From Tildeniella nuda ZEHNDER 1965/U140 (GTDB lineage: Bacteria > Cyanobacteriota > Cyanobacteriia > Leptolyngbyales > Leptolyngbyaceae), in contig JAHHIG010000006.1 in the NCBI GenBank assembly GCA_019358895.1, positions 124,001 through 188,000 on the forward strand: 64,000 nucleotides of DNA, in the 5' to 3' direction. Of this stretch, positions 1-64,000 are shown piece by piece (within the stretch, counting starts at the first letter, position 1; every line of letters starts with the position of its first letter). The translations under genes were made by a program, and so were the position numbers. The notes under the pieces were generated by a model. It was not told the origin of the DNA. It did not search any database and worked only from the letters and a program-made list of their open reading frames with translations.

Positions 1-105
1 ATCCAGCCAGATTGGTCGCTGCAATTGGCTCTGATATTGTCTGACGGTGGACATTATCGCAGCTACCTACCGGAGAATGCCTTGGTGCCGATCGGGGTTC
101 CGTAA
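1..105 (+). CDS. C-terminal fragment of an unidentified protein (cut by window edge)
   Basis: The first 35 codons are open in frame 1 and stop at TAA (103-105), so the gene enters from outside the window. The visible tail contains SDGGHYRSYLPEN and ends in PIGVP. I do not recognise the family. It lies on the same strand as the polysaccharide genes that start at 1715 and converges with the GT61 gene that ends at 149. Codon composition looks like the rest of the window, so I believe it is real, but only the end is visible. Confidence 0.5.
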   Translation: MQPDWSLQLALILSDGGHYRSYLPENALVPIGVP

Positions 106-148
106 ATCCAAACGGTTCAAAGGACGTTTTTCGTGGAGGGTGGAGCCT

Positions 149-1255
149 TTAAACACCGCTATGTACGCTATACACCAACTTTTCTTTAGGCGGTTCCACT
201 ACGTCAACTTCTAGATAATCAAGCGCCATCTGCAAGGTTGACAGGTCAACTTTGAAGGGATCTCGAATCGGTGATTTGAGTGTGTCGCGAGGCGTAGAGT
301 CAAAGTCTAGATAACGCAGCACTTCAGGAGTGATTTGACCACGCACACCGCACCATCGTCCGTTTAAGATAGCGCTAAATTGTCGATAGGTATGAATGGT
401 GAAACTCGGAGAAAATAGTTCAATGATGCGTAAGCCACTTTCTTTTTCCGCTTGAGGTGCCAACCCTGAACGATTAAAGATGAAGTTACCTGTTCCAGCA
501 CCATGCACGGCAACAGCTACTTTCGCATTACGCGCAATTGACCACTTCTCACTTGCAGTAAGATCTTCAAAATAATAGGTTGTAAAACCCTTTTGCGCTA
601 GAAATTTAATCACTTCGTCATTGTTAATCAACTGACGACTGCCTCGCCGAGCAATAAAAACGCGATCGGGAGTGTCTCGCTCGTAGTTCTTGAACTCTAA
701 ATTGAATAGTTCTGCCTCTACCCCATAAAGTCGATAGTGCGGGTTATGAATGACATCAACTATGTCCCCATAGACTTCAAAGTTGGTGCAGAGAGTTGGA
801 ATACCTAACGTATCAAAAAGATCTCGTGCCAGCTCAGAAACATTTTCTTTCAGGACAACGTTAATTTCAACAGGTCGATTCAAATACTCAGAAAGATGTT
901 GCTTTGCTAATAAAACATTAGTACAAACATTTTCAAGAATATGAGCAATATTCTTATCAGTTTCGTAGCGAGCATCAAAGATAAAGTGCCCTTCATAATC
1001 AAGAGCCTGATTGTGCTGTCTAACCCGCATGACACGTTCAAACAGTTTCCACTTCCAGCTTTTCGTTCCTATGTTCCAGGTATATTTTGTCTTAACTTCA
1101 ATCTCAACTGGAACGGCTGGAACCACCTCTTCTGCTGGCAAATAGAGCCGCTCCACTTTCGGTGTAAAAACATCAGAGGCACAGGTAGGATGAGCAAAGA
1201 TCATAGTAGGCTCTACAACAATTGCTGGAACCATCGTTCGCAAAGAGATTTGCAC
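149..1255 (-). CDS. Glycosyltransferase family 61 protein
   Basis: A 368-residue protein resembling GT61 (DUF563) transferases, which add sugars such as xylose or arabinose to glycans; the substrate here is unknown. Supporting motifs are VFIARRGSRQLINND in the middle and AVHGAGTGNFIF further on, the two conserved blocks of the family. I chose GTG at 1255 rather than an upstream codon at 1300 because a strong Shine-Dalgarno GGAGG (1263-1267) sits seven bases before it. No signal peptide or membrane helix is apparent, so it is probably cytoplasmic. It faces away from the plus-strand glycosyltransferase and flippase genes, and probably belongs to the same surface polysaccharide locus. The family is fairly sure, the sugar is not. 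Confidence 0.82.
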   Translation of the reverse strand: MQISLRTMVPAIVVEPTMIFAHPTCASDVFTPKVERLYLPAEEVVPAVPVEIEVKTKYTWNIGTKSWKWKLFERVMRVRQHNQALDYEGHFIFDARYETDKNIAHILENVCTNVLLAKQHLSEYLNRPVEINVVLKENVSELARDLFDTLGIPTLCTNFEVYGDIVDVIHNPHYRLYGVEAELFNLEFKNYERDTPDRVFIARRGSRQLINNDEVIKFLAQKGFTTYYFEDLTASEKWSIARNAKVAVAVHGAGTGNFIFNRSGLAPQAEKESGLRIIELFSPSFTIHTYRQFSAILNGRWCGVRGQITPEVLRYLDFDSTPRDTLKSPIRDPFKVDLSTLQMALDYLEVDVVEPPKEKLVYSVHSGV

Positions 1256-1714
1256 CTTTATACCTCCAGTTAAAATAAAAAATCCGGTTGCCTGCTCCAA
1301 TGACCCTTGCTAAATTCTGGAAGGCCGGACAACATGCTGACATTCTGCTTGAGAACTTAAATCGCTGCTACTGTATTCACTGAAGATTTACTGCAATTAA
1401 AATTTTGTAAAAGTTTAGTGAACCTTAACAACCTTTCCGTAATTACCGAGGGAACAGTAGTGAGCGAAGTAATTCATAATAGTTACGCGTAAGTGACTGC
1501 TCTACTCAAGGCTATTGTCTGGCTTTGCCTCAAGCACTACTGCATGTGCTCCCACAAATAGCTTTAGCAAAATTCATCTAATCTTCACTCCTCTCCAGAT
1601 AATCAGGATCAACAAATAAGAATCAGTAAAGGCACTGCTGGCTTTACCCAACTGGCTAGACTCTTCATTCATATTAGATTTACCCTATTGCCTTGAATGG
1701 TGCTCTAGTACTAA
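1256..1714. other. Divergent intergenic region of the polysaccharide cluster
   Basis: This gap separates the divergent GT61 and GT4 genes and must hold both promoters. A stretch around 1370-1430 is AT-rich. I see no open frame with a credible start, no RNA gene and no strong palindrome. Confidence 0.5.
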
Positions 1715-3010
1715 ATGTCGCCAACGATCGCCTACTTAATTAATCAATATCCCAAAGTCAGCCATAGCTTCATTCGGCGAGAGATTGCTGCTGTCGAAGC
1801 GCACGGTCTGCACATTGAGCGGTTTGCCATGCGAGCCTGTAGCGCTGAATTAGTTGATCCAGCCGATCAGCAAGAACTGAGCCGGACTCGACTGGTACTT
1901 AGTGTGGGGGCGATCGGCTTACTGCTCAGCCTGCTCCGCGTTGCCAGTAACCGTCCTGTTCGCTTTTTACAAGCGTTAGGAGTGTCTCTCTCACTCAGCC
2001 GGGGGGCAGAACAGGGGCTTTTACATCACCTGGCTTATTTGGCTGAAGCCTGTGTGCTGCTAGGCTGGTTTTCACAGGCTAAAATTGAGCACGTTCATGC
2101 TCATTTTGGTACCAATTCAACGACTGTAGCGTTGCTCTGCAATGCTTTGGGCGGACCGCCTTACAGCTTTACCGTACACGGACCAGAAGAGTTTGATAAA
2201 GTCAAAGCAATTTCGTTAGCACGAAAAGTGGCACGAGCCGCCTTTGTCGTCGCAGTCAGCAACTTTGGCAGAAGCCAGCTCTATCGCTGGTGCCCATTGT
2301 CAGATTGGTCAAAAATTCATGTCGTTCACTGTGGTGTCGATGCAGATTTTCTTGTGTCTGCACCGACTCCCATACCATTTTCCTCAGAGCCATCTTTAGT
2401 TTGCGTCGGTCGTCTTTGCGCCGAGAAAGGGCAACTACTGTTGCTTAAAGCTGCCAGTCAGCTTATGCAACAGGGAGAGTCATTCAAGCTTATTTTTGTA
2501 GGGGACGGTCCTTTACGGAGCGAACTTGAAGCCCTGATCAGGCAACTGGGTTTGCACGATCGCGTCAAAATTACGGGTTGGGCTGATAGCCATCAAGTGC
2601 GCCAGACGATCTTATCGGCTCAAGCGTTAGTGCTTCCTAGCTTTGCAGAAGGCTTGCCAGTCGTAATCATGGAAGCGCTCGCACTGGGTCGCCCTGTCAT
2701 TAGCACTTATGTAGCGGGCATTCCAGAATTAGTCGAGTCTGAAGTTTGTGGCTGGCTAGTGCCTCCTGGTTCTGTTGAGGAACTGATAATCGCCATGAGA
2801 AAAGCGCTTCAAGCACCTGTTGAGAAACTAGAACAAATGGGGAATATTGGTGCTAAACGGGTTGCAAGCCGTCATAGTGTGGCGATCGAATCGAGCAAGC
2901 TAGTCACTCTGTTTCAGTCCAGTATTGAACGATCATCGCCAAACCGGACGGCTGATCGCTCTGCCAGACCTGTCAACCTTGAGCAAGCGACTCCAGTAAG
3001 CAATCCATAA
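1715..3010 (+). CDS. Glycosyltransferase family 4 (exopolysaccharide type)
   Basis: A 431-residue GT4/GT-B transferase expected to add a sugar from a nucleotide-sugar to a lipid-linked polysaccharide repeat on the cytoplasmic face. The N-terminal domain begins LINQYPKVSHSFIRREI, typical of colanic-acid-like transferases. The C-terminal nucleotide-sugar domain starts near residue 229 (CVGRLCAEKGQ) and carries the E-x7-E motif in FAEGLPVVIMEALALG. The start ATG at 1715 gives the usual family length. It is followed after 34 bases by a flippase and then by another GT4 gene, so the three probably form one operon for a cell-surface polysaccharide. The last 25 residues are polar and poorly conserved in appearance. 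Confidence 0.85.
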   Translation: MSPTIAYLINQYPKVSHSFIRREIAAVEAHGLHIERFAMRACSAELVDPADQQELSRTRLVLSVGAIGLLLSLLRVASNRPVRFLQALGVSLSLSRGAEQGLLHHLAYLAEACVLLGWFSQAKIEHVHAHFGTNSTTVALLCNALGGPPYSFTVHGPEEFDKVKAISLARKVARAAFVVAVSNFGRSQLYRWCPLSDWSKIHVVHCGVDADFLVSAPTPIPFSSEPSLVCVGRLCAEKGQLLLLKAASQLMQQGESFKLIFVGDGPLRSELEALIRQLGLHDRVKITGWADSHQVRQTILSAQALVLPSFAEGLPVVIMEALALGRPVISTYVAGIPELVESEVCGWLVPPGSVEELIIAMRKALQAPVEKLEQMGNIGAKRVASRHSVAIESSKLVTLFQSSIERSSPNRTADRSARPVNLEQATPVSNP

Positions 3011-3044
3011 TCTGATGTCCGTTGAACCAGAACTATAGGTATTC

Positions 3045-4412
3045 ATGTCATCCACCAGTACACCATCTGTTAAGAAGCTAGCGATTCGCGGTGCCGTTTG
3101 GACGATCGCTGGCTACGGTAGCAGTCAAATTCTGCGTTTCGGTAGCAATCTTGTACTAACACATCTGCTCTTTCCCGAACTGTTTGGCTTGATGGCGCTC
3201 GTCGGTATCTTTATTACTGGTTTACACCTATTTTCTGATTTAGGTCTAAACGCCAGCATTATTCAGAGTAAGCGTGGGGACGAGCCAGTTTTTCTCAACA
3301 CAGCCTGGACTTTGTCAATCTTGCGAGGCGTAGTCCTATGGGTGTGTTGTCTTGGCATCGCTTATCCGGCTGCCCAGTTCTACCGTGAGCCAAGGCTGTT
3401 GTGGCTGATTCCCTTAGTCGGTCTCAGCACCTTAATTGGAGGGTTTAGTTCAACGTCTCTATCCACGCTCAATCGACATTTAGCGCTGAAACATATCGCT
3501 TTATTTGAGTTGAGTGGGCAGCTTGTAGCACTGGTGGTCACACTTGTTTGGGCATGGCTAAACCCGTCTGTTCTAGCGCTCGTTATGGGCGGCTTGGTTT
3601 CATCCGTTTTTCAACTGATTCTGAGCCATCGACTAAACGAGAAAGCACGCAATCGGTTCGCCTGGGATCCCAGCGCGGTCAAGGAACTTCTTTCCTTTGG
3701 TAAGTGGATTTTTCTCTCCACTGCCATTTATTTTCTTTCTTCCTCAACCGATCGCTTGATTCTCGGTAAGCTATTTACGCTTCAGTTATTGGGCGTGTAT
3801 GGTATCGCGCTTACACTATCCGATGTTCCTCGCTCGATCGTCTTTGCTGTTGCGACTAAGGTAATCTACCCCGCGTACTCAAAATTTGTCGATCTCCCCC
3901 GATCAGAATTTCGAGCCAAGATTGTTCACCACCGTCGACCGATGCTGATAGTGTCAGCTATCGCTAACGCTCTAATTGTGGGATTAGGAGACTTGATCAT
4001 CAGTTTTTTGTATGATGATCGCTATATAGCAGCGTCCTGGATGTTCCCGATGTTAGCTCTAGGTATGTGGCCTCTAGTGCTGATTCAAACAATCGATCAA
4101 GGCTTATGGGCACTGGGCAAGCCAAATTATTGGACGGTTGGTTGCTTCCTGAGCTTTCTCTGCTATGCCATCGGTATTCCGCTCGGTTTCTATTCTCCCC
4201 TGCATGAAGTGGGTGCAGTGTTAGCAGTCGCTGTTAGCAACATTCCCATCTGGTGCGTAGTGATGTACGGGCTTTGGCGCGAGAAACTCCTGGCAATGCG
4301 GCAAGACCTCCTGATGACGGCGTTGTTTTTAGCTCTCTTAGGTTTAGTGATTGCGGTTCGCATGGCTCTGGGTTCTGGCTCACCGTTTGACGGTCTTGCT
4401 GTCGCTCACTAA
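3045..4412 (+). CDS. Wzx-type polysaccharide flippase (oligosaccharide flippase family)
   Basis: A 455-residue integral membrane protein with about 12-14 hydrophobic segments. It begins with a short polar N-terminus and the segment GAVWTIAGYGSSQILRFGSN, which is typical of the PST/MOP flippases related to WzxC. These proteins move undecaprenyl-linked repeat units across the inner membrane. It also has the family-like LFSDLGLNASIIQ segment near residue 70. It sits between two GT4 genes with short gaps (34 and 57 bases), so it is very likely the exporter for the glycan they build. The repeat-unit polymerase and ligase are not in the window. Confidence 0.85.
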   Translation: MSSTSTPSVKKLAIRGAVWTIAGYGSSQILRFGSNLVLTHLLFPELFGLMALVGIFITGLHLFSDLGLNASIIQSKRGDEPVFLNTAWTLSILRGVVLWVCCLGIAYPAAQFYREPRLLWLIPLVGLSTLIGGFSSTSLSTLNRHLALKHIALFELSGQLVALVVTLVWAWLNPSVLALVMGGLVSSVFQLILSHRLNEKARNRFAWDPSAVKELLSFGKWIFLSTAIYFLSSSTDRLILGKLFTLQLLGVYGIALTLSDVPRSIVFAVATKVIYPAYSKFVDLPRSEFRAKIVHHRRPMLIVSAIANALIVGLGDLIISFLYDDRYIAASWMFPMLALGMWPLVLIQTIDQGLWALGKPNYWTVGCFLSFLCYAIGIPLGFYSPLHEVGAVLAVAVSNIPIWCVVMYGLWREKLLAMRQDLLMTALFLALLGLVIAVRMALGSGSPFDGLAVAH

Positions 4413-4469
4413 ACAGATGGTTAAGCCACACCGTTTCAAAAAGTTTCGCATCGAACCTTTAAGCAATTC

Positions 4470-5789
4470 ATGCAAAAGCACACACTGGACGACAAACTAG
4501 ACACTCTCCCAATTTCAGGCACATCTAGCAGAGACAAACTATCAGTCGCTTACTTTACACCGGGCTGGCCACCTGCAACGTTCCCGAATGGAATTGTTAC
4601 TTACGTTGCGGCAATGCTACAAGGAATGGGTGATCTCGGTCATCAAGCTCATGTTCTAACTCACTATTTGGAGCGCTCGAACGATTTAGACCTTAGCAGC
4701 CAGAGTGTTTTTCAACTACTCTCTCGTCGCTCAGGCGAAATCGTTGGTCGTTTGAGCGATGCCATTCTGGCACGAATGCGCCCAGAATTAGCGTTTAGAG
4801 ATAGTTTTGCCCGTGGGCTATGTAGAGGTATTGATCGCTTAACCGCTGGTAGTCGCCTGGATTTGCTCGAAATGGAAGAGAGCTTCGGGATGGCAGGTTT
4901 CTTGCGCGATCGCGTTGCTGTGCCGATCGTGGTGCGCCTTCATGGTCCCTGGTTTCTAAATGGAACCGTTATGGGAGCTTCGCAAGATGAAAATTTTTTG
5001 CGTCGCGTTCAAGTCGAGGGGGAGACCATTGCTAACGCGTTTGCCATTACGGCACCTTCAAAAGACGTTCTAGAGCAGACCCGTCATTACTACAGCTTGC
5101 CTTTGGAGAGGGCGGTAGTCATCCCATGCCCCATTGCTTGTACACCTAAAGAGCAGCGCTGGCAGGCGCAACGTTGTGAACCGAACGTTATCGCCTTCAT
5201 CGGTCGCTTCGATCGTCATAAAGGTGGCGATCTCATTATTGATGCTTTCGCACAGGTCTTACAAAACTTTCCTGAAACCCGGCTTATCTTTGCCGGACCG
5301 GATAGAGGTTACGTGGATGATGCCAATCGCACCTGGCATTTGGAAGAATATGTGCGCGATCGCCTGCCTGGAGCACGAGAAGGACAGCTTCAGTGGTTGG
5401 GGCAGCAACCGCCTCCAGCGTTAACTGACTTGCGTCGGCGCGCTCAAATGACTGTTGTGGCATCACGTTACGATAATTTCCCCTACACGGCACTGGAAGC
5501 TTTAAGTCTGGGGTGCCCGATCGTGGCAGCGCGGGCTGGAGGAATTCCCGAAATCATCACTGATGGCGAATCGGGACTGCTGTTCCAACCTGGTGATGCA
5601 GCCGATCTTGCTGTTCAGATTAGTCGCCTCCTGAAAAATCCACATTTGGCAGCTCAACTTGGTCATCAGGCTGGCGAAACATGCGCTGAGCGATTTACGC
5701 CAGCAGTAGTTGCCCAACAATCAATTGACTTCTACCGGGAGACCTTAGCACGGTGGTCTTTAAGTAAAGCTGGGTGGCAGAAGCGTTAA
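4470..5789 (+). CDS. Glycosyltransferase family 4 protein
   Basis: A 439-residue GT-B fold transferase. After a polar N-terminus of about 25 residues comes the donor-strand motif YFTPGWPPATFPNGIVTYV. The C-terminal Rossmann half contains FIGRFDRHKGGDL near residue 245 and the donor site YDNFPYTALEALSLGCP, in which Asp replaces the first Glu of the usual E-x7-E motif. AARAGGIPEII follows. The Asp-for-Glu change is seen in other GT4 enzymes and does not by itself suggest loss of function. It is the third gene of the plus-strand polysaccharide set and ends 66 bases from the converging acnB gene. The sugar specificity cannot be read from the sequence. Confidence 0.84.
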   Translation: MQKHTLDDKLDTLPISGTSSRDKLSVAYFTPGWPPATFPNGIVTYVAAMLQGMGDLGHQAHVLTHYLERSNDLDLSSQSVFQLLSRRSGEIVGRLSDAILARMRPELAFRDSFARGLCRGIDRLTAGSRLDLLEMEESFGMAGFLRDRVAVPIVVRLHGPWFLNGTVMGASQDENFLRRVQVEGETIANAFAITAPSKDVLEQTRHYYSLPLERAVVIPCPIACTPKEQRWQAQRCEPNVIAFIGRFDRHKGGDLIIDAFAQVLQNFPETRLIFAGPDRGYVDDANRTWHLEEYVRDRLPGAREGQLQWLGQQPPPALTDLRRRAQMTVVASRYDNFPYTALEALSLGCPIVAARAGGIPEIITDGESGLLFQPGDAADLAVQISRLLKNPHLAAQLGHQAGETCAERFTPAVVAQQSIDFYRETLARWSLSKAGWQKR

Positions 5790-5855
5790 GACGTACCTAG
5801 TAGCGTGGGCACACAGGTTGCAGTTTGCCTGGACGCTCCCCGCTTAACGCTGCCG

Positions 5856-8465
5856 CTATCGTGCTGCTGTTGGCATTCCTAGAATGTCTTCAATCCGAGG
5901 CATCTCATCGAGCGGGATGACGCGCCCTTCGTCTGCAAAGTCGGCGATCTGGTCGAAGTTGAGGTAGCGGTAGAGGTCAGCAGCAAAGGGATCGATTTTT
6001 TTGGTGACGATCGCCATGTACTCCTCAACCGTAGGAATCTTGCCCAACAGCGCACACACTGCCGCCAGTTCTGCTGAGCCGAGGTAGACCTGAGCGCCTT
6101 TGCCCATGCGGTTGTTAAAGTTGCGCGTGGAGGTAGAGAAGACTGTGGTGCCATCTGCTACTCGTGCCTGATTGCCCATGCAGAGCGAGCATCCTGGCAT
6201 TTCGGTTCTGGCTCCAGCCGCAGCAAAGATGCCGTACATTCCCTCTTCGCGCAGTTGCTTTTCGTCCATGCGGGTTGGGGGACAGATCCAGAGGCGCACT
6301 TTGACGGGACCCGCGCCTTCGAGAATTTTGGCAGCGGCGCGGTAGTGCCCGATGTTGGTCATACAGGAGCCGATGAAGACTTCGTGCACGGGATCGCCTG
6401 CACAGTCAGACATCAGCTTCACGTTATCGGGATCGTTCGGTGCCGCCACGATCGGCTCCGTCACTTGATTTAGATCCACCTCAATGATTTCGGCATACTC
6501 TGCATCGGCATCGGCAGCCATCAGGCTTGGGGTTGCTAACCACTGTTCCATCTTGGCAACGCGACGCAGAATAGTACGCGCATCGCCGTAACCGCGTGCT
6601 GCCATGTTTTTCAGGAGAGCGACGTTCGATCGCAAATATTCTGCGACAGTATCCGTACTCAGTTTGATGGTTGAGCCAGCGCACGATCGTTCTGCGGTTG
6701 CATCCGTCAGTTCAAACGCTTGCTCCAGTTTCAGATCGGGCAATCCTTCCATCTCCATAATGCGACCAGAGAAAACATTCTGCTTGTTCTCTTTGGAGAC
6801 GTTCAGCAGTCCTCGTTGCATCGCAGCGTAAGGAATGGCGTTGACAATATCCCGCAGAGTTACACCCAGTTGCAGCGTCCCTTTAAAGCGCACCAGCACC
6901 GATTCGGGCATATCTAGCGGCATGGCACCGAGGGCAGCGGCAAAGGCAACCAGACCAGAGCCTGCTGGGAACGAAATGCCCAACGGAAAACGGGTATGAG
7001 AATCGCCACCTGTCCCCACAGTGTCAGGCAGCAGCATCCGGTTGAGCCAGGAATGAATAATGCCGTCACCGGGACGCAGTGCCACCCCCCCACGTTCATG
7101 CATAAAGTCGGGCAGCTCTTTGTGGGTCTTAATATCCACAGGTTTGGGATAGGCGGCTGTGTGGCAAAAGCTTTGCATGACCAGATCGGCGCTGAAGCCC
7201 AGGCAGGCAAGTTCTTTGAGTTCATCACGGGTCATCGGTCCGGTCGTATCTTGCGATCCAACCGTGGTCATGAGAGGTTCACAAGACGTACCGGGACGTA
7301 CACCAGGAAGTCCGCAAGCCTTCCCAACCATTTTCTGTGCCAGCGTGAAGCCTTTACCCGTGTCTGCTGGCAGAGTGGGACGGCGGAAGAGGGGGCTGTG
7401 TTCTAAACCCATGTCGGCGCGAATTTTATCGGTTAGGGTACGACCAATGAGCAGGGGAATGCGACCGCCTGCCTGAACTTCATCCAGGATGGTGTCGGGC
7501 TTGAGGGTGAATGTGGAAACAACAGTCCCTGCTTCATTGGTGATTTCGCCTTTGTAGGGGTAGATCGTGATGACATCGCCCGTTTCCAGTTGGGTGACAT
7601 CGCACTCGATCGGCAGCGCTCCCGAATCTTCAGCCGTATTGAAGAAGATCGGCGCGATCTTGCCACCCAGAATGTAACCACCTGTGCGTTTGTTGGGTAC
7701 GAAGGGGATATCATCACCAATGTGCCACAGCACCGAGTTGATGGCAGATTTGCGGGACGAACCTGTACCCACCACATCGCCGACGTAGGCAACCGGATGA
7801 CCCTTCTGTTTGAGGGCGGCGATCGTCTCCAGACTTCCTGGTTGCCGTGTTTCTAGCATCACCTGAGCGTGAAGGGGAATATCGGGACGGGTGGTGGCGT
7901 GGGGTGCAGGCGAGAGATCATCGGTGTTGGTTTCTCCCGGCACTTTAAACACTGTGACGGTGATCGCGGCGGCTAGCTCCAGGCGACTCGTGAACCAATC
8001 GGCATTTGCCCAGGAGTCTAAAACTTGCTTGGCGTAAGTGTTGCCATTTGCCGCTAGTTCTTGCACATCATGGAAGGCATCGTAGACCAGCAAAATTTTG
8101 CTCAATGCTTTGGTGGCAGTTGCGGCAATCTCGGCATCGGGGACTTGCAGCAGATCGATCAACGAATGAACGTTGTAGCCGCCCATCATTGTACCCAGAA
8201 GTTCAACCGCTTCTTTAGGCGATACAAGAGGGCTGGTCGTTTCACCTTTCGCGATCGCCGTCAAAAAGCCTGCCTTCACATACGCTGCTTGATCCACACC
8301 GGGCGGGACGCGATCGCGCAACAGCGTCAGCAAAAATTCTGCTTCTCCGACAGGTGGCTGCTTCAGTAATTCGCCCAATTCAGACATTTGGGTTGCGCTC
8401 AAGGGCAGGGGAGGCACCCCTTGAGCCGCGCGATCGGCAATGTGTTGGCGGTAGGATTCAAGCAT
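5856..8465 (-). CDS. acnB: Aconitate hydratase B (bifunctional, 2-methylisocitrate dehydratase)
   Basis: An 869-residue AcnB, the usual family length, which converts citrate to isocitrate in the TCA cycle with a labile [4Fe-4S] cluster. The N-terminal helical domain and swivel domain come first, as in AcnB. The cluster cysteines lie in the C-terminal half in GSCMTNIGHYR and PGCSLCMGNQA, near residues 710 and 770-773. AcnB is the standard aconitase in cyanobacteria and supplies 2-oxoglutarate, the signal read by NtcA, which is also encoded in this window. Its start lies 173 bases from the end of the Rieske oxygenase gene, so it may be separately transcribed. It converges with the GT4 gene ending at 5789. 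Confidence 0.96.
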   Translation of the reverse strand: MLESYRQHIADRAAQGVPPLPLSATQMSELGELLKQPPVGEAEFLLTLLRDRVPPGVDQAAYVKAGFLTAIAKGETTSPLVSPKEAVELLGTMMGGYNVHSLIDLLQVPDAEIAATATKALSKILLVYDAFHDVQELAANGNTYAKQVLDSWANADWFTSRLELAAAITVTVFKVPGETNTDDLSPAPHATTRPDIPLHAQVMLETRQPGSLETIAALKQKGHPVAYVGDVVGTGSSRKSAINSVLWHIGDDIPFVPNKRTGGYILGGKIAPIFFNTAEDSGALPIECDVTQLETGDVITIYPYKGEITNEAGTVVSTFTLKPDTILDEVQAGGRIPLLIGRTLTDKIRADMGLEHSPLFRRPTLPADTGKGFTLAQKMVGKACGLPGVRPGTSCEPLMTTVGSQDTTGPMTRDELKELACLGFSADLVMQSFCHTAAYPKPVDIKTHKELPDFMHERGGVALRPGDGIIHSWLNRMLLPDTVGTGGDSHTRFPLGISFPAGSGLVAFAAALGAMPLDMPESVLVRFKGTLQLGVTLRDIVNAIPYAAMQRGLLNVSKENKQNVFSGRIMEMEGLPDLKLEQAFELTDATAERSCAGSTIKLSTDTVAEYLRSNVALLKNMAARGYGDARTILRRVAKMEQWLATPSLMAADADAEYAEIIEVDLNQVTEPIVAAPNDPDNVKLMSDCAGDPVHEVFIGSCMTNIGHYRAAAKILEGAGPVKVRLWICPPTRMDEKQLREEGMYGIFAAAGARTEMPGCSLCMGNQARVADGTTVFSTSTRNFNNRMGKGAQVYLGSAELAAVCALLGKIPTVEEYMAIVTKKIDPFAADLYRYLNFDQIADFADEGRVIPLDEMPRIEDILGMPTAAR

Positions 8466-8638
8466 AGTTTTAGAGTCTCTATAAGGCGATAAGGATGATA
8501 TTTAAAGGCGTGAGCCAGCGTCGATCGCCAAGACTACTCTCGTCATGCCACTTTTGCAGTTGGGATTGATACGGACTGCATCAAAAAGTTTACAGGACAG
8601 CCATCTCTAGTCTATCGTTTGCCCTTAACGTTCATCGT

Positions 8639-9616
8639 TTAACCGCCGACGGTGCCAAAGCGCAAGCCCATCTCCTGTAGCCATTTGCGGTAGACGATTA
8701 GAGTGCGATCGCTATTCAAAAGCAAATCCGTTTGCGTATAGAGCGGCAGCAGCGCGGGTCGTTGCGCCTGAATGATGGGAATGTCCTGGTTCAGGATTTT
8801 TTCTTGCCACGCAATCAACTCAGCCGCAGGCGTTTTGTGATCATAGTTCAACGCGACCCACATCCAGAGTGTGCTTTTGAGCGCCGTGTGGGGCGTGACG
8901 CAGAAAAGAATTGAAAAGCGGGCACCCTCTGATTCTTTCGCCAGATAGGCTGTGAAGGGTCGGAGGGCGCGGTAGGTGTACGCAACGACATCACCGTGCC
9001 CCGTGCCGTAGGGATCGGGTTGGTAGACGCTTACACCTTTAGACAGTACGCCATCTGACTCGATCGTCGTGCCGTAGTCTTCAATGGTTGGGTAGGCAAT
9101 GTCGCCCAAAATGCCTTCGTGGACGAAGGGGAAGTGAGCGACATCGAGAAAGTTTTCGATCGCCCGCAGCCCACAGAGATCAAACGCGCCATAGGGTCCA
9201 CACAGCAGTTTGCGATAGGTGGGATCATCCCATTCTGGGAAGACGGGTATGTCTTGGGCTGGTTCACCGATCGCCACCCAAATCAGGTTGTAGCGCTCTT
9301 GAACATGGTAAGTCTTCACCTGAGCGCGTTTAGGGATGGTTTGCTCAGGATGCGCTGGAACGTGTACGCATTGACCGTCGCTGTTGTATGCCCAGCCATG
9401 ATACGGGCAAACCAACGTATCGTCATGCACCTGCCCGCCAGAGAGCTTCGTTCCTCGGTGAGCGCACAAATCGCGGCAGGCATGAAGTTCATCGCTCGAT
9501 CGCCATAACACGATGTCTTCTTCTAGCAAATGAACGGGCAACAGTGCGCCTTCTTGTACATCCTCCGATCGTGCCACTGGATGCCAATCGTTGAGCACAA
9601 CTGGATCATCAACCAT
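8639..9616 (-). CDS. Rieske [2Fe-2S] non-heme iron oxygenase, alpha-subunit type
   Basis: A 325-residue oxygenase. The Rieske domain ligates its cluster through CAHRG and CPYHGW (about residues 51-75). The catalytic iron site is in NFLDVAHFPFVHEG near residue 160, with the two histidines in the D-x2-H-x4-H arrangement. Such enzymes hydroxylate or demethylate small molecules and need a separate reductase, which is not present here. The ATG at 9616 has a good Shine-Dalgarno (AGGAAG). It lies only 29 bases after the guanine deaminase stop, so the two are probably co-transcribed. The architecture, including the ERYNLIWV strand and the C-terminal YRKWLQEM, recalls vanillate demethylase and methylxanthine N-demethylase oxygenases. 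A purine-derived substrate is my inference. Confidence 0.85.
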   Translation of the reverse strand: MVDDPVVLNDWHPVARSEDVQEGALLPVHLLEEDIVLWRSSDELHACRDLCAHRGTKLSGGQVHDDTLVCPYHGWAYNSDGQCVHVPAHPEQTIPKRAQVKTYHVQERYNLIWVAIGEPAQDIPVFPEWDDPTYRKLLCGPYGAFDLCGLRAIENFLDVAHFPFVHEGILGDIAYPTIEDYGTTIESDGVLSKGVSVYQPDPYGTGHGDVVAYTYRALRPFTAYLAKESEGARFSILFCVTPHTALKSTLWMWVALNYDHKTPAAELIAWQEKILNQDIPIIQAQRPALLPLYTQTDLLLNSDRTLIVYRKWLQEMGLRFGTVGG

Positions 9617-9645
9617 TTTGTCTTCCTCTGCTAAACGGCACCTAC

Positions 9646-10992
9646 TTACTTGTACGCCGCATTTTCTTTGTATGCCTCATTCTCATAGGCTAATTCGCCC
9701 ATGATGTAAGTCGCATGGATGACGCGATCGTCTCCCAGGATCATGGTGGCAAAGGTTTGATCAGCCAGTTCAGGTAAAGAGGGTGCGATCGCCGTTGGAT
9801 TGCGCCGTGCCATCAATGGAGTGGCTCTAGGGTTGAGCACAATGAAATCAGCTTCTTTACCTGGCTCAAAGTTGCCCAATGTGTCTTCTAGAGACAGTGC
9901 CCTCGCACCCCCTAATGTTGCTAGAAAAAGCGCCTGAAACGATGAGAGCGTTTCACCTCGCAGTTGAGTGACTTTGTAAGCCTCGCTGGTTGTCTGAAGC
10001 ATCGAAAAGCTTGTGCCACCGCCAACGTCAGTACCCAAGCCCACTTTCACAGGACAGTCCACCGACTTCGCTTTTTTCAGGTTGAACAAGCCGCTGCCCA
10101 GAAACAGGTTCGATGTGGGGCAAAAGGCGATCGCCGATCGTGCCTCCGACAACCGTTGAAACTCCGCATTGGTAAGCTGTACGCCGTGAGCGAAGACGGA
10201 TTTGGTGCCGACTAAACCAGCGCGATCGTACACATCTAAATAGCCATCGCTGTCAGGAAAAAGCTCTGCTACCAGCGCCACTTCATTCACATTCTCTGAG
10301 ATGTGAGTGTGCATATAGACATCGGGGAACTCAGCTAGCAGCTTACCCGCTAGCCGCAGTTGCTCATCGCTGGATGTCACCGCAAAGCGGGGTGTGATGG
10401 CATAGAGAAGGCGATCGTGCTTATGCCATTTCTCAATTAGTCGCTTGCTGTCTGCATAGGCACTTTCGGGCGTATCCGTCAAAAAGGCAGGCGCATTTCG
10501 ATCCATCAACACCTTGCCTGCAATCATGCGAAGGTGCCGACGACTCGCTTCCTCAAAAAACGCATCCACTGACTGGGGATAAACCGCTGCAAACACCAAC
10601 GCTGTCGTTGTGCCATGCTTCAGCAATTCATCCAAGAAAAAAGAGGCAATCTCTTGAGCATAGGCTTTGTCTTCAAATTTACCTTCGATGGGAAAGGTGT
10701 ACTTACTCAACCACTCCAGCAGTTGCTCGCCATACGCTGCAATCATCTCCGTTTGTGGAAAGTGAATGTGCGTATCAATAAACCCTGGCAGAATGAGCCG
10801 ATCGGGATACGTCATGACAGGAACATCTGCATAGGTTTGGTGCAGACTGTCATAAGTCCCCAATGCCTTGACTTTGCCATTCTCTAGAATCAGCAGTCCA
10901 TCCGAAAAGTACCGAACACTGTCCGCTTCTGAGACATAAAATGGATCATCAATAAAATCGAGAAAAGCACCACGAAACGCTTTAAGAGACAC
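9646..10992 (-). CDS. guaD: Guanine deaminase
   Basis: A 448-residue amidohydrolase that converts guanine to xanthine and ammonia. Zinc-binding and substrate motifs are visible in order: DTHIHFPQTEM near residue 73, HTHISENVNEV near 231, FAHGVQLTN near 270 and GLGTDVGGGTSFSML near 320. The combination HIHFPQTE with the GTDVGGG loop separates guanine deaminase from chlorohydrolase-like relatives. Translation probably starts at GTG 10992, with CAGG eight bases upstream. It is the first gene of a likely two-gene operon with the Rieske oxygenase, and is divergent from 5-hydroxyisourate hydrolase across a 208-base gap, which supports use of purines as a nitrogen source. Xanthine dehydrogenase and urate oxidase are not in the window. 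Confidence 0.93.
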   Translation of the reverse strand: MSLKAFRGAFLDFIDDPFYVSEADSVRYFSDGLLILENGKVKALGTYDSLHQTYADVPVMTYPDRLILPGFIDTHIHFPQTEMIAAYGEQLLEWLSKYTFPIEGKFEDKAYAQEIASFFLDELLKHGTTTALVFAAVYPQSVDAFFEEASRRHLRMIAGKVLMDRNAPAFLTDTPESAYADSKRLIEKWHKHDRLLYAITPRFAVTSSDEQLRLAGKLLAEFPDVYMHTHISENVNEVALVAELFPDSDGYLDVYDRAGLVGTKSVFAHGVQLTNAEFQRLSEARSAIAFCPTSNLFLGSGLFNLKKAKSVDCPVKVGLGTDVGGGTSFSMLQTTSEAYKVTQLRGETLSSFQALFLATLGGARALSLEDTLGNFEPGKEADFIVLNPRATPLMARRNPTAIAPSLPELADQTFATMILGDDRVIHATYIMGELAYENEAYKENAAYK

Positions 10993-11122
10993 GCTGATAA
11001 CCTGGGAGAATGAATAGATTACGGTGAATTCACGATTTACTCATAGAATCACACCGTTTCAGTCGCTGCGTATCGAAAGCAACAAAAACAGTCAAATAGC
11101 AAGAAAAGCCATAGCGTTGGCG

Positions 11123-11200
11123 CAGCCGTCAGCCGTCAGCCGTCACTTTTTAGCCTTTAGCTTTTAGCTTTTATTCTTTAGCCTTCACCCCTCACCTCCC
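11123..11200. repeat. Heptamer repeat array between guaD and uraH
   Basis: Three copies of CAGCCGT (11123-11143) are followed by degenerate TTTAGCCT/TTTAGCTT units and a pyrimidine-rich run that ends exactly at the uraH start codon. It is one of many short tandemly repeated repetitive (STRR) loci in the window. The native ribosome binding region of uraH appears to have been replaced by it. Confidence 0.8.
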
Positions 11201-11560
11201 ATGTCTGGCAAACTTACAACTCATGTTCTCGATACGGCTCGTGGCTGTCCGGCGGTTGGTGTAGCGATCGCCCTGTGGTCGATCGCGCCATCCGGTGAGA
11301 AAACCCTGCTAAAAACCGTATATACCAACGCAGATGGGCGCACAGACAGCCCCCTGTTGGCTAATGGCGCACTACAAGTGGGTGTCTATGAGCTGGCTTT
11401 TAGCGTGGGAGAGTACTTTGCTCAACACCTTCAAGACTTGCCTACACCACCGTTCTTAAACGAGATTCCCATCCAATTTGGCATTGCTGATCCGACCGTT
11501 CATTATCATGTGCCGCTCTTAGCTTCGCCCTGGTCATATAGCACATATCGAGGGAGTTAA
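11201..11560 (+). CDS. uraH: 5-Hydroxyisourate hydrolase (transthyretin-like)
   Basis: A 119-residue enzyme that hydrolyses 5-hydroxyisourate, the product of urate oxidase, to OHCU in the urate-to-allantoin pathway. The N-terminal LTTHVLDTARGCPAVGV and the C-terminal signature SPWSYSTYRGS contain the active-site His, Arg and the terminal YRGS that define HIU hydrolases as opposed to transthyretin. The length is normal for the family. Its ATG follows a pyrimidine-rich repeat (CACCCCTCACCTCCC) with no Shine-Dalgarno. It is divergent from guaD, so both probably belong to one purine degradation locus. No urate oxidase or OHCU decarboxylase gene is visible nearby, so the rest of the pathway must be elsewhere. 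Confidence 0.94.
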   Translation: MSGKLTTHVLDTARGCPAVGVAIALWSIAPSGEKTLLKTVYTNADGRTDSPLLANGALQVGVYELAFSVGEYFAQHLQDLPTPPFLNEIPIQFGIADPTVHYHVPLLASPWSYSTYRGS

Positions 11561-11896
11561 CGGTCAAGCGGTCAGCGGATTCATTCAGAGAAGCAAGCTG
11601 TAGCAGTCAACGGATGCTCACTTCCCAAAAGCAGCTCTCTATCTTTCGATTGACAATTAACCACCACGAGTAAGCGGCTTCCTGTTCATTAAGCTTGCAC
11701 GAAGAATACGCTTCTGAAGTCGCTCACTAGTTCTACCGTTTCTACGCTAGACTACAAAGGCTGCCGCCACAGCACTCAAATCACTGTGCTATAGTTTGCC
11801 TACAGGATTATCTTCGGTCGTGTAATTCGTTTTTGTTCATTGACAAGCGTTTCTCCGGATGTAACTCTCACACACTCTGAAATTTGGAGACAATTC
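11561..11896. other. Leader region of the RNA-binding protein gene
   Basis: No credible gene is seen here. The first 20 bases contain one GCGGTCA-like repeat unit. Two TTGACA hexamers occur (11650-11655 and 11840-11845); the first lacks a good partner, and the second is followed 17 bases later only by AACTCT. The region probably carries the promoter and long leader of the downstream rbp gene. Confidence 0.45.
11787..11795 (+). promoter_or_regulatory. Candidate extended -10 element for rbp
   Basis: TGCTATAGT fits an extended -10 box (TGnTATAAT-like). A start near 11802 would give an untranslated leader of about 95 bases before the rbp ATG. Long leaders are known for cold-inducible cyanobacterial rbp genes. 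There is no good -35 partner, so this is a weak assignment. Confidence 0.35.
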
Positions 11897-12220
11897 ATGT
11901 CAATTTATGTTGGTAACCTTTCGTACCAGGTTACTCAGGACGACCTTAAGCAAGCTTTTGAAGAGTACGGTACCGTTAATCGAGTTCAGCTTCCCACCGA
12001 TCGCGAAACAGGTCGTCTGCGTGGATTTGCCTTCGTAGAAATGGGCACCGAAGAAGAAGAAGCGGCTGCTATCGAAGCACTGGATGGTGCTGAGTGGATG
12101 GGACGCGATTTGAAAGTCAACAAAGCAAAACCCCGTGAAGAGCGTGGTTCCTCTGGTGGCTGGGGTGGTAACAATCGTGGCGGTGGCGGTGGTGGCGGTG
12201 GTGGTGGTCGCCGCTATTAA
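11897..12220 (+). CDS. RRM-type RNA-binding protein (cyanobacterial Rbp, glycine-rich tail)
   Basis: A 107-residue protein with one RNA recognition motif (residues 1-82) and a glycine-rich tail. RNP2 is IYVGNL (residues 3-8) and RNP1 is RGFAFVEM (about 42-49). The tail is nearly all glycine with Arg, Asn and Trp. In cyanobacteria such proteins are often cold-induced and bind RNA. I start at ATG 11897 because GGAG (11886-11889) is seven bases upstream; a longer frame from 11840 lacks such support and adds a non-RRM extension. The rpsU gene follows after 238 bases, the rbp-rpsU order known in several cyanobacteria, which supports the assignment. Confidence 0.95.
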
Positions 12221-12251
12221 GGTACGCGTTGCCTTAACCTTAACTTTCTAG

Positions 12252-12295
12252 AGTCTCTGGCAGATGAAAGCGACTGTTCTACTCTGTCAGAGACT
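12252..12295 (+). promoter_or_regulatory. Inverted repeat (hairpin) between rbp and rpsU
   Basis: AGTCTCTGGCAGA (12252-12264) pairs with TCTGTCAGAGACT (12283-12295), with one bulged base in a 12-13 bp stem. No T-run follows directly, so it is not a classical terminator. It may partly terminate rbp transcripts or stabilise a processed rbp-rpsU message. Confidence 0.5.
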
Positions 12296-12458
12296 TCTCA
12301 CATTGCATCTGTTTTTAGCTTTTACACGCATCACTAAGCTGTGAACTGAACGATACTACTGCTACAGGTCGAAAGCTGCCAGCCTGTGAAACCTTGTACC
12401 TTCAGTCCTTATCTAAGTTCCAGTAGGTTGCAACAACCTGTTCAATTGGAGGACAAGC

Positions 12459-12647
12459 ATGACCCAAATAGTCGTTGGTGAGAACGAAGGCATTGAATCC
12501 GCTTTGCGCCGCTTCAAGCGCCAGGTTTCAAAGGCAGGCATTTTTCAAGACATGCGGAAAAAGCGCCACTTTGAAACTCCTTTAGAGAAAGAGAAGCGGA
12601 AGGCGATCGCCAAGCACAAGCAACGTAGACAGCGCTCTCGTTACTGA
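12459..12647 (+). CDS. rpsU: 30S ribosomal protein S21
   Basis: A 62-residue basic protein with the S21 pattern: [18 protein letters not shown] at the N-terminus, then [20 protein letters not shown] and a basic tail. S21 joins the small subunit near the anti-Shine-Dalgarno region and assists initiation. A strong GGAGGA lies five bases before the ATG. It follows the RRM protein gene as in other cyanobacteria, where both have been linked to the cold response. Two GCGATCGC-like sites occur in or beside it, as across the window. There is little doubt about the assignment. Confidence 0.97.
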
Positions 12648-13311
12648 TGAAGCTTGCAGAACCGCAGTCTATTGAAGTAACCATGAGCGTATGCGCTTTG
12701 CTTAGTTAAAAACCATACATTGCCAAGCTTAAGTGTTTCTGGGCTAGCGGCAGCAAGAAAAGGGCAACGATTTAGCAAAAATGCCTTTAACGGTTTTGGT
12801 TAGAGGGGATAGGAAAGGGGCTGCAACTGCTACAATCAATTCCCTTCTACCAGCGCTTAAGTTGCTGTTCATTTTGAAGAGTGTGCGATCATTACTGGTC
12901 AAAGTTATACGTCTTAGCTACAGGTATGCTTGAAGTCTGAGCAATGTGGAGAGCAAAGCTTCAAGCATCAACCTCTACACAGTGTAACGACTTGAATTTT
13001 AGTAAGCAAAGTAGTTAAGCAACTGGGTTGCGTTGCACAGCTATCGTCGATTTCTTCGTTCTGCATAGTATTAAATATCCTTGCAATTCATTTCAGCCCA
13101 TTTAAACTCATAGTTTTCGCTTTGAAGCCAGGTATGAAATAACCAGCCAACGCTTTAAGAACGATGACTGATGCAGAGACAAGCAAGCTTGCACAGCTTT
13201 ATCTACTTTTTATTGCTAACTGTCATTGATCACCTACCAGTATCCGCTTGCCGTCCAGCAGTATATCAAGTTAATAGTCTACAACCAATTTTATAGAGGC
13301 ATAGGTAACGT
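12648..13311. other. 664-base gap with one strong hairpin
   Basis: No convincing gene, tRNA or known RNA is seen. It holds the perfect inverted repeat at 12926-12968 and a 10-base palindrome GCAAGCTTGC near 13187. The composition is more AT-rich than the neighbouring genes. It could contain a long leader for the gene at 13312 or a small RNA. Confidence 0.45.
12926..12968. repeat. Perfect 10-base inverted repeat
   Basis: ATGCTTGAAG (12926-12935) and CTTCAAGCAT (12959-12968) are exact reverse complements separated by 23 bases. No T-run follows on either strand. It could be the stem of a small RNA or of a leader structure. Confidence 0.6.
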
Positions 13312-13830
13312 GTGACTCCTGAAGCAGTACAAATGGTTTCAAATTTGAGGCGTGAGTTTTATACACTCTTTGCTGCCGCAATGAATGTACCTGTAAAAAT
13401 TAGCGGTAGTTCGTACAATAGAAGCTCCTCCATTGCCTCTTGGGTTGATGAGCGGGAGCAGCTAAATTACGTCAGCATCTATGCTTATACAGCGCCAGAT
13501 AATCTCTTAGTAGAACGACCGTTTATTCTCCGAGTTGCTATTAACAAAGGTGCTGGTGGCATCACGTTTTTCAAGCGCGATCAGCCTCATCAAGGCGTGA
13601 ACCACGGTTGGCACTTTGAGCTGACAGTTTTGCCGGAGGAACTTTTAGCGTTTATACCGTGGGTTGTTAGCCTGGTGAAGGCAAAAACAAAAGACTCTAA
13701 TTCGTCTTTGCAAGAACCACCGTATCCAGTAAACCTGAACACGACGACTGCTTTGCTGTCCACCGAGGCATGGTCTAAAGAGGCTGAACGTATGTCTGAA
13801 TTGCCATGTCAGGCGATACCGCAGCTTTAA
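13312..13830 (+). CDS. Hypothetical protein
   Basis: A 172-residue soluble protein I cannot assign. The central part (residues 25-130) looks like a compact alpha/beta domain with regular hydrophobic spacing and the segment NHGWHFELTVLPEELLAFIPWVV. The last 40 residues are polar and Thr/Ser-rich. The open frame begins at GTG 13312, with a GAGG about 11 bases upstream; ATG at 13333 is an alternative start. The gene ends with a 4-base overlap against the converging fructosamine kinase gene, so the intergenic space is fully used. Codon composition matches real genes in the window. No signal peptide or membrane segment is present. Confidence 0.6.
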   Translation: MTPEAVQMVSNLRREFYTLFAAAMNVPVKISGSSYNRSSSIASWVDEREQLNYVSIYAYTAPDNLLVERPFILRVAINKGAGGITFFKRDQPHQGVNHGWHFELTVLPEELLAFIPWVVSLVKAKTKDSNSSLQEPPYPVNLNTTTALLSTEAWSKEAERMSELPCQAIPQL

Positions 13831-14696
13831 ACCTTGTCGAGAATTTGCGCGATCGTGCGGTTAGCTTGTGCTTCATAGCTGCCGCCAAATAGGTTGAAAT
13901 GATTAAGCACGTGGTAAAGGTTATAAAGCGGTTTTCGCTGCTGATAGCCTGCATCAAGTGGAAAGGTTTGGCTATAGCCATGATAAAACTCTGTAGGAAA
14001 ACCGCCAAAGAGTTCAGTCATTGCCAGGTCAACTTCGCGATCGCCCCAATAGGTCGCCGGATCAAAAATAACAGGTTCTCCTGAATCGGTTACGGCTGCA
14101 TTGCCTGACCACAAATCGCCATGTACTAACGATGGCTGAGGTCTGTGATTTACTAACAGTTTAGGGATGGCTGTCAGCAGTTGATCGTGTTTTGGGAAAT
14201 GCCCCCCACGACGCTGTGCCAGTTGAAACTGATAGCCAAGGCGATGAACTGCCCAGAACTCAGCCCAATCAGTTGTCCAGGTGTTGATTTGGGGCGTAGA
14301 GCCGATCGTGTTGTTGAGCCTCCAACCATACTGATCAACGGTTGCGACTTGATGCATGGCAGCGAGTTTGTGCCCCATGACTTCCCACGATTGACTGTTA
14401 CCGCGACCGAACGGAAGCCATTCTAAAACCAGGTAAGCACTGCCCCTCTCAACACCACAGCAAAGGGGAGTCGGCACCCGAATAGTGCCTGTACTCTGCA
14501 TTTGCTGTAACCCTGCCTGTTCAGCCTCAAACATGGCAAGCCCTGAGGCTTGATTCAGCTTAACAAAATAAGTGAGGTTGCCATTAGATACCGCGTAGCC
14601 TTGATTGATACAGCCACCGCTCACCGATCGCCGATCGCTGATTTCAAAGGATGCTCCAGTCACCCGGCTAATGTGTGCGGCAATTTGATTCCACAT
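13827..14696 (-). CDS. Fructosamine kinase family protein
   Basis: A 289-residue kinase of the fructosamine/ketosamine-3-kinase family, which phosphorylates sugar adducts on lysines so that they decompose (deglycation). The catalytic loop LVHGDLWSGNAAV and the metal-binding VIFDPATYWGDREVDLAM are the family hallmarks, located in the C-terminal half. The glycine-rich loop is VSGGCINQGY near residue 26. I start at ATG 14696 because the frame upstream of it runs into a repeat-derived region and the family length is about 290. There is no clear Shine-Dalgarno. The 3' end overlaps the converging gene ending at 13830 by four bases. Confidence 0.9.
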   Translation of the reverse strand: MWNQIAAHISRVTGASFEISDRRSVSGGCINQGYAVSNGNLTYFVKLNQASGLAMFEAEQAGLQQMQSTGTIRVPTPLCCGVERGSAYLVLEWLPFGRGNSQSWEVMGHKLAAMHQVATVDQYGWRLNNTIGSTPQINTWTTDWAEFWAVHRLGYQFQLAQRRGGHFPKHDQLLTAIPKLLVNHRPQPSLVHGDLWSGNAAVTDSGEPVIFDPATYWGDREVDLAMTELFGGFPTEFYHGYSQTFPLDAGYQQRKPLYNLYHVLNHFNLFGGSYEAQANRTIAQILDKV

Positions 14697-14743
14697 GGAG
14701 AAGTTTTTGGTTTTTGTTGTTAGTGTTTGGCGGGTAACTCCAT

Positions 14744-14771
14744 CTAACAACTAAAAACTAACAACTAAAAA
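14744..14771. repeat. Two perfect 14-base tandem repeats
   Basis: CTAACAACTAAAAA occurs twice in direct succession (14744-14757 and 14758-14771), between the M16 peptidase end and the fructosamine kinase start. A related sequence, CTAACAACTA with variants, appears near 56985-57005 before the ABC ATPase stop. It is one of the dispersed short repeat families of this genome. Confidence 0.75.
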
Positions 14772-14824
14772 CTTTCTCAAGGCTTAATCGTCACTACACC
14801 ATAGGCATCAGGCGAAAGATACGT

Positions 14825-16090
14825 CTAAGCAGCTATTCTAACCGCTTCAGCATCCAATGCCTGAATATGAGCTGGATAATCTAGGGCAATGGAAAGATCG
14901 CCAACAAGCGATTGGTAGTAGCCGTAGAGTCCCGCGCGATCGCTGGGAGTTTCGCCGCCGAAAACGAAATGATTGGCAACGCAGGTGCGGATGCGGGCAA
15001 TTTCTGCTTCGCTAATCAGTTCTGCTTGTAGGGTGCGGAGATGTTGGACGATCGCCGTCTCGACTGTGGCTAAATTCTCTGCTGGCAGTTGCGCCGAAAT
15101 GTAGAAGGCACCTTGATGCCGATAGGTCATATTGCTGGCAGAAATGCTAGAAACCAATCCTCGTTGCTCTCGCAAATCTTGTACGAGCCGCGTTGTTCGC
15201 CCGTGGCTCAAGATTGATGCCAGCACATCCAGCACATAGGTTTGTTGGAGATCATTCAAGCCTGGCACTCGCCAGATCATGACCAGACGTGCCTGCTGCA
15301 AACTGTTGTCGGTAAATTCACGGCGTACAATACTCTGAAAAGGCGATTCGGGATGCAGGGATTGGGGAGTAGGGAGTAGGGAGTGGGGAGTGTTTTGAGT
15401 TAATTCTGAGTGCTGACTGCTGACCGCTTGAGCAAAACTCGTTTCAACGATCTGGATCAACTCTTCCACAGGTAGATTGCCCACTGCAACCGCAGTCATT
15501 GCCTGCGGTTGATACCAATGGTGGTGAAAGTCGCGCATTTGTTGGGCGGTGAGTTGCTCAATGACGGTGGTTGGACCCAGTACCTGACGGCGGTAGGGGA
15601 GGCGATCGAAGGTCAATTCGGTCGTGTGCTGAAAGGTACGACGACGGGGATTATCCTGCGATCGGCGAATTTCTTCTAGCACTACATGGCGTTCTCGCTC
15701 GAACCCATCAGCGGGAATCTGAGCATTCATGAGAACATCAATTTGCAATGGTGCCAGAGCTGCAAAATCTTGGGGCGCAGTGGTGATGTAGTAGTGCGTG
15801 TAGTCCTGGCTGGTTGCAGCATTGGTGACGGCTCCTCGCTGCTCAATGAGTCGTTCAAACTCACCGCTTTGAAGCTGGGCTGTGCCCTTGAAAATCATGT
15901 GCTCTAGAAAGTGAGCCATGCCATTGATCGCATCGTCTTCAACGGCTGAGCCAACGTTGAGCCAAACATCCAGATTCACGGCTTCAACGGGCATCTGTTC
16001 CGCGACGATCGTCAAACCATTAGCGAGACGATGCAGGGTCGGCGCATTGAGAGATTGTGCGGCGGCAGTTTTGATCAAAGTCGAAGTCAT
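14825..16090 (-). CDS. M16 family zinc peptidase with a premature amber stop
   Basis: A pitrilysin/MPP-like peptidase with the inverted zinc motif HFLEH (about residues 62-66) in MAHFLEHMIFKGT, and the downstream substrate-site HGRTTRLVQDLREQRGLV in the second domain. The frame stops at TAG (14825-14827) after 421 residues, but the same frame continues with TYLSPDAYGVVTIKP to a TGA at 14777-14779. That tail is the normal C-terminus of this family, so one codon, probably CAG (Gln), has become TAG. The last 15 residues may be lost, or read through at low level. A repeat-derived insertion (15362-15425) adds about 25 residues in a linker between the two domains. The start is ATG 16090. Confidence 0.88.
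   Translation of the reverse strand: MTSTLIKTAAAQSLNAPTLHRLANGLTIVAEQMPVEAVNLDVWLNVGSAVEDDAINGMAHFLEHMIFKGTAQLQSGEFERLIEQRGAVTNAATSQDYTHYYITTAPQDFAALAPLQIDVLMNAQIPADGFERERHVVLEEIRRSQDNPRRRTFQHTTELTFDRLPYRRQVLGPTTVIEQLTAQQMRDFHHHWYQPQAMTAVAVGNLPVEELIQIVETSFAQAVSSQHSELTQNTPHSLLPTPQSLHPESPFQSIVRREFTDNSLQQARLVMIWRVPGLNDLQQTYVLDVLASILSHGRTTRLVQDLREQRGLVSSISASNMTYRHQGAFYISAQLPAENLATVETAIVQHLRTLQAELISEAEIARIRTCVANHFVFGGETPSDRAGLYGYYQSLVGDLSIALDYPAHIQALDAEAVRIAA
15362..15425. repeat. STRR insertion inside the M16 peptidase gene
   Basis: On the plus strand it reads GGAGTAG, GGAGTAG, GGAGTGG, GGAGTGT (15366-15393), followed by a GAGTT and TGCTGACTGCTGACC mixture. The same motifs occur in intergenic arrays elsewhere in the window. 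Read on the minus strand it is in frame and free of stops, encoding a Ser/Thr/Pro/Leu-rich linker (NTPHSLLPTPQSLHP). Confidence 0.8.
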
Positions 16091-16257
16091 GCAATGCCCT
16101 TTGTTGTGGGGTCTTCACTTATCTTAATCTGAACTAGAGACTTGCCTGCGTTTGAAATGGCTAAAGAAGTGCCGCTTCTAAGCCTGCTTACGTGGAGTGT
16201 CGCCGATGCCAAGCAGAACGCTTTAAGATGGAAATGTTAAGAACCGTAAAGGTAAGT

Positions 16258-17865
16258 ATGTCAAGCAGTCAAGTCGATCGTCACCAGATGCCTCGTGTTG
16301 TCGTGATTGGAGCGGGCATTGGCGGCTTGACAGCGGGCGCTTTGCTGGCGCATCGAGGCTACTCTGTACTGATGGTCGATCAGGCGCTTGTGCCCGGTGG
16401 CTGCGCCTCTACATTCAAACGCCAAGGCTTTACGTTTGATGTCGGAGCAACGCAAGTCGCTGGACTGGAACCTGGCGGCATTCATCACCGCATTTTTACA
16501 GAATTAGCGATCGATCTGCCAACTGCAACTTATTGTGACCCTGCTTGCGCTGTCTATTTGCCAGGAGAAACAGAGCCGATCAACGTTTGGCGTGATCCTC
16601 AACAATGGCAAGCCGAACGACAGCGACAATTTCCGGGCAGTGAACCGTTTTGGCAACTATTAGCCAGTCTTTTCCACGCTAGTTGGGCGTTTCAGTCCCG
16701 CGATCCGGTGCTTCCTCCACGCAGCGTGTGGGATGTGTGGCAGTTGACCAAGGCAGTGCGACCCGACACGCTCGTGACGTTGCCGCACACGTTCTCGACC
16801 GTCGGTGATGCCCTTCGGGTTTGTGGATTGGCAGGCGATCGACGGCTGCGAACCTTCCTCGACTTGCAGCTCAAGCTGTACTCTCAGGTGAATGCTGATG
16901 AAACGGCACTGCTCTACGCTGCGACGGCATTAAGTGTCTCTCAGGCACCGCAGGGGTTATTCCATCTTCACGGCAGTATGCAGACGCTGAGCGATCGCCT
17001 GGTTGCTGCCCTGGAACGCGATGGCGGCAAACTTCTGATGCGTCATACCGTTGAAGCGATTCACACTGAAAACGATCGGGTGACAGGTGTTGCCATTCGC
17101 AATCAGAAAACAGGCGAAAGCTGGACGGAACCAGCCGACCATGTGGTTGCTAATGTGACGGTGCAAAACCTTATGCAATTGCTGGGTGAGAATGCGCCTC
17201 AAGGCTACCAGCGACGAGTGGAGAAACTGCCGCCTAGCTCTGGCGCGTTTGTGGTGTATCTGGGTGTCGATGAAAGTGCCATTCCAAAAAATTGTCCACC
17301 GCATCTTCAGTTTTTTTACGACTATGAGGGCGCGATCGCCGAAAACAATTCTCTCTTTGTTTCAGTCAGCCGTCCTGGAGATGGTCGAGCACCAGCAGGG
17401 AAGGCGACGATCATTGCATCATCGTTTACGGATACGAGCATTTGGTGGGATGGTGGGTCGGGAGTCGGGAGTCGGGAGTCGGGAGTCGGAAGCGGGAATT
17501 CAAACGTTCCTTCGGTTCGATTGAGGGAGGACAACACTCAAGACCCCTATCACGCCCTGAAGCAGCGCTATACCGATGAGGCGATCGCTCGTCTTGCCCA
17601 ATTTTTTAAGCTAACCGAGGAGACCATTCTGCATGTCGAAGCGGCGACACCTCGGACGTTTGCACAGTTTACAGGGCGCGATCGGGGTGCGGTTGGTGGC
17701 ATCGGTCAACGGGTGCCAACCTTTGGTCCCTTTGGCTTTGCGAACCGTACACCTGTACGCAACCTCTGGTTAGTCGGAGACTCTACCCATCCCGGCGAAG
17801 GCACGGCAGGGGTGAGCTATTCAGCGTTGACGACAGTGAGACAAATTGAGGCAGAACAACGCTGA
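16258..17865 (+). CDS. crtD: C-3',4' desaturase CrtD (carotenoid desaturase)
   Basis: A 535-residue FAD enzyme that introduces the 3',4' double bond in myxol-type carotenoids. The N-terminal Rossmann FAD motif is VVIGAGIGGLTAGALLAHRG, followed by PGGCASTFKRQGFTFDVGATQ and a C-terminal LVGDSTHPGEGTAGVSYSAL. These fit the cyanobacterial CrtD group better than phytoene desaturases or CrtO ketolases. I start at ATG 16258 with AAAGG five bases upstream; the frame upstream of that has weaker support. A heptamer repeat at 17461-17495 is read in frame and adds about 25 residues of low complexity (GVGSRESG) after FTDTSIWW. The rest of the fold is intact, so the enzyme may be active with an extra surface loop. 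Confidence 0.87.
   Translation: MSSSQVDRHQMPRVVVIGAGIGGLTAGALLAHRGYSVLMVDQALVPGGCASTFKRQGFTFDVGATQVAGLEPGGIHHRIFTELAIDLPTATYCDPACAVYLPGETEPINVWRDPQQWQAERQRQFPGSEPFWQLLASLFHASWAFQSRDPVLPPRSVWDVWQLTKAVRPDTLVTLPHTFSTVGDALRVCGLAGDRRLRTFLDLQLKLYSQVNADETALLYAATALSVSQAPQGLFHLHGSMQTLSDRLVAALERDGGKLLMRHTVEAIHTENDRVTGVAIRNQKTGESWTEPADHVVANVTVQNLMQLLGENAPQGYQRRVEKLPPSSGAFVVYLGVDESAIPKNCPPHLQFFYDYEGAIAENNSLFVSVSRPGDGRAPAGKATIIASSFTDTSIWWDGGSGVGSRESGVGSGNSNVPSVRLREDNTQDPYHALKQRYTDEAIARLAQFFKLTEETILHVEAATPRTFAQFTGRDRGAVGGIGQRVPTFGPFGFANRTPVRNLWLVGDSTHPGEGTAGVSYSALTTVRQIEAEQR
17461..17495. repeat. In-frame heptamer array inside crtD
   Basis: Four perfect GGAGTCG units (17461-17488) and one variant GGAAGCG follow each other. 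Because seven is not divisible by three, three units encode one seven-residue peptide, giving SGVGSRE-like repeats. This variant has no stop codon in any of its three sense-strand frames, unlike the GGAGTAG variant found between genes. Confidence 0.88.
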
Positions 17866-17900
17866 AGTGCGTGATGAGTCATCGAGAAACGGTACCATTT

Positions 17901-17916
17901 CGAGACTTGAGTCTCG
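17901..17916. repeat. Palindrome downstream of crtD
   Basis: CGAGACT-TG-AGTCTCG is a 7-bp perfect stem with a two-base centre, 35 bases after the crtD stop. There is no T-run, so it could be a protein binding site or a weak transcript end. Confidence 0.5.
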
Positions 17917-18043
17917 CCGCTGAGAGTGTCGTGGCAATTTAAGCAAGGACTCAGCCGTTGCTCTTTGAAATGAAGCGGCAATGATTGGAGCATAAGCACA
18001 TTGCTGACTAAACCAAGTTGAGCGACTGTGAGACCGATCGCCA

Positions 18044-18221
18044 GGGATCATTGGGAGCATGTCACTTTCGCCAGTTGCTGCCTTTGCCCTCATCCCCAGC
18101 CCTGCTTCCCAAGGAGAAGGGAGCCAGCCTCAAAGTCCCTCTCCTTGGGGAAAGGGCTTAAAGCCTTGCGGCATACAAGAAAAGGGTGAGGGCGCAAAGG
18201 TGACATGCTCCCGGGATAATT
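18044..18221. mobile_element. MITE-like element with 13-base terminal repeats and 9-base target duplication
   Basis: The element spans 18053-18212. GGGAGCATGTCAC (18053-18065) and its exact reverse complement (18200-18212) form the ends. It is flanked by GGGATCATT (18044-18052) and GGGATAATT (18213-18221), a 9-base duplication with one mismatch. The core is the CCCTCATCCCC...GGGTGAGGG type repeat also present at 27780-27880, with inner inverted repeats. It encodes no transposase and is probably moved in trans. An apparent reading frame across it is not a gene. Confidence 0.8.
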
Positions 18222-18340
18222 TGAGATCGATCGTGGTTATTTACAACAGCTTCACTCTAAAATGCGGAGGTGAAAAACTCCTCTAACCATCGTGCTGACT
18301 TTTGCGGGGAGAAGGCTGTAACCTGTTGTTTCTTGGCTAA

Positions 18341-18448
18341 AACTTAGGTAAGATCAGCCAAAATTCGCCGTCTAACCCCCACTTCTAAGGGACTTTAGTC
18401 TTTAACTCCCCAAGAAGTGGAGAATTTAAGGGGCACGTGCGTAAGCCC
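18341..18448. mobile_element. Degenerate MITE related to the one at 36303
   Basis: The left end AACTTAGGTAAGATC resembles the ACTTACGCAAAGATC end at 36303, and the right end GTGCGTAAGCCC matches the reverse of GGACTTACGCA in part. Inner arms CCACTTCT (18379-18386) and AGAAGTGG (18413-18420) pair. It is about 108 bases long, with no coding capacity. It lies just upstream of the SDR gene. Confidence 0.5.
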
Positions 18449-18555
18449 TATTCGTTTTCATGATTCTGGGTGTCAGTGGAAATTCCTTCAAATCGTCTTT
18501 TCAGGACGACTGGACGACATGTTAAGCCGTGCAATGGTCAAAAACTTGAGGCATT

Positions 18556-19356
18556 ATGCAAGGACTTAATGGCAAGACAGCATTAGTTACCGGAGCTAGT
18601 TCTGGCATTGGACAGGCGATCGCCATCCGACTAGCGCAGGAAGGTTGTAACGTCGCGATCAACTACCGCAAAGATCTGGAAGGGGCGCAAAAAACTCAAG
18701 CTGCCGCGCAAACAGCAATTGGACAGGTTGAGCCTGGTGCCACACTGCTGCTGCAAGGAGATGTTGCTAAGGAAGCTGATATTTTGCGCTTGTTTGCTAC
18801 AACCGTTGAACGGTTTGGTTGCATTGATATACTCATTAATAATGCTGGCATTCAGAGCGAGAAACCGTCTCACGAAATCGCTACGGACGATTTCGATCGT
18901 GTCCTTGCTGTGAACTTGCGGGGAAGCTATCTGTGCGCCAGAGAAGCGATTAAACATTGGCTAGGTCAAAATCGACCTGGTGTGATCATCAATATCTCTA
19001 GCGTTCACGAAGTCATTCCGCGCCCTCTTTATCTCAGCTACTCTATCAGCAAAGGCGGATTGGAGAATCTGACCAAAACATTGGCATTAGAGTACGCTGA
19101 TCGCGGTATTCGGGTGAATGCGATCGCGCCAGGAGCCACAGCCACAGCGATCAACGCCGACTGGACAGATGATCCGCAGAAGCGGGCAGTTGTAGAAAGC
19201 CATATCCCTATGAAACGAGCAGGAACGTCTGATGAAATGGCTGCTGGTGTAGCGTTCCTGGTATCAGACGAGGCAGCTTATATTACCGGACAGACGCTCT
19301 TTATCGATGGTGGACTGACACTCTATGCCGACTTTCGCGAACCCTGGTCAGCTTAA
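18556..19356 (+). CDS. SDR family oxidoreductase (glucose 1-dehydrogenase-like)
   Basis: A 266-residue classical short-chain dehydrogenase. The cofactor motif TGASSGIGQ is at residues 13-21, NNAG is near 95, and the catalytic Ser and Y-x3-K lie in INISSVHEV and YLSYSISKGG. INYRKDLEGA after strand 2 suggests NADP or dual cofactor use. The best family match I know is glucose 1-dehydrogenase. The neighbour supports this, because the next gene is an SMP-30/gluconolactonase that overlaps the 3' end by 32 bases; together they would turn glucose into gluconate via gluconolactone. The substrate could also be another aldose. The C-terminal FIDGGLTLY is typical. Confidence 0.82.
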   Translation: MQGLNGKTALVTGASSGIGQAIAIRLAQEGCNVAINYRKDLEGAQKTQAAAQTAIGQVEPGATLLLQGDVAKEADILRLFATTVERFGCIDILINNAGIQSEKPSHEIATDDFDRVLAVNLRGSYLCAREAIKHWLGQNRPGVIINISSVHEVIPRPLYLSYSISKGGLENLTKTLALEYADRGIRVNAIAPGATATAINADWTDDPQKRAVVESHIPMKRAGTSDEMAAGVAFLVSDEAAYITGQTLFIDGGLTLYADFREPWSA

Positions 19357-20236
19357 TGAATACCACTATCCCCTCACAAACTTACTGGAAGCCCGTTCTC
19401 GTCTCGGCGAGTCGCCTCTTTGGGACGCAGACCAGCGCTTACTCTATTGGGTTGATATTTTCAATCATCGCGTACATCAGTTCAACCGACTGTCTGGACA
19501 CGATCGCTTTTTTGATGTCGGTGATGTTGTAGGACCGATCGCACTCGCTGGAGTTGATCGGCTCATCATCGCGCAGCGCGATCGCGTTGCCTTCTTAGAC
19601 ACTCAGACTGGACAACTAACGCCACTTTTAACCGTTGAGGCAGATAAACCAAACAATCGTTTTAATGACGGCAAATGCGATCCGCAGGGTCGTTTCTGGT
19701 TTGGTTCGATCTCTGAAGATCTCAATCAGGCAAATCTCTACCGCTATGATCCAAATGGATCGTTGCACTTGATGGAAACTGGATTAACCATTTCTAACGG
19801 CTTGGGATGGAGTCCTGATGGAACAACCTTCTATCTCACTGATTCTAAGGTGCAACAGATTTATGCTTATGATTTCAACGCTGAGACAGGTTCCATTCAG
19901 AATCGTCGTGTCCTGATTGATGTCAGTCATGAGCATCCTGAGCCAGATGGCATGGCGATCGACACAGATGGCTACATCTGGTCAGCAATGTGGAATGGCT
20001 GGTGCGTTATCCGTTTTGATCCAGACGGCAAGGAAGTCATGCGCGTGGTATTGCCCGTACAGCGTCCAACTAGTTGTACCTTCGGTGGCGATCAGCTGAC
20101 CGATCTCTACATCACTACTGCGTCTGTGGGCTTGAGCCAACAAGAGATTCGGAAAGGCTTTTGTGCTGGCGATCTTTTTTGTGTGCAAACTGACAGTGTT
20201 GGTTTGCCCAGCTATCAATTTGGTCGGTCAGTCTAG
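19325..20236 (+). CDS. SMP-30/gluconolactonase family protein
   Basis: A 303-residue six-bladed beta-propeller lactonase. Metal ligands expected for the family are visible: Glu in LGESPLWD near residue 29, Asn in NNRFNDGKCDPQGRFW near 115, Asn in LTISNGLGWSPDG near 160, and Asp in PDGMAIDTDGYIW near 210. It should open a sugar lactone in the cytoplasm. The ATG at 19325 lies inside the SDR gene, giving a 32-base overlap in another frame; no other ATG exists in this frame before the conserved Glu. Tight overlap implies translational coupling with the SDR. The ending FGRSV is short of nothing essential. Confidence 0.85.
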   Translation: MPTFANPGQLNEYHYPLTNLLEARSRLGESPLWDADQRLLYWVDIFNHRVHQFNRLSGHDRFFDVGDVVGPIALAGVDRLIIAQRDRVAFLDTQTGQLTPLLTVEADKPNNRFNDGKCDPQGRFWFGSISEDLNQANLYRYDPNGSLHLMETGLTISNGLGWSPDGTTFYLTDSKVQQIYAYDFNAETGSIQNRRVLIDVSHEHPEPDGMAIDTDGYIWSAMWNGWCVIRFDPDGKEVMRVVLPVQRPTSCTFGGDQLTDLYITTASVGLSQQEIRKGFCAGDLFCVQTDSVGLPSYQFGRSV

Positions 20237-20525
20237 GCTCAAAAGAAATCGGCTTAACAGATGTCTTCTAAAGGCTCTACAGCACTTTTTCGTAAAGAAA
20301 CCCGATTTCTGCTCTACACACATTTCGGTCTGCCAGAATATTGCTCGTAATTTCAAGCGTCATGACAATTACGTAGTGGTTTCAGCAGATTTCTCTATAC
20401 TCGGAGGATGCAGATTCCTTGCGATTCAACCTGACGAATAGTAATTGGAACAAGGCTTTCACCCATCGTGCACTTCTTCACTCATAGCTTGGCTCAACCT
20501 CTAAACTGCTTTTTGGTTAACGCTT

Positions 20526-21536
20526 GTGTGGTTCTATATCATCAAACGATTGCTCAGTCTTCTGCCTGTTTTGCTGGGTATTACCCTGCTGGTGTTTGGC
20601 TTTTTGCACTTTATTCCTGGTGATCCAGCCGTTGCGCTTTTAGGAGAGCGGGGCACGCCCGCACAAATCGCTGCTTTAAGGGAGCAACTGGGGTTAAACA
20701 AGCCGCTAACGACTCAATATCTCACCTTTCTCAACAATCTAATTCACTTCAGGCTGGGTATCAGCATCATGAGTGGAATTCCGATTGCGGATGAAATTCG
20801 GAATCGCTTTCCCGCCACGTTGGAGCTATCGATCGCTGCAATGTTTGTAGCCGTGCTGCTGGGAGTGCCTGCTGGGATTCTGGCTGCCGTTCGCAAAAAT
20901 CGTTGGTTGGACAATCTAACCATGACAGGTTCTTTGATCGGCGTTTCGCTGCCCGTGTATTGGCTGGGCTTGCTGTTGATTTATCTGTTTGCGATCCATC
21001 TACACTGGCTTCCCCCTGGTGGGCGGATTAGCGTTGATATCGGGTTTAACTTCAAGCCGCTTACAGGTTTCTATGTGCTGGATGCGCTGCTTCGACTGGA
21101 TGGAGTCGCTCTCAAAGACATCCTGGCTCATCTAATTTTGCCCGCGATCGCCCTTGGCACCATTCCGCTGGCGATTCTCGCTCGCATTACCCGTAGCGCC
21201 ATGCTGGAAACGCTATCACAAGACTACATCCGCACTGCTCGCGCCAAAGGCTTACCAGAACGTTGGGTGATTCTGCGGCACGCGCTGAAAAATGCCCTGT
21301 TGCCCATTACGACGATCGCGGGTCTCCAGTTTGGCACGTTACTGGGTGGTGCCATTCTCACCGAGACAATTTTCTCCTGGTCTGGCATTGGCTCCTGGAT
21401 TTATGACGGCATTCTGGCACGAGACTATCCAGTGGTGCAGGGTGGAGTCATTACTGTTGCGATCGCCTTCGTTCTCATCAATTTACTGGTGGATCTGTCC
21501 TATGCCTTGTTTGATCCCAGAATTCAGTTTAAGTGA
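20526..21536 (+). CDS. Dipeptide/nickel-type ABC transporter permease (DppB-like)
   Basis: A 336-residue permease with six predicted membrane helices. The N-terminus IKRLLSLLPVLLGITLLVFG and the conserved GDPA loop identify the DppB/OppB group. The ATPase-contact loop is in ARITRSAMLETLSQDYIRTARAKGLPE, longer than the E-A-A-x3-G core. It starts at GTG 20526. The DppC-like partner follows after 112 bases that are full of short repeats. No binding protein or ATPase gene is near, which is common in cyanobacteria where these parts are scattered. The substrate is unknown: peptides, nickel or glutathione are possible. Confidence 0.86.
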   Translation: MWFYIIKRLLSLLPVLLGITLLVFGFLHFIPGDPAVALLGERGTPAQIAALREQLGLNKPLTTQYLTFLNNLIHFRLGISIMSGIPIADEIRNRFPATLELSIAAMFVAVLLGVPAGILAAVRKNRWLDNLTMTGSLIGVSLPVYWLGLLLIYLFAIHLHWLPPGGRISVDIGFNFKPLTGFYVLDALLRLDGVALKDILAHLILPAIALGTIPLAILARITRSAMLETLSQDYIRTARAKGLPERWVILRHALKNALLPITTIAGLQFGTLLGGAILTETIFSWSGIGSWIYDGILARDYPVVQGGVITVAIAFVLINLLVDLSYALFDPRIQFK

Positions 21537-21648
21537 GGGGAGAGGTGTGAGGGGAGAGGAAAGATTTGAGTTTTGAGTTTTGAGTTTGAATTGTTCCCTC
21601 TGCCCCCATCCCTTTACTCCCCATCCCTCTACTTCCCATCTCCCTCCT
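21537..21648. repeat. Repeat-filled spacer between the two permease genes
   Basis: It contains GTGAGGGGAGAG twice, GAGTTTT units three times (21567-21590) and a pyrimidine-rich run of CCCATCCCTCTACTT type units that ends at the start codon 21649. No ribosome binding site is visible for the second gene. Confidence 0.7.
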
Positions 21649-22503
21649 ATGGAATCTCTCACACAGCGATCGTTTCAACGGTTTTGGCAATCGACGGCTG
21701 GCAGGATCGGGCTGGTGTTGACGATCGCCCTGATCGTGCTGGCGTTGTTGGCTCCAGTACTGCATCCTTACGATGCAACAACCGATCGTGATTATTTGGC
21801 ACGGCTTGCACCACCAACGCTCAAGCACTGGTTCGGCACTGATTCGCTAGGGCGTGATGTGCTGACGCTGGTTTGGTACGGCATTCGGACATCGTTGCGG
21901 ATTAGCGTTGCCTCAGTATCGTTGGGATTGGCGATCGGCTTAGTATTGGGGTTACTGTCTGGGTACTTCCGAGGCTGGCTTGAACGTGTGATTGGCTGGT
22001 TGACAGATATTTTACTGGCGTTTCCATCGATTTTGTTGGCGATCGCGATCGTCACGGTGGCGCGTCCTAACCTGCAAAGTGTGATGGTGGCGGTTGGAGT
22101 GGTGCAAATTCCGATCTTCACCCGCTTAACGCGTGCCATGGTGCTGTCGTTGAGAGAGCAAGAATTTGTGCAGGCAGCACAAGCCTTAGGGGCAACGACC
22201 GATCGCATCATTCTCGACCATATTTTGCCAGCCAGCCTTGCACCGATCGTTGTACAAGCAACGCTTTCGATCGGCACCGCTACTTTAGAGGCAGCAGGGC
22301 TGGGCTTTCTCGGTCTGGGAGCACAACCACCCACACCAGAACTGGGCGCGATGTTGGCTGATGCCTTCAAAGGTGGTTATTCGCTCTCGTCTCCCTGGAC
22401 AACACTCTTTCCTGGCTTGTTGATCACGCTCATCGTACTTGCCTTCAACCTCTTAGGCGACGGGTTACGCGATGGGCTTGATCCGCGATCGGAGCGAACA
22501 TGA
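21649..22503 (+). CDS. Dipeptide/nickel-type ABC transporter permease (DppC-like)
   Basis: A 284-residue permease, the partner of the upstream DppB-like gene. It shows the DppC pattern: one N-terminal helix, then WFGTDSLGRDVLTLVWYGIR, a five-helix core with the E-A-A loop in REQEFVQAAQALGATTDRI, and LGFLGLGAQPPTPELGAML near the C-terminus. I use ATG 21649 because the upstream frame from 21580 encodes only repeat-derived sequence. The start codon directly follows a pyrimidine-rich repeat with no Shine-Dalgarno. It is probably co-transcribed with the DppB-like gene despite the repeat spacer. Confidence 0.86.
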   Translation: MESLTQRSFQRFWQSTAGRIGLVLTIALIVLALLAPVLHPYDATTDRDYLARLAPPTLKHWFGTDSLGRDVLTLVWYGIRTSLRISVASVSLGLAIGLVLGLLSGYFRGWLERVIGWLTDILLAFPSILLAIAIVTVARPNLQSVMVAVGVVQIPIFTRLTRAMVLSLREQEFVQAAQALGATTDRIILDHILPASLAPIVVQATLSIGTATLEAAGLGFLGLGAQPPTPELGAMLADAFKGGYSLSSPWTTLFPGLLITLIVLAFNLLGDGLRDGLDPRSERT

Positions 22504-22630
22504 ATGCATGACCATATTGGGATGTCGGGTATTCGGTCTAGAGTGTAGGGTGGAAAAAGCAACAGTTAAACATTTGTCTCAGCTATAAGCCTCACCAACT
22601 CTGACGACTGTCAAGCGCACTCTCCATTCC

Positions 22631-22673
22631 CTACTCCCCACTCCCTACTCCCTACTCCCTACTCCCTCCCTCT
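22631..22673. repeat. Heptamer array abutting a start codon
   Basis: CTACTCC, CCACTCC and three more CTACTCC units (22631-22665) are followed by CTCCCTC up to the ATG at 22674. It is a clean example of an STRR occupying the whole ribosome binding region of a gene. Confidence 0.88.
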
Positions 22674-23813
22674 ATGCCTGCACTGACTGACACCTGGAAT
22701 CGATGGCTCAAGAATCGGCTCGCCCTGCCGCTGCTTGTTCTCAATGGCTGGGTTTTACTGCAACTTGTGGAGTACTTTGAGCCACTCTTTACCGTCTTTG
22801 TGCTCTCGGCTGTCCTGGCATACGTGCTTAACTATCCGGTGCAATTTTTATATCAGCGTGGCATCCAACGCAGCTATGCCGTTTTGATTGTGCTGGTGAT
22901 CAGCCTGATTGTGCTGGTGACGCTGGGAGTGACGCTGTTTCCAACGGTGGTAACGCAGTTGACCGAGATTGTTACGCTGCTGCCAGATTGGGTCAATACG
23001 GTGAGCCAAAAGCTGGAGTTGCTACAGGAGTGGGCGTTGAGCCGTCGGCTACCCATTAATTTGAGCCGCCTGATTACCCAATTGTCCGATCGCCTGCCGG
23101 GTGAAGTGCAGGCGCTTGCCGACCAAACGGTAACGCTCACGCTGGATGCGATCGGGAGTCTTTCAGAAGGGGTGCTCGTCATTGTGCTAACGCTCTATTT
23201 GTTGCTGGATGGCAGGCGCGTTTGGGATGGCGTATTTCGGTGGGTGCCGATCAAGTATCGCGATCGCATGGGTCAACAGCTAGAAGGCAACTTCCATCGC
23301 TACTTTATTGGTCAAGCAACAATGGGGCTGATCATGGGTACCGCTCTGACGCTGGCGTTCTTTTTGCTCAATGTGCCTTACAGCCTGCTCCTGGGACTCC
23401 TGGTTGGAGTCATGACCCTCATTCCGTTCGGTGATATCCTCAGCTTTGGGCTGATTAGTCTGCTGGTAGCAGCGCAAGATCTGGGACTGGGCGTTAAGAC
23501 GCTGGTTGTTGCGGCTCTGATCGATCAGGTCGTCGATCAAGCGATCGCGCCTCGCGTTCTAGGCAGCTTTACTGGACTCAAACCCATCTGGGTCATCATT
23601 TCTCTCCTGCTTGGCACCAAAATCGCTGGTTTACCGGGACTGCTCACGGCTGTACCCATCGCAGGGTTTATTCAAGATCTCATCGAAGACCTGAACCGTC
23701 CTGCGGCTGAAACGTCGATCGCCAGAGAATCTGCCTTACCACACTCGATCAACAGTCAGGACGCTCAGCAATCCACTTCAGAGCCGTCTTCTCAAAGCCT
23801 CACACCATCTTGA
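22674..23813 (+). CDS. AI-2E family transporter (membrane permease of the PerM/TqsA type)
   Basis: A 379-residue membrane protein with about eight helices in two blocks: residues 15-100, then an extra-membrane segment of about 80 residues, then 160-345. LLLDGRRVWDGVFRWVP and the conserved GLLVGVMTLIPFGDILSFGL in the second block are typical of the AI-2E (UPF0118) family. Some members export autoinducer-2, others act in sodium or metabolite export; the role here is open. The C-terminal 45 residues are polar and rich in Ser. Its ATG follows a heptamer array. It is probably a single-gene unit between the permease pair and cysA. Confidence 0.86.
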   Translation: MPALTDTWNRWLKNRLALPLLVLNGWVLLQLVEYFEPLFTVFVLSAVLAYVLNYPVQFLYQRGIQRSYAVLIVLVISLIVLVTLGVTLFPTVVTQLTEIVTLLPDWVNTVSQKLELLQEWALSRRLPINLSRLITQLSDRLPGEVQALADQTVTLTLDAIGSLSEGVLVIVLTLYLLLDGRRVWDGVFRWVPIKYRDRMGQQLEGNFHRYFIGQATMGLIMGTALTLAFFLLNVPYSLLLGLLVGVMTLIPFGDILSFGLISLLVAAQDLGLGVKTLVVAALIDQVVDQAIAPRVLGSFTGLKPIWVIISLLLGTKIAGLPGLLTAVPIAGFIQDLIEDLNRPAAETSIARESALPHSINSQDAQQSTSEPSSQSLTPS

Positions 23814-23971
23814 TCAAGCAGTGCGGCAACCGTCTTGACTCAAATTGCGATCGGTTCATAAAATTCCGCTTTTCAACCTAATTAGTCCCAGAGTATGATA
23901 GAACTACGGTATCTCAATCAAAGAGCCGTGTTTTTGACAGGCTCATCCCGTAGCAATTAGGAGTTCATACT

Positions 23972-24985
23972 GTGGGGATTACCGTTGACAACGTATCTAA
24001 GCAGTTCGGCAGCTTTAAAGCTGTTGACCAGGTTAGCGTGGACATCAAGGACGGCTCGTTAGTTGCCTTGCTGGGACCCTCTGGCTCTGGAAAATCGACG
24101 TTGCTACGGTTAATTGCTGGCTTAGAAAAGCCTGACAACGGCAGAATTTTGCTAACGGGCAAAGATGCCACTAATGCCAGCGTGCAAGATCGACAGGTTG
24201 GTTTTGTCTTTCAGCATTATGCGCTGTTTAAGCACCTGACGATTCGCCAAAATATTGGTTTTGGTCTAGAAATTGCCAAATGGAAGAAGAATCGCATCGC
24301 CGATCGAGTCAATGAACTCATCGAACTGGTACAACTGCGTGGTATGGACGATCGTTACCCTTCTCAGTTGTCGGGCGGTCAACGGCAGCGTGTTGCTCTC
24401 GCCAGAGCGTTGGCGATCGAGCCAAGCGTCTTGCTGCTTGATGAACCCTTCGGTGCGTTAGATGCCAAGGTGCGGAAAGACTTGCGCGTTTGGTTACGCC
24501 ATTTACACGACCAAGTGAACGTCACTACCGTTTTTGTGACCCACGACCAGGAAGAAGCAATGGAAGTGTCTGACGAGCTAGTGGTGATGAACAACGGCAA
24601 GGTAGAACAGATTGGCAGTCCGGCTGAAATCTACGATCATCCTGCGACTCCCTTTGTGATGAGCTTTATTGGTCCCGTCAATGTGTTACCCAGTCATTCT
24701 CAAATGTTTCAACGTAATGGCTTCGACCCGACTCATGCACAAGCCTTTTTGCGCCCTCACGATATCATTATTGAAACGGTAGCTGATGCCGCAAGCGCAC
24801 CCGCCACACTTGACCGTTTAGTCCACTTAGGTTGGGAAATTCAGGCAGAAGTAACGCTCGAAGACGGGCAAACAGTGAATGTCTTCCTGACGCGCGAACA
24901 GTTCGATCGGCTGAACTTGCAGCCCAAGCAAAAAGTCTACTTGAAGCCCAAGAAAGCAAAGTCGTTTGCTTTGCAAGATGCTTAG
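23972..24985 (+). CDS. cysA: Sulfate/thiosulfate ABC transporter ATP-binding protein
   Basis: A 337-residue ATPase of the CysA group. Walker A is GPSGSGKST (about residues 35-43), the Q-loop is in [13 protein letters not shown], the signature is [15 protein letters not shown] near 130, Walker B is [12 protein letters not shown] and the switch His is in [11 protein letters not shown]. The C-terminal TOBE-like domain (about 240-330) is present. GTG 23972 has a strong TTAGGAG eight bases upstream. The membrane and binding proteins (cysT, cysW, sbpA) are not adjacent, so this is an isolated ATPase gene. Other CUT1/MOI family ATPases look similar, but the length and [14 protein letters not shown] segment favour CysA. 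Confidence 0.88.
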
Positions 24986-25106
24986 AACTGTGGTTTAACG
25001 CACTTCAACCGTTCCATTGGTCAGATGCGCCCAGACGGAGCACCATCTTGCAGCACCTTGAGACCCGCTTGACCAAAGAAAACAGATGAGTGAAGCCTCC
25101 AAGCGC

Positions 25107-26879
25107 TTACGGTGAAGTCGTTGTGAAGGCTGATGTTGTGCTGCTAACTCCTTGTGTAAATTGGTCAGCAGTTAGAGTCTGAATCAGACTCAACTGTAGA
25201 GGTGACTCACTGATGGCATTGCTATAAGAGGCGCTTAAATAGCTGCGATCGGCTGGATTGTTGGCAATATAGGTCCGAAAAAACGCCACTGCCAGGGCAT
25301 TAATGTAGCGACGGGCGATCGCGGGGTTGGGTCCTACTACTTCTTGAGGCAGCGGCACTGCGTCCCTCGACCCAGTTGAGTCCAGTGTCGAAAAATGGGT
25401 GCCTCCCTGCATCATGACCAGGTAGCGATTTTCAGCGGTCAGCCAGGTAAATGGCTGAATCTGTTCTATGACAGCGGGTGCGATCGTATCAGCATTGCCA
25501 GTCACGATCAAGGTTGGCACTTTGATTTGGCTGAGGCTTGCCTGTCCCAGGACAGCGCTTGTAATCGGGTTAATGGCGATGATTGCTCTAACGCGGCTGT
25601 CTTGCAGTGCAGGTTGGGGCTGCGTTAAGTCGATCGCTCGACACTGCAACAGCAAAGACAGGTTCAGCGTCTCTTCTAAGTTCTGGCAGTTCGCCCCTAG
25701 CTGTTGTGAATTAATGGGTGCGCCTGCTAAAACAAGGGCTGTATACCCACCAAACGACTGTCCTAAAACACCAACCTGCTGAAAATTGAGCCGTCCGCGA
25801 AATTCAGGTGTTGCGTTCACCAGATTCTCAACCTGGTTGAGCACAAAGGTAATATCCAGCGGTCGATTCACAAATTCGGCTGGTTCAGAAACCTCGCTGG
25901 CAGTGCCGGTAATGAGTGCCTGAAGCCGCGCCGCATTGCTACCTGGATGCTCTGGCACCAGTACGGCGAAGCCGTAAGACGCTAGATGGCTTGCCAGGTA
26001 AGCAAAGGTGGAGCGATCGGAGCCGAGTCCATGAGAAATCACAATCACGGGAACGGGCGCAGATGATGCAGTCGTCTGAGTCGGCAAGTATAAGTCAACA
26101 GGGATCGATCGCCCACTCACTGCCCCAGCCAGAGGTACTGCTGGCACAGCGTTTCCAGAGGGAAGCGTCGAAGTACCAGGGCGCACAGGATTAAGTTCGG
26201 CGCTACGACTCGAATCGACCAACGGGAGCGTTTGTTTTTGCCAGGTGAACGGTCCTCGCTGGCGCAAGTCTGCAAGCTGATTGACCGCAATGGTTTCGGT
26301 TGCCTGCTCCTGCTGCGCTGCCTGAATGACAACATTGGTTGCTCGATTGGTTTGGCTAACCAACTGTTGCAATGAGTCAGCAATCTGCAAGCTGCGATCG
26401 ACATCAATCCGCAAACCACGCGTTGGGAAGTAACGCAAAATATTGAGTAGCGTCAAACCATCGGGATCAGCCGCTGCTAGAATGAGCGCTGCCCGAATGG
26501 CTTTGAAGCCAGAATCGCGTGATTCTGGCTGAATAACTTGCCCCAGGCGCTTGAGTAAGACTTCGCCTTGGGGCGTGTAGAGAAACTGCGAGACGGCAAC
26601 GAGGTCAACATCCGCCCGCGCTACAAGCACACTCCTAAGCTGTTTGAGCTGCTTTGCATTCCCGTACTGCACATAGACAGCAAGGTCGTCATCGATGGTG
26701 CCGTTCCTGGCGTAGGCTTCTAGCGAGGAGACGGCGATCGATCGCTCCAGGATGCCATATGAGACGTAGACTTTTTCTGCTGCCCTCAAGGGGGTGGGTA
26801 TCGTGACCAACCAGCCCAGTGCGCTGAAGAAAAGTCCTGCCCAGGCAAGGCGATGCAGCGCGGGTTTTGTGAGGTTCAT
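25107..26879 (-). CDS. Secreted alpha/beta hydrolase with DUF1400 domain
   Basis: A 590-residue protein. Residues 1-33 are a signal peptide (LAWAGLFFSALGWLVTIPTP, cleavage near AAE). A DUF1400 region (about 34-150), typical of cyanobacteria, precedes a long alpha/beta hydrolase domain. The catalytic Ser sits in GVLGQSFGGYTAL near residue 380, the oxyanion region is VIVISHGLGSDRSTFAYLA near 285, and an acid/His pair follows (GNADTIAPA, GGTHFSTLD). The related enzymes are often called dienelactone-hydrolase-like or platelet-activating-factor acetylhydrolase-like; the substrate is unknown. It starts two bases after the stop of the DUF4168 gene, so the pair is an operon. Confidence 0.85.
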   Translation of the reverse strand: MNLTKPALHRLAWAGLFFSALGWLVTIPTPLRAAEKVYVSYGILERSIAVSSLEAYARNGTIDDDLAVYVQYGNAKQLKQLRSVLVARADVDLVAVSQFLYTPQGEVLLKRLGQVIQPESRDSGFKAIRAALILAAADPDGLTLLNILRYFPTRGLRIDVDRSLQIADSLQQLVSQTNRATNVVIQAAQQEQATETIAVNQLADLRQRGPFTWQKQTLPLVDSSRSAELNPVRPGTSTLPSGNAVPAVPLAGAVSGRSIPVDLYLPTQTTASSAPVPVIVISHGLGSDRSTFAYLASHLASYGFAVLVPEHPGSNAARLQALITGTASEVSEPAEFVNRPLDITFVLNQVENLVNATPEFRGRLNFQQVGVLGQSFGGYTALVLAGAPINSQQLGANCQNLEETLNLSLLLQCRAIDLTQPQPALQDSRVRAIIAINPITSAVLGQASLSQIKVPTLIVTGNADTIAPAVIEQIQPFTWLTAENRYLVMMQGGTHFSTLDSTGSRDAVPLPQEVVGPNPAIARRYINALAVAFFRTYIANNPADRSYLSASYSNAISESPLQLSLIQTLTADQFTQGVSSTTSAFTTTSP

Positions 26880-26881
26880 TG

Positions 26882-27421
26882 TTAGTTTTGGATCATTTTG
26901 CGTACTTCTTGCCGCAGTTGAGGATCTTTCTGGACGGCAGCAAAAATCTGGTTAAACCGTTCCATGGGCAGCCCTTGCTCCTGAACGGCTTTGTCCATCT
27001 TAACTTGAGCGTCCTTCTGAATCTGGGTGAGTTGGCTGACTGCCTGCTTGTAGCTTTCTTCTTCTTTCGGCGTAATCTGAGCAGCAGGCTTTGCTTGTGG
27101 GTTTTTCTTCGACTGGTAGATTTCATTAAAACGGGTCTCGGTCAGACCCTGCTTTTGTACCGCCTGCACCATCTGGCTTTCCGTTGCGTTGACGATCGTC
27201 AACAGTTGCTTCGTTGCAACAGCGAACTTCTTCAGCTCATCTGGACTCACGTTAGTTTGTGGAGTGGATGGGCTTGTGGGTGCAGGGCTTGCTGCTGGAG
27301 CCTGGGTCGCAGGAGCGGGTTTTTCTGTTGGTGTCGTATTAGAGTTCTGTGCCTGTACTGGCAAGCTACTGACCGCTAAAAGAACCAAGAGTGAACCGCT
27401 TGCCAAAATTGATTTCATCAT
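26882..27421 (-). CDS. DUF4168 domain-containing secreted protein
   Basis: A 179-residue exported protein. MKSILASGSLLVLLAVSSLP and the AQA motif form a signal peptide, followed by a Pro/Ala/Thr-rich linker (residues 25-60). The C-terminal part contains two copies of a helical unit: KFAVATKQLLTIVNATESQM and, further on, YKQAVSQLTQIQKDAQVKMD, each followed by a QGL...RFN segment. The DUF4168 family is known for this internal duplication; the function is unknown. ATG 27421 (or the next ATG at 27418) has AGGA eight bases upstream. The hydrolase gene follows after two bases, so the two products probably act together in the periplasm or thylakoid lumen. Confidence 0.83.
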   Translation of the reverse strand: MMKSILASGSLLVLLAVSSLPVQAQNSNTTPTEKPAPATQAPAASPAPTSPSTPQTNVSPDELKKFAVATKQLLTIVNATESQMVQAVQKQGLTETRFNEIYQSKKNPQAKPAAQITPKEEESYKQAVSQLTQIQKDAQVKMDKAVQEQGLPMERFNQIFAAVQKDPQLRQEVRKMIQN

Positions 27422-27744
27422 TGGTGAATTCCTGGAATAAGTGACTGGGTTTATGACGACCTGCCTCACAAGCAGATTCATTCGCAATCAGATGAGACGG
27501 TATCCAACCTCGATCGGCGTAGTCTCATAGTCTAAGTCTAATCAAACTCGAATATTCTGCAATTGCAAACGGTGTCATGCTGGTTCGTATTGCAGTGTAG
27601 TACAGGATCTAGGTGCAACCACGCTGAACTAAAAGCGAACTTGTGACGGCAAATTTTCTGCCACTTTATAAAAAAGATGAAAGATGAATGAGCGATCGAT
27701 GCCATCTTGCAGTAAATTAAGCAATACTCTTGTACCAGATTTTT
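27422..27744. other. Upstream region of the DUF4168 gene
   Basis: This 323-base stretch holds the promoter of the minus-strand DUF4168 operon. It is AT-rich around 27600-27720. No gene or known RNA is visible. Confidence 0.4.
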
Positions 27745-27906
27745 TGTTTGTAACGCGATGTGCGACTTTCCTAAAATACCTGCCAAAACTGCCCTCACCC
27801 TAGCCCTCTCCCGTCGGGAGAGGGAACCGGAACGGTCTGGAAGCCCTTCTCCCCAGGGAGAAGGGTGGGGATGAGGGCGAATTAGTTGCACATCGCGTGT
27901 TTGTAA
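27745..27906. mobile_element. MITE-like element with perfect 9-base target duplication
   Basis: The element (27754-27897) starts CGCGATGTGC and ends with the exact reverse complement GCACATCGCG. It is flanked on both sides by TGTTTGTAA (27745-27753 and 27898-27906), a perfect 9-base direct repeat that marks insertion into the recJ upstream region. Its core, GCCCTCACCC...CTTCTCCCCAGGGAGAAGGG, is a widespread cyanobacterial repeat and resembles the core of the 18053 element. A reading frame across it is spurious. Confidence 0.85.
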
Positions 27907-28103
27907 GTGATTTGACTAGCGCTTTGTGAACGATCGGCTAATGCTCTGTAAGTGATTTGGCTTGTGAGTGATTGGGTTGACATCAAGTGCATACTTAACT
28001 CAAGCAAAACACGCTTTAATCAGGTTTTTTGTGGTCAAGCGCCAACCAGAAAGCCTGTCTAAACGATTGTCGATGGTTTAAATTTTGAGACTCGAAACGC
28101 GCT

Positions 28104-30155
28104 GTGGTTAACCAAATTTCACCTCCTCTCGTGCTGTCCGCCTTTAACAAGCTACCCGACCAACGCTGGCAGATTGCACCCGCTCAGGATCGGCAGGCAG
28201 GGGCGATCGCTCAAACGACTCACCTTTCGCCGCTGATAGCACAAGTGCTACTCAACCGGGGCATTGCATCTCCAGAGCAAGCGCAGCTCTTTTTACATCC
28301 AGAATCTGAGGTGCTCACCTCGCCACTGGAAGATTTTGAGGATCTACCGCTCAGCTTGGAACTGCTGATCAACGCCATCAATCAGCGTCAGAAGATTGCC
28401 ATTTGTGGTGATTACGATGCAGATGGTATGACCAGTACAGCGCTGCTGCTACGGGCACTGCGGGCACTGGGGGCACTGGTAGACTACGCCATTCCCAGTC
28501 GTATGAGCGAAGGCTACGGCATCAACCAGCGCATCGTTGAGGAGTTCTACGATGAAGGTGTGAAGCTTATCTTGACCGTCGATAACGGCATTGCGGCGCA
28601 CCAACCGATCGCCCGTGCCCGTGAACTCGGTCTAGCCGTCATCATCACCGATCATCATGACTTGCCGCCTACATTGCCCGATGCCAACGCCATTCTTAAC
28701 CCGAAGCTGATTGCCGAAACATCGCCCTATCGGGGTGTCGCAGGTGTAGGCGTTGCGTATATTCTGGCGATCGCCCTCGCACAAAGTTTAGGCAAAACTC
28801 ACGAGCTGGGCAATTCGCTGCTGGAGTTGTTTACCCTGGGGACGATCGCCGATTTAGCACCGTTAACGGGTGTAAACCGACGCTGGGTCAGAGAGGGACT
28901 CAAGCTCTTACCAAAATCGAAGCTGGCAGGTGTACAAGCGCTCATTCAGGTAACGGGGTTAAGTGGTGCTAAACAGATGAAACCGGAGGCGATCGGCTTT
29001 CGCTTAGGACCACGCATCAACGCTGTGGGTCGGCTGGCTGATCCGCAAATTGTGATCGAGTTACTGACCACTGATGATGATGGCATCGCGCTAGAACGGG
29101 CAATGCAGTGTGAGCAGATCAACAAACAGCGCCAACAGTTGTGTGAACAGATTGAGCAAGAAGCGATCGCGATCGTCGAAGCTGCCATCAACCAGTCTGA
29201 CCGTCCAGAAGCCCAATTTGCCGCACCTGCTGAAGGACGTGTACTGGTGGTCGTGCAACCCCACTGGCATCATGGCGTGATTGGCATTGTTGCTTCGCGC
29301 CTGGTCGAGCGCTACGGTGTGCCCGTCTTTATTGGCACCTACGAAGATGCAGCACAGACGCACATTCGAGGATCAGCGCGGAGCATTCCTGAATTCAACG
29401 TGTTTGATGCCCTTCAGTTTTGCCACGATTTACTCGGCAGGTTTGGCGGGCATCGCGCGGCGGGCGGGTTCTCCTTAGAAGCGGCAAATTTGGGAGCATT
29501 GCGATCGCGCCTCCAAACCTTCGCGCACCAGTGCCTCCAACCCGAACACCTGAAGCCCTTAGTGGTCATCGACACGCAGGCGACGTTTGATCAACTTGAT
29601 CTCAGCCTCTATGCCCAAATTGACGCACTACATCCCTGTGGTATTGAGAATCCCGATCCAGTTTTCTGGTCTGCCAACGTTCGTATTGATGAGCAAAAAC
29701 GCATTGGCAAAGGACATATCAAGCTAATCGTTAGCCAGGATGAAGGGATGCCCGAAGCGCGCAAATTCACCGCGATCGCGTGGCGTTGGGGAGACTACTA
29801 TCCTCTGCCCAATCATCTCGATCTTGCCTATCGTCTACGAACCAACGACTGGAATGGCGAAGTCTCTCTGGAACTGGAGCTAGTCGGTGCCCGAAAACCC
29901 GCCGCGATCGCGACACCTGTTGATTTTTGGCACAACGATCGCGCCTATACCTGCGAGGTGCTTCAGCACACAACAGGCAAGCAACTCAGAATCTGCAACG
30001 GGCAAGGCAAAGAGTTAATCATCCAGCAAGGTCAACCAATGGGCACCTTAAACCAAGATCAGCGCGAACCAACCTCTGTCAGCGTCTGCAAACCTTCCCC
30101 TTATTACGAAGTGATTAAAGCTGCCTTAAGTGCGCTAGAAAAAACTGACGGCTAA
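28104..30155 (+). CDS. recJ: Single-stranded-DNA-specific exonuclease RecJ
   Basis: A 683-residue RecJ, a 5'-3' exonuclease on single-stranded DNA used in recombination repair. DHH-family metal motifs are visible: GDYDADGMTSTA (from residue 102), ILTVDNG near 155 and ITDHHDLPP near 180. The DHHA1 motif is GRFGGHRAAGGFSLEA near 450. The remaining 200 residues form the RecJ OB-fold and a cyanobacterial C-terminal extension. It starts at GTG 28104, and a later ATG would remove conserved sequence. The mobile element at 27745 lies just upstream, so its promoter must be within the last 200 bases or in the element itself. Confidence 0.95.
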   Translation: MVNQISPPLVLSAFNKLPDQRWQIAPAQDRQAGAIAQTTHLSPLIAQVLLNRGIASPEQAQLFLHPESEVLTSPLEDFEDLPLSLELLINAINQRQKIAICGDYDADGMTSTALLLRALRALGALVDYAIPSRMSEGYGINQRIVEEFYDEGVKLILTVDNGIAAHQPIARARELGLAVIITDHHDLPPTLPDANAILNPKLIAETSPYRGVAGVGVAYILAIALAQSLGKTHELGNSLLELFTLGTIADLAPLTGVNRRWVREGLKLLPKSKLAGVQALIQVTGLSGAKQMKPEAIGFRLGPRINAVGRLADPQIVIELLTTDDDGIALERAMQCEQINKQRQQLCEQIEQEAIAIVEAAINQSDRPEAQFAAPAEGRVLVVVQPHWHHGVIGIVASRLVERYGVPVFIGTYEDAAQTHIRGSARSIPEFNVFDALQFCHDLLGRFGGHRAAGGFSLEAANLGALRSRLQTFAHQCLQPEHLKPLVVIDTQATFDQLDLSLYAQIDALHPCGIENPDPVFWSANVRIDEQKRIGKGHIKLIVSQDEGMPEARKFTAIAWRWGDYYPLPNHLDLAYRLRTNDWNGEVSLELELVGARKPAAIATPVDFWHNDRAYTCEVLQHTTGKQLRICNGQGKELIIQQGQPMGTLNQDQREPTSVSVCKPSPYYEVIKAALSALEKTDG

Positions 30156-30162
30156 CGGTTCA

Positions 30163-30222
30163 GTGCAGCGGTTGTTGAAGTCTTTACATCTAACTCAGAC
30201 GGCTTCAGTAAATCCGCTGCAC
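30163..30222. repeat. Inverted repeat after recJ
   Basis: GTGCAGCGG (30163-30171) and CCGCTGCAC (30214-30222) are exact reverse complements separated by 42 bases, eight bases after the recJ stop. No T-run follows. It may form part of a transcript end. Confidence 0.5.
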
Positions 30223-30262
30223 CTGAATTGTTAAACTGTCCCGTTTCAGTAAATTCTACTAA

Positions 30263-30634
30263 TTACTCATCGTACTTATATTTGACTTTCATTACATATT
30301 TAGTTTCTCCTTTACTTCCCAATGTTATCTCAGCACCTTTTATACCATCAATGCTGAACCCTGTTGTAACATTGCGACTCATCTCAATTTCCATTTCATC
30401 AACTTTTTGATTACGCCCTTCCTCGATAATTTTTCTTATATTTTCAGCATCATCTTGAGTAAGATTTCCTGGCGAATTGAAGCGGTCAACAATATACCTA
30501 ATACCCTCCCACAACATCATGGGTAGACCTAAGCCAGGAACTAAAGTCCCTACGTGGTATATCCACTCAACTTCCCTAAGTTCAAATTTCTTGGTCTTCT
30601 CGTCATAAACCAGTCTTATCGGCTTGCCCATCAT
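30263..30634 (-). CDS. Hypothetical protein in an AT-rich island
   Basis: A 123-residue protein I do not recognise. It begins MMGKPIRLVYDEKTKKFELRE, has a short hydrophobic segment (GTLVPGLGLPMMLWEGIRY, about residues 28-46) and a charged C-terminal half ending VMKVKYKYDE. I prefer ATG 30634 to an upstream codon at 30691 because it lies 13 bases after the stop of the preceding gene and has AGG about nine bases upstream. The gene is much richer in A and T and in Lys, Glu and Ile codons than its neighbours, and lacks GCGATCGC sites, so it may have been acquired. It is probably co-transcribed with the gene at 30648-30956. Confidence 0.55.
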   Translation of the reverse strand: MMGKPIRLVYDEKTKKFELREVEWIYHVGTLVPGLGLPMMLWEGIRYIVDRFNSPGNLTQDDAENIRKIIEEGRNQKVDEMEIEMSRNVTTGFSIDGIKGAEITLGSKGETKYVMKVKYKYDE

Positions 30635-30647
30635 ATTCGCGTACCTA

Positions 30648-30956
30648 TCATGAAAAGCAGTACTGGCACTTATTGAGAATATAGTTTGCAATCAGTTCAC
30701 CAGTTTCTAGATCATAAACAGGAAGACTCGTCCCATCACTAAAAACGTGAGCCGGAAGAGCACTTATATTAGTAAGACCAATAAAGTTACTCAAGTCTGC
30801 ATGAACAAGGTTATGAGAACCCCAAAAATTATCCAAACCAACACAATGCAACTCGCCAGTATTTGGATTAAGGATGTAATCAAAACCAATCTCTTGAAAT
30901 TCTTGGTAGAGGCGAAGATTTTTAAGCTTTCTACCAAAAAGCTTCAGACTTGTCAT
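30648..30956 (-). CDS. Hypothetical protein in an AT-rich island
   Basis: A 102-residue soluble protein without a recognised domain. The middle segment NPNTGELHCVGLDNFWGSHN and the echo DLETGELIANYIL suggest two related turns of the TGEL type. The ATG at 30956 is preferred; a TTG six bases earlier also exists. It has an unusual AT-rich composition shared with the following gene (30263-30634). The pair lies between recJ and an alpha/beta hydrolase gene on the opposite strand. A small toxin/immunity or recently transferred cassette is possible, but nothing seen proves it. Confidence 0.5.
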   Translation of the reverse strand: MTSLKLFGRKLKNLRLYQEFQEIGFDYILNPNTGELHCVGLDNFWGSHNLVHADLSNFIGLTNISALPAHVFSDGTSLPVYDLETGELIANYILNKCQYCFS

Positions 30957-31092
30957 AAGCAATACTCTGTACTACAGAATAATACTAACTCATGCTCCTG
31001 GCTAAAGGCTGAACTTGAGGACGAGTGGATATCCGAGGAGTGTCCGACATGAGGCTTGATGGTCTACATAGTAAGTCAACGTTACCGTTCGG

Positions 31093-31947
31093 ATGGGAGT
31101 GTTACCAGTGGTACCTGACAGCGATCGCACAAGCAACCACAGCCGCCTCAGAACACTACTGCTGGGCAAATTTTCTCTTGGGCGGATGATGCGAGCAGTC
31201 CTTTTCGTTTATCTGGCGATCGGCGGGTATGCCTTCTTTTTTGCCGATCGTCAAATCTTTCAGCCACAGCCTTCTAGCTACCAGGACGATCGGACGACGA
31301 TCAAGCTGTTTTCTGCACCAAATGTGCAGCTTTCTGCCGTCTATCTGCCTCATCCCAACGCCACCTACACCGTCCTCTACAGTCACGGTAATGGCGAAGA
31401 TCTGGGGGATGTCCGTCCTCTTCTGGCACAAATTCAAGCGATCGGCGTGAATGTTTTTGCCTATGACTATCGGGGCTACGGCACCAGTCAGGGCAAATCG
31501 TCTGAGCAGACGGCATATCAGGATATTGACGCTGCCTACAGTTACCTGACAACGACGCTGAAGCAGCCACCCAACCGCATCATCCTCTATGGACGATCGG
31601 TGGGCAGCGGTCCCAGCATTGACTTAGCCACTCGTCGTCCTGTTGCCGGGTTAGTGGTTGAAAGCGGCTTCACCAGTGCTTTTCGGGTGCTTACTCAAAT
31701 TCCCCTTTTTCCGTTTGATAAGTTTAGTAATATCAACAAGATTGGCGCTGTCCACTGCCCATTGCTATTCATTCACGGCACACGCGATCGCACCATTCCC
31801 TTTCAGCACGGACGCACACTCTTTGATCGCGCCAATCAGCCCAAAACCTTCTTGGTGGTGGACGGTGCAGATCATAATGATGTCCAGCAAATTGCTGGAG
31901 AACGTTACAATCAAGCACTACGAACATTCATTCGGTCACTTGATTAA
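31093..31947 (+). CDS. Membrane-anchored alpha/beta hydrolase (ABHD17/BEM46-like)
   Basis: A 284-residue hydrolase with an N-terminal membrane segment (MRAVLFVYLAIGGYAFFFA, about residues 33-51). The fold motifs are LYSHGNGEDLGD near 95 (oxyanion loop), VFAYDYRGYGTSQGKS near 118, and the nucleophile elbow ILYGRSVGSGPSI near 165. The acid and base are in HGTRDRTIPF and DGADHNDV near the end. This matches serine aminopeptidase S33/ABHD13-17-like proteins. The substrate is unknown. The start is uncertain: ATG 31093 gives a polar 30-residue lead, while ATG 31186 or 31189 begins just at the membrane helix. Confidence 0.8.
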   Translation: MGVLPVVPDSDRTSNHSRLRTLLLGKFSLGRMMRAVLFVYLAIGGYAFFFADRQIFQPQPSSYQDDRTTIKLFSAPNVQLSAVYLPHPNATYTVLYSHGNGEDLGDVRPLLAQIQAIGVNVFAYDYRGYGTSQGKSSEQTAYQDIDAAYSYLTTTLKQPPNRIILYGRSVGSGPSIDLATRRPVAGLVVESGFTSAFRVLTQIPLFPFDKFSNINKIGAVHCPLLFIHGTRDRTIPFQHGRTLFDRANQPKTFLVVDGADHNDVQQIAGERYNQALRTFIRSLD

Positions 31948-31975
31948 CCCGTAGCACCCTCAGAAGGCTCCCAAT

Positions 31976-32000
31976 AAAAAAGCCCGACGTGAATCGGGCT
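31976..32000 (-). terminator. Rho-independent terminator of psb30
   Basis: On the minus strand AGCCCGA and TCGGGCT form a 7-bp stem with a six-base loop, followed directly by six T residues. It lies 165 bases downstream of the psb30 stop and is well placed to end its transcript. Since A residues precede the stem on the plus strand, it also may slow the converging hydrolase transcript. Confidence 0.82.
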
Positions 32001-32164
32001 GGTTACTACTCTCTCATACCTGGAAAAACGTTTAGACAAGCACGGCTTTGATCACTTCAACGCAGCTGATCAGCTCCTCAATGAGCGCGTCCGAAAACCA
32101 AAGCGGCTTTTAGAAAAAACTTACCACCGCAGGGAAAATACCATTCGCTACTACAACAAGTTGC

Positions 32165-32260
32165 TTACAGATCGCCGCCACTGGCTGCCAACAGAAAAAT
32201 TACAGCAGGACCAGCAATCACGATCGCGGCTAACATCGCAAGCTGAATAATCGACTCCAT
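32165..32260 (-). CDS. psb30: Photosystem II protein Psb30 (Ycf12)
   Basis: A 31-residue single-helix protein beginning MESIIQLAML, with IVIAGPAVIFLLA and a short GGDL tail. This agrees with cyanobacterial Psb30/Ycf12, whose conserved core is QL-x-M-x-A-x(3)-I-A-G-P-x(2)-I-F-L-L-A. Psb30 is a small subunit at the edge of photosystem II near cytochrome b559 and stabilises the complex. The usual RRGN tail is here SGGD, a mild difference. The ATG follows a purine-rich repeat-like stretch (GGGAGTAGGGAT) that could serve as ribosome binding site. A terminator at 31976-32000 supports a monocistronic transcript. The gene is short enough to be missed by automated calling. Confidence 0.87.
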   Translation of the reverse strand: MESIIQLAMLAAIVIAGPAVIFLLAASGGDL

Positions 32261-32434
32261 ATCCCTACTCCCTATCAGTCACTAAGATAAACTTGATGAG
32301 CGGTCGTAACTTTCCCGCAACAATCAAATCTTATCTGGCTAGTTGAGCCAATTCTAATAAAGTTAACAAAAGTTAAAATGACAGCAAATCGTTGTACCGT
32401 AACTATTCAGACGCTTCAACTATTGAGCTAGACA

Positions 32435-32504
32435 GCGGTCAGCGGTCAGCATTCAACGGTCAGCGGTCAGCGGTCAGCATTCAGCATTCAGCATTCAGCG
32501 GTCA
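32435..32504. repeat. Ten-unit heptamer array with two unit types
   Basis: Exactly 70 bases made of ten 7-base units: GCGGTCA and GCATTCA variants mixed (with one ACGGTCA). The order is two GCGGTCA, GCATTCA, ACGGTCA, two GCGGTCA, three GCATTCA, GCGGTCA. It lies in the psb30/ykgJ-type gene gap. Confidence 0.92.
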
Positions 32505-32536
32505 GGCAATCAAACTAGAGGACAAAACTTAAATCG

Positions 32537-32626
32537 ACTCCTCACTCCCCACTCCCGTTCGGCTGAACACGGTTCGGCTGAGCGCTCACGTCGAAGCCCA
32601 CTCCTCACTCCTCACCCCTTCCCCTC
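32537..32626. repeat. Pyrimidine-rich repeat region abutting a start codon
   Basis: CTCCTCACTCCCCACTCCC type units are interrupted by two GTTCGGCTGA copies (32569-32583 region), then resume as CACTCCTCACTCCTCACCCC up to the ATG at 32627. The downstream gene has no Shine-Dalgarno. Confidence 0.72.
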
Positions 32627-33001
32627 ATGACAACCTGGCGTTGCGTCAAGCAGTGTGGTGCCTGTTGCCACCTAGACCCGACCGATCGACCCGATTTAGA
32701 AGATTACCTCGCGCCTCCAGAATTAGCGCTCTATCTGAGCATGGTTGGCGATGGCGGGTGGTGTATTCACTTCGATCACACCACCCGCGAATGTGGCATT
32801 TATGCCGATCGCCCCCGCTTCTGCCGCGTTGAACCAGATGTTTTTCAGGATCTGTTTGGGATTGAAGCAGACGAGCTGAACGACTTTGCGATCGCCTGCT
32901 GCCGTGAGCAAATTGAGGGTGTCTATGGCGATCGCAGCCTGGAACTGCTCCGTTTCGACCGTGAAGTGGGCATTACAACTAGCAGCACGCTTGACCTTTA
33001 G
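32627..33001 (+). CDS. YkgJ family cysteine cluster protein
   Basis: A 124-residue protein with the metal-binding cysteine pattern of the YkgJ (UPF0153) family: CVKQCGACCHLDP at residues 6-18, CIHFD near 46, CGIYADRPRFCR near 56-67, and CC in AIACCREQ near 91. The family is thought to bind zinc or iron, or an iron-sulfur cluster; the function is unknown. It starts at ATG 32627 directly behind repeats. It is the first of five same-strand genes with 54-88 base gaps (two GDT1-type manganese exporters, glutaredoxin, glutathione synthetase), so a link to metal or redox homeostasis is plausible. Confidence 0.83.
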   Translation: MTTWRCVKQCGACCHLDPTDRPDLEDYLAPPELALYLSMVGDGGWCIHFDHTTRECGIYADRPRFCRVEPDVFQDLFGIEADELNDFAIACCREQIEGVYGDRSLELLRFDREVGITTSSTLDL

Positions 33002-33062
33002 CCTCAAGTTCAAGATAATGAAAAGAATATGAAAGTACAACACTCTTTGTTTTTGACTTGCC

Positions 33063-33569
33063 GTGAAAGTTTCATCATCTGCTGATGCCGCCATTTCGCT
33101 CGAAAGTATTCAGTTGGAGAGTTCATTTGCTACAACTTGTCTGTTGACAGAATCGATCTTTACCGATCCAGAACCATTGCTAGAGTTTGAACGCTTGCCC
33201 AACGATGAGCTGATCGATGGCACGATCGCACAGCCCATCGCCCATTCTGAGATAGAGCAGCCAGCATCGATCGCCGAAGACAGTGCGACTTCCCAATGGA
33301 AAGTGTTTGGCTCCACTTTTGTCACTATTTTTCTGGCAGAACTGGGCGATAAAACGCAGGTAGCGACCCTTTTGATGTCTGCTAACTCCCATGCACCGTG
33401 GGTTGTCTTTACAGGAGCCGCGATCGCTCTTGTTTCTACCAGTCTGATCGGTGTTCTCATTGGTCATTGGCTGTCATCCCGCGTTTCACCCCAAACGCTC
33501 GATCGGGCTGCTGGCGTAATGCTGGCGTTCATTTCCTTGTGGCTCTTTTTAGATGTGGTGAGGATGTAG
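33063..33569 (+). CDS. TMEM165/GDT1 family protein, half-size (hemi manganese exchanger type)
   Basis: A 168-residue protein with an unusual polar N-terminal extension of about 80 residues, then three membrane helices (about 82-165). The family motif E-x-G-D-K-T is seen as AELGDKTQVATL. GDT1/UPF0016 proteins normally have two such three-helix units and export Mn2+ (or Ca2+). Here each unit is a separate gene, so the product must pair with the next gene's protein. Split hemi exchangers have been reported in filamentous cyanobacteria. It starts at GTG 33063, and the extension could reflect an early start; the first in-frame ATG after it is only in the membrane domain. Confidence 0.85.
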   Translation: MKVSSSADAAISLESIQLESSFATTCLLTESIFTDPEPLLEFERLPNDELIDGTIAQPIAHSEIEQPASIAEDSATSQWKVFGSTFVTIFLAELGDKTQVATLLMSANSHAPWVVFTGAAIALVSTSLIGVLIGHWLSSRVSPQTLDRAAGVMLAFISLWLFLDVVRM

Positions 33570-33600
33570 GGAGTAGAAGGCAGAAGGCAGAAGGCAGAAC
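33568..33600. repeat. AGAAGGC heptamer array
   Basis: Three perfect AGAAGGC units (33575-33595) follow a GGGAGT unit immediately after the stop of the first exporter gene. The array fills half of the 54-base gap to the second exporter gene. Confidence 0.85.
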
Positions 33601-33623
33601 TCAAAACTTAGAACTTTTTTGTT

Positions 33624-33929
33624 ATGGATTGGCACCTGTTAGGACTCAGCTTTATTACCGTGTTTCTGTCAGAGCTAGGCGATAAAAGTCAATTGGCAGC
33701 GATCGCCCTCAGCGGCAACTCAAAATCTCCTCGCACAATTTTTCTGGGCACGGCTGCGGCTCTTCTACTAGCAAGTTTGCTGGGGGTGTTTCTGGGCGAG
33801 GGCACTGCTCATTTGCTGCCTGCTCGACTGGTCAAAATTGCAGCCGCACTAGGGTTTGCGGTTATGGCGATCCGTCTACTGCTCCCCAAAGCCGATCGAG
33901 CTGAACCATTAGAAGGTGTCTCTGAGTAG
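33624..33929 (+). CDS. TMEM165/GDT1 family protein, half-size (second partner)
   Basis: A 101-residue protein of three membrane helices with the motif SELGDKSQLAAI near residue 14, matching the second half of standard GDT1 exporters. It ends in a short charged tail. It lies 54 bases after the other half-size exporter on the same strand. In full-length homologues the two units assemble in antiparallel fashion, so these two proteins very likely form a heterodimer that removes excess manganese from the cytoplasm (to the thylakoid lumen or periplasm). The spacing contains an AGAAGGC repeat. Confidence 0.87.
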   Translation: MDWHLLGLSFITVFLSELGDKSQLAAIALSGNSKSPRTIFLGTAAALLLASLLGVFLGEGTAHLLPARLVKIAAALGFAVMAIRLLLPKADRAEPLEGVSE

Positions 33930-33995
33930 GCTCAGTTGTCTGCGTTTTATCAGCTCCACACCTTAAAATGAAGACTGAACGCTGGAGTTGAGACT

Positions 33996-34259
33996 ATGGC
34001 TGCTAACGTCGAGATTTATACCTGGAGTACCTGCCCTTTCTGCATCCGGGCAAAAGCACTGCTCGATCGCAAAGGTGTAGAGTACACCGAGCACTGCATT
34101 GATGGCGATGAAGCGGCGAGAAGCAAAATGTCGCAACGCGCCAATGGACGACGATCGGTGCCTCAAATTTTCATCAACGATCATCACATTGGTGGCTGCG
34201 ATGATATTACAGCACTGAATGCACAAGGCAAGCTCGATCCGCTGCTGCAAACCAGTTAA
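33996..34259 (+). CDS. grxC: Glutaredoxin 3
   Basis: An 87-residue dithiol glutaredoxin. The active site is CPFC (residues 13-16; WSTCPFCIRAKALLD). The cis-proline region is RRSVPQIFIN near 51, and the GG-CDD glutathione-binding motif follows (HIGGCDDI). It reduces disulfides and glutathionylated proteins with glutathione in the cytosol. It lies 88 bases before glutathione synthetase on the same strand, an arrangement widely kept in cyanobacteria. It follows the two manganese exporters with a 66-base gap. Confidence 0.95.
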   Translation: MAANVEIYTWSTCPFCIRAKALLDRKGVEYTEHCIDGDEAARSKMSQRANGRRSVPQIFINDHHIGGCDDITALNAQGKLDPLLQTS

Positions 34260-34347
34260 ACGGTTCGTCGTTAACAGTCAGTAGCCGACCACTACTGATC
34301 ACTGGTTACTTGATCACTGGTTAATGACACTGACTAAGGGCATCCTT

Positions 34348-35337
34348 GTGAAATTTGCATTCATCATCGATCCGATCGAGCGGCTTGATCCTGGGCACGA
34401 TACCAGCGTTGCCTTAATGGAAGCGGCACAGGCACTGGGGCATGAAGTTTGGATCACGCAGGCAAAGCAACTGAGCGTGGCGAATGGCAAAGCGTTTGCA
34501 CCATTAGAACAGGTTCATCTCACACCTGTCGAACTGGTGGAGGGACGCTGGAGCGCGGCTGACCCGTGGTTTAAGTTGGGCGATCGCGCCCTCTTACCGC
34601 TAGAGTCTATGGATGCCGTTTTCATGCGGACGGATCCCCCTGTGACGGTGCCTTACCTTTACGCGACCTATCTTCTGGACTATATCGATCCAGCCAAAAC
34701 GCTGGTGGTTAACACGCCCGCAGGCATCCGGGCAGCGAACGAGAAAATGTACGCGCTTCAGTTTACCGATGCGATTCCAGAAACGATAGTAAGCCAGGAT
34801 AAGCAGGTCATCCGGCAGTTCGTTGATCGCAAAGGCGTGGCGGTCTTGAAGCCACTGGGCGGTAAGGCAGGAGAGGGCATTTTAATTCTAGAGTCAGGCG
34901 ATCGCAACATCAACTCGCTCGTCGAAATCAGTACCTATCAGGGACTGGTGCCTGTGATGGTGCAAACGTATCTGCCAGAAGCAAAAGACGGCGACAAACG
35001 CATTATTTTGCTGAATGGAGCGCCGATCGGGGCTGTAAATCGCATTCCCACTGGCAACGAGTTTCGGGGCAACATGGCAGTGGGCGGCAGAGTTGCTCAA
35101 ACAACCATTACTGATAGAGAGCATGACATTTGTGCCCAGCTTGCGCCCACGCTCCAGCGCGATGGTTTGATGTTTGTGGGCATTGATATTATTGGTGGCT
35201 ATCTCACTGAAGTGAATGTGACCAGTCCGACGGGTATCCGCGAGATCGATCGCCTGCATAACGTCCGCCTGGGACAACACGTTATTGAATGGGTCGCCCG
35301 CACTCCGCAAAGTAAGGTTGAGAAGACATTGGCGTAA
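34348..35337 (+). CDS. gshB: Glutathione synthetase
   Basis: A 329-residue ATP-grasp ligase joining gamma-glutamylcysteine and glycine. Family segments include FAFIIDPIERLDPGHDTSVA at the N-terminus, DAVFMRTDPP near 90, PLGGKAGEGI near 170 and VTSPTGIREIDRL near 295. I chose GTG 34348 because AAGGG (34336-34340) is seven bases upstream and the product starts as in homologues; ATG 34324 would add eight residues. It closes the plus-strand run that begins at 32627, and a strong terminator lies 62 bases downstream. Glutathione made here is used by the adjacent glutaredoxin. Confidence 0.96.
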   Translation: MKFAFIIDPIERLDPGHDTSVALMEAAQALGHEVWITQAKQLSVANGKAFAPLEQVHLTPVELVEGRWSAADPWFKLGDRALLPLESMDAVFMRTDPPVTVPYLYATYLLDYIDPAKTLVVNTPAGIRAANEKMYALQFTDAIPETIVSQDKQVIRQFVDRKGVAVLKPLGGKAGEGILILESGDRNINSLVEISTYQGLVPVMVQTYLPEAKDGDKRIILLNGAPIGAVNRIPTGNEFRGNMAVGGRVAQTTITDREHDICAQLAPTLQRDGLMFVGIDIIGGYLTEVNVTSPTGIREIDRLHNVRLGQHVIEWVARTPQSKVEKTLA

Positions 35338-35398
35338 ATTCTGCTTGGGCGACCGAAATTGGTTCGATCGCTGTTGATGTACTTTTTAGCCCCCAAAG

Positions 35399-35445
35399 CG
35401 AAAGGGGCAGCAACAAGCCCCCCGTTGCTGTCCCTTTCGTTTTTT
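35399..35445 (+). terminator. Strong Rho-independent terminator after gshB
   Basis: CGAAAGGGGCAGCAAC (35399-35414) pairs with GTTGCTGTCCCTTTCG (35424-35439), one mismatch or bulge in a 15-16 bp stem, loop AAGCCCCCC, followed by a run of six T. It is the clearest terminator in the window. Confidence 0.93.
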
Positions 35446-35587
35446 CGTGGAGTCGGTGTCTACATAACCCAACTTGCTTCCAAGGTAGCGAGTGGAAAAG
35501 ACGAATAGGTGAAGTCGCTATAAAGCCGCGATGAGAAACACGTAAGGCTTGTGTTTTCTTTTGATCAGGCTTCCAGCGCGCACAGTA

Positions 35588-36178
35588 CTACCCAATTCCC
35601 ATACCGATAAACGGCGTGCCCCAAAACGCCCAATTCTCCTTATTGAAGGGCGATCGCCACTTGTGGATCAGTGCCGACTCTAAGCGCTGGCGATCGCGGG
35701 TCTGCTTGGGTGCCAACGACCAAAACGCAATGCCTAACAGTGTCTCAAGTTGATTTTGATAGTGAGCCTGCCTGTAGTTGAGCAAATAGCGTTTGCAGTC
35801 ATGTTCACCTTTCCAGCGCTGCCCAGATTTCACCGTTTCGCCGACGTAGAGCAAAATTGGCAGCTCATAGTCAATGACAAAGTAAAGTGCAGCAACGCCT
35901 TGATCGCTGGCTTTCCAGCGCCAAAATTCTGTATTTTGCTGCGGTAAGCCAAACGGATCGAGACGATCGGGATCGATACTGTCAGCAGGCGCATCAAACA
36001 GGGTGCCTTGCTGGAGGGGTGGGGCGATCGTCACTTGTTGCTGATAGCACAAAAGCCGCTGCTTCCAGGTTTGCAAAGCCTCAGCACTAATTTTTAGCCC
36101 TTCAGTCTGAGTGGCATAGCCCAACGTCTTTTGCTCCGATACTGAAAAAAGTGAAAGCTGCTCACGACGCTTTGCCAA
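35588..36178 (-). CDS. GIY-YIG nuclease family protein
   Basis: A 196-residue protein (with this start). The C-terminal half carries a GIY-YIG-like domain: ALYFVIDYELPILLYVGET gives the two strands (in place of GIY and YIG), Arg lies in GQRWKGEHDCKRY, and the catalytic Glu probably in RQRLESALIHKWRSPFNKEN. The N-terminal 90 residues are unassigned. No ATG lies near the front; TTG 36178 has AGGA six bases upstream, so I prefer it over an earlier TTG at 36250. The family is common in cyanobacteria; the role is unknown, perhaps DNA repair. It converges with gshB. Confidence 0.72.
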   Translation of the reverse strand: MAKRREQLSLFSVSEQKTLGYATQTEGLKISAEALQTWKQRLLCYQQQVTIAPPLQQGTLFDAPADSIDPDRLDPFGLPQQNTEFWRWKASDQGVAALYFVIDYELPILLYVGETVKSGQRWKGEHDCKRYLLNYRQAHYQNQLETLLGIAFWSLAPKQTRDRQRLESALIHKWRSPFNKENWAFWGTPFIGMGIG

Positions 36179-36302
36179 AACAATTCCTACCGATAGCGTT
36201 GTTCTTGCTAAGAATACGCTATCAGTGGCGTAAATGCCTACTGTTTGCAACCGTACGCTAAAGAATGATGCCTTGCTTCAGGAAAGACTTGAACCAATGA
36301 TT

Positions 36303-36402
36303 TTGGACTTACGCAAAGATCCCCGACTTCTACAAGGGCGCAGGCTCGATGGCTAAGTTTTCATCAGAAGTCGGGGATCTAAACCCCTTGTACGTAAGTT
36401 CT
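36303..36402. mobile_element. MITE-like palindromic element
   Basis: A 100-base element. Ends GGACTTACGCA and TACGTAAGTTC are imperfect inverted repeats, and AGATCCCCGACTTCT (36318-36332) is an exact inverted copy of 36366-36380, 15 bp. The arms read ACTTACG, the termini seen in other small cyanobacterial elements. No clear target duplication and no coding capacity are visible. It lies upstream of the GIY-YIG gene. Confidence 0.75.
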
Positions 36403-36632
36403 AAACCTGAAACGATCGGGGTGTTATTTTTGCCCTACGACCAGGTTTTTATGGAAACATTCACAGACGAATTTGTCGTTGCGCTACCGACCATTCTCGC
36501 TAGGCTCTATACCTGACTACAAGGTTTGAGCTGTAAGTAGCAGCGCGATCGCCATGCTCAAAATTTACGCAAAGACCAGATAGAGTCCGAACTCAAAACC
36601 GTCTGAAGCACTTTTTGAGGGCACCGTTTGGA
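36403..36632. other. Gap between a MITE and the STAS gene
   Basis: 230 bases with no gene. Two HIP1-like sites and no palindrome of note are seen. It forms the 3' side of the STAS gene. Confidence 0.35.
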
Positions 36633-37013
36633 CTAACTTGCGATGCCTCTCGGTAGCCCTTCAAGCGCCTCTTGCTCAGTTTCAAAAATCTCAAACACCG
36701 AGTCCATCATCGTCACTTCAAACACTAGCTTGGCTTCGGGATGAACGTTGCAAATACGGAAACTGCCACGTACTTTATCAGCATCGCGCATTCCAGCAAC
36801 AAGCGATGTCAACCCAGAGCTATCGATAAAATTGACTTGACCCAGGTTCACCACGACATGATGACTGAGTTTGGAAATACATTCTTGTAACTTGAGCCGA
36901 AACTGCCACGCTGTTGTAATGTCAAGTCGTCCCGTCGGCGTTAGGACAATGATCATCGTCCCGTCCTGGGTTGTATGAGTTTTCTGCTCCATGTGAATCG
37001 ATTTTTGCTCCAT
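36633..37013 (-). CDS. STAS domain anti-sigma factor antagonist-like protein
   Basis: A 126-residue-type single-domain STAS protein (125 by the chosen ATG 37013). The strand/helix pattern with IIVLTPTGRLDITTAWQF and the phospho-acceptor loop NFIDSSGLTSLVAGM is typical: the Ser in DSSGL is the usual phosphorylation site. Such proteins regulate partner-switching systems by binding a kinase/anti-sigma factor. No kinase or phosphatase gene is adjacent. ATG 37013 is preceded by AGGAGAGG about 12 bases upstream; a second ATG at 36992 is also possible. The frame upstream of 37013 does not look like protein sequence. Confidence 0.82.
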   Translation of the reverse strand: MEQKSIHMEQKTHTTQDGTMIIVLTPTGRLDITTAWQFRLKLQECISKLSHHVVVNLGQVNFIDSSGLTSLVAGMRDADKVRGSFRICNVHPEAKLVFEVTMMDSVFEIFETEQEALEGLPRGIAS

Positions 37014-37295
37014 GGGGATCGCTGACCCTCTCCTAAGAACGGTGGCTATTTGGGCTGATTCTAACCGAAGCTGTGCCCTATGTCTCAACTGTTGAAGTGT
37101 ACCCGCATGGACAGCTTGATCAAGCAATAATTTCATAGAGCAGACAGCGCTGACCCTGAAGACATGACCAAATGTAGCTCATAAGGGCACCTAAACCCGA
37201 TCAGCGTTTTCGCCTAACTGCGCTCACGCTTACAGAGACTCCACTGTCGTTTCAAAAATTATCGTTTCAAAAATTAACCCTGTCAGTAGTCTACC

Positions 37296-38351
37296 CTAGA
37301 CTTCTTGAGATGATAGTGTCCAGTTGACCCAATCTTGTGGCTTGAGAAAGGTTTCATACAGTGAGGCTTCTGGAGTGTTTGGTTCTGGGGTGTAGCCATA
37401 TTCCCAGCGCACGAGGGGCGGTAGCGACATTAGAATCGATTCGGTACGCCCGTTCGTTTGTAAACCAAAAATGGTGCCTCGATCGTACACCAGGTTAAAT
37501 TCGACGTAGCGACCACGCCGATAAAGCTGGAAGTTGCGCTCACGATCGCCATATTCATGTGCCTGACGCTTTTCGACGATCGGCAGGTAAGCAGGCAAAA
37601 ACGCTGTGCCACAACTTTGGATAAAGCTGAAAATGTCTTCCCAGGTGCGATCCTTGACCGTACCAACCGCTTGGCTGTGTTGAGCCGCCGCTGTGTCGCT
37701 CTGAGAGCCAGGGTAGGTGACGGGGTAAAGAATGCCTTGTGTATCCTGGTAGTCAAAGAAAATGCCGCCAACGCCACGCGTTTCTTGACGATGCTTGAGA
37801 TAAAAGTATTCATCACACCAGAGCTTGAAGGTGGGGTAATACTCTGGATGATGGCGATCGCACGCTTGCTTCAGCGTTTGATGGAAGTGAACCACATCTT
37901 CTGCAAAGGGATAGTAGGGCGTAAGGTCGATTCCGCCGCCGAACCACCAAACAGGACCCGCTTCAAAGTAGCGATAGTTAAGATGCACCGTGGGAATGTA
38001 AGGATTGCGTGGATGCAGCACCATTGATGTGCCCGTGGCGTAAAATTCATAGCCTCTTGCCTCTGGGCGCTGCATCACGATCGAGGGGGGTAGATCTTTA
38101 CCCCACACTTCTGAGAAATTAACCCCACCCTGCTCAAACACGTTACCTTCTCGCATCACGCGCGATCGACCGCCGCCGCCTTCCTCTCGCACCCAGCTAT
38201 CTTCTTGAAATGCTTTGCTAGCATCGCTTTGTTCCAGTCCCTGACAGATTTGATCTTGCAGGTCGCGTAGAAACTGACTCACGCGTTGCCGTGAATCGCT
38301 GGGAGGCAGAGGTGAGGATACAGCCGTTTCAGAAGTGGAAAACGCAGTCAT
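37296..38351 (-). CDS. hemF: Oxygen-dependent coproporphyrinogen III oxidase
   Basis: A 351-residue HemF converting coproporphyrinogen III to protoporphyrinogen IX, the aerobic route to heme and chlorophyll. Family signatures are [20 protein letters not shown] near residue 58-78, [23 protein letters not shown] near 135, and [21 protein letters not shown] with ILMSLPP near the C-terminus. I start at ATG 38351 because homologues begin close to this point; there is no good Shine-Dalgarno. It follows the resolvase-like gene by 167 bases on the minus strand. A large pyrimidine and tandem repeat is absent here, unlike most of the region. Confidence 0.97.
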
Positions 38352-38518
38352 AGTCAATCTCGATCGCTCTAAATGCTCTTTCAGACTAGCGCGAATTGTA
38401 CCCCTAACCAAGCCAGTTGGAAATTATGAACCAGTGTAAAGGAGAGGCGAGAGCAGGACTAGGGAACCAAGGAGATTTAGAGCAGAAGGCTCTAGCGCAA
38501 CTCAAACCTCAAAACTTC

Positions 38519-38971
38519 TTAAGTCACCAGCCGCTCCAAATATCGCTCAATCAACAGAATCGCCACGATATCGTCGATCGGTCGCGGAATGGTACGAAAC
38601 GCTTGGGGAATCAGGCTCGTAATGCCTTGAGCAGGGTACATTTGCCAGTAGCGATCGCGTGCCTCCAGGCTGCTATGACGCTCATCGACCATGATGATGC
38701 GGAGTGGGTCGGTTAAAGCATCGCTGAGCTTCTGCTTCCAGTCTTTGGCGGTGGTTTGGTCGCCCATCACCAATAAGGAAATAGGGAATTGCTGACGGAG
38801 CGTTTGAATGGTAGCGATCGCCGACTCTGCTTCAACGACGTGGTGATAGCGCAATGTGCGATCGACCCCGATAACTGCTAACCCACACTTGCGCCGACCG
38901 GGATCAAACCCCAAAATCACTGGTTGATCAGAAACGGATGGATCAGGTTGCGAAAAGGAGCTAGAGTGCAT
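38519..38971 (-). CDS. YqgF/RuvX-like RNase H-fold resolvase or nuclease
   Basis: A 150-residue protein of the RNase H fold. ILGFDPGRRKCGLAVI (residue 19 on) has the first catalytic Asp, LLVMGDQTT near 68 the second strand, VDERHSSLEARDRY near 97 the Glu region and RPIDDIVAILLIERYL the last Asp. This matches the YqgF-like group known as pre-16S rRNA processing nuclease or Holliday junction resolvase-like. Cyanobacteria also have a typical YqgF; this looks like a divergent second type. The gene is 37 bases after the DUF3084 gene, suggesting co-transcription. Confidence 0.78.
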   Translation of the reverse strand: MHSSSFSQPDPSVSDQPVILGFDPGRRKCGLAVIGVDRTLRYHHVVEAESAIATIQTLRQQFPISLLVMGDQTTAKDWKQKLSDALTDPLRIIMVDERHSSLEARDRYWQMYPAQGITSLIPQAFRTIPRPIDDIVAILLIERYLERLVT

Positions 38972-39008
38972 GGCATCGCATGACAGAAGGGCATCAACGT
39001 GAGAGAAA

Positions 39009-40331
39009 TTAGGGAGTTTGCCCGCCAGTTGGCGCTAGATTTTTTGTACGGAGCAACACCTGTCCATTCTGGCTAGCAATCAAATCAATATTGAGTGGTC
39101 CAGCAGTATAAGTCACGTCAGCGGCAACCGCTTTGAGTTCAACGGTTTGCTTGTATTGCTTCAACTGTTCAATAAAGGTAATCACGTCCTGAATGCGCCC
39201 AATCTGCACTGAGTCAGACAAAACACCAAGGTTACGAGCGCGAAAATTAGCTGCCGCTAATAACAGGTTAATGCGCTGCTGGATTTGCTCATCCGACATG
39301 GCTGAAGGGTTAAGTGACGTGCCTGCGATGGCATCGCCTGCCAGAAAAACGACCCGATTCCGCACAGCATCGGCAAAGACCTGAATAAACTTCTCACCAA
39401 CGAGGTAGTTTGCACCGGAGTAGATGCGAACAATATAGTCCTGCCCATCGTCGATTTGCTCAATCAGTTGCTTGACATCTGCATTTGTAATTTGCACGAT
39501 TTGCTCCGCAGAACCCGGTCTTACCAGCCGAATGGCAGTGCTGTTTGCCTCTCGTAGCAGTTGATTAACGGCTTGTTGGGCAGTCGTCGTGTTGGTTGTA
39601 CGAAGTGGTAGAGAGGCAAGCACTTGCCCACGCTGAATCACGACATTGCCTGTACGTAGCCCTTGAGCCGTTAGTTGCAGTGCCTGCACCTCTCTTGCCA
39701 GGTCTTCTTGCTGTTTTTCTAAGTCTTGGAGACGGGCTTCGCGCTGCTGAATGATTTGGTCACGCGCTCGAATCTCTTGTTGTCGTTGAGTGATGACGCG
39801 ATCGCGCGCAGCTTGCAGTTGACCAATCTCTGAACGCAGTCGCAGTGCTTGTTGGGAGACATTTGCAAGCCGACCCTGTGTCAGGCTCAGCGCTGTTTGC
39901 GTCCGGGCGGTTTCTGCCTGTGCCCGCGATCGCTCAGCAACCGCGCCCCGTAACGATTGATTGGTCTCCGTCAACTGCTGCTTTGCTGACTCTTGAGCGG
40001 CGCGCGACTGCGTGAGTTCGCTCTCAATCTGTCCTTTTTGGGTTCTGGCTTGTTCCAGTTCAGTGCGCGTATTTCGCAGTCGGCGCTGAATGGTGCCCAA
40101 CTCAAACACCCCTGTTCTCAACTGATTGCTGGCAGCAAACAAGATTCCCAGCGTCGAGGCGGAAATGAGTATACCTGTAAAAATGGTCACCAGCGTAGCA
40201 GTTTTGCGAGGACGCAGGTTAAACAGACTCAGGCGCGCTTTACCAACACGACTGCCGATGCGATCGCCTAATGTGGCAATGACCGCACCAAGTACCAGCA
40301 CTGCCAAAATCAGGATTTCCCCGCCGGACAC
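39009..40331 (-). CDS. DUF3084 domain-containing coiled-coil membrane protein
   Basis: A 440-residue protein. Two N-terminal membrane helices (about 5-22 and 48-68) flank a short loop with RIGSRVGKARLSLFNLRPRK. A long coiled coil (about 80-220) rich in Glu, Gln, Arg and Ala follows, then a soluble domain of about 200 residues. This is the DUF3084 family found throughout cyanobacteria, of unknown function. It lies between ntcA (195 bases upstream) and the resolvase-like gene, a neighbourhood I have the impression is kept in cyanobacteria. An operon with the resolvase gene is likely. Confidence 0.85.
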   Translation of the reverse strand: MSGGEILILAVLVLGAVIATLGDRIGSRVGKARLSLFNLRPRKTATLVTIFTGILISASTLGILFAASNQLRTGVFELGTIQRRLRNTRTELEQARTQKGQIESELTQSRAAQESAKQQLTETNQSLRGAVAERSRAQAETARTQTALSLTQGRLANVSQQALRLRSEIGQLQAARDRVITQRQQEIRARDQIIQQREARLQDLEKQQEDLAREVQALQLTAQGLRTGNVVIQRGQVLASLPLRTTNTTTAQQAVNQLLREANSTAIRLVRPGSAEQIVQITNADVKQLIEQIDDGQDYIVRIYSGANYLVGEKFIQVFADAVRNRVVFLAGDAIAGTSLNPSAMSDEQIQQRINLLLAAANFRARNLGVLSDSVQIGRIQDVITFIEQLKQYKQTVELKAVAADVTYTAGPLNIDLIASQNGQVLLRTKNLAPTGGQTP

Positions 40332-40458
40332 ACTTACACTCCCACAAGCCCCTGTGCTGAAACTCTACAAAGCTGCTGGGGCAATTCACATACAGCCTAC
40401 CTCAAGTCGTTAAATTTTGTAGCGCGTTGCTAAACTTGCAACGGGTAAAAGTGAGGAG

Positions 40459-40526
40459 AGAGTGAAAAAGTTTTGAGTTTCGAGTTTTGAACTCTTTACT
40501 ACTCCCTACTCCCCACTCCCCACCCC
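40459..40526. repeat. STRR region between ntcA and DUF3084
   Basis: GAGTTTCGAGTTTTGA type units and then CTACTCCCTACTCCCCACTCCCC heptamers fill the ntcA 3' flank up to its stop codon. Confidence 0.75.
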
Positions 40527-41198
40527 TTACGTAAACTGCTGACTCAGCGTGACTGGATTGTGCACTGTGATCTTCTTCTTATGAATTGAGATCATCTTGT
40601 CTTGCCGTAAGTCGCCCAATAATCGAGTAACCGTCACACGAGTAGACCCGATCGCCTCTGCGATTGCCTGGTGGGAGAGCTTGAGGTCGATCGTAATACC
40701 ATCGTTAGTCGGCACCCCAAAATCGCGGCACAGAATCAGCAGAAAGCTGACCAATCGGGAACCCATGTCTCGGTGTGCCAGCGTTTCGATCATCATCTCG
40801 GTTTGCAAAATCCGTGACGACAAGCCGCGCAGCAAAATCATCGATAGTTCAGGGTTGTCCTTCAGCGCTTTTTCAACTTGTTCGATCGGTACTGAAAGTA
40901 GCTCTACTGAGGTAAAGGCAACGGCATGATAGAAGCGATCGGATTTATGCCCCGTAATCAGCGACAGCACCCCAAAGACGCTGTTTTCTCGCAGTAAGGC
41001 AACGGTAATCTCTTCGCCCGCTTCGTAAACTCTGGAGAGCTTGACTGCACCACGCAACAGAAAATATACACGTTCTGCCGGGTCGCCTGGGAAGAAAATG
41101 GTCTTACCCCGCTCAAACGTTTCAACAACGGGTGGAAATGCTCCACCTCCCATCTGACGGAATACAGATGCCAGCGGTCTATCTTGCGTCACTACCAT
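40527..41198 (-). CDS. ntcA: Global nitrogen regulator NtcA
   Basis: A 223-residue CRP/FNR-family activator, the central nitrogen-control regulator of cyanobacteria, which binds 2-oxoglutarate and PipX. The effector domain includes [20 protein letters not shown] and [19 protein letters not shown]. The C-terminal helix-turn-helix [20 protein letters not shown] is the NtcA signature that recognises GTA-N8-TAC. The length is typical. Upstream, two near-matches to that site occur (41262-41275 and 41302-41315), in keeping with known ntcA autoregulation. The purine degradation genes at 8.6-11.6 kb could be under its control, but I saw no NtcA box there. Confidence 0.98.
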
Positions 41199-41261
41199 AT
41201 CCCCTTACCTGGTGCCCAAGAAACTGCTCAGACCGTTACAAACCAGCAATAAAGAGTGTTT

Positions 41262-41275
41262 GTAGCTTAGAACAC
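41262..41275 (-). promoter_or_regulatory. Candidate NtcA box 1
   Basis: On the minus strand GTG-N8-TAC (GTGTTCTAAGCTAC), one base off the consensus GTA-N8-TAC. Its near end lies 64 bases upstream of the ntcA start codon, which suits an activator site for autoregulation. Confidence 0.45.
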
Positions 41276-41301
41276 TTAAACTCACTCTCATCTGCTTTTT
41301 T

Positions 41302-41315
41302 GTGCCTGATGTTAC
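41302..41315 (-). promoter_or_regulatory. Candidate NtcA box 2
   Basis: On the minus strand GTA-N8-CAC (GTAACATCAGGCAC), also one base off the consensus. It starts exactly 40 bases away from box 1, about four helical turns, so both would face the same side of the DNA. Confidence 0.45.
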
Positions 41316-41673
41316 ACATTCTCTTGCGTTGCCAAGATTGAGCGCTTGACGTGAAGTCATCTTTGCCTGAGCAGTGCTACCAGTGTGAACGCAAAATGCC
41401 ATATGAACGCAAAAGCTGTAATAGCTTAAAATTATCTCACCTACAAGAAATTGGCTGAATAAATTACGTCGATCAACTTACAGGCTCAATGCTGAGCCTT
41501 CCAAATACATGACCCGGCGCTTGAAACGACACACGCCTCTCAGCATCGGAACGATCGATCGCTCCAGACGATCGCTCAAGAAGCAAGGGTTGACCATCCC
41601 ATATGCTACCCGTTGTGCCCCATCTTTGAGTATTCTTGAAGCACCCTAAAGTTGCTGTTGCAGATAGATCGCT

Positions 41674-42465
41674 ATGCTAGACCTGACCGGAAGAAATGCC
41701 CTTGTGACTGGCATTGCCAATAATCGTTCGATCGCCTGGGGCATTGCCCAACAGCTTCATAAGGCAGGCGCAAACATCGGCATTACGTACTTACCCGATG
41801 AAAAAGGTCGCGCTGAAAAAAAAGTTGCTGAACTGGTAGAACCCTTACAGCCCAAGCTTTTTGTACCCTGCAACGTTCAAGATGACGCTCAAGTCGAAGA
41901 GACCTTTGCGGCAGTGAAAAACCAATGGGGCAAACTAGACATTCTGATTCATTGCCTTGCCTTTGCGAAGAAAGAAGACTTAACCGGAAATTTTGTGAAT
42001 ACCTCACGCGAGGGCTTTGCTACCGCTCTAGAGATCAGCGCTTACTCTCTAGTGAGGCTGTGTGCAGCAGCAAAACCGCTGATGACCGAAGGTGGGAGCA
42101 TTGTCACACTGACTTATATCGGCGGCGCACGCGTCATTCCTAACTACAACGTCATGGGCATCGCTAAAGCCGCGCTCGAAATGAACGTGCGCTACTTAGC
42201 AGCCGATTTAGGTCCACATAATATTCGGGTCAATGCCATTTCAGCCGGACCCATTCGCACACTTGCCTCTTCGGCTGTTGGGGGCATTCTGGATATGATT
42301 CATCATGTGGAACAAGTTGCGCCCTTACGCCGAACAGTGACGCAAATTGAAGTTGGCAATGCTGCCACATTCCTTTGCAGCGATTTAGCAAGCGGCATTA
42401 CCGGGCAAATTCTCTATGTAGACGCAGGATATGAAGTCATGGGCATGTCAGAAACAAAAGGCTAA
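41674..42465 (+). CDS. fabI: Enoyl-[acyl-carrier-protein] reductase (NADH)
   Basis: A 263-residue FabI, the last reductive step of fatty acid elongation. The cofactor site LVTGIANNRSIAWGIA (residues 10-25) lacks the classical third Gly, as is normal for FabI. The catalytic residues are in IGGARVIPNYNVMGIAKAAL (Y-x6-K). ISAGPIRTLASSAVGGI and GQILYVDAGYEVMGM complete the family pattern. It is divergent from ntcA. Its stop codon TAA is part of a GGCTAAA repeat unit, so a repeat array starts right at the gene end. Confidence 0.97.
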   Translation: MLDLTGRNALVTGIANNRSIAWGIAQQLHKAGANIGITYLPDEKGRAEKKVAELVEPLQPKLFVPCNVQDDAQVEETFAAVKNQWGKLDILIHCLAFAKKEDLTGNFVNTSREGFATALEISAYSLVRLCAAAKPLMTEGGSIVTLTYIGGARVIPNYNVMGIAKAALEMNVRYLAADLGPHNIRVNAISAGPIRTLASSAVGGILDMIHHVEQVAPLRRTVTQIEVGNAATFLCSDLASGITGQILYVDAGYEVMGMSETKG

Positions 42466-42501
42466 AGACGGAAGGCTAAAGGCTGAAGGCTAAAGGCTAA
42501 A
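42460..42501. repeat. GGCTAAA heptamer array at the fabI stop codon
   Basis: One unit GGCTAAA (42460-42466) contains the fabI TAA stop. After seven bases, GGCTAAA, GGCTGAA, GGCTAAA, GGCTAAA follow (42474-42501). The array shows that repeats can grow to the very end of a coding sequence. Confidence 0.9.
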
Positions 42502-42811
42502 ATTTATTCTTTACGCCTTCTGTGAGTTCTAAATGCTCAGAGCAGCAGTCTGCTCCAAGGTCAGGACAGCCATACCGAAGCGCTGACGCAGCCAAACACG
42601 CAGCGATCGCGTAGCAAAGTGCGCTCAAAAATGGCTTTGGTCGAGGCGTTGGGGAAACAGATTTCAGTCGTGCGCTCGCAGAACACGCTATGGCAGCATA
42701 TCTGCTGGCTGTGATTGCTCAAAACTGGCGATCGATTTAACCGTTGGTAGCGGAAAGCTGGTAGCGTTTGAGCAAGACTTGATGCAGTACTGAGGGGAAC
42801 CGAGGCTTACT
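42502..42811. other. Leader region of glgA
   Basis: 310 bases without a gene. HIP1-like sites occur; no tRNA or conspicuous palindrome is seen. GAGGCTTACT directly before the ATG may be the glgA ribosome binding site. Confidence 0.35.
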
Positions 42812-44227
42812 ATGCGAATTTTGTTTGTTGCTGCGGAAGCGGCTCCGATCGCAAAGGTCGGCGGCATGGGAGATGTTGTTGGCGCGCTTCCCAGAGTGCT
42901 GCGGAAAATGGGACACGATGTCCGCATTTTTCTGCCCTACTACGGTTTTCTACCCGACAAAATGACGGTGCCCAAAGAACCGATTTGGTCGGGAAACGCC
43001 ATGTTTCAAAGCTTCGACGTTTACGAAGCTGTGTTGCCTGGAACGGATGTGCCGCTCTACCTGTTTGGGCACCCCTCTTTCTTACCGCGACATATTTATG
43101 CTGGGGATATGGAAGAGTGGCGGTTCACCCTGTTTGCTAACGGCGCGGCTGAATTTGCCTGGAACTACTGGAAACCCGAAATTATTCACTGCCACGACTG
43201 GCATACAGGGATGATTCCTGTCTGGATGCACCAATCGCCTGATATTGCAACGGTGTTCACCATTCACAACCTCGCGTATCAAGGACCGTGGCGCTGGAAA
43301 CTAGAGCAGATGACCTGGTGCCCGTGGTACATGCAGGGGCACAACACAATGGCAGCAGCGGTGCAGTTTGCCAATCGCGTCAACACCGTGTCGCCGACTT
43401 ACGCAGACCAAATTAAAACCGCTGCCTATGGCGAATCGTTAGAAGGGCTGCTGTCCTTTATCAGTGGCAAACTGTCGGGCATTGTGAACGGCATTGATAC
43501 CGAGTCGTATGATCCTGCGATCGACAAAAGCCTGACGCAGACGTTTACGGCTGACACGCTCGACCAGCGCAAAGCGAACAAAATTGCGTTGCAAGAAGAA
43601 GTGGGGCTGGAAGTCAATTCGGGAGCCTTTCTAATCGGCATGGTCACGCGGCTCGTGGAGCAAAAAGGATTGGACTTAGTGCTTCAGGTGCTCGATCGCT
43701 TCATGGCGTACACCGATGCTCAGTTTGTGCTGTTGGGAACGGGCGATCGCTATTACGAAACCCAAATGTGGCAGTTGGCATCTCGTTTCCCCGGTCGCAT
43801 GTCCGTTTACCTGCTGTTTAACGAAGCCCTGTCAAGACGGATCTATGCAGGTAGCGATGCCTTTCTGATGCCATCGCGCTTTGAACCGTGCGGCATTAGT
43901 CAAATGCTGTCGTTACGGTACGGCTGTGTGCCGATCGTCCGTCGCACGGGTGGTTTAGTTGATACCGTCGAGCCACATGATCCTGCGAATGAAAAAGGGA
44001 CGGGCTATGCCTTCGATCGCTACGAACCCCTCGATCTTTACACGGGCATGGTACGGGCATGGGAAGGCTTCCGGTTCAAAGAGGCGTGGCGCAAGTTGCA
44101 ACAGCGCGGTATGGCAGTCAACTTCAGTTGGGATCAGTCCGCTGCTGAATATAACAAGCTGTATCATGATGCGCTGGGGCTTCCCCTTGCAACCCAAGAG
44201 GCAAGTAAGGCAACTTTTCGGGGTTAA
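42812..44227 (+). CDS. glgA: Glycogen synthase (ADP-glucose)
   Basis: A 471-residue GT5 enzyme that extends glycogen from ADP-glucose. The ADP-glucose site [10 protein letters not shown] is at residues 15-24, [16 protein letters not shown] near 125, [12 protein letters not shown] near 226 and the catalytic Glu region [19 protein letters not shown] near 355. The length and KVGG (rather than KTGG) motif match a cyanobacterial GlgA group. Start ATG 42812, with GAGG upstream, fits the conserved [13 protein letters not shown]-terminus. It is followed by a secreted protein gene after 17 bases, which may share its transcript. Confidence 0.96.
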
Positions 44228-44244
44228 TTGGTGTCAATACGTAC

Positions 44245-44745
44245 ATGCATCCCTACTTTTTACTTATGTCCACTCCTTTTGCCCAGCGGTGGGTTGCTTT
44301 GTTAGCGATACCTTTGGCAGTGCTTGGTGCCGTTACCCTGCACCTGACCACAGCGGTTGCAAGCGTTCAGCCCGACCGCTTCACAACGGCAGAGAACACA
44401 TCCGTTTTGCCCATGCGTGTGGCACAGCGATCGCGCGTCCAGCGAATGCGGTTTGCTAACGGCGAAGATTCTGCCACCGTCAAAACCAGCGTCGTGAATG
44501 GCACTCGCGATATGTACCTCCTCGGTGCCCAGAAAGGGCAGACCATGCAAGTAAAAATTACCTCTTTGGAGAATAACGCGGTCTTTGACGTTGTTGCTCC
44601 GCCAAATCAAACCGAACCGCGACGAGTGCTGAAGCAAGAAGCCGTTACCTGGAACAAGGTGCTGCCTGCTACGGGTGACTACCAGATTGTGGTTGGCTCA
44701 ACGCGGGGAAACGCCAGCTATCGGCTAGAAGTGACCATTCGATAA
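44245..44745 (+). CDS. Secreted beta-sandwich protein, PPC-like
   Basis: A 166-residue exported protein. A signal peptide lies in the first 40 residues (WVALLAIPLAVLGAVTLHL, cleavage near VASV). The mature part (about 68-166) has a repeated strand pattern, RFANGEDSATVKTSVVNGT, MYLLGAQKGQTMQVKI and GDYQIVVGSTRGNASYRLEV, like pre-peptidase C-terminal (PPC) or related jelly-roll domains often seen in cyanobacterial secreted proteins. The role is unknown, perhaps in inhibition or binding at the cell surface. The start could also be ATG 44266, which gives a tidier signal peptide. It follows glgA after 17 bases. Confidence 0.72.
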   Translation: MHPYFLLMSTPFAQRWVALLAIPLAVLGAVTLHLTTAVASVQPDRFTTAENTSVLPMRVAQRSRVQRMRFANGEDSATVKTSVVNGTRDMYLLGAQKGQTMQVKITSLENNAVFDVVAPPNQTEPRRVLKQEAVTWNKVLPATGDYQIVVGSTRGNASYRLEVTIR

Positions 44746-44848
44746 CATCGTGAGATGAGGCTTGGCAAGCCCATAGCAAAGGCACTGCAACAAAGCCAAA
44801 GCTTGCAGTTTGAACAAGTCGTTCAGGATTACGCACGATCGCTCACCG

Positions 44849-46324
44849 CTAAAACTGCCGCGTCCAATCCTGCCAGCGCTCAACTACGACCTTGGTTTGC
44901 GTGAAAAATTCGACTGCCTGATGCCCCTGCCCGTGTAAATCGCCAAAGAAGCTGTCCTTCCACCCACTGAAGGGAAAGAATGCCATGGGAGCTGCCACGC
45001 CAATGTTGATGCCAATGTTGCCAGCCTCGGCTTCGTAGCGAAATTTTCGCGCCGCAGCACCACTGCTAGTAAACAGGCACGCCATGTTGCCGTATTGACC
45101 ACTGTTGATCAGAGCGATCGCGTCGTCGATCGTCTCTAGATGCATCAAACTCAGCACGGGACCAAAGATCTCAGTACGGGCAATTTCGCCCCTAGGATCA
45201 ACATTTTGCAAAATCGTGGGTCGCACAAACGAGCCTGCCTCGTAGCGAGAAATCTTGGGTTGACGACCATCTACTAGCACCGTTGCTCCTTCGTCTGCCC
45301 CTTTTTGAATCAGTCCTTCAATCCGTGCCTGACTTTGAGCGTTGATGACTGGTCCCATCTGTACGCCCTCATCTAAGCCATAGCCAACCACACGCGTTTG
45401 AGCAACTTCTGCGATCGCCTCTGTAAATGTCTGCCGTGCATTGCCGACTGTGAAGGCGATCGAGGCTGCCAAACAGCGCTGTCCTGCACAGCCGAAAGCG
45501 CTATCTGCCATAATCCGCGTGGTCATCGCAATGTCAGCATCCGGCAGGATCACGACCGGATTCTTGGCTCCGCCCTGACACTGAGCGCGTTTACCGTTTG
45601 CAGCGGCACGGCTGTAGACGTATTTAGCAACAGGCGTAGAGCCAACAAAGCTGACTGCCCGAATCAGCGGGTGATCCAGAATGGCATCAACGACCGTTTT
45701 GTCACCATTCACCAGGTTCACAACGCCGTTTGGTAAGCCAGTTTGCTCCAGCAACTGCACGACTTTTTGCATGGTGAGCGGCACCCGCTCAGATGGCTTA
45801 AGAATGACAGTGTTGCCGCAGGCGATCGCATACGGTATGAACCAGAAGGGAATCATGCCGGGAAAGTTGAAGGGCGCAATCACCGCTGTTACGCCCAGTG
45901 GCTGACGGATCATGCTTTCGTCAATATTTCTCGCAACGTCTTCTGAGTTGTAGCCCTGCATCAAGATGGGGATACCGCAGGCAACTTCGACGTTCTCGAT
46001 CGCCCGCCGCAGTTCACCCTTTGATTCCGCCAGGGTTTTGCCGCATTCCTGGGTAATGGTGAGCGCTAAATCGTCAAGATGCGCTTCTAGCAGCGGCTTG
46101 AGCTTGAAAAGATACTGGATACGATCGGTTGCGGGGGTGCGTCGCCAGCTCACGAAAGCAGTTGCGGCTGCCTGTACTGCCTGGTCTAACTCACTAGCAG
46201 GCGATAGTGGTACCGTTGCCAGAACGTCTGTCGTCGCCGGATTGATGATATCCAGGTAGGTGGTAGCTGTTGAGACACACCATGCGCCGTTAATGTAGTT
46301 CTTTAAGGTTGTCGAAGCACCCAT
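44849..46324 (-). CDS. mmsA: CoA-acylating methylmalonate-semialdehyde dehydrogenase
   Basis: A 491-residue aldehyde dehydrogenase. MmsA features are [20 protein letters not shown] near 142-161, KPSERVPLT, and the catalytic Cys in [12 protein letters not shown] near residue 287. The catalytic Glu of ordinary ALDHs is replaced in this family by Gly/Gln-rich [11 protein letters not shown], as seen here, which fits CoA acylation. It would convert malonate- or methylmalonate-semialdehyde to acetyl- or propionyl-CoA in valine, inositol or beta-alanine catabolism. No pathway partner is adjacent. The minus-strand gene has repeats (GCGGTCA/GCCGTCA) just upstream of its start. Confidence 0.93.
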
Positions 46325-46360
46325 AAAATGATGTTGTCAGGTTGGCACTGAAGTGATTTA

Positions 46361-46381
46361 GCGGTCAGCCGTCAGCCGTCA
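46361..46381. repeat. GCGGTCA/GCCGTCA heptamers upstream of mmsA
   Basis: Three 7-base units GCGGTCA, GCCGTCA, GCCGTCA lie 37 bases before the mmsA start codon. They belong to the same family as the array at 32435. Confidence 0.82.
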
Positions 46382-46570
46382 GCTTTTGAATTGATTGCAT
46401 AGCTAACCGCAGGCTAAAACTCAACCTCAAAGAGAACGATCGTCATATCCTGATGGTCTAGCAGGACAATTCAGAGCGTGCAGTCGTCTAGAACCCTCAG
46501 TCTACGTCACTTTTCGATCGCCAGCACAGCGAGAGTAACGTCAGCGCGATCGCTCACAGGCACATTCAAG

Positions 46571-47095
46571 TCAGTAATTAGCCAAGTTGTCAAATGATCC
46601 AGCGCAAGAGGGTCCAGCATCAGCAACAAACGTCACACCAGCAGGATCACCCGCCTGAGGTTTCTGCGACTGGCACAACACTGCCAGCGTCGTTAATTCA
46701 CCACCCGCTGCACCAGTGGTGCTACCAACGCTAACGCCTCCAACGTGTGCTCTCAGTGAAACCGGATTCTGAGGAAAAGAGACGTTGATAGCAGACGTTT
46801 CAGTATTATCTTGAATGGCGTAGGTATAGTTTGTAGTCTGAGTTTTAATGCCTAAGCCTAGAAGCGAAAAGTCTTCAGTAAAGGTATTTTTTTCTAAAAA
46901 GTATGCTTGATGAGCACGATTGAGTGCACCAATGTACTGTTTCGATTCAGTTTCTTTCGCTTTACTTGCCTGGTTTAGAAACGAGGGCAGCGCGATCGCA
47001 GACAAAATGCTCACAATCACAATCACGACCAGTAGTTCAATCAAAGTAAAGCCTTCAGAATCGCCGCGAGAGAATTGTTTGACTGACGGTTTCAT
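46571..47095 (-). CDS. Type IV pilin (PilA-like)
   Basis: A 174-residue prepilin. The leader of 15 residues ends at Gly15 and cleavage before Phe16 is expected (EG-FTLIELLVVIVIVSILSA); Glu20 is at the conserved fifth position of the mature chain. The C-terminal globular part contains a two-Cys pair (LCQSQKP and SCAGS) near the end, which would close a D-loop. This is a major or minor pilin of type IV pili used for motility, adhesion or DNA uptake. GGAG is seven bases before ATG 47095. No other pil genes are close. Confidence 0.93.
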   Translation of the reverse strand: MKPSVKQFSRGDSEGFTLIELLVVIVIVSILSAIALPSFLNQASKAKETESKQYIGALNRAHQAYFLEKNTFTEDFSLLGLGIKTQTTNYTYAIQDNTETSAINVSFPQNPVSLRAHVGGVSVGSTTGAAGGELTTLAVLCQSQKPQAGDPAGVTFVADAGPSCAGSFDNLANY

Positions 47096-47668
47096 ACGGT
47101 TGCTCCTGCAGTATTAAGGGGTAAGCACTCAGGAGATGACACCCTTTTGGGGCTGGCGCAGGTAATGAATAATCAGTGGTCGCTCTAGCGCCTGCCCCTC
47201 ACAAGACGTAAAAATGCCTTAGCTTCGGTCTTGCCTCAGTGCGGTGTCTCTGGGCGTAGTTGGTAGAGCGATCGAAAAAGTGATTAACCTAAAAACGTGC
47301 GTCTTAAGCAAATTGTCAGCAATTCTACGGAGAACCACAAGCTAGAGAAAGTCGAATTTATGGAGTCTTGACGAGACTACATGCAGCATTCATCTCCTCT
47401 ACATCACCCATTGCTTGAATGCACTGAATAGGGCTTGCGCGTGCTTCAACACCAGAGGATGCCTCATACCAATTCTATAAAATCGCCCTACAGATTCGTT
47501 TTTGCGGCTGATCGCTGACCGCTGACTGCCAGCCGAAGCTTGCCTGTGTAGCCACAGTTTAGTGAAATGGTATTAGAAGGACTAACGCATACTCAACCGC
47601 GACGTGTTGAGCAACACAAGGTGGCTATCGCTCTCACGAGATCTTCCGGGCACTAAATCTTTTACGTT
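47096..47668. other. Upstream region of the pilin gene
   Basis: A 573-base gap holding the pilin promoter. It contains a possible small element at 47466-47573 and a mixture of GCTGACC units near 47510-47530. No gene or RNA can be supported. Confidence 0.4.
47466..47573. mobile_element. Possible small element with imperfect ATACC ends
   Basis: The left end ATACCAATTCTATAAA and the reverse complement of the right end ATACCATTTCACTAAA agree at 12 of 16 positions. The interior has heptamer-like CGCTGACCGCTGACTGCC. No target duplication is clear. This looks like a decayed MITE but is uncertain. Confidence 0.35.
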
Positions 47669-47881
47669 GTGAGCTTGTTTTTTGCATATTGTCCTAACCC
47701 ACGAACCCGCAGCCTTAATCATTGGGAAAGATCGGCGATCTGGCTGATAAACGACCCTGCTGGTTTTGGGCAAGCTAGGCTCAGAGTTCTAGGTAGAATA
47801 ATGGTTTCATTGGTAGTCTTGACGGTGATGACTGGCTTTACGATCTATCAGGTCTTATTGCTTTCGCACAAACGCGTTTAG
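47669..47881 (+). CDS. Possible small membrane protein
   Basis: A 70-codon frame starting at GTG 47669. The second half reads as one membrane helix (IMVSLVVLTVMTGFTIYQV) preceded by a basic stretch, and the first half is polar with WERSAIWLINDPAGFG. No ribosome binding site is visible and I do not know the family. It may be a real single-pass protein or chance. It converges with the transglutaminase gene that ends at 47957. Confidence 0.28.
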   Translation: MSLFFAYCPNPRTRSLNHWERSAIWLINDPAGFGQARLRVLGRIMVSLVVLTVMTGFTIYQVLLLSHKRV

Positions 47882-47956
47882 CGACCAGCCATCAGTCTTT
47901 CTCTAGCTATTGATCACAACCAGTCACAAGCATTAGTTCGTTGCAGCCGTTTAGCT

Positions 47957-49669
47957 TCAACGGTGCACCTCATCCAGCGGTGGCAGTTCGCCAAGAATTG
48001 TAAAGCGGACGTGGTTAATGGCTAACTCACCGATCGAAACATCTGCACTATCATCCTGCGTGGTGATAGTTTCAAACGGGATGCCCTTACCGATTTCGGC
48101 ATGATGCCAGGGTAAGCCCATGAAAAAGCGCGTCGGATAGGGTCCACGTTCAACAACATCATCGGGATTTGACTCCATTGGTAGCCATCCATAGCCCGGT
48201 ACGTAGAACTCTATCCAGACATGGTTATAGTCCGGTTCTAAAGGGACGTGATGCTGGTCAGCTTTAGCAGGGCATTTATAACGACCCACTGTGCGACAGG
48301 CGATGCCGTTTAATCTTGCTAATGCCAAGAGTACACCGACGTACTCTCCACAGGAACCAATGCCTCGTTCCCAGACGACATCAGGCGTATCAATGTGAGG
48401 CGTAAGGCTGTAAGAGAGGCGATCGTACACGTAGTTACGAATTTTCAGGATTTTTCGCAGCAAATTGGTTTCGGTACCGATCGCCTCTTTCGCCGCTTGC
48501 TGGATCACAGGCGAATCCATTGCTAGATAGTCGTCATCGACCAGGTAACGGTCATAAAAACCTGCGGGTAGCGCGGGCAGGTTGTCAACGTCATCAGGTG
48601 TCAGGGCGTACTTAATACCGCGAACTTCTAAAAGCGCTTTCCAACCAAAGATCTGCCGTTCGTGTGCCTTAAGCGTATCAAAATGGAAGACGGCTACACG
48701 CTGCCCATCTTGTAATTCTTCTGTAAAAGGAAGTCCGATCGCCTCGACACGCAGGATTTTTTGGCGATGAGTTTCCGTTGGCAGCGCAATCCGCCACTCT
48801 AAATTGTGAACCTCGACTTCCTCTAGCGGCAGCAGTTCCTCAGCGTAAGACATCTCGATCAGATAGCCGTTAGAGAGGGTGTAGCGGTCTTGAGGGCAGT
48901 GCCGAATGTAAAGCGGATGAATAAAGGTGCGATCGCGAAAGGTCAGCTCCAACGGCTCTTCCAGGTTGTTTGGATTATCCCGAATGTACGGTTCTTCGCC
49001 AGCGTAGGAGATGTAAAGGCGATCGTGCCCTTGCTCTGGATTGGGGTAAAATGTAAGACCAGTCGGAAACTCAAATGGGGTCAGAACACAAAACTGCTGT
49101 TCGCCAGTGGCACGATCGAGGCAGTAAACTGTTTGCTCCAGGCGATCGCACAACCAGAGTTCTTCACCGCGCACCGTCAGGTTTGTAATGCCTACACCTG
49201 GCAGCGGCAATCGGGTAATCAGCCGCTGTGACTGGCGCTCAAAAATAGAGATATAGCCCTCTTTTTGGCTGGCAACATACACCGTAGATTCCCACACAGC
49301 AACACCATCCACCTCATAAGGCATGGTGACAAACAACTGCGGAGTCAGGTCATCGAAGCTGCAAACGTACACATTTTCTTCACGAGCGAACCAGATATTT
49401 TTTTGCCATACAGCCAGCCCAGTGGCACCAACAAAATCATCAACCCGATAGGGATTCATGACCGTCGCATTATCTGTCACTGGATCGACTCGCAGCAGGT
49501 AGCCCCTGACTGAATCCAGCACTACAAGCGCATCGTCTAAAACAGCAACCCCTTGAATGGCGTAAGCGCCCAAAGGTCGAACTGTGCGAGACCAAGCATC
49601 CTGTCTAGAGAGAGGCGTTGGAATGGGCATAGGAGGCTGGACTACGGGCTGCGCGTGGCTAGTTTGCAT
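47957..49669 (-). CDS. Beta-propeller plus transglutaminase-like protein
   Basis: A 570-residue protein of two parts. Residues about 15-260 look like a six-bladed NHL/YncE-like propeller (repeated VAVWESTVYVASQ, GEELWLCD). Residues about 395-515 form a transglutaminase-like cysteine domain: catalytic Cys440 in GSCGEYVGVLL, His483 in DYNHVWIEFY, and an acid in GWLPMESNPDD. The usual Asp after W-x-P-x is here Glu (about 499). No signal peptide is seen. Such domains act as proteases or cross-linkers; the propeller may bind substrate. The start ATG 49669 has no good Shine-Dalgarno. The intergenic region upstream is strongly structured. Confidence 0.78.
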   Translation of the reverse strand: MQTSHAQPVVQPPMPIPTPLSRQDAWSRTVRPLGAYAIQGVAVLDDALVVLDSVRGYLLRVDPVTDNATVMNPYRVDDFVGATGLAVWQKNIWFAREENVYVCSFDDLTPQLFVTMPYEVDGVAVWESTVYVASQKEGYISIFERQSQRLITRLPLPGVGITNLTVRGEELWLCDRLEQTVYCLDRATGEQQFCVLTPFEFPTGLTFYPNPEQGHDRLYISYAGEEPYIRDNPNNLEEPLELTFRDRTFIHPLYIRHCPQDRYTLSNGYLIEMSYAEELLPLEEVEVHNLEWRIALPTETHRQKILRVEAIGLPFTEELQDGQRVAVFHFDTLKAHERQIFGWKALLEVRGIKYALTPDDVDNLPALPAGFYDRYLVDDDYLAMDSPVIQQAAKEAIGTETNLLRKILKIRNYVYDRLSYSLTPHIDTPDVVWERGIGSCGEYVGVLLALARLNGIACRTVGRYKCPAKADQHHVPLEPDYNHVWIEFYVPGYGWLPMESNPDDVVERGPYPTRFFMGLPWHHAEIGKGIPFETITTQDDSADVSIGELAINHVRFTILGELPPLDEVHR

Positions 49670-50181
49670 AATTGCGGCTTAGGTTGTCATACCGTTGTCT
49701 CTGACCACCAGAACCACGCTCCTTTTTTGCTCGTGCGTAGTCACTTAAAGGAACAATGGTTGCAGAATCAGGACAATCGTCAAGGTTCAATGTTCCAATC
49801 ATAAACACAATCCTCTCGCTATATCTGTATCGCTGTAGCTTTACGAGAGGATCGTTCGCGGTTGTGACGAATCAGTGGAGCGATCGCATCGTCACAGCCA
49901 TAGCAGTTCCAAATCAGTTGTGAGCGGCATTTAATGATTGAGCGATCGGCGATCGTAGTTAGCAGACGCAAAAAGAGCTAACCACTAGGAACTGCCATCA
50001 AACTGCTTCTCACAACTCAAATAGGATCACTCTCTAGCCGTTTTGTCCAACTGCACCTCAAGAGATCCGCGCTTTGCTCACGCTAAATGAATACGTGCGT
50101 TAGCGATCTCCTTATACGCCAAATAGACAAGCTTTCGTAGAAACGCTACGGGTAACGCTCCTACGAAGGGAAACGACTTAC
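49670..50181. other. Structured intergenic region upstream of the transglutaminase-like gene
   Basis: 512 bases without a gene. They contain several inverted repeats at 49811-50017 (see separate entry) and, at 50134-50167, TTCGTAG paired with CTACGAA around a 20-base loop, which lies just behind the stop of the gene at 50182 and resembles a dispersed cyanobacterial repeat. Confidence 0.45.
49811..50017. ncRNA. Candidate structured RNA or leader (unknown)
   Basis: Four exact complementary pairs lie in 207 bases. TCCTCTCG (49811-49818) with CGAGAGGA (49844-49851); TGTGACGA (49863-49870) with TCGTCACA (49889-49896); GCAGTTCC (49903-49910) with GGAACTGC (49988-49995); AGTTGTGAG (49916-49924) with CTCACAACT (50009-50017). 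The last two pairs interlock (A-B-A'-B'), a pseudoknot arrangement. Strand and boundaries are unknown. It could be a leader of the gene starting at 49669 on the minus strand. Confidence 0.35.
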
Positions 50182-50520
50182 TTAGCCGCCGTAACCTGCC
50201 TGACGGACAACATCAGAAATTTCTTCAGCGTCTTTGACGTGGTGAAGCGCTTTTTGGCTACCGTCTGGTTCATCAACAACGAAGTAGGTCGGTACAACGA
50301 TGTGATCTCCTGTAATGTCAGGCGCATCAACAGCAACCTGTTGCGCTTTCTCTTCTAATGACTTGGACTCGTCAATGCGATCGCCCGGATTGACCGTCAT
50401 ATTTGGGTTGCGATCGAGCGCCTCTCTTTGCGCTTGTTTTTGTGCGGGATCAACTTCTTCCGGTGTCATTGGTTGGTTGATCGTTCCTTTATTATCGTTC
50501 GGTTCAGAATCTTTATTCAT
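50182..50520 (-). CDS. Small hydrophilic hypothetical protein
   Basis: A 112-residue, highly charged protein. The first 65 residues (EPNDNKGTINQPMTPEEVDP onward) look disordered; the last 45 (HIVVPTYFVVDEPDGSQKAL and the following helix) look folded. No domain is recognised. ATG 50520 has GAGGG about eight bases upstream. Similar hydrophilic proteins are sometimes stress-induced, but that is only an impression. The 3' flank has a hairpin at 50134-50167. It lies in its own unit between two structured gaps. Confidence 0.6.
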   Translation of the reverse strand: MNKDSEPNDNKGTINQPMTPEEVDPAQKQAQREALDRNPNMTVNPGDRIDESKSLEEKAQQVAVDAPDITGDHIVVPTYFVVDEPDGSQKALHHVKDAEEISDVVRQAGYGG

Positions 50521-50792
50521 GATGTGACCCTCTCTGTCTCTACTAAATCAGACTTTACTAAATCAAGGCTAAGAGTAAAACAGGTAACACACCTCCTGCT
50601 AACGGAGAGACATCGGCTCTCTCGAAAGAGGGAAGTGTGACGCTTAACCGGACTGTTAGACCCCATTGGTTAGAGGACCACTTTTTGCAGACACACCAGC
50701 CGAGCGTCAATGTGAACAAGCAGTCAATAGAGAAGCAGTGAACACAGTTGCACGACTGATGCACTTTGACTTAACTTTGACTTAAACAAGTC

Positions 50793-51521
50793 CTAAGTTG
50801 GGAACTGCTCAATGTGGGCGATCGCCCGAAGCAACAATTTACCTTTCTGTGCTTCCAGCATCTTCAGCCGAAGCGCCATCTCTCCAAGCTGAAAATTGCG
50901 TAGATCCAGCAGTTCATTCGCCTGGTTTAGCAGAGCATCCGTCAATTCGGGTGAGAGGTCTTTCCCTTCGATATATTCAAGATTATCCAGCGCGATCGAT
51001 TGACCGTCAGCACTCACGCGCGGCACTGCTGTAAAGGCAACCCGCTTCGTTTCACCCGCTTGTTCCAACACAACATCTGTGCTCAGCAGCACCTTACTGT
51101 CGCCAGGTAGCTTGAACTCTACTTGCTTGGTATCAACGGTTACCAGTTCGCCGTTCACATGCACCTGCAGATTTTGCAGTTTGTCACGAATGAACTCAGA
51201 GTTGAACGCACGGTTGATGTCTGCTTCAGTCAGCACGATCTGCGTTTCGGCATCGGTTGGCTGGGTTAGCTCGATCTTGCCGAACGCCGCGCTGAGGGGG
51301 TTAATGGCAATCTGGTTCGTGCTAAGCTGCATCGACTCTACACGGAGATCTTTCTGCATCACCATCCCTGTGGCACTCACTGTGACAGAATCAACCGAAC
51401 CTGAGAGCATTTTCCCCGGATCGGTTTTGATGTCTACATCCAGATTTTCTACCTCATCTAACTGGCTCGATAAGCCGACCTCAGCAACTTTACTGATCGC
51501 TTGTTCACCCAAATCTGGCAT
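50793..51521 (-). CDS. DUF2993 domain-containing protein
   Basis: A 242-residue protein of the DUF2993 (LmeA-like) family. It begins without a signal peptide, with DLGEQAISKVAEVGLSSQLD, then strand-rich segments ESMQLSTNQIAINPLSAAFG and VLTEADINRAFNSEFIRDKL near residue 95, typical of the family, and a C-terminal helix MLEAQKGKLLLRAIAH. In other bacteria related proteins bind lipids; in cyanobacteria the function is not known. ATG 51521 is used; ribosome binding site weak. It is divergent from sucC with a 139-base gap. Confidence 0.82.
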   Translation of the reverse strand: MPDLGEQAISKVAEVGLSSQLDEVENLDVDIKTDPGKMLSGSVDSVTVSATGMVMQKDLRVESMQLSTNQIAINPLSAAFGKIELTQPTDAETQIVLTEADINRAFNSEFIRDKLQNLQVHVNGELVTVDTKQVEFKLPGDSKVLLSTDVVLEQAGETKRVAFTAVPRVSADGQSIALDNLEYIEGKDLSPELTDALLNQANELLDLRNFQLGEMALRLKMLEAQKGKLLLRAIAHIEQFPT

Positions 51522-51660
51522 GTAATGGCTCTCTAAACAGGTTATCTTGCGTTAATCTAAGCCACCCTGACTAAACATGAATCGGTAGCACGGTAGAGAG
51601 AAGCTGGAAGAAGGTCTATCTTTAGAGGAAGGCTATGTCGATGGAAAAGGTGTTAGCGCT

Positions 51661-52860
51661 ATGGATCTGTTGGAGTATCAGGCGAAGGAATTGTTTCGCG
51701 AGATGGGCATTCCGGTCTTGCCGTCTCAGCGTATCGATCGCCCCAAGGATCTCAAAGGGTTGACGATACCTTATCCAGTTGTGCTGAAGTCTCAGGTGTA
51801 CATTGGTGGACGCGGGCGGGTTGGCGGTGTGCGCTTTGTCGAAAACACGATCGATGCGGTCGCGGCAGCACAGACCATTTTTAATCTGCCGATCATGGGT
51901 GAGTATCCCACCGTCTTGCTGGCAGAAGCGAAGTACGATGTCGATCGCGAATTTTATCTGGCAGTCGTTCTCAATCGATCGATCTGTCGCCCTGTGCTGT
52001 TGGGTTCACAGAAAGGTGGCATTGATGTGCAGACCGCACTCGAACAGATGCAGCATGTGGTAGTTGATCAGGAATTTTCTCCCTTCTACGCGCGTCGTCT
52101 GGCGCTCAAGATGGGGCTTCAAGGCGCGCTCATCGAATCGGTTAGCGGCATGTTGGAGAAAATGTATCGGCTGTTTGTGCAACATGATTTAGACCTTGTG
52201 GAGATCAATCCACTGGGTGTCACCGCTACGGGCGAGGTGATGGCGCTAGACGGCAAAATTACCGTGAACGATGATGCGCTGGCACGCCATCCTGCCCTGT
52301 CAGCCCTGATTGCTCAGTCAGATGTCAATCAACCTGGGCACCTCAGCGCGGCTCCTACAGCGATGGAGCCAGATGGGCAGGTTGGGATTCTATGCAACGG
52401 AGCGGGACTCATGATGGCAACGATGGATGCTGTTTCGCAGGCAGGTGGAAAACCAGCCGTTTTTCTCAATATTGGCGGTGAAACGCAATGGGATGCCTCG
52501 CCAACCGCTTTACGGGACCAGCTAGAACGCGGGTTAGAGCAGATGGTGCAGACAAAACAGGTGCGCGTCTTGCTCATTAATCTTGTCAGCGGTTTGATTC
52601 CCTGCAATGAGATTGCAGCAGTGATTGCTAAATCTCTGCTGAGCCGAGTACGTAAACCACGCAGCATTAGTGAGATCAGTCCTGAAGCGCTGATTGCTCA
52701 AGCTACTCGGTTTCCTCAACTGGTTGTAAGGCTCGTTGGGCGCGATCGCGAACTCGCACGATCGCGCCTAGAAAGCGTCCAGGTAACCCTCATTGATAGC
52801 CTCAATGAAGCGGTTACACAGGCTGTAAAGTTGGCAAATGCAGCGACGCGTAATTCGTGA
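51661..52860 (+). CDS. sucC: Succinate-CoA ligase, beta subunit
   Basis: A 399-residue ATP-grasp subunit of succinyl-CoA synthetase. The N-terminal MDLLEYQAKELFREMGIPV is the family hallmark, followed by VVLKSQVYIGGRGRVGGV near 40-57, LVEINPLGVTATGEVMALD near 179-197, and the CoA-ligase domain with GILCNGAGLMMATMD and NIGGETQWDASP near 280. It is followed by sucD on the same strand, but with a 383-base repeat-filled gap rather than the usual few bases. In cyanobacteria the enzyme links the 2-oxoglutarate decarboxylase branch or other routes to succinate. Confidence 0.95.
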   Translation: MDLLEYQAKELFREMGIPVLPSQRIDRPKDLKGLTIPYPVVLKSQVYIGGRGRVGGVRFVENTIDAVAAAQTIFNLPIMGEYPTVLLAEAKYDVDREFYLAVVLNRSICRPVLLGSQKGGIDVQTALEQMQHVVVDQEFSPFYARRLALKMGLQGALIESVSGMLEKMYRLFVQHDLDLVEINPLGVTATGEVMALDGKITVNDDALARHPALSALIAQSDVNQPGHLSAAPTAMEPDGQVGILCNGAGLMMATMDAVSQAGGKPAVFLNIGGETQWDASPTALRDQLERGLEQMVQTKQVRVLLINLVSGLIPCNEIAAVIAKSLLSRVRKPRSISEISPEALIAQATRFPQLVVRLVGRDRELARSRLESVQVTLIDSLNEAVTQAVKLANAATRNS

Positions 52861-53243
52861 GTAGTGGGGGACGGCTGTAGCTTGCTTCTGCGGAGCAGTA
52901 GGCTGAAGGCTAAATGTTTTTACTGTCGTCAGGCACTGACTAGGTTTAACAGTTGACTGGCTAGGAGTTGTACAGAAATAACAGCATGGTCTGTAGCCGT
53001 CAGCGAAAAGCTGATAGCTGATAGCTGATAGCTGATCCAAAAGCGTGCAGTTATTTTTTAGCAAGCTCTTAGTGCTTCAAAACACGTTCTCTTCCGACCT
53101 TTGGGTAATTTCTCTCTCGACAAAGTTGCTGTACTGTGACTTGAATAGCAGTAGAGTTCGCTTTTCTCATACATTCTGGATACTATTAGGTTTTTTACAG
53201 TTAGGTTTTTTCCACGGTGCGATCGTCTCCATCATCAGCGGTT
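52861..53243. other. Repeat-bearing gap between sucC and sucD
   Basis: 383 bases without a gene. They contain four AGCTGAT units (53009-53036), an AGGCTGAAGGCTAAA stretch near 52900 and AT-rich sequence near 53130-53215. A separate sucD promoter is therefore likely. Confidence 0.5.
53009..53036. repeat. Four AGCTGAT heptamers
   Basis: AGCTGAT is repeated four times without error in the sucC-sucD gap. Confidence 0.93.
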
Positions 53244-54149
53244 ATGAATTTCACCCCAAGCAGCAGAGTCCTGATACAGGGCATTACGCAACCCTTAGGT
53301 GCGACGTATGCGCCTTTGATGCAAGCATACGGTACCCAGATCGTTGCGGGTGTCAGCCCTGGATGTGGCGGCACAACGCATCAAGGCATCCCCGTGTTCG
53401 ACATGGTTGAGCAAGCGCTGTCAGTCGTTGGCGCGGTCGATTCGACGGTGATTTTTGTGCAGCCATATGCAGCGCTAGATGCAGCACTGGAGGCGATCGC
53501 GGCGGGCATTCGGCAGCTTGTGCTGATTACTGAGGGCATTCCGCCGCTGGATATGGTGAGCTTACTCAGGAAGGCAGAAGTAACCGAAACGCTGGTGATC
53601 GGTCCGAACAGTCCTGGTTTGATTGTGCCGGGACAACTGCTGTTAGGATTGCATCCTGGCGAGTTTTACACACCTGGACACGTCGGGTTAATCAGTCGCA
53701 GCGGCACACTCACCTACGAGATTGCCCTGGAATTAACACAAGCAGGCTTAGGACAGTCGATCGGCGTTTGCATTGGCGGTGACGCGATCGTGGGTTCCTC
53801 CTTCCCGCAATGGCTCCAAATTTTGGACGAAGACGATAGCACTGAAGTCATTGTGCTGGTAGGTGAGATTGGTGGCGATAGCGAAGAAGCGGCAGCCCAC
53901 TACATTGCCGAGGCGATCGACAAACCTGTGATTGCCTATGTAGCTGGACGCACTGCTCCTAGAGGTCGGCGGATGGGGCACGCTGGCGCAATTATCAGCT
54001 CTCAAACGGCTGAACCAGGCACAGAGGTCGGCACAGCAGACAGTAAGATTAACGCGTTTCGACGGGCAAAAATTCCTGTCGCCGATCGCCCCTGGCAGAT
54101 TCCCGATCTGGTTAAGAAAACGCTGAAGCTGCCAATGAGAAAAGGTTGA
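53244..54149 (+). CDS. sucD: Succinate-CoA ligase, alpha subunit
   Basis: A 301-residue CoA-binding subunit. The N-terminal CoA fold holds RVLIQGITQPLGATYAP and GVSPGCGGTTHQGIPVFD; GLISRSGTLTYEIA is near residue 150; the phospho-histidine is in RRMGHAGAIIS near 245. SucD normally has G-I-T-G-x-Q-G in the first loop; here it is G-I-T-Q-P-L-G, a visible departure. I start at ATG 53244 (MNFTPSSRVL) because GTG 53217 would add nine residues not seen in the family. It follows sucC after a repeat-containing gap. Confidence 0.9.
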   Translation: MNFTPSSRVLIQGITQPLGATYAPLMQAYGTQIVAGVSPGCGGTTHQGIPVFDMVEQALSVVGAVDSTVIFVQPYAALDAALEAIAAGIRQLVLITEGIPPLDMVSLLRKAEVTETLVIGPNSPGLIVPGQLLLGLHPGEFYTPGHVGLISRSGTLTYEIALELTQAGLGQSIGVCIGGDAIVGSSFPQWLQILDEDDSTEVIVLVGEIGGDSEEAAAHYIAEAIDKPVIAYVAGRTAPRGRRMGHAGAIISSQTAEPGTEVGTADSKINAFRRAKIPVADRPWQIPDLVKKTLKLPMRKG

Positions 54150-54198
54150 GGCAGAAAGGCTAAAGGATCAACGCTTACAGCCGTTTTCATTTGCATTC

Positions 54199-54228
54199 AC
54201 CACACCCCACACCCTACACCCCACACCC
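54199..54228. repeat. CACACCC/CTACACC heptamers after sucD
   Basis: CACACCCCACACCCTACACCC type units, about four, lie 50 bases after the sucD stop. They form one more STRR family variant. Confidence 0.75.
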
Positions 54229-54335
54229 ATATTCGCTTGACTGTGGCTTACCCAATCAGTAACCGCTGTAAGTCTAAAATTTAGCCTTTATCCTACTGCT
54301 CCGCAGAAGCAAGCGACAGCCCTACTCCTGCATCC

Positions 54336-55949
54336 CTAGCTTCGGCTTGCTGCCAGCAGTGCCTTCATCTCTGATTCACCAGCTCGTCGTACCTGACGGG
54401 TCAGGCGCAAGGTAAGCAGGCTGAGTATGCCCAACTGTCCCATCAAGGCGGTCAGCGCAGCCGTGGCTGAGACACCAGACTGTAACGCTGAAAAGGCACC
54501 GATCGAGAAGAGCCACACAAATGGCGTTTTGTCAGTAGTGATCTGCAAGGCACCTAAAACAACAGGTGGCAGGATAAGAACAGCGGCAACGGCACCTGCT
54601 GCCCAGAGTGCGCGTTTGGGAGACTTCATGAACATCATTAGCTGAGCGATCGCGGCACAGATCAGCGTCAATGTCGCGCCCAAACTCATCACAACCAGTG
54701 CGTCAAATTGTGAGTTTGCCTCAGCCCATCCCACTATCCACAGCGAGGCAACCGCAACTGCAATCAGCAGGTTAAGGGCGATCGCCGCCAGTGCCGGACT
54801 TTTTTCCCCCCAAAGCAAATCCTTGACAATAGAGCGACTCCAGAATTGTCTCTTACTGGCAACCCGCTCACGGCGATAGCGTGCCCAGTCCAGTAACAGT
54901 TGGCGCTGAGGAGTAAGAGCCGCAATCAGCACCATAAACCACAGCAGATTGAAAAAGCCCAGTACAATCAATTCGTTGAACGGTCTATAGTACTCAGGCA
55001 GTTGCCGAAAGGCAAACCCAAGCATCCAAACTTCTACACAGAACGTCATCCAATAGCTCTGACGTTTGCTAAGCAGTGTAACATCGGGGTTGCGGAAGCG
55101 ACGGTTTGCCGACTGCCAGAGCCAGTAAGCACCCGTTCCCAGCGTAATGAGTGCAAATGTGATCGCAAAGCCGAGCTGCGTACCCACTGGTAGATGAAAC
55201 CAATCAGACATCTCCAAATAGCGCCGATCGCCTTCGCCCCGGTAGTACGATGAGTTCGTCCAGATTTGGAAGAAGAGCGTGTAGCTGCTAAAAACGGCGA
55301 CAGCTCCCACCCAACCCTGAGCACCACTCATAAAAGCATAGAGCAAGGCACCACTGTAGAAAAACGCGCAGGCTGCCGCTGTCAACAGGTAGATGCTTAG
55401 CACATTGGCGATCGAAACACCTGCCCCATTCGCTACTACCAGATGCAAGGGAATCGCCAACAAGACTGCCAGATACGGAATCACTGGTACTCCTAAAACC
55501 TTGCCAAAGAGAATATTTTGGCTAGTTTGAGGGCTGAGTCGAATGAAATTAAGCGTTCCGCGTCGTTCTTCTTTACCCAGATCGCTGACGAGCATATACA
55601 CGCCTGCAAGCAACAGCACAAACGGTAACGTCCAGCTAAGCGCCTGAAACAGATCTGACCACCAACTTTGCCAAGCGATGCGTGGATTGCCGATCGCGTC
55701 ATAAATACATTCAAACGAGCGATAACTCCCTCTACCTGTGCAATAGGTACTGTATCTTGAGGTCGTGTCAAAGCGATCGGTCGATCGTGCGACAGGCAAC
55801 CCGACCCAAAAGTACATCAGCACCAAAAGCTGTGTCGCACATGACCCTAAAACCGTAAGAAACACAGTAAGTTTCTTCACGCGACCCTTGAGTTCACGAA
55901 ACACCTGGGGATTCCAGTCGCTGAATTTATAGAACCGATCGAATGTCAT
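54336..55949 (-). CDS. ABC-2 type transporter permease, full size
   Basis: A 537-residue membrane protein with about 12 helices in two halves. The N-terminal start FSDWNPQVFRELKGRVKKLT is nearly the same as in the preceding gene (DRSPQFLREVKGRLKPRAVT). KEERRGTLNFIRLSPQTSQN (residue 130) is a conserved loop also shared with the paralogue. The C-terminal half adds VKDLLWGEKSPALAAIALN and several helices. It belongs to a minus-strand operon with an ATPase and a half-size permease. The substrate is unknown; multidrug, polysaccharide or lipid export are possible. Start ATG 55949. Confidence 0.84.
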   Translation of the reverse strand: MTFDRFYKFSDWNPQVFRELKGRVKKLTVFLTVLGSCATQLLVLMYFWVGLPVARSTDRFDTTSRYSTYCTGRGSYRSFECIYDAIGNPRIAWQSWWSDLFQALSWTLPFVLLLAGVYMLVSDLGKEERRGTLNFIRLSPQTSQNILFGKVLGVPVIPYLAVLLAIPLHLVVANGAGVSIANVLSIYLLTAAACAFFYSGALLYAFMSGAQGWVGAVAVFSSYTLFFQIWTNSSYYRGEGDRRYLEMSDWFHLPVGTQLGFAITFALITLGTGAYWLWQSANRRFRNPDVTLLSKRQSYWMTFCVEVWMLGFAFRQLPEYYRPFNELIVLGFFNLLWFMVLIAALTPQRQLLLDWARYRRERVASKRQFWSRSIVKDLLWGEKSPALAAIALNLLIAVAVASLWIVGWAEANSQFDALVVMSLGATLTLICAAIAQLMMFMKSPKRALWAAGAVAAVLILPPVVLGALQITTDKTPFVWLFSIGAFSALQSGVSATAALTALMGQLGILSLLTLRLTRQVRRAGESEMKALLAASRS

Positions 55950-56013
55950 AGCGATTAATACTCCAACTCAGAATCATTCGGGACATTTTGTGAGAAGCGA
56001 TCTATCAACGAAT

Positions 56014-56877
56014 TCAAGGACGCAGCGGTGGATGGTGAAAACGTTTGCGACACATGCGCCAAAACCAGACGGTAAGCGTACTTAGCCCAAGCAGCAGCAC
56101 GCCTGTGAAGCCAACAACCCAGTCATTTACATCAGGGAAACCAGAATCGAGACCAGCAGACCAGTACTCCTGGTTTGCTGCATTGATGATGAGCTGTCGG
56201 CATTGAAAACCCCAATAGCCCCCCAAGCCATGTAGAACGGCATAGATAATGCCGACCAGAGGCATCACATAAGTGCCCTGTGCTTTGGCTCCCCAACTCA
56301 AGCTGTGCAGCAGCGAAAAGCTATAAACAAAGACACAGGCGATCGCTAACAGTAGATAGACACCCATGATTGCTAACAGCGGTAAACCAGCGCTGACGGC
56401 TGCCCAAAGGTGAAGCGGGATGGCAAGCGCGATCGCCCAGTACAGCAAGATTGGCACACCCAATAGTTTGCCAACCAGGACATTCTGGCTCGACGCTGGA
56501 CTCAACCGCACAAAATCAAACGTACCGCGACGCTCTTCTCTCGCAATATCTTTGACCAGCAGGTAACTGCCCAGAAACAGCAGCAGCGTCAAAGCAACCC
56601 AGGTCAGCGTGTAAAAAATCTCAAACCACCAGCCCTGCCAGTTAATTCTCAGGTTGCCTGCTTCAATTTGGGCGTAGGCAGTCCATGCGGTTTCATTCTT
56701 GATGGGGGTGTCCAACAACGTCTGTACCAGTCTTTGAAAATACAGCACGATAAAGCCCTGTCCTGACAGTGACGCTGCCGCTGCGATCGTGACAGCGCGA
56801 GGCTTCAAACGCCCTTTCACTTCCCGCAAAAACTGAGGGCTGCGATCGCTAAAGTAGTCTAGCCAGTTGAATGACAT
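56014..56877 (-). CDS. ABC-2 type transporter permease, half-size paralogue
   Basis: A 287-residue membrane protein equal to the first half of the neighbouring 537-residue permease: FSDRSPQFLREVKGRLK at the start, REERRGTFDFVRLSPASSQNVL in the middle, about six helices, and an end at CRKRFHHPPLRP where the long paralogue continues. It is not followed by a remnant of a second half, so it appears to be either a natural half transporter or an old deletion. I start at ATG 56877; the frame before it adds a polar 20-residue lead with no Shine-Dalgarno. It lies between the ATPase and the full-size permease. Confidence 0.82.
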   Translation of the reverse strand: MSFNWLDYFSDRSPQFLREVKGRLKPRAVTIAAAASLSGQGFIVLYFQRLVQTLLDTPIKNETAWTAYAQIEAGNLRINWQGWWFEIFYTLTWVALTLLLFLGSYLLVKDIAREERRGTFDFVRLSPASSQNVLVGKLLGVPILLYWAIALAIPLHLWAAVSAGLPLLAIMGVYLLLAIACVFVYSFSLLHSLSWGAKAQGTYVMPLVGIIYAVLHGLGGYWGFQCRQLIINAANQEYWSAGLDSGFPDVNDWVVGFTGVLLLGLSTLTVWFWRMCRKRFHHPPLRP

Positions 56878-57008
56878 TAGTGCGAAGGAATGAATCTTTG
56901 CGTTTTGTTCTCTCTGTTCTCGACCCTGATTGCTCAAACCGAATGGAGTTTTGAGTTCGTTCTGACCTTTCTAACTGCGAACCACTAACAACTAACCGCT
57001 AACAACTA

Positions 57009-57959
57009 TTACGACGTTTGCTGATGTCCCATTTTGAGAAAAATGGTTTCCAGATTTTCTTGAGTGCGGTGGAACTCAGTGAGGGGAATGCCTGCGGCAA
57101 TGAGCGATCGCAGTAAATCGGCTGACTCCTGAAGTCCACCCGAAAAATGAACGCAAAGACTCTGAGTTTCCGGTAAAGTCTCCATCCCTTCCACATGAGG
57201 ACAATTGTTTAACTCCACTTTGAGTGCGCTTAAATCACCCATACTGGCAATCACAATTTGCTGGCGGCTCAGGCGATGGTACAGGCTTTTCAGGGAGGCA
57301 CTTTCGACCAGATAACCCAGTTCCATGATGCCAACAGAGGTACAAAGTTCCTCTAAATCGCTCAAGACGTGCGATGAAATCAGGATGGTCATACCAACCT
57401 CTTGCAGCGCTTTGATAATTTCGCGGAACTGAACGCGGGCGATCGGGTCTAGTCCCGATACAGGTTCATCTAGCAGCAACAGGACAGGCTCATGAATAAT
57501 GGTGCGACCGAGACTAAGGCGCTGCTTCATCCCGCGTGAGAGGGTAGCAATCAGGCTATGGCGCTTGTGAGTAAGCTGCACCAGTTCCAGCACGTCTTTC
57601 AAGCGGCGACTGCGGTGTGGATCTCGTAGTCGGTAGAGCCGTGCGAAATAATCCAGATAGTCCCAAACGGTCAGGTCGTCGTAGAGTGGAAAGTCATCGG
57701 GTAAGTAACCAAGCTGCCGCTTCAGATGAGGGTTGTCGCGATCGCGCAAAAGTCGATCGCCATTGATATAAATTTCGCCGATCGTTGGCTCTTCTGCGGT
57801 CGCCAACATGCGGATCAGCGTCGTTTTACCCGCACCATTGGGACCAATTAACCCATAAACTTCACCCGCTTGTACCTGCAAATCGACATCATTAACGGCA
57901 ATCTGGCGCTCAAATTGTTTAGTTAGCCCACGGGTAGAAATGGCGAGTGCTTCTGGCAT
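57009..57959 (-). CDS. ABC transporter ATP-binding protein (ABC-2 exporter)
   Basis: A 316-residue ATPase with Walker A GPNGAGKTTLIRML (about residues 41-54), Q-loop LGYLPDDFPLYDDLT, signature LSRGMKQRLSLGR near 140, Walker B LLLLDEPVSGLD and a switch His in ISSHVLSDLEEL. The C-terminal 90 residues are family-specific. The DrrA/CcmA-like pattern suggests export. ATG 57959 follows a pyrimidine-rich repeat (CTCCTCACTTCTTACTCCC) with no Shine-Dalgarno. It is the first of three minus-strand genes with two permeases and defines the operon direction. Confidence 0.9.
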   Translation of the reverse strand: MPEALAISTRGLTKQFERQIAVNDVDLQVQAGEVYGLIGPNGAGKTTLIRMLATAEEPTIGEIYINGDRLLRDRDNPHLKRQLGYLPDDFPLYDDLTVWDYLDYFARLYRLRDPHRSRRLKDVLELVQLTHKRHSLIATLSRGMKQRLSLGRTIIHEPVLLLLDEPVSGLDPIARVQFREIIKALQEVGMTILISSHVLSDLEELCTSVGIMELGYLVESASLKSLYHRLSRQQIVIASMGDLSALKVELNNCPHVEGMETLPETQSLCVHFSGGLQESADLLRSLIAAGIPLTEFHRTQENLETIFLKMGHQQTS

Positions 57960-58254
57960 GGGAGTAAGAAGTGAGGAGACGTTTTGACTATTGCTTATCG
58001 AGTTGACTCTAGTGGCTTGATTCTTGCTTAGTGCCCCCTGTCTGAGCATCAAAAAGATACCCGTTACCTTAGCTTCTTCCTACAGGTTTTGGCAGGGGCA
58101 TTACGGAAATTGAAACGAAAGCTCAAATTCGAGCTTTTCTCGTCTGTATTCTTGTAGGCGACAGCCATAACATGCCAGTGTGCCATCAGCGTTTGGCAGC
58201 AACCCTTGAGTGGCATTGGCTTACACTAAAACTGTAGTTTCCATACCGTGACGA

Positions 58255-58773
58255 ATGCTGATGAGCCGCTTTTTCGCCACATTATTCTCGCTGTTGCTGA
58301 TTGTCGGTGTGCTTCCCGTTCAAGCAGAGGCGGTAACGGGTGCTAAATACTCCTCTCAATACGCCCCGCCGCCGTCTTATAGCAATGCTGAACTAGCGGG
58401 CAAAGATTTTTCCGGGCAATCGCTACGTGTGGCAGAGTTTTCCAACGCCAATCTCAACCGGACAAATTTTGCCAATGCTGATCTGGCTGGTGCGGTCTTC
58501 AGTGCTTCGACGATGACGGAAACCAATCTGCACGCTGCCGACTTAACCCAGGCAATGCTGGATCAAGTGAAGCTGTCTCGCGTCGATCTGAGCGATGCTG
58601 TTTTAGTGAATACGATGATGCTCCGCACTGTCTTTGATGGCGTGAATATTGCGGGAACAGATTTTAGTGGTGCGATTTTAGATCGGGTGCAAGTTCGAGA
58701 ATTGTGTCAACTAGCAAGTGGGGTGAACCCGAAGACGGGAGTGGAGACGCGGGAGTCGTTGGGGTGTCGTTAG
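58255..58773 (+). CDS. Secreted pentapeptide-repeat protein
   Basis: A 172-residue exported protein. Residues 1-27 form a signal peptide ([19 protein letters not shown] then EAV). From about 47 to 140 there are pentapeptide repeats of the A(D/N)LXX type ([45 protein letters not shown]), which fold into a right-handed quadrilateral helix. The ending [21 protein letters not shown] has two cysteines that may form a disulfide. Such lumenal or periplasmic proteins are widespread in cyanobacteria; the function is unknown. The TAG stop (58771-58773) touches the first unit of a heptamer array. Confidence 0.85.
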
Positions 58774-58826
58774 GGCAGAGGGCAGAGGGCAGAGGGCAGA
58801 AGGCGGGAGGTGGGGAGTGGGGAGTA
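58773..58826. repeat. GGGCAGA heptamers and GGGGAGT units
   Basis: Four perfect GGGCAGA units (58773-58800) begin at the last base of the stop codon of the pentapeptide gene, then GGAGGTGGGGAGTGGGGAGT continues towards purK. Confidence 0.9.
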
Positions 58827-58858
58827 TGTAGATGGACGATCGCGGGGAGGAGACGAAT

Positions 58859-60025
58859 GTGATCAAGCGTGTGGGTGTGATTGGCGGTGGTCAGCTTGCC
58901 TGGATGATGGCAGCAGCAGCCAAAAAATTGGGTGTGGAACTGATCGTGCAAACCCCGTCCTGTGACGATCCGGCGGTGAGCATTGCGACAAGGACAATCC
59001 TGGCAGCGATCGACGATGCCACTGCAACCGCAGAATTAGCGACTTTATGCGATGTCATTACGTTTGAGAACGAATTCGTTAACCTGGACGCTTTATCACA
59101 GTTAGCGGGGCAGGGGATTTGTTTTCGCCCCAGCCTGGATGCCCTCAAGCCCTTGCTGGATAAATATCATCAGCGCTGTTGTCTGCGTGATTTAGGGTTG
59201 CCAACACCTCAATTTGTGGCTTTAGAAGCAGTGAGAAGTCAAACTACAGAGGGCAAGTCCACCTCAACGCTTAAGCCTCAAACCCCTCCCACGTTTTCTT
59301 TTCCCATTGTTCTTAAAACCAGACGACACGGCTACGACGGTCAGGGAACGTTTATTGTCAAAGATGCTCAGGAACTAGAGGCGGCTCTGAGTCGGTTGGA
59401 AGACACGCCACTGTTAGTAGAAGCGTTTGTGCCCTTTGAGCGGGAGCTGGCAGCGATCGCCGCCCGGTCTACCACTGGCGAGGTTGTAATTTACCCGATC
59501 GTTGAAACGCAGCAGGAACAGCAGGTTTGTCGGCGTGTGTTTGCACCAGCAGCGATCAGTGCGGCGATCGTGGCAGAAGTGGAGGCGATCGTGCATACCT
59601 TACTCAGCAGCCTGGAAGTTGTAGGTTTATTTGGCATCGAACTGTTTCTAACGGTTGAGGGTAAAGTACTGGTGAACGAAATTGCTCCGCGCACGCATAA
59701 TTCTGGACACTTCACGCTGGATGCCTGCGAAACGTCTCAGTTTGAACAACAGTTGCGAGCCGTTTGCGGGTTACCGTTGGGCAATCCTGCCATGCAGGTT
59801 CCTGGAGCGGTAATGGTCAATCTTCTGGGCTATGAAGAGTCTCAAAGCGACTATCAGGAAAAGCGGCAACAGTTAGCAGCCGTTTCTAACGCTCATGTGT
59901 ATTGGTATGACAAGGCAGAATCGCATCCGGGTCGAAAGTTGGGACACGTGACTGTTTTGCTAGAAAAAGAGCAGTGTGGGAGAGAGCTTGCAAGCGCGAT
60001 CGAATTCATCTGGTATGGCAGCTAA
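58859..60025 (+). CDS. purK: N5-carboxyaminoimidazole ribonucleotide synthase
   Basis: A 388-residue ATP-grasp enzyme of purine synthesis (AIR + HCO3 + ATP to N5-CAIR). The N-terminal VGVIGGGQLAWMMA, then ITFENEFVN near residue 76, the ATP-grasp segment PIVLKTRRHGYDGQGTFIV near 140-160, and EIAPRTHNSGHFTLDAC near 270 are diagnostic. I use GTG 58859 because AGGAGA is six bases before it, rather than ATG 58832 in a repeat. A linker (about 115-135) is rich in Thr, Ser and Pro and may have a repeat origin. PurE is not nearby. Confidence 0.93.
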   Translation: MIKRVGVIGGGQLAWMMAAAAKKLGVELIVQTPSCDDPAVSIATRTILAAIDDATATAELATLCDVITFENEFVNLDALSQLAGQGICFRPSLDALKPLLDKYHQRCCLRDLGLPTPQFVALEAVRSQTTEGKSTSTLKPQTPPTFSFPIVLKTRRHGYDGQGTFIVKDAQELEAALSRLEDTPLLVEAFVPFERELAAIAARSTTGEVVIYPIVETQQEQQVCRRVFAPAAISAAIVAEVEAIVHTLLSSLEVVGLFGIELFLTVEGKVLVNEIAPRTHNSGHFTLDACETSQFEQQLRAVCGLPLGNPAMQVPGAVMVNLLGYEESQSDYQEKRQQLAAVSNAHVYWYDKAESHPGRKLGHVTVLLEKEQCGRELASAIEFIWYGS

Positions 60026-60060
60026 ACCGTTTGCTGGTCTACTGAGTTACCGATGGAAAC

Positions 60061-60096
60061 TGTCTACTGAGGTTATCCGCCCACGTTCAGTAGACA
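60061..60096 (+). terminator. Hairpin after purK
   Basis: TGTCTACTGA (60061-60070) and TCAGTAGACA (60087-60096) pair perfectly over 10 bases, 35 bases after the purK stop, with a TTTA afterwards. It is a plausible but T-poor terminator. Confidence 0.55.
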
Positions 60097-60186
60097 TTTA
60101 TCTCAGTGGTATCTAGCAGATCGTATTTCGAGACATTGGCTCAGACAGACGATAACTACGAGCTACGTTTATCGGCGTTGACAAGT

Positions 60187-60206
60187 CTCTAGGCTCTCTC
60201 TAGGCT
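60187..60206 (+). promoter_or_regulatory. Direct repeats just upstream of hicA
   Basis: CTCTAGGCT occurs at 60187-60195 and 60198-60206, 11 bases apart, directly before the hicA ribosome binding region. Paired sites one helical turn apart suit a dimeric autorepressor such as HicB, though this HicB has no obvious DNA-binding tail. Confidence 0.35.
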
Positions 60207-60212
60207 TGAGAC

Positions 60213-60398
60213 ATGAAGGTGAAGGATATCATCAAACTGATTGAGCAGGATGGTTGGTACTTAGCTCGAACACGAGGCAGTCATCGGCAATATAAGCATC
60301 CTTACAAACCAGGTCTAGTGACTGTACCTGGAAAATTGAGTGACGATTTAGCGCCAGGAACTTTGGATAGTATTTTGAAGCAAGCGGGTTTGAAATAA
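60213..60398 (+). CDS. hicA: HicA-type mRNA interferase toxin
   Basis: A 61-residue HicA (YcfA/double-stranded RNA-binding fold) toxin. The catalytic His is in TRGSHRQYKHP (residue 24 region), and the fold is VKDIIKLIEQDGWYLARTRG followed by VTVPGKLSDDLAPGTLDSIL. HicA cleaves mRNA when not neutralised by HicB. The stop codon overlaps the hicB ATG by one base (TAATG), so the pair is translationally coupled. The order toxin-antitoxin is usual for this family. Confidence 0.92.
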   Translation: MKVKDIIKLIEQDGWYLARTRGSHRQYKHPYKPGLVTVPGKLSDDLAPGTLDSILKQAGLK

Positions 60399-60610
60399 TG
60401 CAGTATCTTATCGTCATTGAGAAGACAACAAATGGATATTCCGCTTATTCTCCTGACTTACAGGGATGTGTCTCAACGGGGGCAACCCATGAAGAGGTTG
60501 AACAGAATATGCATGAAGCGATCGTGTTTCATCTTGATGGCTTGAAACTGGAAGGTTTAGAGATTCCACGACCGACAACCTCATCAGCCTATGTTGAAGT
60601 CGCCGCCTAA
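60398..60610 (+). CDS. hicB: HicB-type antitoxin (short form)
   Basis: A 70-residue HicB with the partial RNase H-like fold: YLIVIEKTTNGYSAYSPDLQG, then VSTGATHEEVEQNMHEAIVF. It neutralises HicA. It lacks the C-terminal ribbon-helix-helix or HTH DNA-binding part that longer HicB proteins carry, so autoregulation may depend on another factor or be absent. Start ATG 60398 overlaps the hicA stop. Confidence 0.9.
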   Translation: MQYLIVIEKTTNGYSAYSPDLQGCVSTGATHEEVEQNMHEAIVFHLDGLKLEGLEIPRPTTSSAYVEVAA

Positions 60611-60750
60611 TACTGAGCTTGAGCTAACGATATTAAACTCATCTGTGAAAGGTTATTTGTTTTGGCTCAAGGGTGCTGTCAGGTCAGTTCCGACAGAGGT
60701 TTTCTTTGCAGGTTACTCGTTTGATTAGCGACTGTCGAAAGGATTAAACC

Positions 60751-62994
60751 CTATGCCGATCGCCGCAGCCGATCGAGTGCCGCCGATACTTCGGGAGCCA
60801 AACCAGCAAAGCGAATAGGCGTTCCTGTGAACCGAATCCGCACACAGTCTGGGTTGGTCGCTGCTCTATTTAAGACCTTGGCGTAGAGGTCATCCAGTTC
60901 AGCAGCAGCTTGAGATGGAGTAAGTAAATTAAGTTTGAGGTTGCTGAGTGGGGTAAGGAAGTGATCCGATCGCAGTTCAGCGCTTTTATCCGAAAGGCTA
61001 ACCAACGTGCCTTCAAACAGGGTGCCCACTGCATGTTTGCCTTCTAGAACGGTGTAGCGCACGGGTATTTCTGACGTGAGCATGACGAATGCTTCTTTTT
61101 CTTCGGGCAAAGAGAGATTGTGCTTGCCGCCGATGCCGTTGACATTGTGGAGAGTAACGGGGTCTTTGATGCCTTTAGGTTCAACCTGGATGTGTCTGTC
61201 CACATTCACAATGTTTCCAGCATCGCGGAACGTGCCGTCCGAAATGAGAATTTGTCCGCCAACGGTATAGGATTCGATGCGGGCTGCCAGGTTGACGTGA
61301 TTGCCGATGACGGTATATTTGGCGCGTCGTTGAGAGCCAATGTTACCGACTACAACTTCGCCTGTATTGATGCCAATGCCCATTTCGATCGCGGGTAGCC
61401 CAAGCTGCTGATTTTGCTGATTGACCTCTGCCATTGCTGACTGCATGGCGATCGCGCAGGCAACCGCACGTTCCGAATCGTCCTCCCGATAAATGGGCGC
61501 ACCAAACATGACAAAAACGCCATCCCCAATAAACTCATTGATGGTGCCGTTGTAGCGGTTGACTGTATCCGACATCATGCCCAGGTAGAGGTTGAGAATG
61601 GTTACGACCTGTTCAGGCGGCAGGCGTTCAGAGATGGCTGAAAAGCCACGCAGGTCAGAAATCAGAATGGTTACTTTCCGGCGTTCCCCACCGAGGGTTA
61701 AGCCACTTGGCGTTTCGAGCAAGCTGGCAACGACTTCATCGCTCAGATAGCGCCCAAACGTGCGGCGCATCTCAGCCGCAGACCGGGCGACATAACCCGT
61801 GATGACGATCGCAGACCCCATTAACGCCAGGAAGGGCGGCACAACAGGAAGCCACCATCCCTGTAAAAAAGCGATGTAGCCACCCGTCACCAGACAGCCT
61901 GAGGCAAACAGCACGCTGACCGTATTCCAGGGACGTATACCTGGTCTGCCCATATAACGCTGTCGCCAGCTTAAAATCGCCCCAACTGTTGCCCATCCTA
62001 AAATCCACAGTCCTTCTAGCGGTTCGCTCCAGGTTTTCAGTGTGGGCATTCGTTCATCCAGCGCGGCACTGAGAATCTGGCTGATCAGGTTGGCATGAAT
62101 GGTGACCCCTGCCATCCGTGTAGGAGCGGTTAAACTGCTGCTATATGGCACGTAGAACAAGTCTTTCAGGCTTTCGGCTGTGGCACCAATCAGCACAATG
62201 CGATCGCGCATCAAATCGGATGGCACCTTGCGCTCCAACACCTCTGTTAGCGTGATTGTCTGAAAACGCTGCATGGTGCCCCGATAGTTCAGCATGACCT
62301 GGTAGCCGCCTGCTTGAGCGCCGACATAGCTGCCCGTATTCGCGGTCAACGGTGGAAAGATGGCTGCACCTAGCTTTATGGTCTGATCAGCAGTCATCTC
62401 TGGCTCAATGCCGTTCTCTTTCAGGTAGAGGGCTGCCAGCGTGAACCCAAAGCTGAAGACGTTTTCACCTTGCTCATCTTCGAGGTAGAACAAGCCCCGA
62501 CGGATTTTCCCATCGCCATCCAGCGCGAAGTCATTTGCGCCAACCTGATCGCGCTGCTTTAGAGCGGGAGGTGGTTTCACCGGGGAACTATCGCTGCTGC
62601 TGCCAACTTTCTGGACACCGATGAGATTGGGTGTCGTTGCAAAGAGGTTAGCCAAGGTTTGACCACCTGGCTCTACAGGCAGATCGCGGTAGAGATCCAG
62701 CCCGATCGCCGCTGGTTTCTGCTGCTTAATCGTCTCCAACAAACCAGCGAGTTCTGCATCTGTCAGCGACCAATGCCCGACCTTCTGCACATCTGCCTCG
62801 TTGATTTCAACAATGACAATGCGAGGGTCGATCGCCTCTTGAGGACGCAGGAGAAAAAACTGATCCAGCACTGGAAATTCCAACGCTTGCAGTAAGCCCA
62901 GCGATCGCAGACCCAGAACGACGAACGTGACGCTGGGCACCGCGATGATCATTCCGCGCCATTGCCAGATCTTTTGTTTCAGCACGTTCCACAT
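60751..62994 (-). CDS. CHASE2-domain adenylate/guanylate cyclase
   Basis: A 747-residue (with ATG 62994) transmembrane sensor. An extracytoplasmic CHASE2 sensor (about 40-320, EFPVLDQFFLLRPQE and GATAESLKDLFYVPYSS) follows one N-terminal helix. Three membrane helices (about 330-415) come next, then a class III cyclase domain (about 435-620) with ILISDLRGFSAISERLPPEQ and NEFIGDGVFVMFGAP, holding the two metal Asp residues. The last 120 residues may form a PilZ-like domain (FEGTLVSLSDKSAELR), perhaps binding c-di-GMP. It should make cAMP or cGMP in response to an external signal. GTG 63012 is an alternative start. Confidence 0.87.
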   Translation of the reverse strand: MWNVLKQKIWQWRGMIIAVPSVTFVVLGLRSLGLLQALEFPVLDQFFLLRPQEAIDPRIVIVEINEADVQKVGHWSLTDAELAGLLETIKQQKPAAIGLDLYRDLPVEPGGQTLANLFATTPNLIGVQKVGSSSDSSPVKPPPALKQRDQVGANDFALDGDGKIRRGLFYLEDEQGENVFSFGFTLAALYLKENGIEPEMTADQTIKLGAAIFPPLTANTGSYVGAQAGGYQVMLNYRGTMQRFQTITLTEVLERKVPSDLMRDRIVLIGATAESLKDLFYVPYSSSLTAPTRMAGVTIHANLISQILSAALDERMPTLKTWSEPLEGLWILGWATVGAILSWRQRYMGRPGIRPWNTVSVLFASGCLVTGGYIAFLQGWWLPVVPPFLALMGSAIVITGYVARSAAEMRRTFGRYLSDEVVASLLETPSGLTLGGERRKVTILISDLRGFSAISERLPPEQVVTILNLYLGMMSDTVNRYNGTINEFIGDGVFVMFGAPIYREDDSERAVACAIAMQSAMAEVNQQNQQLGLPAIEMGIGINTGEVVVGNIGSQRRAKYTVIGNHVNLAARIESYTVGGQILISDGTFRDAGNIVNVDRHIQVEPKGIKDPVTLHNVNGIGGKHNLSLPEEKEAFVMLTSEIPVRYTVLEGKHAVGTLFEGTLVSLSDKSAELRSDHFLTPLSNLKLNLLTPSQAAAELDDLYAKVLNRAATNPDCVRIRFTGTPIRFAGLAPEVSAALDRLRRSA

Positions 62995-63101
62995 AGGGCA
63001 GTTCCAGGGCACTCAGACTCACAATTGAGCGCTCAGCTATGAGCTTTTTCTGATCACTAATCACTGCATCCGGACGATGGTCACGCCTCCAGCGATCGCA
63101 G

Positions 63102-63887
63102 CTACGGCTTCTCAGTGTTAGCAGTCACCAGGGGTGCCGCTGCAATTGCCTCTAACCCGACCGATCGCACCACGTCACGCCAGTCATTGAGAAACCTGGA
63201 GTTTTGTGGATATTTCTGCTGGAGGTCTGCAAGTTCGGTCAACGTTTCGTGCCAGATGCCAGCCTCGGCATACAGGTTTGGACGATTACCCGGTAAGGTC
63301 TTTTGGAGGGCTTTTGTCAGCGCGACATCGGGGTTCGATCGCTCAATCCATCCTTCTACCGTGGGGCTACCACTCAAGCCAGTAGTCGCATCGCAGAGCG
63401 TTGTCATAAACCAGTGATACTGCTTCCCTACTTGCAGGGCTGGGGCACTGTCTGGGAGGTCAAAGCGCACAATGCCTGCTGTGGCGGGTAGCGCAAAAGT
63501 GGTTTCGTAAACGACTTTGGTATCGTCATCGCTAAGGAGAAGGAACGCGGCTGTTTGTGCGGAAGATTGGGGAATGTAGACAAAAAAGCTGGGGCGCTCG
63601 GCAAAGGTGAATCCCAATCTGGTGTTCGGCACAACCGCTGTGAGCAGTTTGTTTGTCGGTTGCTGGCTACCTCGCAAACAGGAGCCACGGCTTGCCCCAC
63701 CGGCGGTCGATCGCGGTGCACCCCGTTTCGGCACTTTAAATTTAAGACTAACCTTGATGGGTGATGCGATCGCAGGACGGGGCACAGCCGTCTGTGTCGC
63801 GGCTGGTAGCTCAGTGACCAGCACAGACGGCACCAGTAAAGTTAGAGAAAGCAGCGTGTGGTAACGCCAACGTTTTGTGCCGAGCAT
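63102..63887 (-). CDS. DUF928 domain-containing secreted protein
   Basis: A 261-residue exported protein. Residues 1-30 form a signal peptide (YHTLLSLTLLVPSVLVTELP). The DUF928 core contains GSCLRGSQQPTNKLLTAVVP, RLGFTFAERPSFFVYIPQSS and GIVRFDLPDSAPALQVGKQY, typical of cyanobacterial members. It starts at ATG 63887. The CHASE2-cyclase gene begins 107 bases downstream on the same strand, a linkage between CHASE2 proteins and DUF928 that I have seen described as common in cyanobacteria. The function is unknown; a role in sensing or in the periplasm is possible. It probably forms an operon with the cyclase. Confidence 0.85.
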   Translation of the reverse strand: MLGTKRWRYHTLLSLTLLVPSVLVTELPAATQTAVPRPAIASPIKVSLKFKVPKRGAPRSTAGGASRGSCLRGSQQPTNKLLTAVVPNTRLGFTFAERPSFFVYIPQSSAQTAAFLLLSDDDTKVVYETTFALPATAGIVRFDLPDSAPALQVGKQYHWFMTTLCDATTGLSGSPTVEGWIERSNPDVALTKALQKTLPGNRPNLYAEAGIWHETLTELADLQQKYPQNSRFLNDWRDVVRSVGLEAIAAAPLVTANTEKP

Positions 63888-64000
63888 CGTAACTCCTCCC
63901 TCAGTTCTTTCAATAAGTGATTATAAGAGTGGTTACCTGTGAACTCACGACTGAATGTGAGGTTTCTAGACGTTTTCTACGTAAAGCAACTAGTTTCTTA

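Follow-up and report, generated by a model that had tools for sequence, protein, structure and literature searches.

Rieske oxygenases that act on purines are known from enterobacteria (HpxD) and from caffeine degraders (the Ndm enzymes). HpxD belongs to the hpxDE system of Klebsiella, Pantoea and Erwinia. It is annotated as 'molybdenum cofactor-independent xanthine hydroxylase', and of three records inspected, two have hpxD grouped with uraH, uraD and hpxO. Related oxygenases are encoded in saxitoxin clusters, the core of saxitoxin being a reduced purine. The origin of these saxitoxin-cluster enzymes was left 'unknown' in a 2009 paper (PMC2684587). A guaD-linked Rieske oxygenase appeared in no paper among the matches listed in our literature search, which covered few of the subscription journals.

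The window analyzed here is a stretch of 64,000 nucleotides from the cyanobacterium Tildeniella nuda ZEHNDER 1965/U140. On its minus strand, guaD (9646–10992; 448 residues, GTG start) is followed by a Rieske oxygenase gene (8639–9616; 325 residues, ATG start), assigned from the ORF list and Pfam. The gap between them on that strand is 29 bases (9617–9645), with the Shine-Dalgarno-like AGAGGAAG upstream of the Rieske ATG. uraH (11201–11560, plus strand; 119 residues) is divergent to guaD across an intergenic region of 208 bases (10993–11200). This layout had been described in an earlier note on the same DNA, and was confirmed by the reading frames and the sequence. The guaD product matched the guanine deaminase models TIGR02967 (581 bits, cut-off 375) and PRK09228 (658 bits, cut-off 351), and the uraH product matched the 5-hydroxyisourate hydrolase model TIGR02962 (127 bits, cut-off 87). 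On the 3' side of the Rieske gene lies a putative aconitase-like ORF (5856–8465, minus strand), which is probably outside the purine unit. An aconitase-like ORF is also found 3' of the Rieske gene at four other loci (L109, L110, L111, L245). It may be noted that the names aconitase, RelE-like, NRPS-like and P450-like, and those of sxt-like cluster members, were given by eye.

No reductase gene directly adjoins the Rieske gene. Rfam searches gave no match in window positions 7000–13000 at E ≤ 1, the xanthine NMT1 motif riboswitch included, and at gathering score no riboswitch near the genes of eight loci. Six promoter-like matches were found between 8400 and 11900, where shuffled sequences averaged 2.9 (sd 1.9), and none of the six fell inside 10993–11200.

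The Rieske protein matched PF00355 (88 bits) and VanA_C PF19112 (71 bits), both above cut-off. Its Rieske cluster ligands (C51-x-H53...C70-x2-H73) and its iron triad (H161, H166, D278) are complete, and D158 is the bridging residue. As judged from these residues and matches, it is a VanA_C-type Rieske non-heme iron oxygenase with both the cluster and the 2-His-1-Asp ligands present. The earlier note had seen in it the layout of a demethylase group. The nearest characterized relatives found were SxtT/GxtA, NdmA/NdmB and HpxD; the closest solved structures were SxtT/GxtA (E 6e-76 and 1e-73, Z 31–32). That note had set placement in a choline or aromatic-compound group against a purine role; the protein scored far under the cut-offs of the family models for glycine betaine (37.6 vs 670 bits), benzoate (27.8 vs 781) and anthranilate (29.5 vs 672). 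No chlorophyll oxygenase family was matched in Pfam at E ≤ 0.001, and both trees described below were built without chlorophyll oxygenase rows.

A first tree, with a distant Rieske protein of the same genome as outgroup, had a branch of length 4.3 within R2; the outgroup was removed and the tree rebuilt with 60 rows (the remaining 97 hand-thinned to 48, and 12 added). The partial R2 protein of G376 (241 residues) was excluded from the trees and from the pocket counts below. In the rebuilt tree the window protein fell in a clade, R2, apart from HpxD and NdmA/B. The HpxD rows lay inside another clade, R1 (100/100), and NdmA and NdmB formed a clade of their own (100/99). R2 groups toward HpxD, in a 46-row clade (98/90), with NdmA/B farther away. 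A wider R2 clade (100/98) takes in two rows for Rieske proteins encoded in an sxt-like cluster of genome G153. Together with R3, three Rieske clades are tied to purine genes in cyanobacteria (R1/HpxD, R2 and R3). For the R3-like proteins of G005 and of the window genome the two trees disagree, the first putting them inside R3 and the rebuilt one outside the R3 core. R2 is a so far uncharacterized clade.

The guaD–Rieske adjacency on which the purine reading had been built proved to be conserved elsewhere. The uraH/guaD–Rieske order was kept in all seven genomes of the genus examined, with guaD–Rieske spacings of 13 to 185 bases in six relatives, and dN/dS of the Rieske gene against five relatives was 0.05–0.075, indicating purifying selection. 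Such constancy under selection suggests that the arrangement is more than chance. The guaD–R2 pair also occurs once in another genus (G355), where the genes that follow R2 encode the FAD and Mo subunits of a molybdenum hydroxylase. Since the Mo-subunit reading frame there is split in two, this copy may be broken.

Two pocket positions were compared, -7 and -3 counted from the iron-ligand Asp, which are Gln271 and Leu275 in the window protein. The residue at -7 is Gln in R2 and NdmB, Asn in HpxD and NdmA, and Asp in R3. The equivalent of Q271 is Gln in 40 of 40 R2 rows, the two sxt-cluster rows being left out, and Thr in a Pantoea row that is sister to R2. Leu at -3 is the genus type (6/6), as in NdmB; beyond the genus the -3 residue of R2 is variable. 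The R1/HpxD-type rows have Asn/Phe in 41 of 41 cases, against Gln/Leu in the window protein. The window protein has the Gln/Leu pair of NdmB (that of NdmA is Asn/Phe) and lies outside the NdmA/B clade. Within the printed stretch, these are also the two positions that distinguish wild-type NdmA from its PDB 'QL mutant'; a literature search on the NdmA mutant names gave no match. SxtT Tyr273, the counterpart of Q271, touches the substrate according to PMC7293229. Q271 is probably a substrate-reading residue. HpxD and NdmA have Asn/Phe in common, one hydroxylating and the other demethylating, so the pair is no predictor of the reaction.

For the neighborhoods of R2b genes in the order, 20 of 24 places were examined (G344 (twice), G354 and G377 were left out). 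Eleven of the 20 loci adjoin at least one Bmp (PF02608)/ABC/BPD_transp_2 transporter gene; a named Bmp-linked case is pLBX of Leptolyngbya boryana, where R2 lies in a plasmid transporter operon. Bmp-type transporters carry purine nucleosides. One Bmp protein had as its best NCBIfam match a putative B6-transporter family, at 131.6 against a cut-off of 400. A plasmid of Niallia taxi (Bacillota) carries an NCS2 (xanthine-permease-like) gene, then an R2-type gene, with guanine deaminase one gene further. Eight of the 20 R2b loci had no purine neighbor, and among the eight R2 loci elsewhere in the phylum (L032, L034, L036–L041) none had an adjoining purine gene. Some R2 relatives belong to a natural-product cluster or lie close to one (L039, L042 and L312 of Mycetohabitans), and NRPS-like, P450-like or SidA/IucD-type genes neighbor some of them (the names at L039 by eye). 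The R2 clade is therefore not uniformly purine-catabolic.

The earlier note had allowed the enzyme to replace or to feed xanthine oxidation. Replacement of XDH by R2 was rejected from the XDH profiles, XDH being present alongside R2. The window genome has xdhA and xdhB above cut-offs, an xdhC-like gene (by eye) and, on another contig, an HpxD-type Rieske gene (R1). XDH, a second molybdenum hydroxylase (XDH2) or HpxD-type R1 was carried by 26 of the 27 R2 genomes of the order; the sole exception is a fragmented assembly of ~600 contigs. XDH or XDH2, the latter counted within the order solely from weaker matches of the XDH search, was found in 23/27 R2 against 6/15 non-R2 genomes (p 0.0046); for XDH alone the counts were 19/27 and 6/15 (p 0.1). 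guaD showed no R2 enrichment in the order (22/27 vs 14/15; 5/27 without guaD), and in a phylum draw it was present in only 3/12 R2 genomes (p 0.022) and missing from 9/12.

R1 and R3 were examined likewise in 49 cyanobacteria, with PF02738 at E < 2e-80 defining XDH-plus (G292, G302 and G314, with weaker matches, were counted as XDH-minus; G332 and G298 have the XDH2 type). Rieske classes were taken from matches at E ≤ 1e-30 to R1, sorted by R1 identity, trees or best BLASTX class. R1 as an XDH replacement was rejected as well, there being no anticorrelation (10/28 XDH-plus vs 7/21 XDH-minus, p 1); 10 of the 17 R1 genomes have XDH. In Acinetobacter, XDH was associated with R1–guaD (6/13 vs 0/17, p 0.003; 30 of 31 genomes, L178 left out, and R1 counted only within the guaD locus). 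The R3 core was confined to XDH-less genomes (0/28 vs 9/21), where it adjoins HpxO, uraH, uraD or guaD. It is the R3 core, and not the window gene, that behaves like an XDH replacement. HpxO was also followed elsewhere: no Rieske gene was recognized in the 19-kb stretch of Acinetobacter L300, which has HpxO, and 274 genomes from the class of G388 gave two HpxO matches at E ≤ 1e-150, neither adjoining a recognized Rieske gene.

The association of R2 with XDH/XDH2, and the molybdenum hydroxylase genes of G355, are as expected for a feeder, and feeding of xanthine oxidation is the preferred reading. Gene context, Q271 and the neighborhoods of R2 relatives favor the purine substrate suggested earlier, and we consider it fairly probable that R2 is a Rieske monooxygenase acting on a purine and feeding GuaD/XDH, beside XDH rather than in its place. 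As to a possible new step, that idea holds for clade R2 but not for the kind of enzyme, since purine-oxidizing Rieske enzymes are known (HpxD).

R2 would act as a trimer, as in solved relatives. Because no reductase gene lies beside R2, photosynthetic ferredoxin is the probable donor of electrons. The [2Fe-2S] cluster (C51/H53/C70/H73) would receive them, and D158 would relay them to the neighboring subunit's iron (H161/H166/D278). There O2 would be activated, and the purine gripped by the Q271 amide oxidized. The product would pass to GuaD, then to xanthine dehydrogenase, urate oxidation and UraH. Given a purine substrate, N-demethylation of N-methylated guanine or xanthine comes first, at somewhat under even chances, and would yield guanine or xanthine plus formaldehyde; the position of R2 nearer the HpxD side than NdmA/B does not favor it. 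C-hydroxylation of an unmodified purine is next, as a real possibility, and another purine modification is rather unlikely.

A second xanthine/hypoxanthine hydroxylase like HpxD, serving as XDH backup, for example at low molybdenum, is a doubtful alternative to the feeder role, even with R2 on the HpxD side (98/90) and guaD yielding xanthine, the HpxD substrate. R1 itself coexists with XDH (10/17 cyanobacteria, 6/13 Acinetobacter), so coexistence of R2 with XDH does not exclude a backup. However, HpxD clades with R1 (100/100) and has Asn/Phe for the Gln/Leu of the window protein, XDH and R1 are already in the window genome, and within the order XDH, XDH2 and R1 are all missing from just one R2 genome in 27 (the ~600-contig assembly). 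This alternative overlaps the hydroxylation branch of the favored explanation. That R2 is a natural-product tailoring hydroxylase beside guaD by chance is improbable: SxtT/GxtA are indeed the closest solved structures and some R2 relatives have NRPS-like, P450-like or SidA/IucD-type neighbors, but here the immediate neighbors are guaD, uraH and the aconitase-like gene, guaD–R2 recurs in 7/7 genus genomes and with Mo-hydroxylase genes in G355, and the SxtT substrate residues are replaced (Ala223, Ile236, Gln271). Equally improbable is an inherited coincidence with an unrelated small molecule as substrate, for although R2 occurs without guaD in 5/27 order and 9/12 phylum-draw genomes and purine neighbors are absent at 8/20 R2b order loci and 8/8 outside, two distinct lineages of R2 have guaD adjoining, the Bacillota plasmid has it nearby, and the Bmp-transporter linkage recurs.

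If R2 acts on modified purines, purine-degradation annotation would be missing a step. R1, R2 and R3 each have a fixed pocket residue (Asn, Gln, Asp) at one position, and the Leptolyngbya boryana plasmid R2 in its transporter operon makes the idea testable. A bolder reading, which we hold to be unlikely as a whole, is that R2 is a purine-modifying clade (possibly methylpurine N-demethylases), served by Bmp transporters and feeding guanine deaminase and XDH, from which the saxitoxin-cluster Rieske oxygenases were recruited; the clade bears on the unsettled origin of sxtT/sxtH.

R2 may finally be set against the described systems. HpxD is, like R2, a VanA-type Rieske oxygenase in purine breakdown; it differs in clade and shows 30–33% identity to the window protein. 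A PDR/VanB reductase gene comes directly after hpxD in the records from Pantoea and Erwinia, unlike the case of window R2. No hpxE-type reductase, hpxO or hpxR is among the immediate neighbors of the latter (guaD, uraH, aconitase-like ORF), nor is any sxt-type biosynthetic gene. The R3 core is likewise linked to purine genes, but unlike R2 has Asp at -7 and occurs only in XDH-less genomes. SxtT/GxtA (SxtDIOX), at 38–39% identity, have Phe/Tyr at -7, whereas the window protein has Gln. The SxtT substrate contacts given in PMC7293229, namely Gln226 and Asp239, which touch the guanidinium, and Tyr273, correspond in the printed alignment to Ala223, Ile236 and Gln271. NdmA/NdmB of Pseudomonas putida CBB5 have fold and layout in common with R2 (Z 28–29), but show 26–30% identity to the window protein and form their own clade.

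In the window, guaD (9646-10992, minus strand) is followed after 29 bases by the Rieske oxygenase gene (8639-9616, minus strand), and uraH (11201-11560, plus strand) is divergent from this pair. The products of guaD and uraH scored above their cut-offs in NCBIfam, and so did the Rieske protein with PF00355 and PF19112; its cluster and iron ligands were intact in the alignment. No Rfam family was found on scanning 7000-13000. When the Rieske protein was searched against solved structures, GxtA/SxtDIOX (E 6e-76) and SxtT (1e-73) ranked at the top, followed by NdmA and NdmB (E 1e-40 to 8e-36) and then dicamba monooxygenase. Structural comparison with the predicted model (mean pLDDT 77.7; low at about residues 162-171, an iron ligand included) left this ranking unchanged.

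The adjacency of guaD and the Rieske gene, which the earlier note had proposed to check elsewhere, was found to be kept. In all seven genomes of the genus examined, the window's included, guaD was followed by the Rieske gene (identity 79-100%) and uraH was divergent. The gap was 13-185 bases across six relatives, and dN/dS of the Rieske gene was 0.05-0.075 against five relatives. A genome of another genus, G355, also carried guaD followed by a Rieske gene of the same clade (46% identity); downstream lay an FAD-subunit gene and then a Mo-hydroxylase gene divided between two reading frames. An FAD-subunit gene of this kind adjoins uraH in G376, a genome of the window's genus, and the Mo subunit is there on a different contig. 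In a draw of 292 genomes of the phylum, relatives of the window Rieske protein (E<=1e-40) occurred in 17 and the guaD type (E<=1e-80) in 16.

In trees these relatives split into three clades, R1, R2 and R3, and the window protein was placed in R2 (26 rows, support 100/98). R1 (100/100) includes the proteins annotated as HpxD in Klebsiella, Pantoea and Erwinia. R1 adjoins guaD in the cyanobacteria G185, G289 and Phormidesmis priestleyi Ana, and directly precedes it at 13 of 31 Acinetobacter loci (L158, L159, L161, L164, L166-L170, L173, L174, L176, L181). In the phylum draw, guaD was present in 6/6 R1 genomes vs 3/12 R2 genomes. R3 lies between guaD and an HpxO gene (NF033623 602, cut-off 500) in G286 (L072:6551-10551), adjoins uraH in G307 and G323, and sits among HpxO, uraH and uraD in G314. 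It may be noted that xanthine dehydrogenase (XDH) was detected in six of 30 Acinetobacter genomes searched, all six having R1 directly before guaD. The window genome has two further R3-like Rieske genes, with 56-57% identity to the G286 protein (L100:7851-10270, contig C32; L101:7212-8219, contig C36), one of them directly followed by a TRZ/ATZ-type amidohydrolase gene. In G005, an R3-like tandem pair lies near an NMT1-type transporter (L048).

The search of the window's order gave 24 R2 places besides the guaD-adjacent type of the genus, and neighbours were examined at 20 (L030, L035, L247-L264). Bmp/PnrA-type ABC transporter genes stood directly beside R2 at 11 of the 20, guaD at one, and no purine-type neighbour was found at eight. 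Purine nucleosides are cargo of Bmp-type transporters. On plasmid pLBX of Leptolyngbya boryana the order is BMP protein, ATPase, two permeases, R2 and sensor kinase. At seven loci (L253:9517-14880; similarly L030, L248, L249, L251, L255, L263), there is a very large ORF downstream of the Bmp-transporter and R2 genes. Protein-kinase, AAA, GAF and histidine-kinase domains were identified in the one scanned, at L253, which might be a sensor of the transported compound.

In G328, R2 is near a Bmp-type permease gene and an amidohydrolase gene of TRZ/ATZ-like type (scores below NCBIfam cut-offs). On a plasmid of Niallia taxi (Bacillota), an R2-type gene (38.6% identity) follows a permease gene scoring 370 bits with the PbuX model (below its cut-off of 414) and 114 with NCS2_1 (above its cut-off of 40); one gene beyond this pair is a guanine deaminase above its cut-off (423 vs 375). 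Two observations count against purine linkage: none of eight R2 loci inspected in other parts of the phylum, counted apart from G328 and an sxt-like locus, showed a purine gene, and some R2 relatives lie within or close to biosynthetic clusters. Both R2-type Rieske proteins of the sxt-like cluster of G153 (L042) fall within the wider R2 clade. This placement may bear on where sxtH/sxtT came from, an origin called unknown in a passage of PMC2684587.

The suggestion that the Rieske protein replaces xanthine oxidation was not supported. The window genome encodes xdhA (TIGR02963 499.5, cut-off 467) and xdhB (TIGR02965 1018, cut-off 849.5) on contig C32, with an xdhC-like gene nearby, and its own R1 on contig C27. 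A pair of short ORFs, one of which looks RelE-like by eye, lies between xdhA and xdhB (L098:12678-13551, contig C32). Among 42 genomes of the order, R2 was present in 27, guaD in 36 and TIGR02965-type XDH in 25, of which 24 exceeded the cut-off and one, G349, has its gene divided between contigs. XDH occurred in 19/27 R2 genomes vs 6/15 non-R2 genomes (p 0.1). When a second Mo-hydroxylase, XDH2, was included, the counts were 23/27 vs 6/15 (p 0.0046); these and the other co-occurrence p values are guides only, as the counts ignore shared ancestry. XDH2 is plausibly a xanthine dehydrogenase, since in G332 it is placed between uraH and uraD (HpxO-uraH-XDH2-uraD-guaD). Its 2Fe-2S domain and Mo subunit form one fused protein, and in several cases the FAD subunit is separate; it scores below the TIGR02965 cut-off, and several cyanobacteria carry it inside purine clusters (L258:8539-12827, L246:5689-6489, L370:2777-4921, L106:5898-8718). 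Four R2 genomes had neither XDH nor XDH2: G289, G354 and G368 have R1/HpxD, and only G373 (about 600 contigs) has no alternative. Therefore, a genome with R2 almost always has another enzyme that probably oxidises xanthine.

The R3 core showed the opposite pattern. Among 49 guaD-bearing cyanobacteria it was present in 0/28 XDH-positive genomes (XDH2 included) vs 9/21 XDH-negative ones (p 0.00014); it did not co-occur with R1 in any of them. R3-like rows outside this core do coexist with XDH, and the window genome has two such rows. The R3 core, which lies with HpxO, uraH, uraD or guaD (L072, L303, L305, L309), is a strong candidate for a xanthine hydroxylase that needs no molybdenum and stands outside the HpxD clade.

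In the multiple alignment, the residue seven positions before the iron ligand Asp278 (-7; Q271 in the window protein) was Gln in all 40 R2 rows (6 of the genus type, 34 others), Asn in 36/36 R1 rows, Asp in 13/13 R3 and R3-like rows, and Phe/Tyr in two sxt-cluster rows. Added rows gave Asn for five HpxD-type proteins, Gln for five of R2 type and Asp for an R3-type protein of Variovorax; Thr was the residue in a second row from Pantoea At-9b, which is sister to R2. In SxtT, Tyr273 hydrogen-bonds the substrate, according to a passage of PMC7293229. This Tyr is equivalent to Gln271 in the printed GxtA alignment and the multiple alignment, unlike the printed SxtT alignment, which has a one-residue gap there. 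The SxtT contact and the clade-fixed residues argue that this position would read the substrate, and that R2 would hold its substrate otherwise than HpxD does. NdmA has Asn at -7 and Phe at -3 (L275 in the window protein), whereas NdmB has Gln and Leu, as does R2 of the genus type; in the other R2 rows -3 is variable. The two PDB NdmA sequences differ at both positions in the printed alignment stretch, and entries 6icp and 6icq carry the title 'NdmA QL mutant' with either caffeine or theobromine. Since HpxD and NdmA have Asn/Phe in common, these residues do not tell demethylation from hydroxylation.

Judged from sequence and gene context, the window protein is probably a purine oxygenase acting alongside guanine deaminase and xanthine dehydrogenase, rather than in place of the latter. 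A ferredoxin can serve as electron donor, and methylated purines come from nucleic-acid turnover. If the protein is a purine oxygenase, we tentatively favour N-demethylation of a methylated guanine or xanthine; hydroxylation of an unmodified purine is only slightly less probable. Among the literature matches listed, none was found for clade R2, its Bmp-transporter linkage or its guaD linkage. Rieske-type purine oxidation as such is known, from HpxD (in a passage of PMC7373994) and from Ndm (in a passage of PMC10380055), and we rate clade R2 with its Bmp and guaD linkage as apparently new.
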